NCBI GenBank assembly: GCA_028289965.1
Contig: JAQGKS010000060.1
Coordinates: forward strand, 1-36,879
DNA length: 36,879 bases
DNA from: Sphingomonas bacterium
GTDB taxonomy: Bacteria > Pseudomonadota > Alphaproteobacteria > Sphingomonadales > Sphingomonadaceae
Reading direction: 5' to 3'
In this document: positions 1-36,879 of the stretch, piece after piece
Numbering within the stretch: the first letter of the stretch is position 1
Layout of the letters: every line of letters begins with the position of its first letter
Notes under the pieces: model-generated
What the model was told of the DNA's origin: nothing
The model's input: the letters and a program-made list of their open reading frames with translations, nothing else
The model's database searches: none
Position numbers and translations under genes: made by a program

Positions 1-83
1 TCCTGCGCCTGGACCGACGCGAAGGGGGCCGCGGCGGCGACCAACGCCAGCCCGGATAACAGCCTGAGCCTCACCATCATCAT
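1..83 (-). CDS. 5' end of an exported protein (partial)
   Basis: This is a minus-strand coding start that runs off the left edge, leaving only about 27 codons. The translation begins MMMVRLRLLSGLALVAAA and continues through a hydrophobic stretch to a small-residue region (SVQAQ), a typical Sec signal peptide. Three ATG codons lie in tandem at 83, 80 and 77. The purine-rich AGAGG directly upstream best serves the ATG at 77. The mature protein is outside the window, so its function cannot be stated. It lies downstream of the galactonate genes on the same strand, separated by the Rap1a-like gene, but the spacing does not force an operon. Confidence 0.6.
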   Translation of the reverse strand, partial: MMMVRLRLLSGLALVAAAAPFASVQAQ

Positions 84-202
84 CCTCTACATCATCTCGT
101 CACGTTGACCGCATAGTCGCCTCAAGCGGCGGAGTCGGCAAGGCATAGGTCGCGAAATCGCCAACCGAGGGGCGCGCCGCCGCCTGCCGGTCGCGGCAAG
201 CG

Positions 203-601
203 TCACCGCGGCGGCGTCGCCGGGGCAGCCTCCCCGCTTCCGAGCGCGGTGCAATTATAGCCTTCGGTCAGGGCCGAGAGCACCAGCGACGCGGCGGCGA
301 GGTTGCGGGTGTTCGGATGCGCCTCGATATAGGTGAGGACGACCCCGTTGAGCTGGCCGAGGGTCACTTCCGGCGGCACGCAATAAGGCAGGTCGAGCAT
401 CGCGCGCAGCCCCTCGGTCGCGTCGACGACGCCGGTGATGAAGCCGGTGCACCGCTCGGTCCGCGAGTAATAGACCGGATTATCCTTGGGCACCGAGCAA
501 TCGGCATAGAGGTCCGTGCCGCTCAGATAGATGCCCGCTTGCGCCGGCGGCGCGTGGAGCGCCCCCGCAGCCAAAACCAGGCACATCAAACGCTTCAACA
601 T
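203..601 (-). CDS. Small exported Rap1a/Tai-like protein
   Basis: The product has 132 residues. Residues 1-22 (MLKRLMCLVLAAGALHAPPA onward) form a signal peptide, so the protein is probably periplasmic. The mature part contains SGTDLYADCSV, RCTGFITGVVDAT and a late YNCT, leaving several cysteines that could form disulfides. The pattern of a Cys near the mature N-terminus, a Cys-x-Gly-Phe/Tyr-I helix and a central PYCVPP resembles the Rap1a/Tai family. That family is named for immunity proteins of type VI effectors, but it is also common as lone housekeeping proteins. The ATG at 601 is preferred over longer readings because AAGGGGGG lies just upstream and a signal peptide follows. No effector gene is adjacent, so an immunity role is not supported here. 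Confidence 0.7.
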   Translation of the reverse strand: MLKRLMCLVLAAGALHAPPAQAGIYLSGTDLYADCSVPKDNPVYYSRTERCTGFITGVVDATEGLRAMLDLPYCVPPEVTLGQLNGVVLTYIEAHPNTRNLAAASLVLSALTEGYNCTALGSGEAAPATPPR

Positions 602-686
602 CGTCCCCCCTTCCGATTCATTCCGCCAGCATAGCGCCACCGGCGGCGGGGGATAGCCGGGCGCGACACGGAGTGTGGCAATCCTG

Positions 687-1331
687 TCAGTCGTCGGCCC
701 GGATCCGTGCCAGCGCGGCAACATAGCCTCGCGCGCGTTCGGCGACGTCGGCCGGGCTGCGGCCGGGACTGTAGAGCCCCGATCCCAGCCCGAACCCGCA
801 AGCGCCGGCTGACCAATAGGCCTCCATCGCGTCCGGCGTGATCCCCCCGACGATCAGCACCGGCACGTCGCGGGGCAGCACCGCGCACTGCGCCTTGAGC
901 ACCGCGGGGCTCGCCGCCTCCGCCGGAAACAGCTTGAGCGCATGCGCCCCGGCCTCGAGCGCGGCAAATGCCTCGGTCGGGGTGAAATAGCCGGGCGCCG
1001 AGACCAGCCCCGCCGCGACCGTCGCGGCGATCACCCGCACATCGGCGTTAGGCGAGACGATGAGGCGGCCGCCCGCCGCCGCCACCCGGCCGACATCGTT
1101 GGGATCGAGCACGGTCCCCGCGCCGATCGTCGCCGCGTCGCCATGGGCCGCGACGATCCGGGCGATGCTCTCCAGCGGACCGGGCGAGTTGAGCGGCACC
1201 TCGAGGATGCGGATGCCCGCATCGATCAGCGCGGCCGCCACCGCGACCGCCTCGTCGGGCCGTATCCCGCGCAGGATCGCCACCAGCGGGCAGGCGGCAA
1301 GGTGCGCCGTAAAGCGCGCGACATTGGTCAT
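687..1331 (-). CDS. dgoA: 2-dehydro-3-deoxy-6-phosphogalactonate aldolase
   Basis: This is a class I KDPG/KDPGal aldolase of 214 residues, the normal family length, which cleaves 2-keto-3-deoxy-6-phosphogalactonate to pyruvate and glyceraldehyde 3-phosphate in the cytoplasm. The visible marks are VAILRGIRPDEA (about 17-28), the catalytic Glu in LEVPLNSPGP (E44), IGAGTVLDP (69-77) and the Schiff-base Lys in ALKLFPAE (K133), followed by the phosphate-binding GGI and GLGSGLY segments. The ATG at 1331 overlaps the dgoK stop as ATGA, so the two are translationally coupled. KDPG and KDPGal aldolases look alike. The galactonate assignment rests on the adjacent kinase and dehydratase. Confidence 0.93.
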   Translation of the reverse strand: MTNVARFTAHLAACPLVAILRGIRPDEAVAVAAALIDAGIRILEVPLNSPGPLESIARIVAAHGDAATIGAGTVLDPNDVGRVAAAGGRLIVSPNADVRVIAATVAAGLVSAPGYFTPTEAFAALEAGAHALKLFPAEAASPAVLKAQCAVLPRDVPVLIVGGITPDAMEAYWSAGACGFGLGSGLYSPGRSPADVAERARGYVAALARIRADD

Positions 1332-2215
1332 CCGATCGTCTCCGCAATCGCCCGCATCCCCGCGACGAACGCCGCGGCCCCGTCGATCTCGCGCGGTCGC
1401 CGGCCGATATGGCGCAGCGCCTCGGCATAGAGCCGGGTCAGCGTCGGGCTGCCGACCACCACCACCTCGTCCTGCCCGTCGGGCACGCCGCTGCGCAGGT
1501 CGCATCCGATCAGCAGGCCGCTGGCGAAGGAGGGCGCATCCGCCGCCTCGCTCCGGCCAAGCAGGGCCCGCGCGCGGATCGAGAACAGCTCCGCGCCGAG
1601 CGCACCGGTGGCGAACCCACGCTCGACCCCGGCGCGGAAGGCGGCCCCCGGCACCGCCTCCCCCGCCAGCAGCGGGGCGAGGATGCTGTGCGCGCGGATC
1701 AGCGCGAACAACTCGCCGGTCATGATCGTGCGGAAGTCGGTGATGCGCGCGCGCTCCACCGCGATCCACTTGGTGTGGGTGCCGGGATGGCAGATGGTGG
1801 TGCGCTCGGCGACCGCGCCAAGCGCGATCGCGCCGAATATCTGCACCTCCTCGCCGCGCATCACGTCGGCCCGGTCGCCGTCAAGGATCGACAGGCCCGG
1901 CACGATCGCGGCGTGGCCCGGCTCGGCATGGCACAGCTTTGCGGCGAGATCGGCGAGCGTCGCCGGACACGCCACATAGGGTGTCTCGATCCAGCCCCGG
2001 TTCGATCCGACCATCCCGGCCATCAGCAGCGGCAGCCCGCCGAAGCGCGCGCGCAGCTTCGCCACCTCGGCGGGGAACCCGCCCGGGGCGATCGCCAGCA
2101 CGCCCGCATCGGCCTTGTCGCTGTCGACCACCTGGCCGGCGGCGTCGATGGCATAAGCGCGGCGGTTGGTCGTGCCCCAGTCGACCGCGACGAACCCTTC
2201 GGACCAGCGGGTCAT
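1328..2215 (-). CDS. dgoK: 2-dehydro-3-deoxygalactonokinase
   Basis: This 295-residue kinase phosphorylates 2-keto-3-deoxygalactonate with ATP to give the substrate of DgoA. The N-terminal VAVDWGTTNRRAYAI (about 9-23) is the phosphate-binding strand of the DgoK family in the actin/hexokinase fold. Later marks include MAGMVGSNRGW, ICHPGTHTKWI, the MTGELFALIRAHSIL block and GLLIGCDLR, all typical of DgoK. The ATG at 2215 has a GGGAGG ribosome site a few bases upstream, and longer in-frame readings lack family similarity. It is the first gene of a dgoK-dgoA pair and diverges from the lactonase gene across about 120 bp, which probably holds both promoters. No transcriptional regulator gene is beside it. 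Confidence 0.94.
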   Translation of the reverse strand: MTRWSEGFVAVDWGTTNRRAYAIDAAGQVVDSDKADAGVLAIAPGGFPAEVAKLRARFGGLPLLMAGMVGSNRGWIETPYVACPATLADLAAKLCHAEPGHAAIVPGLSILDGDRADVMRGEEVQIFGAIALGAVAERTTICHPGTHTKWIAVERARITDFRTIMTGELFALIRAHSILAPLLAGEAVPGAAFRAGVERGFATGALGAELFSIRARALLGRSEAADAPSFASGLLIGCDLRSGVPDGQDEVVVVGSPTLTRLYAEALRHIGRRPREIDGAAAFVAGMRAIAETIG

Positions 2216-2336
2216 CGCCCCCTCCCGCGATGCACGCCTGCCGAACGATAGGTCATCCTTCCCTCCCCGTGCGCGGCCCGTTCGGGGCGAGGATACCCTG
2301 CCTTGCGCCAGCACCTTGCCGCGTTAACAATGCGCC

Positions 2337-3227
2337 GTGGACGATCCGCCCCGCATCCTCGCCAAGCCGCGCTGCGTCGATCACGCCGCTGCCGTGCTGG
2401 GCGAAGGGCCGGTGTGGGCGGCGCGCGATCGGGCGCTGTACTGGGTCGACATCAAGGGGCTGCGGATCCACCGCTTTGATCCCGCCACCGGCGCTGCGGC
2501 AAGCTGGCCGACGCCGTTCCGCATCGGATCGATCGCGCCGCGCGGCAGCGGCGGCTTCGTCGGCGGCAGCGAACGCGGCTTCGTCCTGATCGATGCCGCA
2601 TTCGCCCGTTTCGACATCGTCGCCGATCCCGAAGCGGACCTGCCGGGCAACCGCTTCAACGACGGCAAGCTGGACGGCGCCGGACGCTTCTGGGCCGGCA
2701 CGATGGACGATGCCGAGCAGCAGGCGACGGGCGCGCTCTACCGCCTCGATCCGGGTCTCGGCTGGACCTGCCTCGACCGCGACTACCGCGTGCCGAACGG
2801 CCCGGCGTTCAGCCCCGACGGGCGGATCGCCTATCACAGCGATTCCGCAGCCCGGACGATCTACCGGTTCGATCTGGCGGCCGATGGCAGCCTTTCCGGC
2901 AAGCGCCCGCTCGCCAGCTTCGCCGCGGCGGATGGCTTTCCCGACGGCATGGCGGTGGATGCGCAGGGCTGCCTGTGGGTCGCATTCTGGGATGGCTGGT
3001 GCGTGCGGCGGCTGTCGCCGGAGGGGGCATGCACCGGCATATTGCCGCTCCCCGTCCAGCGGCCGACGAGTTGCGCTTTCGGGGGCCCGGCGCTCGATCA
3101 ACTGTTCATCACCTCGGCGACGATCGGCCTCGACCGATCGGCCCGCGATGCCCAGCCGCACGCCGGCGACCTGTTCGTCGCGGCGCCGGGCAGCAAGGGC
3201 GTGCTCGCTCCCCCCTTCGCCGGGTGA
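2337..3227 (+). CDS. SMP-30/gluconolactonase-family lactonase
   Basis: This 296-residue protein belongs to the SMP-30/gluconolactonase/LRE-like beta-propeller family, metal-dependent sugar lactonases that open aldonolactones. The metal-site elements are visible in order: Glu in VLGEGPVW (about 20-27), Asn in GNRFNDGKLD, Asn in VPNGPAFSPD and Asp in GFPDGMAVD. Given the flanking galactonate genes, the likely substrate is D-galactono-1,4-lactone, supplying galactonate to DgoD; this is inferred from context. The start is GTG at 2337, because an in-frame TAA lies four codons upstream and no ATG is available. The gene converges on dgoD with only 10 bp between the stops, so there is no room for a hairpin terminator. 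Confidence 0.9.
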   Translation: MDDPPRILAKPRCVDHAAAVLGEGPVWAARDRALYWVDIKGLRIHRFDPATGAAASWPTPFRIGSIAPRGSGGFVGGSERGFVLIDAAFARFDIVADPEADLPGNRFNDGKLDGAGRFWAGTMDDAEQQATGALYRLDPGLGWTCLDRDYRVPNGPAFSPDGRIAYHSDSAARTIYRFDLAADGSLSGKRPLASFAAADGFPDGMAVDAQGCLWVAFWDGWCVRRLSPEGACTGILPLPVQRPTSCAFGGPALDQLFITSATIGLDRSARDAQPHAGDLFVAAPGSKGVLAPPFAG

Positions 3228-3237
3228 GGCCGGGCCT

Positions 3238-4386
3238 CTACCATTCCCGAACTCCGCCGTCCGGCCCGCGCCACACCGGGTTGCGCCAGCCTGCGGTCAT
3301 CCCGGCCGCCGCCTCGCGCACCCGCGCCTCGTCGATCTCGATGCCGAGGCCCGGGCCTTCGAGCGCGGCGACCATCCCGTCGCTGACGTCGAACAGGTGG
3401 GGATCGCGCATATAGGTCAGCAGATCATGCCCGCCGATATTGTAGTGGATGCCGAGCGACATTTCCTGGATCACGAAATTGCTCGTCGTCAGCGCGATCT
3501 GCATGCAGGCGGCGAGCGCGATCGGCCCGAGCGGACAGTGCGGCGCGATCGCCACGTCATAGGATTCGGCCATCGCCGCGATCCGCCGGCATTCCGATAT
3601 GCCGCCGGCGTGGGCGAGATCCGGCTGGACGATGTCGACGCAGCCCGCCTCGAAGAAGGGCCGGAAGTCCCACCGGCTGTAGAGCCGCTCGCCCAGCGCG
3701 ATCGGCACATGCGTCATCCGCGAAATCTCGCGGATGCCATCGAGATGCTCGGACAGCAAAGGCTCCTCGATGAACAAGGGCCTGAGCGGCGCGACCGCGG
3801 CGGCGAGCTGCTTGGCCATCGGCCGGTGGACCCGGCCGTGAAAGTCGAGCCCGACGTCCAGCCCCTCCGCCCGCACCGCCGCCACCCGCGCCACCGTGGC
3901 GTCGAGCGTGGCCGGGCTGTCGAGCCAGCCGAGATCGGCGGTGGCGTTCATCTTGACCGCCTTGAAGCCCTGCGCCAGCCGCGCGCGCGCCGCCTCCGCC
4001 ACCTCGTCCGGGCGATCGCCGCCGATCCAGGCATAGACCGCGACGCGATCGCGCACCCGGCCGCCGAGCAGCTGCCATACCGGCACGCCCAGCATCCGCC
4101 CCTTGATGTCCCACAGCGCCTGATCGAGCCCCGACAGCGCCGACATCAGCACCGGGCCGCCGCGATAGAAACCCAGCCGGTAGGCGACCTGCCAGACATC
4201 CTCGATCCGCGCGGGATCCGCGCCGATGAAGCGGTCGCGCAGCGACGCGAACGCGCCGTCGACCGCCTCGGCATGTCCTTCCAGGCTGGCCTCGCCCCAG
4301 CCGACCGCACCGTCATCGGTCTCGACGCGCACGAACAGCCAGCGCGGCGGCACCCGGAACGTCTCGATGCGTGCGATGCGTGTCAT
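3238..4386 (-). CDS. dgoD: D-galactonate dehydratase (enolase superfamily)
   Basis: The product is 382 residues, the same length as E. coli DgoD. It is a mandelate-racemase-type enolase-superfamily dehydratase converting D-galactonate to 2-keto-3-deoxygalactonate. The three metal ligands are visible as D181 (GLDFHGR), E207 (IEEPL) and E233 (LGERLYSRW). The acid/base residues expected for galactonate dehydratase are also present: H183 in DFHGR and H283 in APHCPLGP, with E308 in IQEMSLGIHYN. The residue set and spacing match galactonate dehydratase rather than the wider subgroup. The start at 4386 gives MTRIARIETF, the usual family N-terminus. It lies 81 bp downstream of the NTF2-like gene on the same strand. 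Confidence 0.93.
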   Translation of the reverse strand: MTRIARIETFRVPPRWLFVRVETDDGAVGWGEASLEGHAEAVDGAFASLRDRFIGADPARIEDVWQVAYRLGFYRGGPVLMSALSGLDQALWDIKGRMLGVPVWQLLGGRVRDRVAVYAWIGGDRPDEVAEAARARLAQGFKAVKMNATADLGWLDSPATLDATVARVAAVRAEGLDVGLDFHGRVHRPMAKQLAAAVAPLRPLFIEEPLLSEHLDGIREISRMTHVPIALGERLYSRWDFRPFFEAGCVDIVQPDLAHAGGISECRRIAAMAESYDVAIAPHCPLGPIALAACMQIALTTSNFVIQEMSLGIHYNIGGHDLLTYMRDPHLFDVSDGMVAALEGPGLGIEIDEARVREAAAGMTAGWRNPVWRGPDGGVREW

Positions 4387-4467
4387 GCTTTCATCCCGCC
4401 GGCCCCGGATCGATATGCCGGCCGGTCGCCAGCACAACCAACCGGGGCCGGGGAAGGCTCCCCGCCC

Positions 4468-5082
4468 CTATCTGGCGCCGAGCACCCAATAACGGTCCCC
4501 GCGTGCCGCCGTCAGCTCCGCGAGCCGTTCGCGGTGGATCTCGCGCACCCGCGCGGGCGTGATCGCCTCGGCGCGATCGACCTCCTCGATCTTCAGGCTG
4601 GTCTTGTCCTCGTAGAGATGTTCACCCGCCAGCCGCGCCTGATCGTCATAGGGCCAGATGAACGCCTGGCGGCTCGACACATGATAGAGCCCGTCGGCTT
4701 TCTCGACGTCGTAGCCGATCGCGCGCAGATCGGCGCCGTTGGCGAGTTGGTGGAAGGTGATCTCGTCGCAAATCCCCCAGTCGTTCACCGCGAGCCGATC
4801 GTCCGAATGCCACAGCACCGCCTCGCCGACGCTGTTGTAGAAAGCGAGCACGCCCGCTTTGCCCTCGATCACCGCCGGGTTCGCGCCCCACGAAACGCGG
4901 TAGACGGGATGGTCGACGATCATGTCAGGGGCGAGGATCGTGTCGTAATCGCCGGCCCCCTCGAGGTGGACGTGCCGCCAGAAGTTGAGCAGGATCGCGC
5001 GATGCAACGGATTGGTGGTCCGCTCGAGCAGCGTCGCGGTTGGGATCATGCAATCGTAAACGGCCTGTTCGAATCGGTTCAT
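4468..5082 (-). CDS. NTF2-like (SnoaL-type) protein of unknown function
   Basis: This protein of 204 residues has no signal peptide. The core (about residues 25-165) has the look of a cystatin-like NTF2/SnoaL fold: an N-terminal helix with HRAILLNFWRHVHLEG, then APDMIVDHPVYRVSWG, GKAGVLAFYNSV and a C-terminal strand with HVSSRQAFIWPYDDQ. A charged C-terminal helix extends beyond the usual domain. Such folds serve as small hydrolases, isomerases or binding proteins, and no catalytic set can be assigned. The ATG at 5082 has AGAGGAAG upstream. It sits directly upstream of dgoD, suggesting a role in sugar-acid metabolism, and diverges from nasT. The function is not known. Confidence 0.8.
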   Translation of the reverse strand: MNRFEQAVYDCMIPTATLLERTTNPLHRAILLNFWRHVHLEGAGDYDTILAPDMIVDHPVYRVSWGANPAVIEGKAGVLAFYNSVGEAVLWHSDDRLAVNDWGICDEITFHQLANGADLRAIGYDVEKADGLYHVSSRQAFIWPYDDQARLAGEHLYEDKTSLKIEEVDRAEAITPARVREIHRERLAELTAARGDRYWVLGAR

Positions 5083-5303
5083 CGTCGGCTTCCTCTGCCC
5101 GGTGCGTCTCTGTGGAGTTCGCTGCCTCGACTATGTCCGATCGCCGCAGCCCTCCGCCAGCCGCCAAGCGGCCGCGTTTCACGGGGCGCGGGTTCCGCGC
5201 GCGGGATCGGCGCGCGACGGCCATGGCGGACGGGCGCCGCACCGACCCGCATTGACGCCGCGCCCCTTGTTCGGCGATGTTGCGACGCAGCAAGGGGGCG
5301 CCG

Positions 5304-5882
5304 GTGCGGATCGTGATCGTCGACGACAGCGGCCTTCGCGCAACCGTTCTCGAGGAAGGGCTGCGCGAAGCCGGCTATGAGGACATTCAGGTCGTCCCCC
5401 CGCGCGGCGGCTTCGTCGCGCGGATCGAGCGGATGGCGCCCGATGTCGTGCTGATGGACCTCGGCAATCCCAGCCGCGACACGCTGGAGGACATGCTGAC
5501 CGTGAGCCGCGCGCTTGCCCGGCCAATCGCGATGTTCGTCGACAGTTCGGACGATGCGATGATCGGCGCGGCGATCGATGCGGGCGTATCGGCCTATGTC
5601 GTCGATGGGCTGCGCAAGGAACGGGTGCGCCCGGTGCTGGAGCTCGCGGTGCGCCGCTTCAATGCGTTCGCGCGGATGCAGACCGAGCGCGACGAGGCGC
5701 GCACCGCTTTGGCCGAACGCAAGACGATCGATCGCGCCAAGGCGATATTGATGCAGGGTCGGGGGTTGTCCGAACCGGATGCCTATGCCCTGCTCCGTTC
5801 CACCGCGATGAACCAGGGCCGCAAGATCATCGATGTCGCGGAAGCCCTCATTACCGCCAGCGACATGCTGGGAGGGGCCTGA
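5304..5882 (+). CDS. nasT: NasT-type ANTAR response regulator (antiterminator)
   Basis: This 192-residue protein has a receiver-like domain (about 1-120; MRIVIVDDSG, candidate phospho-acceptor D52 in VLMDLGNP) followed by an ANTAR RNA-binding domain (about 130-185; RKTIDRAKAILMQ, DAYALLRSTAM, IIDVAEAL). NasT proteins bind paired hexaloop hairpins in leaders of nitrate-assimilation transcripts and prevent termination; NasS holds them inactive without nitrate. A longer reading from an ATG at 5277 is possible, but the GTG at 5304 has AAGGGGG at ideal spacing and gives the normal family N-terminus. nasS follows after a 1-nt gap. The nasA leader at 7139-7260 is the expected target. Confidence 0.92.
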   Translation: MRIVIVDDSGLRATVLEEGLREAGYEDIQVVPPRGGFVARIERMAPDVVLMDLGNPSRDTLEDMLTVSRALARPIAMFVDSSDDAMIGAAIDAGVSAYVVDGLRKERVRPVLELAVRRFNAFARMQTERDEARTALAERKTIDRAKAILMQGRGLSEPDAYALLRSTAMNQGRKIIDVAEALITASDMLGGA

Positions 5883-5883
5883 C

Positions 5884-7089
5884 ATGACCAACCTTTCGAT
5901 CGCCTTCCTGCCGCTGACCGACAGTGCGCCGTTGATCGTCGCGCGGGAAAAGGGGTTTGCCGCCGAACAGGGGCTCGATCTCAACCTGCTGCGCGAAAGC
6001 TCGTGGGCGACGGTGCGCGATCGGCTGGTCTACCGCCAGGTCCAGGCGGCGCACATGCTCGCCCCCCTCGCGGTCGCGGTGACGCTGGGGCTGAGCCAGC
6101 ATCCGGCGTCGCTCGCCGCGCCGTTCAAGCTCAACGTCAACGGCAACGCGCTGACGCTGGCGCATGATTTCGCCGCCGCGCTCGACCCTAATCCGCTCAC
6201 CCGCGTCGCCGATCCGGTGGCGACCGCGCATGATTTCGCCGCGGCGATCGGGCTGCACCGGCGCAAGCCGGTGATCGGCGTCGTCCACCGCTTTTCCAGC
6301 CACGCGCTGACGCTCCGTTACTGGCTGGCCTTTGCCGGGGTCGATCCCGATCGCGATCTGACGCTGCGCGTGCTGCCGCCGTCGCTGATGGTCGAAGCGC
6401 TGGGATCGGGCGAGATTGACGGGTTCATCGCCGGGGAACCGTGGAGCAGCGTCGCGGTCGCGCAGAATGTCGGCGTGATCGTCGCGGTCGGCGCGAACAT
6501 CTGGCAGCGCGGGGTCGAGAAGGTCGTCGCCACCCGCACCGACTGGGCGGAGGAGCATCCGGACACGGTCGACGCCCTGCTACGCGCGCTCGATCGCGCG
6601 GCCTTGTGGTGCGACGAGCCCGCCAACCGCCCCGAACTGGCCGCCTTGCTGTCGCGGCGCGATTATGTTGGCCAGCCCGCCGATCAGATCCTGCCCGCGC
6701 TCACCGGCCGGGTGCCGATCGCCGCCGGGGTAGAGGCGGACGTGCCGAACCTGCTGCTGTTCCACCGCGAGGCGACCAACTTCCCGTGGCGCAGCCAGGC
6801 GCTGTGGATCTATTCGCAATTCGTCCGCTGGGGGATGGTCGAGGCCGGGGATGCCGCGCGCGACGCGAGCGCCGGCGTATTCCGGTCCGACATCTATCGC
6901 CGCGCGCTCGGCGACCGCGACGTCGCGATGCCGGGCGCCAGCCTCAAGCTCGAAGGCGCGTTGACCAGCCCCACCGCGGTCGGCGCGCGCGGCGGCCGGC
7001 TGACGCTGGGGCCCGACCGTTTCTTCGATGGGCGGGTGTTCGATCCCGACGCGATCGCAGAATATTTGGCCAATACACCGCCCCAATAA
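5884..7089 (+). CDS. nasS: NasS, cytoplasmic nitrate/nitrite-sensing protein
   Basis: This 401-residue protein is of the NrtA/CmpA periplasmic-binding-protein family. It begins MTNLSIAFLPLTDSAPLIVA with no signal peptide, which separates the cytoplasmic sensor NasS from exported transporter components. The two-lobe fold is recognisable from REKGFAAEQGLDL, VYRQVQAAHMLAPLAV, LRVLPPSLMVEALGSGEIDGFIAGEPW and TNFPWRSQALWIYSQFVRWG. In known NasST systems NasS sequesters NasT and releases it on binding nitrate or nitrite. The ATG at 5884 lies 1 nt after the nasT stop. A sigma-54-like GG-N10-GC motif lies within its last codons, upstream of nasA. Confidence 0.9.
   Translation: MTNLSIAFLPLTDSAPLIVAREKGFAAEQGLDLNLLRESSWATVRDRLVYRQVQAAHMLAPLAVAVTLGLSQHPASLAAPFKLNVNGNALTLAHDFAAALDPNPLTRVADPVATAHDFAAAIGLHRRKPVIGVVHRFSSHALTLRYWLAFAGVDPDRDLTLRVLPPSLMVEALGSGEIDGFIAGEPWSSVAVAQNVGVIVAVGANIWQRGVEKVVATRTDWAEEHPDTVDALLRALDRAALWCDEPANRPELAALLSRRDYVGQPADQILPALTGRVPIAAGVEADVPNLLLFHREATNFPWRSQALWIYSQFVRWGMVEAGDAARDASAGVFRSDIYRRALGDRDVAMPGASLKLEGALTSPTAVGARGGRLTLGPDRFFDGRVFDPDAIAEYLANTPPQ
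7066..7082 (+). promoter_or_regulatory. Possible sigma-54 (-24/-12) promoter for nasA
   Basis: The sequence TTGGCCAATACACCGCC has GG at 7068-7069 and GC at 7080-7081 separated by exactly 10 bases, the invariant spacing of sigma-54 promoters. The -24 half (TTGGC) is good; the -12 half (ACCGC against TTGCA) is weak. The position, just upstream of the nasA leader, suits a promoter under NtrC control, but such a short match arises by chance and this call is tentative. Confidence 0.3.
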
Positions 7090-7138
7090 GTTTTTTGCAC
7101 TTGCGAACAGACGGCGAATCATCAAGGATAATGGCGAC

Positions 7139-7155
7139 CGCGCAGTGACTGCGCG
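7139..7155 (+). promoter_or_regulatory. Leader hairpin, candidate P1 of the ANTAR element
   Basis: CGCGCAG-TGA-CTGCGCG is a perfect 7-bp inverted repeat in the nasA leader. If the top two pairs open, the loop is AGTGACT, with A at position 1 and G at position 4, the conserved bases of ANTAR-binding loops. It is seven rather than six bases and lies about 50 nt before the second hairpin, so its role as P1 is uncertain. Confidence 0.4.
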
Positions 7156-7204
7156 ATCATAGCGGAAGCTCGGCCCGGCGCAGGGACGATCCTTCCACCA
7201 TCGA

Positions 7205-7220
7205 ACAGCAAAGCCGCTGT
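7205..7220 (+). promoter_or_regulatory. ANTAR (NasT) antiterminator hairpin P2
   Basis: ACAGC-AAAGCC-GCTGT is a perfect 5-bp stem closing a hexaloop with A at position 1 and G at position 4, the signature of ANTAR-protein RNA targets. Its loop and 3' arm (7210-7217, AAAGCCGC) are also the 5' arm of the terminator that follows, so the two structures exclude each other. This is the expected antitermination switch between NasT-bound P2 and the terminator. Confidence 0.78.
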
Positions 7221-7260
7221 CTGGTCCCCGCTTCGCGGAGGGCCGGATTGCGGCTTTTTT
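7210..7260 (+). terminator. Intrinsic terminator in the nasA leader
   Basis: AAAGCCGC (7210-7217) pairs with GCGGCTTT (7250-7257), enclosing a partly paired GC-rich interior capped by CCGC-TTC-GCGG, and is followed by six T residues (7255-7260). It lies about 47 nt before the nasA start and would stop transcription when NasT is held by NasS. It overlaps hairpin P2 at 7205-7220. Confidence 0.82.
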
Positions 7261-7307
7261 CGTGTCCGCGCCAGATCGCGGACCGGGACATGAGCGGGAG
7301 TGCTTCC

Positions 7308-8513
7308 ATGAAGACCAGCTTCTGGCAGGCGGGGCACCGGCCCACCTTGATCGCCGCCTTCCTCTATTTCGACCTCGCATTCATGGTCTGGGTCTTGCTC
7401 GGCCCGCTCGGTCCCGACATCGCCAGGGATCTCGGGCTCAATGCCGCCGAAAAGGGCCTGATGGTGGCGACGCCGACGCTGGCGGGCGCGGTGCTGCGGC
7501 TGGTCGTCGGCCTGCTGGTCGATCGCATCGGGCCGAAGCGCACCGGTGCCATCACCCAGCTGATCGTCATGGCCGGCCTGCTCGGCGCGTGGATGCTCGG
7601 TGTGCACAGCTTTGCCGGAACGCTGATGCTGGGCGGGATCCTCGGTTTCGCGGGCGCCAGCTTCGCCGTCGCGCTGCCGCTCGCCAGCCGCTGGTACCCG
7701 CCCGAACACCAGGGCAAGGCGATGGGTATCGCCGGCATGGGCAATTCGGGCACGGTGTTCGCCTCGCTGTTCGCGCCGGTCCTGGCCAAGCTGTTCGGCT
7801 GGAACGCGGTGCTCGGCCTGGCGGTGATCCCGCTCGCGATCGTCTTCGTCATCTATATGCTGATGGCCGAGGATGCCCCCCGGGAGGTCGCCCCCAAATC
7901 GTTCGGCGCCTATCTTGAGCCGCTGCGCAAGGCCGACGCATGGTGGTTCATGCTGTTCTACGGCGTCACCTTCGGCGGCTTTTCCGGGCTCGCCTCCTCG
8001 CTCACCATCTATTTCACCGATCAATTCGGGCTGACGACGATCGTCGCGGGCTATTGCACCGCGGCCTGCGTCTTCGCCGGATCGCTGGTGCGGCCGATGG
8101 GCGGCGCGCTGGCCGACCGGATCGGTGGCATCAAGACGCTGTCGGCGGTCTATCTGGTCGCCGCCGCCGCGCTCGTCGGGGTAAGCTCGGCGCCGACGCT
8201 GGCGAGCGCGCTCAGCCTGTTCGTTGTCGCGATGCTCGCGCTGGGCACCGGCAATGGCGCGGTGTTCCAGCTGGTGCCGCAGCGCTTCCGCGAGGAGATC
8301 GGCATCATGACCGGGCTCGTCGGCATGGCGGGCGGCATCGGCGGCTTCTATCTCGCCTCCTCGCTCGGCGTCACCAAGCAGCTGACCGGCAACTACCAGA
8401 TCGGCTTCCTGCTCTTCGCCGGCCTCGCTTTGGTCGCGTTCGGCGGGCTGACGGCGATCAAGGGCAAGTGGCGCACGACGTGGGGCGCCTCGCTCCAGGG
8501 GGTGCGGATCTGA
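7308..8513 (+). CDS. nasA: Nitrate/nitrite transporter, NarK/NasA MFS family
   Basis: This 401-residue inner-membrane protein of the nitrate/nitrite porter branch of the MFS has about 12 hydrophobic segments. Diagnostic blocks are LLGPLGPDIARDLGLN after helix 1, DRIGPKRTG in the 2-3 loop, the first nitrate signature GMGNSGTVFASLFAP and the second Gly-rich signature (ALGTGNGAVFQLVP, with GMAGGIGGFY after it). It imports nitrate, probably for assimilation. The ATG at 7308 is chosen over 7290 because GGGAG precedes it at good spacing and the protein then starts directly before helix 1. Expression is probably controlled by the NasT leader. No nitrate or nitrite reductase gene follows in the window, which is unusual for a nas operon. 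Confidence 0.92.
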   Translation: MKTSFWQAGHRPTLIAAFLYFDLAFMVWVLLGPLGPDIARDLGLNAAEKGLMVATPTLAGAVLRLVVGLLVDRIGPKRTGAITQLIVMAGLLGAWMLGVHSFAGTLMLGGILGFAGASFAVALPLASRWYPPEHQGKAMGIAGMGNSGTVFASLFAPVLAKLFGWNAVLGLAVIPLAIVFVIYMLMAEDAPREVAPKSFGAYLEPLRKADAWWFMLFYGVTFGGFSGLASSLTIYFTDQFGLTTIVAGYCTAACVFAGSLVRPMGGALADRIGGIKTLSAVYLVAAAALVGVSSAPTLASALSLFVVAMLALGTGNGAVFQLVPQRFREEIGIMTGLVGMAGGIGGFYLASSLGVTKQLTGNYQIGFLLFAGLALVAFGGLTAIKGKWRTTWGASLQGVRI

Positions 8514-8527
8514 TCGAGCCCCCTCCC

Positions 8528-8577
8528 CTAACGGAGGGTGAGCCTTAGCGGAGGGCGGGCCTTAACGGAGGGCTGGA
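8528..8577. repeat. Three-copy 16-17 bp tandem repeat
   Basis: The unit CTTARCGGAGGGYGRGC is repeated in tandem: CTAACGGAGGGTGAGC (8528-8543), CTTAGCGGAGGGCGGGC (8544-8560) and CTTAACGGAGGGCTGGA (8561-8577). It begins about 14 bp after the nasA stop. It does not form a terminator. It may be a short intergenic repeat of the genome or a replication-slippage product. Confidence 0.7.
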
Positions 8578-8912
8578 AGGAGCCGCGCGGTCGCTGCGGC
8601 CGCCGCCCATTTCCGTGGCCGCGACCATCGCTGCGAGCACCGGAGGGATTTTCCACCCCCCTCTCGCCATGCCGTGGCGCAACAAAGCGGACCGCGCTAT
8701 GTTCCGGCGAGAGTCACGTGCCAGGGCAGAAACGAACCGGCGAAATCCGCCACGGGGTAGCCAATTACGCTCCGCAATCGGCGCTCAATTACGCTATTGA
8801 CAGAATAGATCCGTTTGCTTCAGCCTATCACCTAGGCACAGCCAAGTAGATTGCCGCCACTTCGGCGACCTTTTCTCTATATAGCCAATCTGGTACTTCA
8901 ACCCCGTTGGAG

Positions 8913-8928
8913 ATTGATCCAGATCAAT
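8913..8928. promoter_or_regulatory. FNR/FixK-type binding site
   Basis: ATTGATCCAGATCAAT is a perfect 6-bp-arm palindrome that matches the full consensus TTGAT-N4-ATCAA of FNR, Anr, FnrL and FixK regulators. It is centred about 78 bp upstream of the TTG start of the glycosyltransferase-Glf gene and about 407 bp downstream of nasA, so the downstream gene is the likely target. No clear -35/-10 pair could be set in register with it. Confidence 0.65.
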
Positions 8929-8998
8929 GCCCTGGTTACGGAACATACCCATTCCACGTACGTTATGTTGCCTGTCAACCATATCGTAGGGGGAATCC

Positions 8999-11359
8999 TT
9001 GACTCGGCATCGCGATGAATTGACTGGCTCCGACCGGCTCGCAGCGCGCTTCACCGAGCCCGTCCCGATTCTTCTCTGCTTCTCGCATCTGCGGTGGGAC
9101 TTCGTTTTCCAGCGCCCGCAGCATCTGATGACCCGGTTCGCCGCCGGTGGCGCGGTGGTCTATTGGGAGGAGCCGATCGGCGCCGCCGAGGGCAGCGCCC
9201 CGACGCTCCGGATCCGCGACACCGCCGAGGGCGTCACCGTCGTCACCCCGCTCCTGCCCGGTTCGATTGAAGGCGAAGCGCGCACCGCTGCGCTCCGGAC
9301 GCTGCTCGACGAATTCCTCGCGGAACGCCCGGGCGACTATGTCCGCTGGTATTATACGCCGATGATGCTGGCCTTTTCGCGCCACGTCGCGGCGGTGTGC
9401 ACGGTCTACGACTGCATGGACGAGCTGGCCAATTTCCGCTTCTGCCCGCCCGAGCTGGTCGGGCTGGAGCGTGAGCTGTTCGCGGCGGCCGACGTCGTCT
9501 TCACCGGCGGCTACAGCCTCTATGAGGCCAAGCGCGATTGCCATCCCAACGTCCACCCCTTTCCGTCGAGCGTGGACCGCGCCCATTTCGCCGCGGCGCG
9601 CGGTGCGCCCGCCGACCCGGCCGATCAGCAGGCGCTCGGCCGCCCGCGGTTCGGCTTCTACGGCGTGGTCGACGAGCGGATGGATCTCGACCTGCTCGCC
9701 GCGGTCGCCGATGCCCGGCCCGACTGGACGCTGGCGATCGTCGGCCCGGTGGTGAAGATCGACCCGGCGGATCTGCCGCAGCGGCCCAACATCGCCTATC
9801 TCGGCGGCAAATCCTATGCGGAGCTGCCGGCCTATGTCGGCAATTGGGACGTCGCGCTGATGCCGTTCGCGATCAACGAATCGACGCGCTTCATCAGCCC
9901 GACCAAGACGCCCGAATATCTCTCCGCCGGCCGCCCCGTCGTCTCGACCCCGATCGTCGACGTGGTGCGCCATTATGGCGAGATGGAAGCCGTCCGCATC
10001 GCCAGCACGCCGGCCCAGTTCATCGCCGAGTGCGAAACCGCGCTGGCGCTCTCCCGCGGCCCGTCCACCGCGTGGCTCGGCGAAGTCGATGCCGCGCTGG
10101 CCGAATTGTCGTGGGACAATGTCTTCGGCCAGATGCACGCGCTGATCGAGGAAGCGAGCCATCCGGTCGCGCCGGTCAAGGGCCAGGGATCGGTCGTGCC
10201 GATCGGCCGCGGCAAGCATTATGACTATGTCGTCGTCGGCGCGGGGTTCGCCGGCTCGGTGATGGCCGAGCGGCTCGCCGCCGGCTCGGGCAAGCGCGTG
10301 CTGGTGATCGATCGCCGGCCGCACATCGCCGGCAATGCCTATGATCATCTCGACGATGCCGGCATCCTGATCCACCGTTACGGCCCGCACATCTTCCACA
10401 CCAACAGCGCCGACGTGTTCGACTATCTGTCGCGCTTCACCTCCTGGCGGCCGTACGAGCATCGCGTGCTGGCGCAGGTCGGCGACAAGCGCGTGCCGAT
10501 GCCGATCAACCGCACCACGCTCAACCTGCTCTACGATCTGTCGCTGGAGACCGACGCGGAGGCCGAGGCGTTCCTCGCCAGCCGCGCCGAGCCGGTCGAA
10601 ACGATCCGCACCTCGGCCGACGTGGTCATCTCCAAGGTCGGGCGCGAACTCTACGAGACCTTCTTCCAATGCTACACCCGCAAGCAATGGGGCATGGATC
10701 CATCCGAGCTCGACAAGTCGGTCACCGCGCGCGTGCCGACCCGCACCAACACCGACGACCGCTATTTCACCGATACCTTCCAGGCGATGCCGGCGGAGGG
10801 CTATACCAAGATGTTCGCCGCGATGCTGGATCATCCCAACATCGATCTGATGCTCGGCGTGGACTTTGCCGACGTCCGGAGCGAGATCAGCTACGGCAAG
10901 CTCGTCTTCACCGGGCCGATCGACGAATATTTCGACTATCGCTACGGCAAGCTGCCCTACCGCTCGCTCGAATTCCGCCACGAGACCGAGGATATGGAGT
11001 GGCTCCAGCCGGTCGGCGTGGTCAACTATCCCTCGGAAGACGTGCCCTATACGCGCATCACCGAATATAAGCATCTGACCGGGCAGAGCGCGCCGAAGAC
11101 GAGCATCACCTACGAATATCCCTGCGCCGAGGGCGATCCCTATTATCCGATCCCGCGGCCGGAAAATCAGGCGCTGTTCAAACGCTACGAGGCGCTCGCG
11201 CTCGGCACGCCCGATGTCGTGTTCGTCGGCCGACTGGCGACCTATCGTTATTATAATATGGACCAGGTCGTCGGCCAGGCGCTGGCGACCTACCGACGGC
11301 TGGCCGATCGCGAGCAGGCCGAGGACGTCGCCGCGATCGCGACGGTCGCCGCCGAATGA
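8999..11359 (+). CDS. Glycosyltransferase fused to UDP-galactopyranose mutase
   Basis: This 786-residue two-domain protein has an N-terminal half (about 20-395) that reads as a GT-B glycosyltransferase: LLCFSHLRWDFVFQRPQHLM, VYDCMDELANF, FYGVVDERMDLDLL, and the donor-side block SPTKTPEYLSAGRPVVSTP. From about residue 407 it is a complete Glf domain: FAD motif VVVGAGFAGSVMAERLA, HIAGNAYDH, RYGPHIFHTN, TRKQWGMDPSELD, and the C-terminal VGRLATYRYYNMDQVVGQAL. Glf converts UDP-galactopyranose to UDP-galactofuranose, so the fusion probably makes and transfers galactofuranose to a surface glycan. The acceptor is unknown. The start is TTG at 8999, supported by AGGGGGAA just upstream. No frameshift is seen at the junction. 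An FNR box lies upstream. Confidence 0.9.
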   Translation: MTRHRDELTGSDRLAARFTEPVPILLCFSHLRWDFVFQRPQHLMTRFAAGGAVVYWEEPIGAAEGSAPTLRIRDTAEGVTVVTPLLPGSIEGEARTAALRTLLDEFLAERPGDYVRWYYTPMMLAFSRHVAAVCTVYDCMDELANFRFCPPELVGLERELFAAADVVFTGGYSLYEAKRDCHPNVHPFPSSVDRAHFAAARGAPADPADQQALGRPRFGFYGVVDERMDLDLLAAVADARPDWTLAIVGPVVKIDPADLPQRPNIAYLGGKSYAELPAYVGNWDVALMPFAINESTRFISPTKTPEYLSAGRPVVSTPIVDVVRHYGEMEAVRIASTPAQFIAECETALALSRGPSTAWLGEVDAALAELSWDNVFGQMHALIEEASHPVAPVKGQGSVVPIGRGKHYDYVVVGAGFAGSVMAERLAAGSGKRVLVIDRRPHIAGNAYDHLDDAGILIHRYGPHIFHTNSADVFDYLSRFTSWRPYEHRVLAQVGDKRVPMPINRTTLNLLYDLSLETDAEAEAFLASRAEPVETIRTSADVVISKVGRELYETFFQCYTRKQWGMDPSELDKSVTARVPTRTNTDDRYFTDTFQAMPAEGYTKMFAAMLDHPNIDLMLGVDFADVRSEISYGKLVFTGPIDEYFDYRYGKLPYRSLEFRHETEDMEWLQPVGVVNYPSEDVPYTRITEYKHLTGQSAPKTSITYEYPCAEGDPYYPIPRPENQALFKRYEALALGTPDVVFVGRLATYRYYNMDQVVGQALATYRRLADREQAEDVAAIATVAAE

Positions 11360-11407
11360 GGCGGCCGATCGCGCAGGCGGCGCCGGCCGCCGACGCCTGA
11401 GACCGAC

Positions 11408-12328
11408 GTGGCGGACACGATGTTCGATTGCGCGATCGTCGGCGGCGGCCCGGCGGGGCTGACCGCGGCGATCTATCTCGCGCGCTTCCACCTGCGCGTG
11501 CGGCTGCTCGATGCCGGCGACAGCCGCTGCGCGCTGATCCCGCTCACCCGCAACCATGCCGGATTCCCCGACGGGATCAGCGGCATCGAACTGCTCGATC
11601 GGATGCGCGCGCAGGCGACCAAATATGGCGTGGAGATCGTCTCCGGCCACTGCGACCGGCTGGAACGCGCGGAGGAAAGCTTCCTCGTCCACGGCCCCGG
11701 CGCGCCCTTTTCCGCGCGTACCGTGCTGCTCGCCACCGGCGTGGTCAACCACCGCCCCGCCGCGATCGACGAGGAACTCCACGCCACCGCCTTGCAGCAG
11801 GGACTGCTTCGCTACTGCCCGGTGTGCGACGGCTATGAGGTGACGGACAAGCGGGTTGCGGTGCTCGGCACCGGCGATCGCGGCTGTGCCGAGGCGATAT
11901 TCCTGCGCGGCTATACCCGGGACGTCACGCTGATCGCCCCGGATGGCGGTCACGAATTCACCGACAAACAGCGCCGATCCCTCGACGAGGCCGGGATCGC
12001 GATCGTCGATGGCCCGGCGGATGGCTTCCGCATCGAGCAGGACAGGTTGCTGCTGGATACGCGCGGGACGTCGCACGGCTTCGACAGCGTTTACCCCGCG
12101 CTCGGATCGCATATCCGCACCGAACTCTTGTACGAACTCGGCGGCGAACGCGGCGAGGATGGCTGCATCACCGTCGATACGCACCAGCGCACCGACGTCC
12201 GCTGGCTCTATGCCGCCGGCGACGTCGTGCTCGGGCTCGATCAGATCAGCCACGCAATGGGTGAAGCCGGGGTCGCCGCGACGACCATCCGCAACGATTT
12301 GGCCCAGCGTTATCCGGTCCGCCGTTAG
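11408..12328 (+). CDS. Thioredoxin-reductase-like FAD/NAD(P) oxidoreductase
   Basis: This 306-residue pyridine-nucleotide-disulfide oxidoreductase has the TrxR domain order: FAD motif VGGGPAGLTAAIYLARF (11-27), ATG motif LLATGVVNHRP, redox-like CxxC at C137/C140 (CPVCDG), a nucleotide-binding segment GTGDRG (154-159) and the C-terminal FAD block LYAAGDVVLGLDQISHAMGEA. The nucleotide motif departs from the usual GxGxxA/S of thioredoxin reductase, so the cofactor or partner may differ. No thioredoxin gene is adjacent, and the true substrate is unknown. Start choice is open: GTG at 11408 or ATG at 11420, neither with a strong ribosome site. It lies 48 bp after the fusion gene and converges on the methyltransferase with 3 bp between stops. 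Confidence 0.85.
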   Translation: MADTMFDCAIVGGGPAGLTAAIYLARFHLRVRLLDAGDSRCALIPLTRNHAGFPDGISGIELLDRMRAQATKYGVEIVSGHCDRLERAEESFLVHGPGAPFSARTVLLATGVVNHRPAAIDEELHATALQQGLLRYCPVCDGYEVTDKRVAVLGTGDRGCAEAIFLRGYTRDVTLIAPDGGHEFTDKQRRSLDEAGIAIVDGPADGFRIEQDRLLLDTRGTSHGFDSVYPALGSHIRTELLYELGGERGEDGCITVDTHQRTDVRWLYAAGDVVLGLDQISHAMGEAGVAATTIRNDLAQRYPVRR

Positions 12329-12331
12329 CGC

Positions 12332-13267
12332 TCAGCCGCGCTTGATGCCCACCGCGGCGACGAGCGCGATCCGCTCGACGTCGGCATAGGGCTCGGCATC
12401 CAGCTCCTCGCCGAACACGTCGGGGTCGATCTCGCGGTAGCGCAGATCGCAGCCATGCGCCGCCAGCGCCGGCTCGAGCGCCTCGCGCAGCGGATCATGC
12501 CCGGCAATGATCGCGCTGCCGGTGTAGAGCAGCAGCCGTCCGCCCGGTGACAAGCGGGCCCCCGCCGCGGTCGCCAGATCGAGCGACAGCCGCCCGCCGT
12601 GCATCTCCCCGCCGTCGCGATATGCGCGGCCGGCATCGTCGGCGATGTAGGGCGGGTTGATCAGGACGACATCGATCGCCCCGCTCACCGCCGCGAGCCC
12701 GTCGCCCTCGACGAACTCGGCCGCCACCCCCTGGTGCGCGGCGTTGATCCGGGCGATCTCCAATGCGCGGGGATTGATGTCGGTCATCACCACGGTCGCA
12801 TCCGCGCAGCAGCCCGCCGCGACGATCGCGCCGACCCCGGCGCCGGTGCCGATGTCGACGATCCGCGCGCCAGCCGGGCAGTCGTCCAGCTCGCGCAGGA
12901 TCAAGTCGGCAAAGCGGTAGCTGTCGGGGCCGAGGAACACCGCATCCTCGGCGATCGTCGGATAGGCCGAATGGAGGAACAGCCGCTGGTGCAGCGACGA
13001 TACGCGCAGCAAGCTGCGGCGCAGCCCCGGTCCGGCCGTTTCCAATATCCCCGCGGTCTCTGCCAGCGCGACGATCGCGCCATCGATCGCGCCGTCCTCG
13101 AACGGCAGGCTCCAGCCGAACACGTCGCGCAGGGTCAGCCCGATCGTGCGGTCGGGGCGGGCGAGGATGCGCGCATGCGTCGCCGGCGTCGGCGTGACGA
13201 AGGTGTAACCCCGCGCCTCCAGCGCATCGAGCAACGCCAGCAGGGCAGATTCCTGCGCGGGGCTCAT
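12332..13267 (-). CDS. HemK/PrmC-like SAM-dependent methyltransferase
   Basis: This 311-residue protein has a C-terminal Rossmann methyltransferase domain (about 125-305), with SAM motif I IVDIGTGAGVGAIVA (137-151), the acidic motif VVMTDINPRALEIA and the catalytic NPPY (204-207, LINPPYIADD). NPPY is characteristic of enzymes that methylate glutamine, adenine or guanine amino groups. The N-terminal 110 residues are not the five-helix PrmC domain, so it is probably not the release-factor methyltransferase; an rRNA or protein target is possible. The ATG overlaps the HAD stop as ATGA, making it the last gene of a coupled hydrolase-HAD-methyltransferase set. The substrate is unknown. Confidence 0.82.
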   Translation of the reverse strand: MSPAQESALLALLDALEARGYTFVTPTPATHARILARPDRTIGLTLRDVFGWSLPFEDGAIDGAIVALAETAGILETAGPGLRRSLLRVSSLHQRLFLHSAYPTIAEDAVFLGPDSYRFADLILRELDDCPAGARIVDIGTGAGVGAIVAAGCCADATVVMTDINPRALEIARINAAHQGVAAEFVEGDGLAAVSGAIDVVLINPPYIADDAGRAYRDGGEMHGGRLSLDLATAAGARLSPGGRLLLYTGSAIIAGHDPLREALEPALAAHGCDLRYREIDPDVFGEELDAEPYADVERIALVAAVGIKRG

Positions 13268-13935
13268 GCCAGTGGCGACCGGTCGTAGCGGGCGAGCAGA
13301 TCGGCCGGCCCGTCGAACAGCGCGATCACGCCGGCTTCGCGCAGCGCCTCCTCATCGAACCCGCCCGAGCGAAAGCCGATCGCGCGCACCCCCGCCTTGG
13401 CCGCGGCGACGGCATCGTAGGGCGTGTCGCCGATCACGATCGCCTGCGCCGGCGCGACGCCCGCGGTGCGGGCTGCGGCTGTGAAGATGTCGGGATCGGG
13501 CTTGCTGTGGGCGACATCGTCGGCCGAGGTCGTGCCCGACAGCAGCTCGCGGCAACCGAGCAGGTCGAGATAGAAATCGAGCTCATCGCCGCTCGCCGAG
13601 GTCGCCAGCACGATCGCGCGATCGTCGGCACGGATCCGCGTGAAAAGCTCGCAGACGCCGGGGAAGACGGTGATCCGGTCGATATAATCCCGCTTGAACA
13701 GGTCCGACCGATAGGTCCGCAACTCCTTGCTCCTCGCCTCCGACAGTTCGGGCAGCAGCGCGGGGACGAGATTGTCCCCGCCCTTGCCGATCTGCCCGCG
13801 CACCATCGCCACCGGGATGGTGAAGCCGAAGTCGCGAAACGCCTGCGCCCACGCCGCGGCGTGGAGATCGTTGCTGTCGATCAGCGTCCCGTCGACATCG
13901 AACAGGACCGCATCGATCCGCTCGGCTTCACTCAA
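13264..13935 (-). CDS. HAD-superfamily phosphatase (subfamily IA)
   Basis: This 223-residue hydrolase shows all four HAD motifs: DVDGTL (nucleophile D13 and D15), SAS in VLATSASGDELDF, the Lys in HSKPDPDIF and GDTPYDAVAAAKAG. An alpha-helical cap sits between motifs I and II, as in subfamily IA (beta-phosphoglucomutase or phosphoglycolate phosphatase types). The substrate cannot be deduced. The start appears to be TTG at 13935, overlapping the hydrolase stop as TTGA, with GAGGCG just upstream; no ATG or GTG lies between it and motif I. It forms a coupled operon with the alpha/beta hydrolase and the methyltransferase. Confidence 0.87.
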   Translation of the reverse strand: MSEAERIDAVLFDVDGTLIDSNDLHAAAWAQAFRDFGFTIPVAMVRGQIGKGGDNLVPALLPELSEARSKELRTYRSDLFKRDYIDRITVFPGVCELFTRIRADDRAIVLATSASGDELDFYLDLLGCRELLSGTTSADDVAHSKPDPDIFTAAARTAGVAPAQAIVIGDTPYDAVAAAKAGVRAIGFRSGGFDEEALREAGVIALFDGPADLLARYDRSPLA

Positions 13936-15053
13936 AACGACGCCTCGGCCGTGCGTGGCACGATCTCGTCGGCACGCGCCGCCTTGCCCAGCCCGGCCAA
14001 TGCCTCGGCCGGGGCGGAGCGATCGGCGACACGGTCGATCGCCTCGATCACCGCCTCCGGCGCGGCATAATGGAACATGTGCCCCGCGCCGGCGATCTTG
14101 CGCAGTTCGCTACCCAGGATGACTTCCTGCATGCGCTGGGCGTGGCGATCGAAATGGGTGATCTGGTCGCCATCGCCGGCCACGATCACCACCGGCATCG
14201 CCAGTTCCGAATAGCGCAGGCTGAGCGCGCCCGCGGACGGCACCATCATCGCGGTATCTTCGGAGGTCGCGCGCATTTGCGATGGCCGCATTGTCATCGC
14301 GATCGGGAAGTCGGCGAAGCTGGGCGCGACCGGCCGCGGCGCGAACATCGCCCGCTCCATCAGCGGGCTTATCACCCGCCCGACCAACGGCGAAATCGTA
14401 TGCCGCATCGCATCGCCGACGATCGGGATGGCGGGAGGCGAGAACAGCAATACGTCGGGCCGCGCGGTCGCGAAATAATAACCCGAAAGCAGCACCAGAC
14501 CGGAGACGTCCTCCGGAAAATCGAGCGCCATGGCGAGCGCGACGAGCGCGCCCCAGCTATGCCCGACAACGATCGGCCGCTCGACCCCCATTTCGGCCAG
14601 CGCGGCGTGGATTGCGGCGGCCTGGGCTGCGGGCGTCCATACCGTTGACCGCGGACGGTCGCTGTGCCCGAAACCAGGGCGATCGAAGGCGATCACGCGA
14701 TGGCCCGCGACGGCGCGGTCGAACACGCCGCTCGCCTGCCAATCCTCGATCATCATGCCATTGCCGTGGAGCAGCACCACGGGGCGGCCCGAGCCGCGAT
14801 CGACATAATGGAGCCGCGTGCCGTCGATCTCGACGAATTTGCCCTGCGGCGGGTTGGCCTCCTCGGCGCGCTGGGCGCTGGCGCGGTTGAACAAGGCCGC
14901 CCCGGCAAGCGCCGCGACTGCGCCGACCGCGCCGATCAAGGTCGCGTTGCGCCGCGCCAGAGCCGTCGCCTGTTCGACGATGCCCGGCGCGGCCGGGTGC
15001 GGCTGTGACGGCGATTGCGACTGGGCGCCGCGCTTGATCTTGCCTTTTTTCAT
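13932..15053 (-). CDS. Membrane-anchored alpha/beta hydrolase
   Basis: This 373-residue protein has a basic N-terminus (MKKGKIKRG), a Pro/Ser linker and one hydrophobic helix (about 38-56, TLIGAVGAVAALAGAALF), followed by an alpha/beta-hydrolase domain from about residue 72. Catalytic features are the oxyanion HGNG (VVLLHGNGMM), the nucleophile elbow GHSWG (S166), the acid in VIVAGDGDQIT and the base in IAGAGHMFHY. The domain probably lies on the outer face of the inner membrane, given the basic N-terminus; the substrate is unknown. The ATG at 15053 starts just before the basic N-terminus, and longer in-frame readings lack similarity. It is followed by overlapping HAD and methyltransferase genes and preceded by the EEP gene 35 bp upstream. 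Confidence 0.87.
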   Translation of the reverse strand: MKKGKIKRGAQSQSPSQPHPAAPGIVEQATALARRNATLIGAVGAVAALAGAALFNRASAQRAEEANPPQGKFVEIDGTRLHYVDRGSGRPVVLLHGNGMMIEDWQASGVFDRAVAGHRVIAFDRPGFGHSDRPRSTVWTPAAQAAAIHAALAEMGVERPIVVGHSWGALVALAMALDFPEDVSGLVLLSGYYFATARPDVLLFSPPAIPIVGDAMRHTISPLVGRVISPLMERAMFAPRPVAPSFADFPIAMTMRPSQMRATSEDTAMMVPSAGALSLRYSELAMPVVIVAGDGDQITHFDRHAQRMQEVILGSELRKIAGAGHMFHYAAPEAVIEAIDRVADRSAPAEALAGLGKAARADEIVPRTAEASF

Positions 15054-15088
15054 ATGCCCACAACGGTCATCGGGTGCGGGAGTTGCAC

Positions 15089-15787
15089 TTATTCCGCAAC
15101 TGCGAGCTTGGCCCATACCGGCAGATGATCGGAGGCGGTGCGCGCGCCGGCCGAGCGGTGGACGCCGCACGCCGTCACGCGGAGATTCTGGCTGACGATG
15201 ATCCGGTCGAGCCGCGCCACCGGCCGCCGCGCGTGGAAGCTCGGGCCGGTCTCGGCAAACCGGAAATGCTGGGCGAAATCGTGCAGGCAGCCGCCCGCCG
15301 CGCGCCATTCGTTGAGGTCGCCCATCATCACTGTCGGCAGGGGCGCCCCCTCCCCGGCGATCCCGGCGAGGATCGCGTGCGCCTGCCGCCGCCGCCACAA
15401 CCCGGACAGGTCGAGATGCATGCCGACGACGCGCAGATCGACCCCGCCGACGCGGATGTCGGCCATCACCGCGCCGCGCGGCTCCAGCGCGGGCAGGACG
15501 ATCGTCGATTGGGCGAGCACCGTCGCCGTCCGCCGCACCAGCACCGCATTGCCGTGCCAGCCGAGGCTGCCGGCACGCACGTCGAACGGCACAGGCATAT
15601 AGGGGCTATGTTCGACGATCATGTGGAGCGGCAGCGCGCTTTCGCGGTTGCCGAAGCGGCGGTCCGCCTCCTGCAGGGTGACGATGTCGGCATCGATCTC
15701 GCACAGCACTTCGAGGATGCGATCCGGGCGGCGGCGGCGATCCGATCCGATCGCCTTCCTTATGTTGTAGCTCGCGACCAGAACCAT
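15089..15787 (-). CDS. Endonuclease/exonuclease/phosphatase (EEP) family protein
   Basis: This 232-residue soluble protein of the EEP (DNase I-like) fold has the expected metal and catalytic motifs: SYNIRKAIG near the N-terminus, VTLQEADRRFG (metal Glu), GMHLDLSGLW, GDLNEWR (Asp and Asn), RLDRIIVS and the terminal SDHLPVWAKL (Asp-His pair). Members cleave phosphodiesters in nucleic acids, phospholipids or inositol phosphates, so the substrate is open; no signal peptide is present. An AGGAAG ribosome site lies 8 bases before the ATG. It lies between the histidine kinase gene (78 bp upstream) and the hydrolase gene (35 bp downstream) on the same strand and may be in either transcript. Confidence 0.85.
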   Translation of the reverse strand: MVLVASYNIRKAIGSDRRRRPDRILEVLCEIDADIVTLQEADRRFGNRESALPLHMIVEHSPYMPVPFDVRAGSLGWHGNAVLVRRTATVLAQSTIVLPALEPRGAVMADIRVGGVDLRVVGMHLDLSGLWRRRQAHAILAGIAGEGAPLPTVMMGDLNEWRAAGGCLHDFAQHFRFAETGPSFHARRPVARLDRIIVSQNLRVTACGVHRSAGARTASDHLPVWAKLAVAE

Positions 15788-15865
15788 CGATCCATCTTCC
15801 TCCCGGGCAGCCGTCGGATAGCCGCAACGCGCGCCGCTGCAAACGGATGGCAGCGCCGCGTCAAT

Positions 15866-17206
15866 TTAGTGGTTCGTCGCCGTCCCCGGATCGTCGGCCG
15901 GCAGGATCAGCCGCGCCTCCAGCCCGCCACCCACCCGGTTGGCGAGCGCCAGCGTGCCGCCATGGGTGCGCGCGATCGCCCGCGCGATCGTCAGGCCGAG
16001 CCCGACGCCGCCGGTCGAGCGGCTGCGCGAAGGCTCGCCGCGCTCGAACGGCTCGAACGCGCGGTCGAGCATCGCCTCGCTCAGGCCGGGTCCGCGATCG
16101 TGTACCATCACCGCAACCTGTCCCCCGGTTCGGGCGATGACGATTTCCGCCGCGCCGCCGAAGGCGACGGCATTGTTGACCAGATTGTCGATCAGCCGCT
16201 CGAGCGACAGCGCATCGCCCATTACCCAGGCGGGCGGTGCGCCTTCGAACGATACCGGGCGCCCGGTATCCTTGGCCTGCTCGGCGATCCGGCCGATCAG
16301 CGCGGCCAGATCGATCCGCTCGGGGCGGAACGGCGCGCTGGCGCCGCGCACGAAGGCGATCGTCTCGGCGATCATCGTCCGCATCTGTTCGACATCGGCC
16401 TGGACCTTCTCGCGCATCGCATCGGGTGCCGCCTCGATCCGGAACGCGATCCGCGCCAGGGGGGTGCGCAGATCATGCGCGATCGCACCGATCATCGACG
16501 TCCGCTCGCGGATATGCTCGTCGATGCGGGCCTGCATCCGGTTGAGCGCCTCGGCGGCGGTGCGCAATTCCTTCGGCCCCTCGACCGGCAGTGCCGGCGC
16601 CGGCGCCTCCCGCCCGAACCCGTCCGCCGCCTCGACGAACCGCCGCATCGGCCGGGTCAGCCGCCGCGCGAAGATCCACGCCAGCGGCACCAGCAGCAGC
16701 GTCGTCAGCCCGAACCAGATCAGGGTCCACTTCTGCCACACGTTGAGGAACGGTTTTGGCGGCGTGCGCGCCACGCGCCAGCCATCTCCTTCGCGGACGC
16801 CGCCGACGACGGCGTTGAAGAATAATGGCTCGCCCCGGCGGATGGTCACGCCGCGCTCCCGCCGGTGCCGCCGGAACGGGAAGGACGCGCTCTGGTCAGC
16901 CTCATAATATAGCCGCACCGCGCCCGGGGGCCGCCCGGTCATGTCGGCGAGCAAGGCGGTCAGCCGGGGATCCTCGACCAGCTCGCCCTGCGCCGGCGGC
17001 CGCGCCGTCCGGGTCATCACCAGGCTGGAGCGGCGCTGCGGGATCCGCCCGGTCAGCCGTTCGGCGATTTCGGTCAGGCCGTGAATGTCGGGCCGGGGCG
17101 GCGGGCGCGAGATCACCATCACCACCGTCACGGCCTGGGCCAGCAGCAATCCCATCAACAGCAGGATCACCGTCTGCGCGAACAGCGACATGCCCCGCCG
17201 GATCAC
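15866..17206 (-). CDS. Sensor histidine kinase
   Basis: This 446-residue membrane sensor kinase contains TM1 (about 9-32), a periplasmic domain of roughly 125 residues rich in Arg and Pro, TM2 (about 160-180), a HAMP segment (RRLTRPMRRFVEAADGF), the HisKA H-box AIAHDLRTPLAR (H244), an N-box DNLVNNAVAFG, a G1 box DRGPGLS and a G2 box GGVGLGLTIARAIARTHGG. The GTG at 17206 overlaps the regulator stop as GTGA and has GGAGG five bases upstream, so it is preferred over the ATG at 17191. It is the last gene of the efflux operon and the cognate kinase of the regulator. The signal is unknown; the neighbouring periplasmic EF-hand protein could take part in sensing. Confidence 0.93.
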   Translation of the reverse strand: MIRRGMSLFAQTVILLLMGLLLAQAVTVVMVISRPPPRPDIHGLTEIAERLTGRIPQRRSSLVMTRTARPPAQGELVEDPRLTALLADMTGRPPGAVRLYYEADQSASFPFRRHRRERGVTIRRGEPLFFNAVVGGVREGDGWRVARTPPKPFLNVWQKWTLIWFGLTTLLLVPLAWIFARRLTRPMRRFVEAADGFGREAPAPALPVEGPKELRTAAEALNRMQARIDEHIRERTSMIGAIAHDLRTPLARIAFRIEAAPDAMREKVQADVEQMRTMIAETIAFVRGASAPFRPERIDLAALIGRIAEQAKDTGRPVSFEGAPPAWVMGDALSLERLIDNLVNNAVAFGGAAEIVIARTGGQVAVMVHDRGPGLSEAMLDRAFEPFERGEPSRSRSTGGVGLGLTIARAIARTHGGTLALANRVGGGLEARLILPADDPGTATNH

Positions 17207-17910
17207 GAATCCTCCGGCTTCAGTTCGAACATATAGCCTTCGTTGCGCAGCGTGCGGATCGGATCGCCGAGCCCGAGCTTCTTGCGGAGCCGGCTGATCG
17301 TAACGTCGATCGCGCGATCGAACACCTCGCTGTCCGAACCGCGCGTCGCCTCGATCAACTGATCGCGCGAGACGACGCGACGGGGCCGATCGAGGAAGGC
17401 GGTGAGGATGCGGAATTCGCCATCGGTCAGCGTCGAGCGCTCGGTGCCGCGGCGCAGTTCGCGCTGGATCAGGTCGAGCGTCCACGGCCCGAACCGGCGC
17501 AGCGCCGTACCGCCTTCGTCCTGCGCCCCCGGCTCCTCGCCGCGGCGCAGCACCGCGCGGATGCGGGCGAGCAGTTCGCGCGGGTTACACGGCTTCGCCA
17601 GATAATCGTCGGCGCCAACCTCGAGCCCGACAATCCGGTCGGTATCCTCGCCCATCGCCGACAGCATGATCACCGGCGGTCGCTTGGGCCCGCGCAGCCG
17701 GCGGACGACGCTCAGCCCATCCTCCCCCGGCATCATCAGGTCGAGCACGATCAGATCGACCGGACCGGCGGCGAGCGCGGCGTCCATCTCGACGCCGTTG
17801 CCGGCGGTGCGCACCTCCAGCCCATGCGCGGTGAGGAACTCGGCGATCAGCGCCCGCAGCTCCGCATCGTCGTCGACGACCAGGATGCGCGCCGGCTGCG
17901 CCTCGCTCAT
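17203..17910 (-). CDS. OmpR/PhoB-family response regulator
   Basis: This 235-residue protein has a receiver domain with acidic pocket D13/D14 (VVDDD), phospho-acceptor D57 (IVLDLMMPGEDG) and switch Lys K106 (YLAKPCNP). A linker is followed by a winged-helix trans-reg-C DNA-binding domain (about 135-230) with LTDGEFRILTAFLDRPRRVVSRDQL and the recognition region DRAIDVTISRLRKKLG, ending RTLRNEGYMFEL. The start at 17910 overlaps the EF-hand gene stop as ATGA. It should control genes with the cognate kinase immediately downstream. The dyad at 23318-23352 at the head of the operon is a plausible autoregulatory target. Confidence 0.94.
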   Translation of the reverse strand: MSEAQPARILVVDDDAELRALIAEFLTAHGLEVRTAGNGVEMDAALAAGPVDLIVLDLMMPGEDGLSVVRRLRGPKRPPVIMLSAMGEDTDRIVGLEVGADDYLAKPCNPRELLARIRAVLRRGEEPGAQDEGGTALRRFGPWTLDLIQRELRRGTERSTLTDGEFRILTAFLDRPRRVVSRDQLIEATRGSDSEVFDRAIDVTISRLRKKLGLGDPIRTLRNEGYMFELKPEDS

Positions 17911-18569
17911 CGGCGGCGGCGGCGGCTGTCGACCGGCGGGCATTCGGACGGGCGGGGCGGCAGCGGCGGCAATGTCGCCAGGGTCAGCGCCTGCGCACCT
18001 TTGCCGTCGAGCAGGCGGAAACGCGCAGCGGCGGCGCTGCGGAACTCGGCGGCGGAGATGCCGCGGTTGAAATCGAGATCGGCCGCGGCGACCGGCTGGG
18101 GTATGTTCAGCCAGGCGAAGCGGCCCGCGCCGATTTCGCCACCAGAGTCGCGGCCGCCCTTGGCGGCGGAGCGCCGCTCGGCCTTGGCGGGAGGGCGGGC
18201 GCCGGGAAAGCCGCTCGACTGGTAGAGCCGGATTTCCGGGGCGACCCGGTTTTCATAGTCGCTGATCTCGACCGGGGCGATCTCGCCGTTGCGATCGAGG
18301 TCGAGGCGCACGAAGAAGCGGTCGGCATCCGCGATCGCCTCCGCCTGCGTCAACCGGCCGTCGCCATTCTTGTCGGCGCCGGCGAACCACGAGGCGACCG
18401 GGGCGGCCGCCGATGCGGCCGCGCGGAACGGCTCGCCCATCGGCGACAGGAACAGCTGCTCGCGCACGGCGACGCAGGAGGGCGCGGGCGGCGGTGGAAC
18501 GGGCGCGGCACCCGCCGTGGTCGCCACCGCGACCAGCCCGCACCATGCCGCTGTGCCACGTATCCTCAT
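17907..18569 (-). CDS. Exported EF-hand calcium-binding protein
   Basis: This 220-residue protein has a signal peptide (about 1-22) and is therefore probably periplasmic. It has two canonical EF-hand loops, D66-E77 (DKNGDGRLTQAE) and D90-E101 (DLDRNGEIAPVE), a third good loop at D164-E175 (DLDFNRGISAAE) and a degenerate fourth near residue 188. A Pro/Arg-rich tail follows. Calsymin-like EF-hand proteins occur in alphaproteobacteria, but this one is locked between an ABC efflux permease and a response regulator by ATGA overlaps at both ends, so it is made with both. A role as a calcium or metal-linked accessory to the pump or the sensor is an inference. Confidence 0.85.
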   Translation of the reverse strand: MRIRGTAAWCGLVAVATTAGAAPVPPPPAPSCVAVREQLFLSPMGEPFRAAASAAAPVASWFAGADKNGDGRLTQAEAIADADRFFVRLDLDRNGEIAPVEISDYENRVAPEIRLYQSSGFPGARPPAKAERRSAAKGGRDSGGEIGAGRFAWLNIPQPVAAADLDFNRGISAAEFRSAAAARFRLLDGKGAQALTLATLPPLPPRPSECPPVDSRRRRR

Positions 18570-19774
18570 TCGTGGCGCAGCGCGTCGATCGGGTTCAGCG
18601 ATGCCGCGCGGCGTGCCGGGAAATAACCGAACACGACGCCAATCAGGGCCGAAAACCCGAACGCGACGAGGTTGATCTGGGGATCGAAGGTGAACGGCAC
18701 GCCCATCACCGGGGTCAGCGCGATCGTCGCGATAAGCGCCAGCACCAGCCCGATGATCCCGCCGAGGCAGGACAGCGCCACCGCCTCGACCAGGAACTGC
18801 ATCAGCACCTCGCGCTGGACCGCGCCGATCGCCAGGCGGATGCCGATCTCGCGCGTCCGCTCCGTCACCGACACCAGCATGATGTTCATGATGCCGATGC
18901 CGCCGACCAGCAGGCTGACCGCGGCGACCGCCGCCAGCAGCGAGGTCATCACGCGGGTGCTGCTCGACAAGGTCTCGGCAATCTGGGCGGTATCGAAAAT
19001 GTTGAAATCATCCTCGGCGCCGGGGCGGATGCCGCGCCGTTCGCGCAGCAGGCCCTTCAGCGAGTCCTGCACAGTGGCGGAATCATAGGATGTGTCGACC
19101 GAAATCTGGATCGCCCGCACCGTCTGGTTGCCGGCAAAGCGGCGCATCACGGTCTTGATCGGCATCAGCACGGTATCGTCCTGATCCTGACCGAAGCCGG
19201 CGGTGCCACGCGTCGTCAGCGCGCCGATCACGTCGCACGACACGTCCTTGATGCGGATGCGCTTGCCGATCGGATCCTCGGCGCGAAACAGGTTGGTGCG
19301 CACCGTATTGCCGATGATGCAGACCGACTTGCCGGCCTGCTCCTCGGCCGCAGAAAACTCCCGCCCCGAATCGAGCTTCCACTGCTGGCCGACGAGATAG
19401 TCGTTGGTCGTGCCGTTGATCGTGGTCGCCCAATTCTGCCCCTCGTAGATCGCCGTGCCGCTCGCCTGCGCCTGCGGCGCGACGGCGGTGACGCCGGCAA
19501 TCTGGCGGCGGATCGCATCGACATCGTCGAGCTTGAACTCGGTCGGCGGGGGGCCGCCGCCGCCGCGGCCGAAACCCTGCCCCGCGCGCACGGTCAGGAT
19601 GTTCGATCCCAGGCTGGAAATCTGGTCGGACACCGCCTTGGTCGCGCCATTGCCCAGCGTGACCATCGTCACCACCGCGGCCACGCCGATGACGATGCCG
19701 AGCGTCGTCAGGAACGATCGCAACAGGTGGCGGCGGATTTCGCGCAGCGCGAGGGTGAGGGTGGTTCCGAACAT
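18566..19774 (-). CDS. MacB-like ABC transporter permease
   Basis: This 402-residue permease of the MacB/FtsX type has an N-terminal cytoplasmic segment and TM1 (REIRRHLLRSFLTTLGIVIG), a large periplasmic MacB_PCD domain (about 45-270), and three C-terminal membrane helices carrying LVGGIGIMNIMLVSVTERTREIGIRLAIGA, ending with the coupling-type tail RRAASLNPIDALRHE. The mechanotransmission-type architecture exports substrates through a tripartite pump. E. coli MacB carries its ATPase on the same chain; here the two are separate genes. The start at 19774 overlaps the ATPase stop by one base (TGATG). Confidence 0.93.
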   Translation of the reverse strand: MFGTTLTLALREIRRHLLRSFLTTLGIVIGVAAVVTMVTLGNGATKAVSDQISSLGSNILTVRAGQGFGRGGGGPPPTEFKLDDVDAIRRQIAGVTAVAPQAQASGTAIYEGQNWATTINGTTNDYLVGQQWKLDSGREFSAAEEQAGKSVCIIGNTVRTNLFRAEDPIGKRIRIKDVSCDVIGALTTRGTAGFGQDQDDTVLMPIKTVMRRFAGNQTVRAIQISVDTSYDSATVQDSLKGLLRERRGIRPGAEDDFNIFDTAQIAETLSSSTRVMTSLLAAVAAVSLLVGGIGIMNIMLVSVTERTREIGIRLAIGAVQREVLMQFLVEAVALSCLGGIIGLVLALIATIALTPVMGVPFTFDPQINLVAFGFSALIGVVFGYFPARRAASLNPIDALRHE

Positions 19775-20478
19775 CAGGCGAATACTTCCTGCGGCGTTTC
19801 GGTCCGCTCGACCAGCCCGTCGCGGAAATGGATCAGGGTCCGGGCGAAGGCGGCCATGTCGGGCTCGTGCGTCACCATCAGCACGGTGATGCCGCTTTCC
19901 CGGTTGAGATCGGTCAGCAGCTGCATGATCTCGATCGATCGCGCGCTGTCGAGATTGCCGGTCGGCTCGTCGGCCAGCAGCACGTCGGGATGGGTCGCGA
20001 TCGCCCGCGCGATCGCAACGCGCTGCTGCTGGCCGCCGGAAAGCTCGGCCGGGGTGTGATCCCACCAGTCCGCCAGCCCGACCTTTTCGAGCGCGGCCAT
20101 CGCGATGCGGTGGCGATCGGCGCGCGGCTCGCCGCGATAGAGCAAGGGCAGCTCGACATTTTCGAGCGCGTTGGTGCGCGACAGCAGGTTGAACCCCTGG
20201 AACACGAAGCCGAGATAGCGCCGCCGCAGCATCGCCCGCTGGTCCCGGTCCAGCTGCTCGACATGCACGCCGCGGAACAGGAAGCTGCCCGAACTAGGCA
20301 CGTCGAGGCAGCCGAGGATGTTCATCGTCGTCGACTTGCCCGATCCGGACGGGCCCATCACCGCGACGAAGTCGCCGCGCGCAATGTCGAGATCGACCCC
20401 GCGCAACGCCTGGAACGCGGTCGGTCCGCCGCCGAACGTCTTGGTGACGCCGCGCAGGCTGATGATCGGATCGGTCAT
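19774..20478 (-). CDS. MacB/LolD-type ABC transporter ATP-binding protein
   Basis: This 234-residue ATPase has Walker A GPSGSGKST (about 43-51), a Q-loop VFQGFNLL, the ABC signature LSGGQQQR, Walker B VLLADEPTGNLD and the H-loop VTHEP. The LNLLxRxxALENVELPL-like region is characteristic of the MacB/LolD subfamily. It energises the permease encoded immediately downstream. The ATG overlaps the adaptor stop as ATGA. The substrate is not predictable from the ATPase. Confidence 0.95.
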   Translation of the reverse strand: MTDPIISLRGVTKTFGGGPTAFQALRGVDLDIARGDFVAVMGPSGSGKSTTMNILGCLDVPSSGSFLFRGVHVEQLDRDQRAMLRRRYLGFVFQGFNLLSRTNALENVELPLLYRGEPRADRHRIAMAALEKVGLADWWDHTPAELSGGQQQRVAIARAIATHPDVLLADEPTGNLDSARSIEIMQLLTDLNRESGITVLMVTHEPDMAAFARTLIHFRDGLVERTETPQEVFA

Positions 20479-21806
20479 TGCCCGCCCGCCGCCAGGCTGC
20501 CGGTGACGACCTGCATCCCGGCCTTCAAGCCGCCGCCGCTGACCTCGGTCTGGCTGCCATTGGAGGAGCCGACGGTGACGCTGATCGGCTGGGGCGCGCC
20601 GGCGGCATCGAGGACGTAGATCTGGCGCTTGGCGCCGCGTTCGATCTTGGTGCTCTTTTCGGCATTGCCGCCGCGCATCCGCCGTCCGCCCGGCGCCATC
20701 GCGGTCATCAAGCCGCCGCGCGGCGCGCCGGCGCCCGATCGCGGCGTGTAGCGCAGCGCGGTATTGGGCACGAGGAACACGTTCTGGCGCTCCGCGGTGA
20801 CGATGTCGGCGGTAGCGGTCATTCCGGGGCGCAGGATCAGGTCCGCATTGGCGACCTGGAGCACGGCGGTATAGGATACGACGGTGCTGGCGCTGGCCGT
20901 GGTCGACGAACTCGATCCGCTCGCCGTCGACGAGATCGACGATCCGACATTGACGCGCTGGATCGACGCCGGGAACGTCCGGCCGGGAAAGGCATCGACC
21001 GCGAAGGTCGCGCGCTGTCCGGCGGCGACCTGGCCGACATCGGCCTCGTCCACCTTCACCTCGAGCTTCATCTGCGACAGATCCTCGGCGATCGTGAACA
21101 AGGTCGGCGCGGACAGCGACGCCGCGACAGTCTGCCCCTCCTCGACCTCGCGCGACAGCACGACGCCGTTGACGGGCGAGCGGATCGAGGCGCGCGACAG
21201 ATTGGTGCGGTCCGAATTGAGCTGGGCGCGGGCCTGGGCCACCGCCGCTTCGGCCGAACGGATCGCGGCATCGGCGCGCGCGGCATCGGCGCGGCCGGTA
21301 TCGAGTTCGGTCTGCGATGGAACCTTGCCGCCCGACAGGCGGAACACCTCCTCCAGCCGCGAAAGGTTGGCGCGGCTCTGCCGGGCGGTGGCGCGGGCCT
21401 GCGTCACGCCGGCCTCGGCGGCGGAAAGCGCCGCCTGGCTGCGCAGGATCGCATCGTTCAGCCGGTCGGTATCTAGCCGTGCCAGCACCTGGCCGCGCGT
21501 CACGCGATCGTTCGCCTCCGCATAGACCGCCTGCACCAGCCCCGACAATTCGGAGCTGACCGCGACCTGGTTGGTCGGCGCAAGGTTGCCCGTCGCCGCG
21601 ACAGTCACCGTCAGGCTGCCGCGCTTGAGCGGCTCGGTGGCATAGCCGGCAACCGTCGTCCCGGCGAAGAAGGCGCGGTAGAGGATGGCGAGCAGCAGGA
21701 TCAGGCCGAGCGCGATCAGCCCATATTTGATCAGGCGGCCGCGGCGCGACGGCGGCTCGACGCCGAGAAACTCGTCGAGCGGGGGCTGGGTGGTCATCTG
21801 GTCCAT
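20475..21806 (-). CDS. MacA-like periplasmic adaptor (membrane fusion) protein
   Basis: This 443-residue membrane fusion protein has one N-terminal membrane helix (about 27-47), then the lipoyl half-motifs (TGNLAPTNQVAVSSELSG; IRSPVNGVVLSREVEEGQ) flanking a long alpha-helical hairpin (about 110-200), a beta-barrel domain (MKLEVKVDEADVGQV) and a membrane-proximal domain. It would link the MacB-like transporter to the outer-membrane factor encoded 11 bp upstream. A Ser/Thr-rich insert of about 20 residues (roughly 288-308) interrupts the beta-barrel region. The C-terminal region is Gly-rich. The start at 21806 has GGAA upstream; an ATG at 21797 is an alternative. Confidence 0.92.
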   Translation of the reverse strand: MDQMTTQPPLDEFLGVEPPSRRGRLIKYGLIALGLILLLAILYRAFFAGTTVAGYATEPLKRGSLTVTVAATGNLAPTNQVAVSSELSGLVQAVYAEANDRVTRGQVLARLDTDRLNDAILRSQAALSAAEAGVTQARATARQSRANLSRLEEVFRLSGGKVPSQTELDTGRADAARADAAIRSAEAAVAQARAQLNSDRTNLSRASIRSPVNGVVLSREVEEGQTVAASLSAPTLFTIAEDLSQMKLEVKVDEADVGQVAAGQRATFAVDAFPGRTFPASIQRVNVGSSISSTASGSSSSTTASASTVVSYTAVLQVANADLILRPGMTATADIVTAERQNVFLVPNTALRYTPRSGAGAPRGGLMTAMAPGGRRMRGGNAEKSTKIERGAKRQIYVLDAAGAPQPISVTVGSSNGSQTEVSGGGLKAGMQVVTGSLAAGGQ

Positions 21807-21817
21807 AACTGTTCCGT

Positions 21818-23293
21818 TCAGTCGCGGCCGCCGGAGACGGTCTGCGGTTCGGGGGCCGCCTGCCAGCCGCCACCGAGCGCGCGGTAGAGCTGGACGCTGG
21901 CGGTGGCGCGGTCGGCGCGGGCGGTGGCGCGGCTGTCCTGGCTGGAAAGCAGGCTGCGTTCCGCCTCCAGGAGCTGCTGGAAATCGATCAGCCCGGCGCG
22001 ATATTGGCTGCGCGCGAACAAGGTCGCGTTGTTCGCGGCCTGCTCGGCCAGCAGCAGCTGGCTTTCGCGACGGCGGGCATTGGTGTTGCTGGTCAGCGCA
22101 TTCTCGACATCCTCGAGCGCGGTGAGCACCGCCGACCGGTAATTGCCGAAGGCGACGCCGGCGCCGCCCCTGGCGCTTTCGATCTGGGCACGCAGCGCGC
22201 CGCCCTGGAAGATCGGTGCGCTGATGCTGCCAAGCAGGGTGCCGATCACCGAATCGGCGACGCCGGTAAAGGAGCTGCCCGATCCGGTGAGCGAGCCCGA
22301 CAACCGCAGCGCGGGATACAGCTCGGCCGTGGCCACGCCGATCCGGGCACTGGCGGCGGCGAGCGCCCGTTCGGCCGAGACGAGGTCCGGCCGGCGTTGC
22401 AGCAGTTCCGCCGGCAGGCCGGTGGCGATCATTTCCGGTGGCAGGGGGATCGGCTTGATCGGATCGATCAGCGCCGTCACCGATCCCGGCGCCTGGCCGA
22501 GCAGGATTGCGATGCGGTTCACCGCCGCGGTGTAATTGGTCTCCAGCGCGGGGATCGACGCCGCGGTCTGCGCCCGCAGCGCGCGGGCCTGTTCGAGGTC
22601 GAGCGAGCTGACCAGCCCGGCGCGGACGCGCCAGCCGACGATCTCGACCGTCTCGTCCTGATAGCCGAGATTGGCGCGCGCGATCGCCAGCCGCGACTGC
22701 GCCGTCCGCGCGGCGATATAGTTGATCGCGGTATCCGAGGCGACCGACAGCTGGGCGGTGTGGAGATCGGCCACCGCCGCCCCCTCGTCGGCGCGCGCCG
22801 CCTCGACCGAGCGACGGATGCCGCCGAACAGATCGACCTCATAAGAGGCATCGAGCCCGGCGCGGAACGAACTCTGCCCGCCGCTGCTGCGGTTGAACAC
22901 CGCGCCGGTCGTCGGATCGGTGATCGAACCGCCGCCGCGCAACGTCTCGGAGCGCGAGCCCGAACCCGACGCCCCCAGGGACGGCCAGAAGCTGCTCTCG
23001 GACGAGGCCAGCGCCGCGCGCGCCTGGCGCAGCCGCGCCCCCGCCACTTCGACGCTGGGATTGGCGGCAAGCGCGCGGGTGACGAGATCGGTCAGAACCG
23101 GATCGCCGAACGCCTCCCACCAGCCGGCCAGCTCGGCCTCGCTGGCGGGGAGCGGCGCTGCGGCGACGAACCGCTGCGGCACCGCGAGCGAGGCCAGCGC
23201 GGGCGGCTTGTAGTCGGGCCCGACGGCGCAGGCCGACAAGGAGACGGCGAGGCCGATCGGCGCGAGGCGGAGCAAAGAGTGCGGGCGGTTCAT
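21818..23293 (-). CDS. NodT-family outer-membrane efflux lipoprotein
   Basis: This 491-residue TolC-like outer-membrane factor has a lipoprotein signal peptide with lipobox LSAC, lipid anchor C22, then the NodT start VGPDYKPPAL. Two repeated OEP domains follow, containing ALAANPSVEVAGARLRQARA, SYEVDLFGGIRRSVEAA, LLQRRPDLVSAERALAAASA and APIFQGGALRAQIESA. It is the first gene of the seven-gene efflux and two-component operon and would provide the exit duct for the MacAB-like pump. A strong dyad (23318-23352) lies 24 bp upstream of its start. Confidence 0.94.
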   Translation of the reverse strand: MNRPHSLLRLAPIGLAVSLSACAVGPDYKPPALASLAVPQRFVAAAPLPASEAELAGWWEAFGDPVLTDLVTRALAANPSVEVAGARLRQARAALASSESSFWPSLGASGSGSRSETLRGGGSITDPTTGAVFNRSSGGQSSFRAGLDASYEVDLFGGIRRSVEAARADEGAAVADLHTAQLSVASDTAINYIAARTAQSRLAIARANLGYQDETVEIVGWRVRAGLVSSLDLEQARALRAQTAASIPALETNYTAAVNRIAILLGQAPGSVTALIDPIKPIPLPPEMIATGLPAELLQRRPDLVSAERALAAASARIGVATAELYPALRLSGSLTGSGSSFTGVADSVIGTLLGSISAPIFQGGALRAQIESARGGAGVAFGNYRSAVLTALEDVENALTSNTNARRRESQLLLAEQAANNATLFARSQYRAGLIDFQQLLEAERSLLSSQDSRATARADRATASVQLYRALGGGWQAAPEPQTVSGGRD

Positions 23294-23317
23294 GCCGTCG
23301 CCCTAGACCGGCTGCGT

Positions 23318-23352
23318 ATCCGGGGGATTTCAGGACTGAAATATCCCCGGAT
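23318..23352. promoter_or_regulatory. Strong dyad, candidate operator of the efflux operon
   Basis: The inner palindrome ATTTCAG-GA-CTGAAAT (23327-23342) is perfect, and outer arms ATCCGGGG and CCCCGGAT extend it to a 15-bp stem with one small bulge. No T-run follows on either strand, so it is not a standard terminator. The 7-bp arms with a 2-bp spacer resemble CusR/CopR-type boxes bound by OmpR-family regulators of efflux systems. It lies between the aconitase X small subunit stop and the efflux operon start. Confidence 0.55.
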
Positions 23353-23372
23353 CACTCACCGCGCGGGCGCCG

Positions 23373-23807
23373 TCAGCGCTTCTTCCACACCTCGACGATA
23401 CCGCGATCGCCATCGACGCGCACCCGATCGCCGGTTTCGATCACGTCCAGCGGGTCGCGATCGAAATCGGTCACCGTCGGCACCCGCATCACCACCGCGC
23501 CGAGCGCCGCCTTGGTCGTCATCACGTTGAACAGCAGCGCCGCCGGCGCGGTCCCCGCGAGGCGGGCGGTGTGGAACATCGCCGACCAGCCGGACGAACC
23601 CTTGGCGCCGGGGAAGACCAGCACCTTGCCGGCAAAGCTTACCCCCTTCAGTTCGTGGCGGCTCTCGATGATCGTCCCCGACATCGGGTTGATCCCGCCC
23701 CAGCCGGAGATCGTCTCGCGCGTCATCAGCGCCTCGGCCTCGACGACCCCGCCGACCACCTTGCGCCCGGTGAGAACCACGTCGGGCTTCGTCATTACGT
23801 CCAGCAT
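23373..23807 (-). CDS. Aconitase X small (swivel) subunit
   Basis: This 144-residue protein of the aconitase X swivel-domain family (DUF126) is the small partner of the AcnX large subunit encoded immediately upstream. The family marks are GRKVVGGVVEAEALMTRETISGWGG (here split across about residues 15-38), INPMSGTI, and the active-site block FPGAKGSSGW with S71. The start at 23807 is chosen because GGGAG lies nine bases upstream and the product then has the usual length; upstream in-frame codons overlap the large subunit gene. Known AcnX enzymes dehydrate cis-3-hydroxy-L-proline or mevalonate 5-phosphate. Which hydroxy-acid this one uses is unknown. Confidence 0.9.
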   Translation of the reverse strand: MLDVMTKPDVVLTGRKVVGGVVEAEALMTRETISGWGGINPMSGTIIESRHELKGVSFAGKVLVFPGAKGSSGWSAMFHTARLAGTAPAALLFNVMTTKAALGAVVMRVPTVTDFDRDPLDVIETGDRVRVDGDRGIVEVWKKR

Positions 23808-23836
23808 TTCGACCACTCCCAATCGGTTGCGCGCGG

Positions 23837-25126
23837 CTATTGCAGCCGCCCCTTCCACTTGCCGGTGCAGGCGGCATCGATGCATTCCGCGGTGGTGCCG
23901 AACCAGCCTTCGATCCCCATGATCGCCGGCAGGTAATGGACCTGCTTGGCGCTATCGAGGGCGGCGACCCGGGTGCCGGGCGGCACCGCGGCGCTGATCG
24001 ACGAACAGGTGTCGGTCATCAGATAGGCGCCGGCGTCGCGCAGGATCTGGGTGTAGCCGTTGGCGTCGGCGGTGGCCTTAACCGCCCGGCTGGTGAACAC
24101 CCACAAGGCGCTGTTGGTCGAAACCTTGCGGCCTTCGATCAGGTGCGCAGCCTGGGCGATCTGCTCGATCGAATAATGCGGGCAGCCGAGCATGACATAA
24201 TCGACGTCGGTCGAGCTGCCGACCGAATTGAGCGTCTCATAGGTCCGGCGGCGCGCCGCGGCGTCGTAGACGAAGCTGTTCTGCGGCACGTTCGATCCGA
24301 ACGCGACCTCCGCGCTCGGCGCCTCGGGGGTGATGCCGACCATGTGGTACATCTCGACCCCGCCGGACGATGCTGCGGCCGCGCCGAAATGCTTGTGGCG
24401 GATCAGGCTGGCCTTGCCGATCGATCCCTCGATCACCGGGATCGTATCCTCGACCGCGCCACCGATGAAATAGCCGAGCATACCCCAGTCGAACACGTCC
24501 TCGACCGGCACGTCGACCTGCACGCGGTGCTGGCCGTGGCGGAATTCGGGGCGGTGAAAGCCCCAATCGGGGATGCGCTTGGCGAGCATCGCGGCACTGG
24601 TCGATTCGCGCCCCTCGCAATTGGTGCGCGCGCCGATCACCGAGTTGCAGAAGACGACCGCCGAGCTTTCCATCCACGCACAATGCTCGCCCATCACCGG
24701 CACGTTGCCGGCGATGTAGGGCGTGCAGGTCTTGAGGATCTGGATGCCGTGCGCGGCGGTCTCGCGCTCGTCGGAGGCGAAGTTGGCGTGGGCGGCGGCG
24801 GTCATCCCCTGCTCGGCCCACAATTCGGGGTCCATCCCGCCCTGGAGGTGGCAGGAATAGGCGTTCATCCGCGGCACATCGACGACCTCGTCGGAATCGA
24901 GGTCGAAGCGGGAGAATACGGCGCGGTAATCGCCGCCATCCGCCTTGTAATAATCCTTTACGAAGGCGTTCGAGGAACCCGGCACGCCGGCGACGTTGTT
25001 CGTCTCGACAAAGCGTTCCGCGCCGAGCGCCTCGGCATAGCGCACCAGCAATTCCATCGCCTTCTGCACGGCGGCGCCATCGTCGCCCCCCAGCATCGCC
25101 TGCTCTTCCGTCGTGAGCGTGACCAT
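23837..25126 (-). CDS. Aconitase X large (catalytic) subunit
   Basis: This 429-residue catalytic subunit of the aconitase X family contains candidate Fe-S ligands at C134 (LKTCTPY), C170 (TNCEGRES) and C374 (MTDTCSS), with further conserved blocks EHCAWMESSAVVF, RPEFRHGQH, MLGCPHYS and TNSALWVFTSRAVKA. The usual fused or split AcnX arrangement is split here, with the small subunit 29 bp downstream. AcnX enzymes are dehydratases. The MarR regulator, AAHS-type transporter and TonB receptor upstream suggest that the substrate is an imported small acid rather than an isoprenoid intermediate; that is an inference. An alternative is cis-3-hydroxyproline degradation, but no proline-pathway partner genes are seen. 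Confidence 0.9.
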   Translation of the reverse strand: MVTLTTEEQAMLGGDDGAAVQKAMELLVRYAEALGAERFVETNNVAGVPGSSNAFVKDYYKADGGDYRAVFSRFDLDSDEVVDVPRMNAYSCHLQGGMDPELWAEQGMTAAAHANFASDERETAAHGIQILKTCTPYIAGNVPVMGEHCAWMESSAVVFCNSVIGARTNCEGRESTSAAMLAKRIPDWGFHRPEFRHGQHRVQVDVPVEDVFDWGMLGYFIGGAVEDTIPVIEGSIGKASLIRHKHFGAAAASSGGVEMYHMVGITPEAPSAEVAFGSNVPQNSFVYDAAARRRTYETLNSVGSSTDVDYVMLGCPHYSIEQIAQAAHLIEGRKVSTNSALWVFTSRAVKATADANGYTQILRDAGAYLMTDTCSSISAAVPPGTRVAALDSAKQVHYLPAIMGIEGWFGTTAECIDAACTGKWKGRLQ

Positions 25127-25149
25127 CGGCCTATCCTCTCATTCCTGTT

Positions 25150-25803
25150 TCACTTGATCTCGTCGAGGCGGTGGACGATCTGCGACAGCACCTTCTGGCA
25201 GATCGCCATCTCGGCGGGGTCGATGTCCCGCAGCAGTTCGGCCCGCAGCGTGTTGGTCGCCGCCTTGATACTCTCGACCACCTCGACCCCCTCGGGGGTG
25301 ATCCGGTTGATCGTCATCCGCCGGTCAAGCTCGCTCTGGCGACGCTCGATCAGTCCTTCCTGGGCCAGCAGGTCGAGCATCCGGACCATCGTCGGCCCCT
25401 CGATGCTGATCAGCCGGGCCAGCTCGCGCTGGGTCATTTCATCGCCCGAGAAGGCGACGAGGAACAGCGTCTCCCACCGCGCCATGCTCTGGCCGAGCGC
25501 CTTGATCCGCTTGTCGGCCAGCTTGCGCCACCGCCGCGCCGCCAGCACGATCGATCGGGTCAGCTGGAAATAGGTCTCGGTGTCGGTGCCCGGTGGATAA
25601 TGGCTGTGGAAGCTGGCGAGATAGCGATCGGGATCCTTGAGGCTCGCCGCGGCCATGTCGGCCGCGCCTGACGCCCGCGCCTGGGCCCGTTCGCGCGCGC
25701 CGGACACGCTGCGCGGCGCGGCTTCGTCTCCTGCTAGCTCGTCGCCTGCTACCTCGTCCGCCTCGCCGGGCATGTCGCGATCCGCGCTCAGTTCGCGTGC
25801 CAT
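25150..25803 (-). CDS. MarR-family transcriptional regulator
   Basis: This 217-residue protein has a MarR winged-helix domain in about residues 75-200: MARWETLFLVAFSGDEMTQRELARLISIEGPTMVRMLDLL is the helix-turn-helix region (quoted in part only as MTQRELARLISIEG and TMVRMLDLLAQEGLI) and the wing is RRQSELDRRMTINRITPEG. About 60 extra N-terminal residues are acidic and Ala-rich and look disordered. The start at 25803 has GAGGA seven bases upstream, better than the ATG at 25821. It lies within the transporter-aconitase X operon and probably represses it, responding to a pathway acid. Two GATAG-N4-CTACC sites before the TonB receptor gene are candidate operators. Confidence 0.9.
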   Translation of the reverse strand: MARELSADRDMPGEADEVAGDELAGDEAAPRSVSGARERAQARASGAADMAAASLKDPDRYLASFHSHYPPGTDTETYFQLTRSIVLAARRWRKLADKRIKALGQSMARWETLFLVAFSGDEMTQRELARLISIEGPTMVRMLDLLAQEGLIERRQSELDRRMTINRITPEGVEVVESIKAATNTLRAELLRDIDPAEMAICQKVLSQIVHRLDEIK

Positions 25804-25836
25804 GTGGACATCCTCGTTCATGTCAGCCCGGTTGGT

Positions 25837-27231
25837 TCAAGGCGCGATCGCCGGGGCGGCGGCGATGCCGGGTGCAGGGTGACGCTTGCGCGCCGCGATC
25901 ACCAGATGGATTCCGACGATGCACACGCCGACGACGAGCGGGCACACGGCCAGCAGCGCATAGGTACGCTCCGCCGGCACCCCGCTCGCCAGCACCTGCG
26001 CGCCGAGCAACGGACCGAGCACGCCGCCGACCTTGGCGACCGAGGTCGCCCAGCCCGCGCCGCTCGCCCGGATCGCGCTGGGATAGAATATGCCGGCGAT
26101 GCTCAGCACGCCATAATGTTCGCCGCCGATCAGCGCGGCGGCCAGCACCACCATCGGCAGGAACAGCGCCATCGGCGCGACGGTGAGCCCGACCATCAAC
26201 AGCACGGGCACCGCCAGCGCGGCATAGATCGCGATCGACAGCGGCCCCAGCCGGTCGGTGAAGCGCATCACCGCCAGCCCCAGCGCCGCGCCCGAAAGCC
26301 CGCCGATCGAGGCGACCACCGCGGCGGTGTTGCGCGGGAAGTCCATCGCCTCGAGCACGATCGGCGCCCACGACGCGCTGAAATAGATCGCCAGCGAACT
26401 CGCGCTATAGCCGAGCCATAGCAGCGGCGTGATGAACTTGAGGTCGCCGGCGAACAGCTGCGACGCGCGGAAGCGCTGATATTGGCCGACCGGCTCGTCG
26501 CCGAGGACGAAGCGATCCCCCGGCCGAACGTCGATCGCCGGATCGAGCCGCTTGAGCAGGCGCACCACCAGATCGGGCCGCATCCCCTTGCTGACCAGGA
26601 AGCGCGGCGATTCGGGCAGCCAGACGAGCAGCAACGTGGCGCAGGCGAGCGTGCCGACCCCGCCGAGCAGGAACACGCCCTCCCAGCCATAACTCGGCGC
26701 GATCCACACCGTCAGCGGCCCCGCCAGCGTCGACCCGGCGGTGTAGCCGAGCATGATCACCGTCACGACGGTCGAGCGGAACCGCTTCGGCACGAATTCG
26801 ATGTTGAGCGCCCAGGCCAGCGGCAGCATGCCGCCGATCGCGATCCCGTCGAGGAAGCGCAAGGCGAGCAGCTGGTGATAGGTCTCGGCCAACGCGGTCG
26901 CGGCGGTGAGGATGCCGAACGCGAAGGCCGCGCCGATCACCGTCGGCCGCCGGCCGATGCGATCGCCCAGATAGGAAAAGACGAACCCGCCGAGCATCAT
27001 CCCCAGCAGCCCGGCCGAAAAGACGTTGCCGAGCATCAGCGTGTCGAGCCCGAGATCGTCGCGCATATAGGGGGCGGTGAAGCTGATCAGCAGCATGTCG
27101 AACCCGTCGAACACGGTGATCAGCAGCGACAGGATGATCAGGCGGTAGTTGAACGGACCGAGCCGGCGCTGCTCGATGATCGCGGCGACGTCTACGGTGC
27201 GGACGTCGGCCTCGAATAAGCGGTCGGTCAT
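25837..27231 (-). CDS. MFS transporter, AAHS (aromatic acid:H+ symporter) type
   Basis: This 464-residue inner-membrane protein has about 12 hydrophobic segments. Helix 1 carries the AAHS-type DGFDMLLISFTAPYM, and the 2-3 loop carries GDRIGRRP. LRFLDGIAIGGMLPLAWALN and LPESPRFLVSKG are further features of the sugar/acid symporter branch. Related proteins import benzoate, hydroxybenzoates or other carboxylic acids with protons. It lies between the TonB receptor (upstream, separated by a 15-bp perfect hairpin) and the MarR gene, so it is probably the inner-membrane step for the substrate used by aconitase X. The exact substrate is unknown. Confidence 0.9.
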   Translation of the reverse strand: MTDRLFEADVRTVDVAAIIEQRRLGPFNYRLIILSLLITVFDGFDMLLISFTAPYMRDDLGLDTLMLGNVFSAGLLGMMLGGFVFSYLGDRIGRRPTVIGAAFAFGILTAATALAETYHQLLALRFLDGIAIGGMLPLAWALNIEFVPKRFRSTVVTVIMLGYTAGSTLAGPLTVWIAPSYGWEGVFLLGGVGTLACATLLLVWLPESPRFLVSKGMRPDLVVRLLKRLDPAIDVRPGDRFVLGDEPVGQYQRFRASQLFAGDLKFITPLLWLGYSASSLAIYFSASWAPIVLEAMDFPRNTAAVVASIGGLSGAALGLAVMRFTDRLGPLSIAIYAALAVPVLLMVGLTVAPMALFLPMVVLAAALIGGEHYGVLSIAGIFYPSAIRASGAGWATSVAKVGGVLGPLLGAQVLASGVPAERTYALLAVCPLVVGVCIVGIHLVIAARKRHPAPGIAAAPAIAP

Positions 27232-27248
27232 AATCTGTCCCGTCGGAT

Positions 27249-27281
27249 TGTCCGGGCGCGGCGGCTCGCCGCGCCCGGACA
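27249..27281. repeat. Perfect 15-bp inverted repeat between receptor and MFS genes
   Basis: TGTCCGGGCGCGGCG and its exact reverse complement are separated by 3 bases, forming a very stable GC-rich hairpin 8 bases after the receptor stop codon. No T-run follows on the minus strand, so it is not a typical intrinsic terminator. It may act as an attenuator, an RNA stabiliser of the upstream message, or a processing site. Confidence 0.8.
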
Positions 27282-27288
27282 GGATCGA

Positions 27289-30279
27289 TCAATACCGGAA
27301 GCGCATGCCTGCCTTGTAGGAGCGGCCGACCGGGCTGAAGAGCAGGTTGTTGCCCACCCCGTTGGCGCCCGGGATCAGCGGCGGCTCGGTGTTGAACAGG
27401 TTATCGACGCCCAGGTAGAAAGTGACGTTGCGCTTCTCTTCCTTCAGCACGTCGACCTGCCCGAGCACGTCGATATAGGTCTTCGATTCGACGCTGTTGG
27501 TGTTGGAGCAGGTGCCGCAGCTCGCCGCCAGCGTGTAACCGGCCTGGTTCGGGCCGATGAAGGCGGCGTTGTAGATGCCCTTCGGAATGTAGCGGCCATG
27601 CAGGCTCAACCGCGCCGGCTCGACATTCAAGGTCAGCAGCGCATCGATCGTGTAATCGGGCACGCCCGGCACGGTGCCGCCGCGCACGCCGGTCTGGCCC
27701 GCGCGCTGGATACCGGCGACCGAGTCGCGGGTGATCAGATCCTCGTTGATCGTCGCCAGCACCCGCAGGTCGGCCGAACCGAGCCCGCCCAGCGGCTGGC
27801 GATAGGTGAACTCGATGTCATAGCCGCGGGCGATGACCTGGTTCACGTTCTGGAAGACGTCGACCACTTCGGTGATCACGCCGGTCGTATCGCGAGTGAT
27901 CAGCGAACAGAATTCGGTCGCGCCGCCGTTGCAGCGATCGGCGATCGTCTGCGATCCGAGCACGTCGATCGCGTCGTCGATCTTGACCTCATAATAATCG
28001 ACCGAGGCGCGCATCCGCCCGAGCACCCCGCCTTGCGGCTGGAGCACGACGCCGATCGTCTTGGTGTTGGCCCGCTCCGGGATGAGCGCCGGGTTGGAAC
28101 CCGAGAAGCGCCGCGCGTTGGTTTGGGTCAGGTTGCGCGGATCGGTCAGGATCTGGAAGCCGATCGTCGTCGGGCCGAACAGTTCGTTGATGTTCGGCGC
28201 GCGGATGTCGCGCGAGCGGGTGGCGCGGAAGCGGAGGAAGTCCACCGGCTCCCACACCGCGCCGACCTTCCACGTGGTGGCATTGACGGTCGAGCTCGTG
28301 CCCGCGCCCTCACGCTTGTAATGGGTGCGGCGGATCGCGCCGTTGAGGCTCAGTTCCTGCAGGAACGGGATGTCCTTGGCGAGCGGCAGTTCGCCTTCGA
28401 TATAGCCTTCCGTGACCTCGATCTTGCCGGCGATGTCGGAGCCGTTGCCGGCGAAGAAGGCGAGCGAGCGCGAAACCGGGTCGGTGCCGCCGCTGATCTT
28501 GTCGCTGCGATATTCACCGCCCGCCGCGATCGAGAAAGGCCCGGCCCACAGGTCGAACAATGCGCCGCTGACGTTGGCGGCGACGACATGCTCGATCGTC
28601 TTGTTGGTCTGGAACGCGTCGGCGGTGACATAGTCGAGCGCGCCCGCGGACGCGCGGTTGCCGAACGGATTGAACGGCACGCAGCCCGCCGCCGCGGCGC
28701 GGGTGGCGGCGACCGCGCTCAGCGTGTCGCGGCAGACGATGTTGCCGGATGGGTCGCGCACCGCATCCACCGCGCGCAGCACGTTGGCCGAGATCGTCGC
28801 GTTGCGCGTGTCGGACCGGAAGTTGTTGTTGCCATACTGATAATAGGCATCCCACTTCCAATTGTCGCCAAGGCGGCCTTCGAGCGAGGCGACCGCGCGG
28901 AAGGTCTTGTTGATCGCGGTGATATAGCCCTGGCCGATATCGTTGAACGTGCGGCCGAAGGTGAAGGTCGGGATCCCCGGATTGGCGGCGATGATGTCGG
29001 CGACGTTCAACCGCGTGTCGGCAACCCGCGGGATGGTCGAGATGAACGCATTGTCGCGGCGGATCGCGATGCCGGTATTCTTATATTCGACGGTACCATG
29101 ATTGGCCTTGAGCCGGCCGTAGCTGACGTCGAGCCCGGCGGTGATGTCGTCGGTCGCCTCCCAGGTCAGCTTGCCGTAGAGCGCATAACGCTGGGTCGGC
29201 GACTTGAGCGGGATCGCGTCGAAATAAGCGTTCTGGTCATCATTCTCGCCGCCGATCATGTAGAGCGAGTTGATCGAGCTGCCATAGACGAAGCGACGCG
29301 GCGTACCGTCCGGATTGAAGGTGATGCCGGTCAGCGGGCCGAACACCGGCCCTGCCGCGGGGAAACCGGTCGGGTTGAACACGCCGGTGCGCGCGATCGT
29401 CGACTGATGGATCTCGGGTAGGATGTTGTTGGCCGGAATGTCGGTCCGCCCCGATCCGGCGCGGCCGAAGTTGAGCGTGTCGGTGCGGCACCACGAACGG
29501 ACCTGGCAATTGCCAACGCCGCGATTCTTCTGCCATTCGCCGCCGAGGACGACATGGACGCGGTCGCCCATCTTGGCGCCGGCGGCGAGCGACAGGAGGA
29601 AGTCCTCATCGTCGCCCTGCTCGGACATGCCGGCCTGCGCCGTTCCCTTGACCCCCTCGAACGTGCGGTCGAGGATCAGGTTGACCACGCCGGCGACGGC
29701 GTCTGAGCCATAGGCCGCCGATGCGCCGCCGGTGACGACTTCGGCGCGCTCGAGCAGGATGCTCGGGATCATGTTGGTGTCGACGGTCGACTGGGTGGTC
29801 GATGGCACGAAGCGCTTGCCGTCGACCAGCGTCAGCGTGCGCACCGCGCCCAGGCCGCGAAGGTCGAGGATGCGGCCGCCGATATAGCCATTCTGGGTCA
29901 GCCCCTGCTGGGCCGGGCCGTTGCTCTGGCGGAAGGAGGGCAGTTCATTGAGCGCATCGCCGATGCTGGTGACGCCGCGCTCCTGCAGCCGCTCGGTCCC
30001 GACCACCGACACCGGCGTCGGCGCGCTGAAGCCCGAACGGGCGATGCGCGATCCGGTGACGACGATGTCCGCGGCGTTGGCCTGGGACAGGGTGCTCGAC
30101 GGGACCGTGTTGGTTTCCGCCTCGGCATCGGCCGTCGGCGGCGCCGGATCGCCGGCGCTGGCGGGCTCCTGGGCGAAGGCGGCGGTGGAGACGGTCAGGC
30201 TCGCGAGCGCGATGCCGATCGCCGGCAGGCTCGAAGTGAACAGTGTCGCGGCATGGCGGCGCAGCACGGACTGTCGCAT
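27289..30279 (-). CDS. TonB-dependent outer-membrane receptor
   Basis: This 996-residue receptor has a long signal peptide (about 1-36, ending AAFAQ), an acidic Pro/Ala stretch and a TonB-box region with DIVVTGSRIARSG. The plug domain contains TPVSVVGTERLQERGVTSIG, LNELPSFRQS and ASAAYGSDAVAGVVNLIL. The 22-strand barrel ends with the outer-membrane-type terminal Phe/Tyr (KAGMRFRY). Cys pairs in the predicted loops (GNCQVRSWC, DRCNGGATEFC, ASCGTCSN) probably form disulfides. It is the large 'left-right' receptor type common in sphingomonads. It heads the transporter, MarR and aconitase X genes and is likely the outer-membrane uptake step. GGGAGAG precedes the start. Confidence 0.94.
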   Translation of the reverse strand: MRQSVLRRHAATLFTSSLPAIGIALASLTVSTAAFAQEPASAGDPAPPTADAEAETNTVPSSTLSQANAADIVVTGSRIARSGFSAPTPVSVVGTERLQERGVTSIGDALNELPSFRQSNGPAQQGLTQNGYIGGRILDLRGLGAVRTLTLVDGKRFVPSTTQSTVDTNMIPSILLERAEVVTGGASAAYGSDAVAGVVNLILDRTFEGVKGTAQAGMSEQGDDEDFLLSLAAGAKMGDRVHVVLGGEWQKNRGVGNCQVRSWCRTDTLNFGRAGSGRTDIPANNILPEIHQSTIARTGVFNPTGFPAAGPVFGPLTGITFNPDGTPRRFVYGSSINSLYMIGGENDDQNAYFDAIPLKSPTQRYALYGKLTWEATDDITAGLDVSYGRLKANHGTVEYKNTGIAIRRDNAFISTIPRVADTRLNVADIIAANPGIPTFTFGRTFNDIGQGYITAINKTFRAVASLEGRLGDNWKWDAYYQYGNNNFRSDTRNATISANVLRAVDAVRDPSGNIVCRDTLSAVAATRAAAAGCVPFNPFGNRASAGALDYVTADAFQTNKTIEHVVAANVSGALFDLWAGPFSIAAGGEYRSDKISGGTDPVSRSLAFFAGNGSDIAGKIEVTEGYIEGELPLAKDIPFLQELSLNGAIRRTHYKREGAGTSSTVNATTWKVGAVWEPVDFLRFRATRSRDIRAPNINELFGPTTIGFQILTDPRNLTQTNARRFSGSNPALIPERANTKTIGVVLQPQGGVLGRMRASVDYYEVKIDDAIDVLGSQTIADRCNGGATEFCSLITRDTTGVITEVVDVFQNVNQVIARGYDIEFTYRQPLGGLGSADLRVLATINEDLITRDSVAGIQRAGQTGVRGGTVPGVPDYTIDALLTLNVEPARLSLHGRYIPKGIYNAAFIGPNQAGYTLAASCGTCSNTNSVESKTYIDVLGQVDVLKEEKRNVTFYLGVDNLFNTEPPLIPGANGVGNNLLFSPVGRSYKAGMRFRY

Positions 30280-30324
30280 AGGTCTCTCCCTCTCGAATAA
30301 CGGTGCGCAGTCTTCGGCGCGCTT

Positions 30325-30365
30325 GATAGAATGCTACCTACGCAAGTGTCCGATAGTTTGCTACC
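30325..30365. promoter_or_regulatory. Two repeated operator-like sites upstream of the TonB receptor
   Basis: GATAGAATGCTACC (30325-30338) and GATAGTTTGCTACC (30352-30365) match at 12 of 14 positions, spaced 27 bp start to start. Each is itself an imperfect palindrome with a TAG-N4-CTA core, the form of many MarR-family operators. They lie 46-86 bp upstream of the receptor start, where a promoter is expected, and the cluster encodes a MarR protein. Confidence 0.6.
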
Positions 30366-30481
30366 AAAAAAGCAGCGCATCCTGGCCTTGCGCGCAGCCC
30401 CGGAACCGCCACACAGGATCCGATGATCGCGACCACCGTCCCCGCCTCCACCCCCACCAATCCCACGGGCGGCCGCGGACG

Positions 30482-30910
30482 ATGAAGATGGGCGACGCGT
30501 TCGATCCGGCGGGTTTCATGGAAACGGCGCTGCGCACCGGCCACTCGCCGCTGATCGGCGCGCGCTATCTCGGCCACGGGGCGGACTGGGCCGAACTCGC
30601 GATGGACCACAGCCCGGCGATCGGCGACGAATCGGGCGGAGTCGCGTTCGGGCCGCTCGCCACTCTGCTCGACATGGCGGCGGGAACCTCGGTCTGGGTA
30701 CGGTTGGGCCGCTTCTCGGCGCATGCCACGCTCGACCTGCGGATCGATCTGCTGCGGGCGGCGACGCCGGGGCGGACGATCGTCGCGCATGGCCAATGCC
30801 ACGGCCTCGCCGGCGCGGCGGCGTTCGTGCGCGGCCACGCGCATGATGGCGACCCGGCCGATCCGATCGCGCTCGTCGCCGGCACCTTCATGGCGATCGA
30901 CAGATGGTGA
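30482..30910 (+). CDS. PaaI-type hotdog thioesterase, first of a pair
   Basis: This 142-residue protein fits a hotdog-fold acyl-CoA thioesterase of the PaaI/YbgC class. The central helix region GDESGGVAFGPLATLLDMAAG and the following strand SAHATLDLRIDLLRAA correspond to the hotdog helix and beta-sheet, and VARG-like sheets follow (TIVAHGQCHGL). The usual HGG active-site motif is replaced here by SGGV. ATG at 30482 is used; an ATG at 30488 is an alternative, and no strong ribosome site is seen. It diverges from the TonB receptor gene, and its stop overlaps the next start by 7 bases. The substrate is unknown. Confidence 0.82.
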   Translation: MKMGDAFDPAGFMETALRTGHSPLIGARYLGHGADWAELAMDHSPAIGDESGGVAFGPLATLLDMAAGTSVWVRLGRFSAHATLDLRIDLLRAATPGRTIVAHGQCHGLAGAAAFVRGHAHDGDPADPIALVAGTFMAIDRW

Positions 30911-31293
30911 GCGGCTATTGGCAGGCGCTCGGCGCGACGATCGAGGTCGAGGCGGGCGCGCCGATCGTCCGCTTGCCGTTCGGCGACCATCTCGTCGGCC
31001 GGCCCGGCTTCCTCCATGGCGGCGCGATCGCCGGGCTGCTCGAATATGCCGCGCTCGCCGCACTTCGCGAGGCGCTCGGGCAGGATAGGGACACGCGGCT
31101 CACCACGGTGACCGTGACGATCGACTATATGCGCGGCGGCCGCTCGGTCGAAACCCGCGCCGCCGGCCGGGTGCTCCGGCTCGGCCGGCGCATCGCCAAT
31201 GTCGAGGCGTACGCCTGGCAGGAGGATCGCGCCCGGCCGATCGCCGCCGCGCGGATCAACGTCGCGCTGGCGCGCGCCGCGGCCGGGAGTTGA
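30904..31293 (+). CDS. PaaI-type hotdog thioesterase, second of a pair
   Basis: This 129-residue hotdog-fold thioesterase has the classical active-site motif HGG in GFLHGGAIAGLLEYAALAAL, followed by TTVTVTIDYMRGG and the sheet ETRAAGRVLRLGRRIANVEAYAW. It has the length of a single hotdog domain. It overlaps the preceding paralogous gene by 7 bases (ATGGTGA), so the two are coupled and could form a mixed oligomer in which only this subunit keeps HGG; that is an inference. It probably hydrolyses acyl-CoA thioesters in the cytoplasm. Confidence 0.87.
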   Translation: MVSGYWQALGATIEVEAGAPIVRLPFGDHLVGRPGFLHGGAIAGLLEYAALAALREALGQDRDTRLTTVTVTIDYMRGGRSVETRAAGRVLRLGRRIANVEAYAWQEDRARPIAAARINVALARAAAGS

Positions 31294-31348
31294 TGGCGCG
31301 GGCCGGCTGCGGCATAGCGAACCGAACCCCTCTCGACAGGCCTGATAT

Positions 31349-32947
31349 TTGACCGCCACCGACACCCTCGTCGCCGCGCCGGCGCTGAGCCGCCGCACCT
31401 TTGCGATCATCTCCCACCCGGATGCCGGCAAGACCACGCTCACCGAAAAGCTGCTGCTGTTCGGTGGCGCGATCCATCTCGCTGGCGAGGTCAAGGCGCG
31501 CGGGCAGAATCGCCGCGCCCGATCCGACTGGATGAAGATCGAGCAACAGCGCGGCATCTCGGTGACCAGCTCGGTGATGACGTTCGAGCGCGACGGGCTG
31601 ACCTTCAACCTGCTCGATACGCCTGGCCACGAGGACTTTTCCGAGGACACCTATCGCACGCTGACCGCCGTCGACTCGGCGGTGATGGTGATCGATGCGG
31701 CGCGCGGTATCGAGGCGCAGACGCGTAAATTGTTCGAGGTCTGCCGCCTGCGCAGCGTGCCGATCATCACCTTCATCAACAAGGTCGACCGCGAGGGCCG
31801 CCCGCCGTTCGAGCTGCTCGACGAGATTGCCGACGTCCTCGCGCTCGACGTCGCGCCGATGAGCTGGCCGGTCGGCATGGGCGGCGAGTTCGAGGGGGTT
31901 TATGATCTCCACCGCAATCGCCTGCTGCGCCCGCCCGCCGGCGGCGGCGCGTTCGAGGGCGACGCCATCGCGGTCGACGGGCTGAATGACGAACGGCTCG
32001 ATGCCCTGCTGTCGGCCCCCGCGCTGGCGGGCTTGCGCGAGAATGCCGAACTGGCGGTCGGCGGCTATGCACCGTTCGACATGCAGGCCTATCGCCACGG
32101 CGATCTGACGCCGGTCTATTTCGGCTCGGCGCTGCGCGATTTCGGGGTCGAGGAGCTGATCGACGCGCTCGCCGCTTTCGCGCCCCCGCCCCGGCCGCAG
32201 CCGGCGACGCCACGCCCGGTCGATCCCGAGGACGAGAATGTCTCGGGCTTCATCTTCAAGGTGCAGGCCAACATGAACCCGCAGCACCGCGATCGGGTCG
32301 CCTTCATGCGGCTCTGCTCGGGGCGCTTTCGCCGCGGCATGAAGCTGACCCAGGTGCAGACCGGCAAGGTGATCGCGGTGCATAGCCCGATCTTCTTCTT
32401 CGCCCAGTCGCGCGAGCTGGCCGAGGAGGCGTTTCCCGGCGACATCATCGGCATCCCCAATCACGGCACGCTGCGCGTCGGCGACACGCTGAGCGAGGGT
32501 GAGAAGATCAGCTTCATCGGCCTGCCCAACTTCGCGCCCGAAATCCTGCGCCGGATCAAGCTGGGCGACCCGACCAAGACCAAGCAGCTGCGCACCGCGC
32601 TCCAGGACATGGCGGAGGAAGGGATCACCCAGGTGTTCCACCCGACGATCGGTTCGCAGTGGATCGTCGGCGTGGTCGGCCAGCTCCAGCTCGACGTGCT
32701 GATCTCGCGGCTCCAGGCCGAATATAAGGTCGATGCCTCGTTCGAGCCGTCGCCGTGGGAAACCGCGCGGTGGATCGCCGCCGACGACGAGAAGGCGCTC
32801 AAGCTGTTCCTCGAGACCAACCGCGCCGCCACCGCCACCGATCGCGATGGCGCGCCGGTGTTCCTCGCCCGCGATGCGTGGGACGTGAACTATGTCTCCA
32901 ATCGCAACCCCGACATCCGCTTCACCGCGACCAAGGACCGGAGCTGA
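31349..32947 (+). CDS. prfC: Peptide chain release factor 3
   Basis: This 532-residue GTPase recycles RF1/RF2 from terminating ribosomes. G1 is ISHPDAGKTT (about 21-30), followed by the RF3 region GGAIHLAGEVKARG, switch motif GISVTSSVM, G3 LLDTPGHEDFSEDTYRTL and G4 FINKVDREGR. The domain II/III blocks FKVQANMNPQHRDRVAF and GTLRVGDTL, and the late PWETARWI, complete the RF3 profile. The start is TTG at 31349 with an AGG nine bases upstream; no ATG or GTG lies between it and G1. The cyclopropane synthase gene starts 2 nt after its stop. Confidence 0.95.
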   Translation: MTATDTLVAAPALSRRTFAIISHPDAGKTTLTEKLLLFGGAIHLAGEVKARGQNRRARSDWMKIEQQRGISVTSSVMTFERDGLTFNLLDTPGHEDFSEDTYRTLTAVDSAVMVIDAARGIEAQTRKLFEVCRLRSVPIITFINKVDREGRPPFELLDEIADVLALDVAPMSWPVGMGGEFEGVYDLHRNRLLRPPAGGGAFEGDAIAVDGLNDERLDALLSAPALAGLRENAELAVGGYAPFDMQAYRHGDLTPVYFGSALRDFGVEELIDALAAFAPPPRPQPATPRPVDPEDENVSGFIFKVQANMNPQHRDRVAFMRLCSGRFRRGMKLTQVQTGKVIAVHSPIFFFAQSRELAEEAFPGDIIGIPNHGTLRVGDTLSEGEKISFIGLPNFAPEILRRIKLGDPTKTKQLRTALQDMAEEGITQVFHPTIGSQWIVGVVGQLQLDVLISRLQAEYKVDASFEPSPWETARWIAADDEKALKLFLETNRAATATDRDGAPVFLARDAWDVNYVSNRNPDIRFTATKDRS

Positions 32948-32949
32948 CG

Positions 32950-34245
32950 GTGAAGCGCCTCGATGCCGCCCGCGCGCTGGTCGCGCACATCGCCGAACGG
33001 CTCGACGCCGATCTGTCGATCGAGCTGTGGAACGGCGAGCGCCTGCCGCTCGGCACCCGCACCCCGCGCGATGAGCTGCGGATCGTGGTCCGCTCGGCCG
33101 ATGCGGTCGGCCGGCTACTGCGCCACCCGCGGCTCAAGACGGTGTTCGAGCTTTATGCCGGTGGCGATCTCGACGTCGCCGGCGGCACCCCGCTCGACGT
33201 GCTCGGCCGGTGGGAGCATCTGAAGGCGGTCGGCCTGCGCAAGAGCCTCGACAAGCGCCTCCTCGCCCGCGCCGCTTTGCCCTTCCTGCTCAAGCCGCGC
33301 GCGCGCGGCGCTTCGCCGGGATGGGCCGGGCGCATCGGCCGCATCTTCGGCCGTGGCCGCGAGGATGCCGAGCTGATCCGCTTCCATTATGATGTCTCGA
33401 ACGACTTTTACGGCCTCTTCCTCGATCCCGAGATGCAATATAGCTGTGCCGTCTTCACCGACGGCAGCGAAAGCCTGGCCGACGCGCAACGTCGCAAGAT
33501 GGACCTGATCTGCCGCAAGCTCCGGCTCAAGCGCGGCGATCGGCTGCTCGACATCGGCTGCGGCTGGGGCGGGCTCGCCGCCCATGCCGCGCGCGACTAT
33601 GGCGCGATCGTCCACGGCGTGACGCTCTCAGCCGAACAGCTCGCCTTCGCCCAGGCCAAGATCGCGGCACTCGGCCTGACCGACCGCGTCACGCTGGAAC
33701 TGCGCGACTATCGGTCGATCGAGACCCCCGAAGCCTATGACAAGATCGTCCAGATCGAGATGTTCGAGCATGTTGGGCTCGACAATCACGACCGCCAGTT
33801 CGAAAAGGTGCGCGACCTGCTCAAGCCGCGCGGGCTCTATCTCCATCAGGCGACGACCCGCCGGGCGACCCGCGACATCGCCCGCTTCCGCAAGCCGACC
33901 GCCTATCAGGGCGTGATCAACCGCTTCATCTTCCCGGGCGGCGAGCTCGACCATATCGGCATGAGCGTGACCAACCTCGAACGGCTCGGCTTCGAGGTGC
34001 ATGACGTGGAAAGCTTCCGCGAACATTATGTCCGCACGCTCAAGATGTGGAGCGACCGGCTCTATGCCAACCGCGTCGCCGCGGAGGCCGAGATCGGCGC
34101 GGCGCGGACGCGGCTGTGGCAGCTATACTTCGCTCTGTTCGGGCTCGGCTTCGAACGGGTGCTGTGCGGCAATTTCCAGACGCTCGCCTCCAAGCGCCAG
34201 CCCGGCGCATCGGGCCTGCCGCTGAGCGGCGCGCCCCGCGCCTAG
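32950..34245 (+). CDS. Cyclopropane-fatty-acyl-phospholipid synthase
   Basis: This 431-residue CFA synthase-family SAM methyltransferase adds a methylene bridge to unsaturated acyl chains of membrane phospholipids. It has an N-terminal lipid-binding region (about 1-140) and the catalytic domain, with MQYSCAVF (counterpart of the family Cys block), SAM motif [44 protein letters not shown] (conserved Glu) and [12 protein letters not shown]. The start is GTG at 32950, 2 nt after prfC, giving [10 protein letters not shown]. Its TAG stop overlaps the glgA TAG stop on the other strand in the palindrome CTAG. The pairing with prfC has no obvious functional logic. Confidence 0.92.
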
Positions 34246-35681
34246 CCGCTGCGGCCGATCAGGTGCGCGAACAGCGCGGCATACCGTGCCGCGCTGTGGG
34301 TCCACGACACGTCGGCGCGCATCGCCTGGCGCTGCATCGCCCGCCACTGTTCGGGCCGGGCAAAGACCGCGCACGCGCGCGCGATCGTCTGACGCAGCGT
34401 ATCGGCGTCGAGCCGGCCGAACTGGAACCCGGTCGCCACCCCGGCGGCAAGCGCCGCCTCGTTGGCGTCGATGATCGTATCGGCAAGCCCGCCGGTGCGC
34501 GCGACGATCGGCAGGCAGCCATATCGAAGCCCGCACAATTGGGTCAGGCCGCACGGCTCGAACCGGGAGGGCACGAGGATCGCGTCCGCGCCGCCCTGCA
34601 ACTGGTGCGACAGGGGCTCGTCATAGGCGGTGACGATGCCGACGCGCGTCGGGTGGCGGGCGGCGGCATCGCGGAATGCCGCCTCGAGCGGTGGATCGCC
34701 CGATCCGAGCACCGCCAGGCTGCCGCCCATCGCGACCAGATCGTCGATCACCGCGACGAGCACGTCCATGCCCTTCTGCCCGGTCAGCCGGCTGATCACG
34801 CAGAATAGCGGCCCCGCCCCCGGATCGATCCCGAACCGCCGCGCCAGCGCCGCGCGGTTCTCCCGCCGCCGGGGGAGCGATCCGGCCGAATAGGTCCGCG
34901 CCAGATGCGGATCGCGCGCCGGATCCCAATCGTCCGTATCGATGCCGTTGACGATGCCGTGGAGCCGATCGGCGCGGGCGTTGATCACGCCCTCCAGCCC
35001 CATGCCGAATTCGGGCGTGCGGATTTCCTGCGCATAAGACGGGCTGACCGTGGTGATCGCGTCCGCCGCCTGCAGGCCGCCCTTGAGGAAGCCGACATTG
35101 CCGTAATATTCCAGCAGGTCGACATCGAACGCATCGTCCGGCAGGCCGAGCGAGCGGAAGATGCCGGCCGGAAACTGCCCCTGGAACGCCAGATTGTGGA
35201 TCGTCAGCACGCCCGGCACGCGCCGCGCGGCGTGGCGCAGATAGACCAAAGCCATCGCCGCCTGCCAGTCATGCGCGTGGACCAGATCGGGTTGGTATTT
35301 GGAAATCGCCCCCCCGGCGATGTCGGCGGCGGCGCGCGACAAGGCGGCGAAGCGGCGCCAATTGTCGGGCCAGTCGAGCCCGGCGGCATCGGCATAGGGG
35401 CCGCCATCGCGGTCGAACAAAGCCGGCGCCTCCAGCACGAGCAGATCGCGCCCGCCCAGCTCCGCCCGCAGCAGCCGCGCCTTGGTCCCCAGCAGATCGT
35501 CGAACTTGGCCGCGACGCGCGGCCGATCGAGCTTGGCGAGGACCGATCGGTAGCCGGGCAGCAGCGTGGTCACCGCGACGCCGTGGCTGGCCAGCGCCAG
35601 CGGCAGCGCGCCGGCGACGTCGGCGAGCCCGCCGGTCTTGATCAGCGGATAGACTTCGGAGGCGACCGACAGCAGCTGCAT
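34242..35681 (-). CDS. glgA: Glycogen synthase (ADP-glucose type)
   Basis: This 479-residue GT5 glucosyltransferase elongates alpha-1,4-glucan from ADP-glucose; the length matches bacterial GlgA. The N-terminal [20 protein letters not shown] carries the KTGGL ADP-glucose loop (15-19). Later come [73 protein letters not shown] and the donor-site block [18 protein letters not shown]. The start at 35681 (MQLLSVAS) is the family start. No glgB, glgC or glgX gene lies in the window, so the rest of the pathway must be elsewhere. It converges on the cyclopropane synthase gene. Confidence 0.95.
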
Positions 35682-35685
35682 CGGC

Positions 35686-35787
35686 CTAGCCCGCAACCAG
35701 GGGAGCCAGCGCGACCGCATCGGTCGGGCCTGCGGGAGGCCCCGCATCATGCTGCGCATCGGCGGTCGAAGCGACGATCTCGTCCAT
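35686..35787 (-). CDS. Possible 33-residue leader ORF upstream of glgA
   Basis: This short frame, [20 protein letters not shown] onward and ending LAPLVAG, starts at an ATG preceded by CAGGGACG and stops 4 bases before the glgA ATG, so it could couple glgA translation. There is no recognisable domain. It could also be the decayed end of another gene, or chance. Confidence 0.3.
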
Positions 35788-35843
35788 CGTCCCTGCCCAT
35801 GCGCCAGCCCGGCAGACAGCGCCAGACCCTATCGCCGCGCCGG

Positions 35844-36473
35844 TCAGACCTTGTCGGCGTAGATCATCCGGCCCGGCCCGAGCCGCGCCAGCACCTGATC
35901 CAGATCGCTTTCGCAAAAGGCGAAGCAGCCTTCGCTACGGCCGACCTTGCCATGCTGCTGCACCACCTGGGGCGAGACATACCAGGCCGAATGGATCACG
36001 ATGCCGCGCGTCTCGGCGTTGGAATTGGTCGGGTCCAGCCCGATCAGCCGGCGCGACTGGCCATGCTTGCCATAATAAGTGTCGCCGGTGACATAGGCGC
36101 CCGCCGACGAAGCGAGCGAGCCGTCGATGTTGGAGAAGCGCGCCAGGAAGCCGGTGTGCGCCGGATCGGAACCACGCCCATGCGACACCAGCAGGTTGGT
36201 CGAGCGGCCGTTGATCAGGTTGACGAGGTGGAAGCGGCGCGTGCCCGATGGCGCGTTGAAGTCGGCGATGCCGATCAGGTCACGCTTCGGGATGCGCGCG
36301 CCCTGGCGGCTGAGCGATGCCATCGCCCGGCGCAGCAATTCGGGCCGCGGTCCGTTGAGCGAAGGGATCATCGGGGCGGCGACGGCCTGCCCGGCGACCA
36401 GCCCGGCTGCGCCAAGCGCGCCGACCTGCATGAAGTTGCGACGCGACATCACGCTGCCGTCGAGAGACGCCAT
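35844..36473 (-). CDS. Tat-exported murein L,D-transpeptidase catalytic-domain protein
   Basis: This 209-residue protein has a twin-arginine signal peptide (SRRNFMQVGALGAAGLVAGQ, about 10-29). The mature part belongs to the 'murein L,D-transpeptidase catalytic domain' family (YkuD_2 type). The conserved His is in IVIHSAWYVSP, and the catalytic Cys in GRSEGCFAFCESD. RRFHLVNL and GYVxGDTYYGKHG-like blocks (AYVTGDTYYGKHGQSRRL) precede it. It would act on peptidoglycan stem peptides in the periplasm, making 3-3 cross-links or attaching proteins. The start at 36473 has AGGAAG upstream; an ATG at 36449, directly before the RR motif, is an alternative. Confidence 0.9.
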   Translation of the reverse strand: MASLDGSVMSRRNFMQVGALGAAGLVAGQAVAAPMIPSLNGPRPELLRRAMASLSRQGARIPKRDLIGIADFNAPSGTRRFHLVNLINGRSTNLLVSHGRGSDPAHTGFLARFSNIDGSLASSAGAYVTGDTYYGKHGQSRRLIGLDPTNSNAETRGIVIHSAWYVSPQVVQQHGKVGRSEGCFAFCESDLDQVLARLGPGRMIYADKV

Positions 36474-36503
36474 CCATCTTCCTCATATGTCGTTGAAAGC
36501 ACA

Positions 36504-36515
36504 CCCTATATAGGG
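36504..36515. promoter_or_regulatory. Palindrome CCCTATATAGGG upstream of the L,D-transpeptidase
   Basis: This perfect 12-bp palindrome lies 31 bp upstream of the transpeptidase start. Its TATATA centre could be the -10 element, or the palindrome could be an operator. No good -35 hexamer is in register. Confidence 0.3.
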
Positions 36516-36545
36516 CATCCGGCACTAAGTTTCGCCTAACGAAGG

Positions 36546-36565
36546 CGTTTGGTTCCTGCCAAACG
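36546..36565. repeat. Inverted repeat CGTTTGG-N6-CCAAACG
   Basis: A perfect 7-bp inverted repeat with a 6-bp loop lies between the right-edge gene and the transpeptidase gene. There is no T-run on the minus strand, so a terminator role for the edge gene is weak; an operator is possible. Confidence 0.35.
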
Positions 36566-36634
36566 GCGCGCGCAGATAACCGTTCGTCTCAAACGGGGGC
36601 GGCAGCGGCCGCTCCGGTTAGCGCCTGGGGTCGA

Positions 36635-36879
36635 TCACGAACCCTTGCCGGACGCGGAGTCGCCGGCGCTGCCCGGGCGCCTGCGGCCATCGGCGATCGT
36701 TCCCGCCTTCGGCTTTGCCGATGCGCTCGCGTCGGCCTTTGCCGCCTTGGTTCGCTGCGCCGCTTTCGTCTCGCTCCTGCTCTTGCGCGCGGTCGCCCCG
36801 GCGGCATTCTTGGCCTTGTCGGCATCGCCCTTGTCCGCCGACCGCGTCGCGCGCGCCTTGGCGGCACTCTGCGCCTTAT
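36635..36879 (-). CDS. C-terminal tail of a Lys/Ala-rich protein (partial)
   Basis: This minus-strand frame is open from the right edge to a TGA at 36635, giving about 80 residues: KAQSAAKARATRSADKGDAD, then repeated Ala-Lys runs (TKAAQRTKAAKADASASAKP), ending SASGKGS. The composition is that of a basic, disordered tail, as in histone-H1-like proteins, topoisomerase I tails or some PHA-granule proteins. The third codon positions are strongly G/C, as expected of real coding in this genome. The rest of the gene is outside the window, so it cannot be named. Confidence 0.55.
   Translation of the reverse strand, partial: KAQSAAKARATRSADKGDADKAKNAAGATARKSRSETKAAQRTKAAKADASASAKPKAGTIADGRRRPGSAGDSASGKGS

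Follow-up and report, generated by a model that had tools for sequence, protein, structure and literature searches.

The stretch of DNA analyzed here (the window) comprises 36,879 nucleotides of a Sphingomonas assembly (GCA_028289965.1, contig JAQGKS010000060.1). On its minus strand, positions 30279 to 23373 encode, in this order, a TonB receptor, an MFS carrier, a MarR regulator, and a split aconitase X (AcnX). All five ORFs listed in the initial annotation were recovered at the same coordinates, and profile scores agreed with the families that it had named. The TonB-dependent outer-membrane receptor (27289–30279; 996 aa) matched the Pfam plug and barrel profiles with 70 and 112 bits, respectively. 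The carrier (25837–27231; 464 aa) scored 139 bits against MFS_1, and its top-scoring subfamily model was TIGR00895; its 305.7 bits fall under the curated cut-off of that model (418.55), and therefore the carrier, previously described as an AAHS-type symporter, is retained as an MFS protein but is termed AAHS-like. The MarR-family regulator (25150–25821; 223 aa) matched MarR_2 with 42 bits. AcnX is composed of a large, catalytic subunit (23837–25126; 429 aa; PF04412, 355.2 bits against a curated cut-off of 31.5) and a small, swivel subunit (23373–23885; ORF of 170 aa; PF01989, 85.9 bits against a curated cut-off of 27). The small subunit likely starts at position 23807 or 23795, where in-frame ATGs lie just upstream of the conserved part, and the overlap of the two ORFs arises solely when the first ATG of the small ORF is used. 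No second AcnX was found in the genome, which is 87% complete.

The same five genes occur in identical order in Sphingobium sp. SYK-6, with identities of 51, 62, 54, 84, and 63%. Of the loci flanked by 8 kb or more on each side, 21 were assigned to Sphingomonadales; AcnX was accompanied by such a receptor in 17 of them, by the carrier in 13, and by the MarR gene in 12. At the sphingomonad AcnX loci, homologues of the receptor and the carrier showed identities of 46–62% and about 50–63%, respectively, and MarR homologues at AcnX loci were 46–60% identical. The identical order in SYK-6 and this recurrence indicate that the five-gene arrangement exceeds chance. A sister genome carries AcnX with no receptor, carrier, or MarR gene alongside. 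No prior description of this AcnX cluster or pathway was found in the open-licence literature, and the excerpted SYK-6 literature retrieved by locus-tag prefixes does not mention AcnX.

The AcnX of the window belongs to a well-separated clade that contained all 38 sampled members, drawn from 100 loci (SH-aLRT 100; stem length 1.07; quick tree search with no bootstrap). The clade sits apart from the fused type I enzymes and from an adjacent split group, and lies outside both the hydroxyproline dehydratases and the archaeal phosphomevalonate dehydratase. The tree contained no sequence named IIa, and one sequence (L173), labeled as fused in the tree through a partial match, was grouped with the split set in the residue counts. 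Phylogenetic placement had been proposed in the initial annotation as a check, and it showed no clustering with hydroxyproline dehydratases. The NCBIfam hydroxyproline dehydratase model, which describes the one-chain form, gave 210 bits against a cut-off of 700. AcnX types IIc–IIf lack landmark residues and their function is not known (PMC8184944), as is also stated in the excerpted text of PMC10040528; the cluster type of these enzymes is called unclear in one of these two papers. Like them, the window clade is bacterial, split, and devoid of the landmark residues, and it may be one of these types.

Active-site residues were compared with those of the two characterized AcnX enzymes. The equivalents of the Thermococcus kodakarensis cluster cysteines C110, C283, and C342 and of the catalytic residues E129, S130, S131, K361, and Y365 were each present in 38 of 38 clade members, and the catalytic Ser of the small subunit was present in 99 of 100 aligned clade loci, with one gap (this count includes repeat fetches of some genomes). 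The archaeal-type cysteine at the C283 position was found in none of nine fused enzymes. Positions equivalent to Agrobacterium tumefaciens AcnX were taken from the T. kodakarensis alignment columns. The amine-binding Asp203 of that enzyme was absent from all 38 members (25 Ala, 10 Cys, and 3 other; Ala in the window), whereas it was present in 9/9 fused and 17/29 other split sequences. The Trp that packs against the pyrrolidine ring in A. tumefaciens was conserved at 98 of the 100 clade loci, and Phe replaced it at the other two. Asn79, the main phosphate-binding Asn of the archaeal enzyme, was likewise absent from all 38 members (36 Leu and 2 other; Leu in the window). Asn53 was Asn in only 3 of 38 and Asp in the window, in a column that is less sure as it stands beside an insert, and Gly48, an archaeal main-chain contact, was kept in 36 of 38.

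These features set the clade beside two known systems. The type IIb archaeal phosphomevalonate dehydratase (T. kodakarensis, 7CNR/7CNS; Aeropyrum pernix) also has two subunits and shares with the clade the three cluster cysteines and the catalytic Ser, Glu, Ser, Ser, Lys, and Tyr. The clade differs from it in its separate position in the tree (on a long branch whose exact place is unsure), in the lack of Asn79 in all 38 members and of Asn53 in 35 of them, in an insert that follows the first substrate loop, and in that the neighbors of the window AcnX are catabolic and not isoprenoid genes. The type I cis-3-hydroxyproline dehydratase shares the AcnX family, the catalytic core, and the ring-packing Trp, but it is a single chain and has the amine-binding Asp. 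No hydroxyproline genes were found with Pfam profiles among the scanned neighbors of the window AcnX.

The initial annotation had also called for a neighborhood survey, which revealed recurring partner enzymes, all of them encoded outside the window. In other bacteria, AcnX of the window type recurs with a PF12831 FAD oxidoreductase, a paralogue of the IlvD/EDD dehydratases, a TfdA-like dioxygenase, and acid transporters of various kinds. Of 57 full loci (8 kb or more on each side of AcnX) tallied by tblastn, 47 had an FAD oxidoreductase of either of two clades (FADox4 or FADox6) within 9 kb, and no locus had both. The IlvD paralogue was present in 35 loci, the dioxygenase in 14, TctC in 9, and DctM in 2. 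Ten of the 57 loci had no FAD enzyme within 9 kb, and six of these ten genomes were covered by the whole-genome search. That search covered 16 genomes; FADox6 (at least 70% identity) was found in 10, in six of which it fell outside the 9-kb surroundings of AcnX, and all the remaining six had FADox4 adjoining AcnX. The genome with the most divergent AcnX (G277, 48%) matched neither FAD enzyme. Across 397 genomes of the family, either FAD enzyme was present in 18 of the 19 with window-type AcnX versus 15 of the 378 without it. As FADox6 occurred without AcnX in 15 of the 397 genomes, it is not exclusive to the AcnX pathway.

The genome of the window encodes FADox6 at C245:5565-7028, unlinked to the AcnX operon, and in one other genome of the genus, a carrier approximately 60% identical to that of the window lies directly before FADox6. 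No IlvD paralogue was found in the 87% complete genome, where only a housekeeping-like IlvD at 35–36% was detected, and the wider enzyme set is thus incomplete there. Among solved structures, the dioxygenase of Burkholderia latens is closest to enzymes of the 2,4-D type (232 and 221 bits). Structural models of FADox6 and FADox4 (mean pLDDT 66.7 and 81.2, respectively) were searched against PDB folds. The first-ranked matches had TM-scores of about 0.3–0.55 and revealed nothing beyond the general FAD fold that geranylgeranyl reductases, halogenases, and hydroxylases have in common; no reaction could be deduced from the models.

Two operator-like sites lie near the start of the receptor gene on the minus strand: site 1, GGTAGCATTCTATC (30325–30338), and site 2, GGTAGCAAACTATC (30352–30365), 27 bp from it. 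Related sites precede the receptor gene in SYK-6 and others, and the two in SYK-6 are also spaced by 27 bp. A 12-base form of the pattern had 10 matches in 2.78 Mb of loci, every one before a receptor or AcnX gene, compared to 0, 0, and 1 matches in three first-order shuffles. A motif built without the sites of the window was then applied to 127 kb of the window's genome. The two receptor sites ranked top (24.2 and 19.3), and the third score (15.7) fell inside the carrier gene of the window, where no promoter is expected. Sites scoring 13.1, 14.9, and 12.0 were located shortly before FADox6 and two of the four TfdA-like genes. Since eight sites scored at least 12 versus one to five in six shuffles, the weak sites before these unlinked genes are only suggestive of common control. 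The FADox6 site alone, in a two-mismatch search, was no better than chance (3 seen versus 2.13 expected). In a wider scan, scores of at least 8 often arose by chance (two shuffled 866-kb sets each yielded 63), so only high scores are meaningful. The AcnX locus of the sister genome had no operator-like site scoring at least 8.

An outer-membrane receptor together with an aromatic-acid-type transporter had been taken as a sign of an unusual substrate. According to the excerpted text of PMC6874591, SYK-6 has 74 putative TonB receptors, and its ddvT, ddvK, and ddvR genes form a proven receptor–MFS–MarR set for a lignin biphenyl acid. The ddv set resembles the window in pairing a TonB receptor with an inner-membrane carrier and a MarR-type repressor for one acid; the likeness is one of gene type, and the ddv enzymes differ in that they demethylate the biphenyl and cleave its ring. 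Relatives from Burkholderia, Paraburkholderia, and Pandoraea instead carry a porin near AcnX. Given the ddv set, the many TonB receptors, and this porin, the receptor–MFS–MarR combination is weak evidence for an exotic substrate. The AAHS label also leaves an aromatic substrate unfixed because the score is below the cut-off and because the genes next to AcnX in other relatives include those for TctC, TRAP (DctM), or ABC-type binding proteins. The suggestion of an unrecognized hydroxy acid stands on other grounds: AcnX falls outside the hydroxyproline dehydratases, the Asp and Asn79 are missing, and PF05544 (proline racemase/hydroxyproline epimerase) had no match in the 87% complete genome. On these grounds, a hydroxy acid with no prior assignment to AcnX is the best reading.

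Several alternatives were weighed against it. A route for cis-3-hydroxy-L-proline or another hydroxyproline through an unusual split AcnX would be in line with the conserved ring-packing Trp and with the split form of type IIa hydroxyproline enzymes (PMC8184944). It is nevertheless very improbable in view of the separate clade, the missing amine-binding Asp, the lack of PF05544, and recurring partners that are not proline enzymes; the hydroxyproline clusters carried by plasmids of Sinorhizobium meliloti and Sulfitobacter also look different. That AcnX adjoins the uptake genes by accident, with no common role, can be credited just as little: five loci (L002, L004, L005, L008, and L009) had none of the sought families near AcnX beyond its subunits, but the order conserved in SYK-6, the receptor near AcnX in most full Sphingomonadales loci, and operator-like sites that precede receptor genes in some loci and AcnX in others speak against it. 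It is improbable, to a lesser degree, that AcnX is an aconitase-like isomerase that repositions the hydroxyl group on a di- or tricarboxylic acid such as a citrate analogue. The three-cysteine cluster site and the TctC or DctM genes near AcnX in some loci would suit an isomerase, while the two AcnX reactions characterized to date both remove water (PMC8184944), the Lys and Tyr of the active site form the set seen in AcnX, and the frequent second dehydratase of the IlvD type fits further dehydration better.

The remaining two alternatives concern the kind of acid. In a lignin route, a TfdA-like dioxygenase would cleave the aryl ether of an aryl hydroxy acid (e.g., a β-ether γ-acid), and AcnX would dehydrate a 3-hydroxy-3-aryl acid. 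The presence of this operon in SYK-6, which degrades lignin, the 2,4-D-type relatives of the B. latens dioxygenase, the AAHS-like carrier, and the resemblance to the excerpted description of ddvT-ddvK-ddvR favor this route. We consider it unlikely, as the TfdA-like gene is limited to 14 of the 57 full loci, the transporter genes of other relatives are of the TctC, TRAP, or ABC type, and the recurring neighbor clusters identified by Pfam (part of all clusters) include no CoA ligase, demethylase, or ring-cleavage gene. The IlvD family, moreover, acts on 2,3-dihydroxy acids, a requirement that counts against an aryl substrate of this kind. A polyhydroxy acid, similar to a sugar acid or saccharinic acid, is somewhat easier to accept but still doubtful; here, the FAD enzyme and two dehydratases would strip oxygen from a 2,3-dihydroxy acid. 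The IlvD/EDD paralogue is in accord with this route, as is a distant FADox6 locus (L248) with a 2-hydroxyacid dehydrogenase homologue, an enolase-superfamily protein, and an aldehyde dehydrogenase, although that FADox6 is only 52% identical and its genome has no AcnX. The AcnX-adjoining carriers, as scored for that of the window, are also outside the sugar-acid permease subfamily.

Overall, we propose, with a probability of roughly 0.7 and on the basis of sequence comparison, that the five genes form an inducible operon for the uptake and breakdown of a hydroxycarboxylic acid other than cis-3-hydroxyproline and mevalonate 5-phosphate. As the substrate class, we favor 3-hydroxycarboxylic acids of plant origin, which AcnX would dehydrate by means of a [4Fe-4S] cluster. 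From the computed gene order, clade, residues, partner genes, and operator-like sites, we infer the cluster type, reaction, repression, and step order of the following scheme. The acid would cross the outer membrane via the TonB receptor and the inner membrane via the AAHS-like carrier, and the acid or its product would free the MarR repressor from the two predicted sites that precede the receptor gene. In the AcnX heterodimer, three cysteines are predicted to hold the [4Fe-4S] cluster; the small-subunit Ser would act as the base that removes the alpha proton, and Fe, Glu, and Lys would take the beta hydroxyl, presumably yielding an alpha,beta-unsaturated acid. A neighboring step may be performed by the PF12831 FAD oxidoreductase encoded elsewhere in the genome, and in many relatives, the IlvD/EDD dehydratase and the TfdA-like dioxygenase would provide further steps.

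Tentatively, at somewhat under even odds, the locus may represent a widespread, previously undescribed pathway for a common plant-derived hydroxy acid. Such a pathway would use two unrelated iron–sulfur dehydratases (AcnX, a bacterial enzyme with an archaeal-type [4Fe-4S] site, and the IlvD/EDD paralogue), a PF12831 FAD enzyme, and a TfdA-like dioxygenase. The window would be its sphingomonad form, in which a single operon combines the uptake genes with AcnX, and the FAD enzyme is controlled by the same regulator from another locus. For AcnX types without a known substrate, the partner set, the SYK-6 operon, and the predicted operator make the question of their role directly testable. Naming the substrate could reveal a new reaction and a pathway common to Sphingomonadales, Burkholderiales, Bradyrhizobium, and some Acidobacteriota.

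Five ORFs lie on the minus strand of the window, from 30279 to 23373. In order, they encode a receptor, a carrier, a regulator, the aconitase X (AcnX) large subunit and the AcnX small subunit, and the gaps among the first four, calculated from coordinates, are 57, 15 and 23 bases. Pfam assigned all five above cut-off to the TonB receptor, MFS, MarR, AcnX (PF04412, 23837-25126) and AcnX swivel (PF01989, 23373-23885) families. The ORF positions and Pfam families bear out the one-strand, uptake-to-enzyme order proposed in the initial annotation. The carrier, of AAHS type in the initial annotation, is AAHS-like: aromatic-acid AAHS was the closest subfamily, but the score of 305.7 bits lay under the model cut-off (TIGR00895, 418.55). 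One AcnX match was detected in the 3.0-Mb, 87% complete assembly. Upstream of the operon, a hotdog thioesterase gene and prfC lie on the opposite strand. A NodT-type efflux gene (21818-23293, minus strand, 373 bits) lies directly downstream on the strand of the operon, and ORFs resembling membrane-fusion protein and MacB-like ABC genes follow to about 17900 (minus); by ORF reading, these genes read like a putative tripartite efflux set. This set was not among the recurring neighbors in the comparison of AcnX loci.

To survey conservation, one genome per species was scanned for relatives of the AcnX large subunit, and the best 80 of 95 confirmed loci were kept. Sphingobium sp. SYK-6 possesses the same five genes in identical order. 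In 21 loci assigned to Sphingomonadales and flanked by 8 kb or more on each side, AcnX had a receptor nearby in 17, a carrier in 13 and MarR in 12. Because neighbors further out differ between relatives, this conservation is not whole-chromosome synteny. The operon is real and conserved, a claim that stops short of a solved pathway. Facing the SYK-6 operon (L006:11897-18442) is a run of genes for a TonB receptor, MFS, thiamine-pyrophosphate enzyme and TauD dioxygenase.

The AcnX relatives fell into two sets separated by a gap, at ≥48% or ≤36% identity. In a tree of 77 rows (quick search, no bootstrap), a branch with an SH-aLRT of 100 separated all 38 members picked from the ≥48% set from the one-chain type I enzymes and a split group beside them; the T. 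kodakarensis row had a long branch and an unsure exact position. The type I rows included hydroxyproline-cluster enzymes from S. meliloti, Sulfitobacter and P. aeruginosa plasmids, and no sequence was named IIa. Among these rows, the window AcnX stood outside type I rather than clustering with known hydroxyproline dehydratases, a placement that fits the initial suggestion of a pathway for an unrecognised hydroxy acid. Compared with the T. kodakarensis structure, as described in PMC8184944, the three cluster cysteines and the active-site Glu, Ser, Ser, Lys and Tyr were common to 38/38 clade members, whereas the Asp holding the hydroxyproline amine was found in 0/38 and, of the residues holding the phosphate of mevalonate phosphate, Asn79 in 0/38 and Asn53 in 3/38. 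The small-subunit Ser base was present in 99/100 loci, with one gap and repeat fetches counted. With catalytic residues retained and these contacts mostly gone, the predicted site therefore fits a 3-hydroxycarboxylate, with different contacts to the rest of the molecule. For AcnX types IIc–IIf, two papers give the function as not known (PMC8184944, PMC10040528), and one gives the cluster type as unclear (PMC10040528). Another split AcnX (30% identical), on a Pseudomonas sp. MPC6 plasmid (L196), lies beside genes for a class II aldolase, SDR and NAD(P)-dependent oxidoreductase, which suggests a separate AcnX pathway.

Among the gene clusters recurring around AcnX, those identified with Pfam were IlvD/EDD dehydratase, PF12831 FAD oxidoreductases, TauD/TfdA dioxygenase (nearest solved relatives, 2,4-D dioxygenases) and various transporters. 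The PF12831 partners form two clades, FADox4 and FADox6, that are 23% identical to each other. Among 57 full-flank AcnX loci, FADox6 was present in 15, FADox4 in 32, both in 0 and neither in 10; six genomes of these last 10 were searched whole, and all six carried FADox6 elsewhere. The six of 16 whole-searched genomes that lack FADox6 all have FADox4 beside AcnX. AcnX exceeded the cut-off in 21/397 genomes of the window's family, two being of another type (32% identical); the remaining 19 comprised 17 with FADox6, one with FADox4 and one with neither (G277), and FADox6 occurred in 15/378 genomes without window-type AcnX (one at only 52%), although these genomes are related to one another and the counts are not independent trials. 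FADox4 and FADox6 behave like stand-ins for each other at a single step required by bacteria with AcnX. The transporter genes near AcnX vary by lineage (AAHS-like, TctC, DctM, ABC-type binding protein), which argues for an organic acid as the substrate. A SYK-6 receptor of the operon's kind imports a lignin biphenyl acid, according to PMC6874591.

In the published AcnX mechanism, Ser removes the proton at C2, while the hydroxyl at C3 is dealt with by the iron of the cluster together with Glu and Lys. The FAD enzyme would act on the unsaturated product of AcnX or prepare its substrate, and IlvD would form a 2-keto acid by dehydrating a 2,3-dihydroxy acid.

Two copies of GGTAGCAWWCTATC precede the receptor gene (30325..30338 and 30352..30365, minus strand), 27 bp apart and starting 46 and 73 bp from its ATG; SYK-6 has two related copies before its receptor gene, also 27 bp apart. 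A 12-base pattern built from these two loci gave 10 matches in all loci (2.78 Mb), each before a receptor or AcnX gene, and three shuffled controls gave 0, 0 and 1. Six of the 10 lay in loci outside the pattern's source, representing three organisms by identical AcnX matches and spacings, with the remainder of the six being repeat fetches. At ≤2 mismatches, only the two GGTAGCAWWCTATC sites matched in the window, a check that does not count as independent. Variants with high scores preceded FADox6 in L010 (23.4) and L012 (26.9), and another preceded FADox4 in L022 (22.6); weaker ones (12.2) stood before a dioxygenase gene in L017 and L020. Seven Erythrobacteraceae-type loci carrying a LysR in place of the MarR (L025-L028, L030-L032) had no site scoring ≥8 just before the receptor. 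Unlinked operator-like sites elsewhere in the window genome are weak candidates.

FADox6 of the window genome (C245:5565-7028) is unlinked to the operon and 71% identical to the Sphingomonas lycopersici copy near AcnX. It is preceded by genes for methylmalonyl-CoA mutase, a radical-SAM BATS protein, a propionyl-CoA carboxylase-like protein and SDR, and followed by zinc alcohol dehydrogenase and MetE-like genes (L117). The wider enzyme set is incomplete in this 87% complete assembly, in which the IlvD paralogue was not found. Four dioxygenases (40–42%) occur in the genome. In a sister genome (L243:2838-12368), a carrier approximately 60% identical to that of the window directly precedes FADox6, followed by a GMC oxidoreductase; upstream of these three lie genes for an amidohydrolase, a beta-keto acid cleavage enzyme and SnoaL-like proteins. 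The window genome has a GMC homologue (L250:9166-10815, 73%). FADox6 of Sphingobium and its relatives stands divergent from a different AAHS-like carrier (50–54% to the window's) and is followed by a second dioxygenase type. This arrangement is conserved away from AcnX at L154, L155, L156, L158 and L159, where the dioxygenase weakly resembles gamma-butyrobetaine dioxygenase. Several more FADox6-like matches cluster in the SYK-6 genome (G397 C1 795018-839728), perhaps an array of PF12831 paralogues.

The surroundings of FADox6 were viewed in 14 of the 15 genomes having it without AcnX. An IlvD paralogue and MFS lay close to it in five (L230, L233, L234, L235 and L240), and an IlvD of the same group with an AAHS-like carrier in a sixth (L236). 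Since FADox6, IlvD and a carrier occur together without AcnX, they may constitute an older core to which AcnX was an addition.
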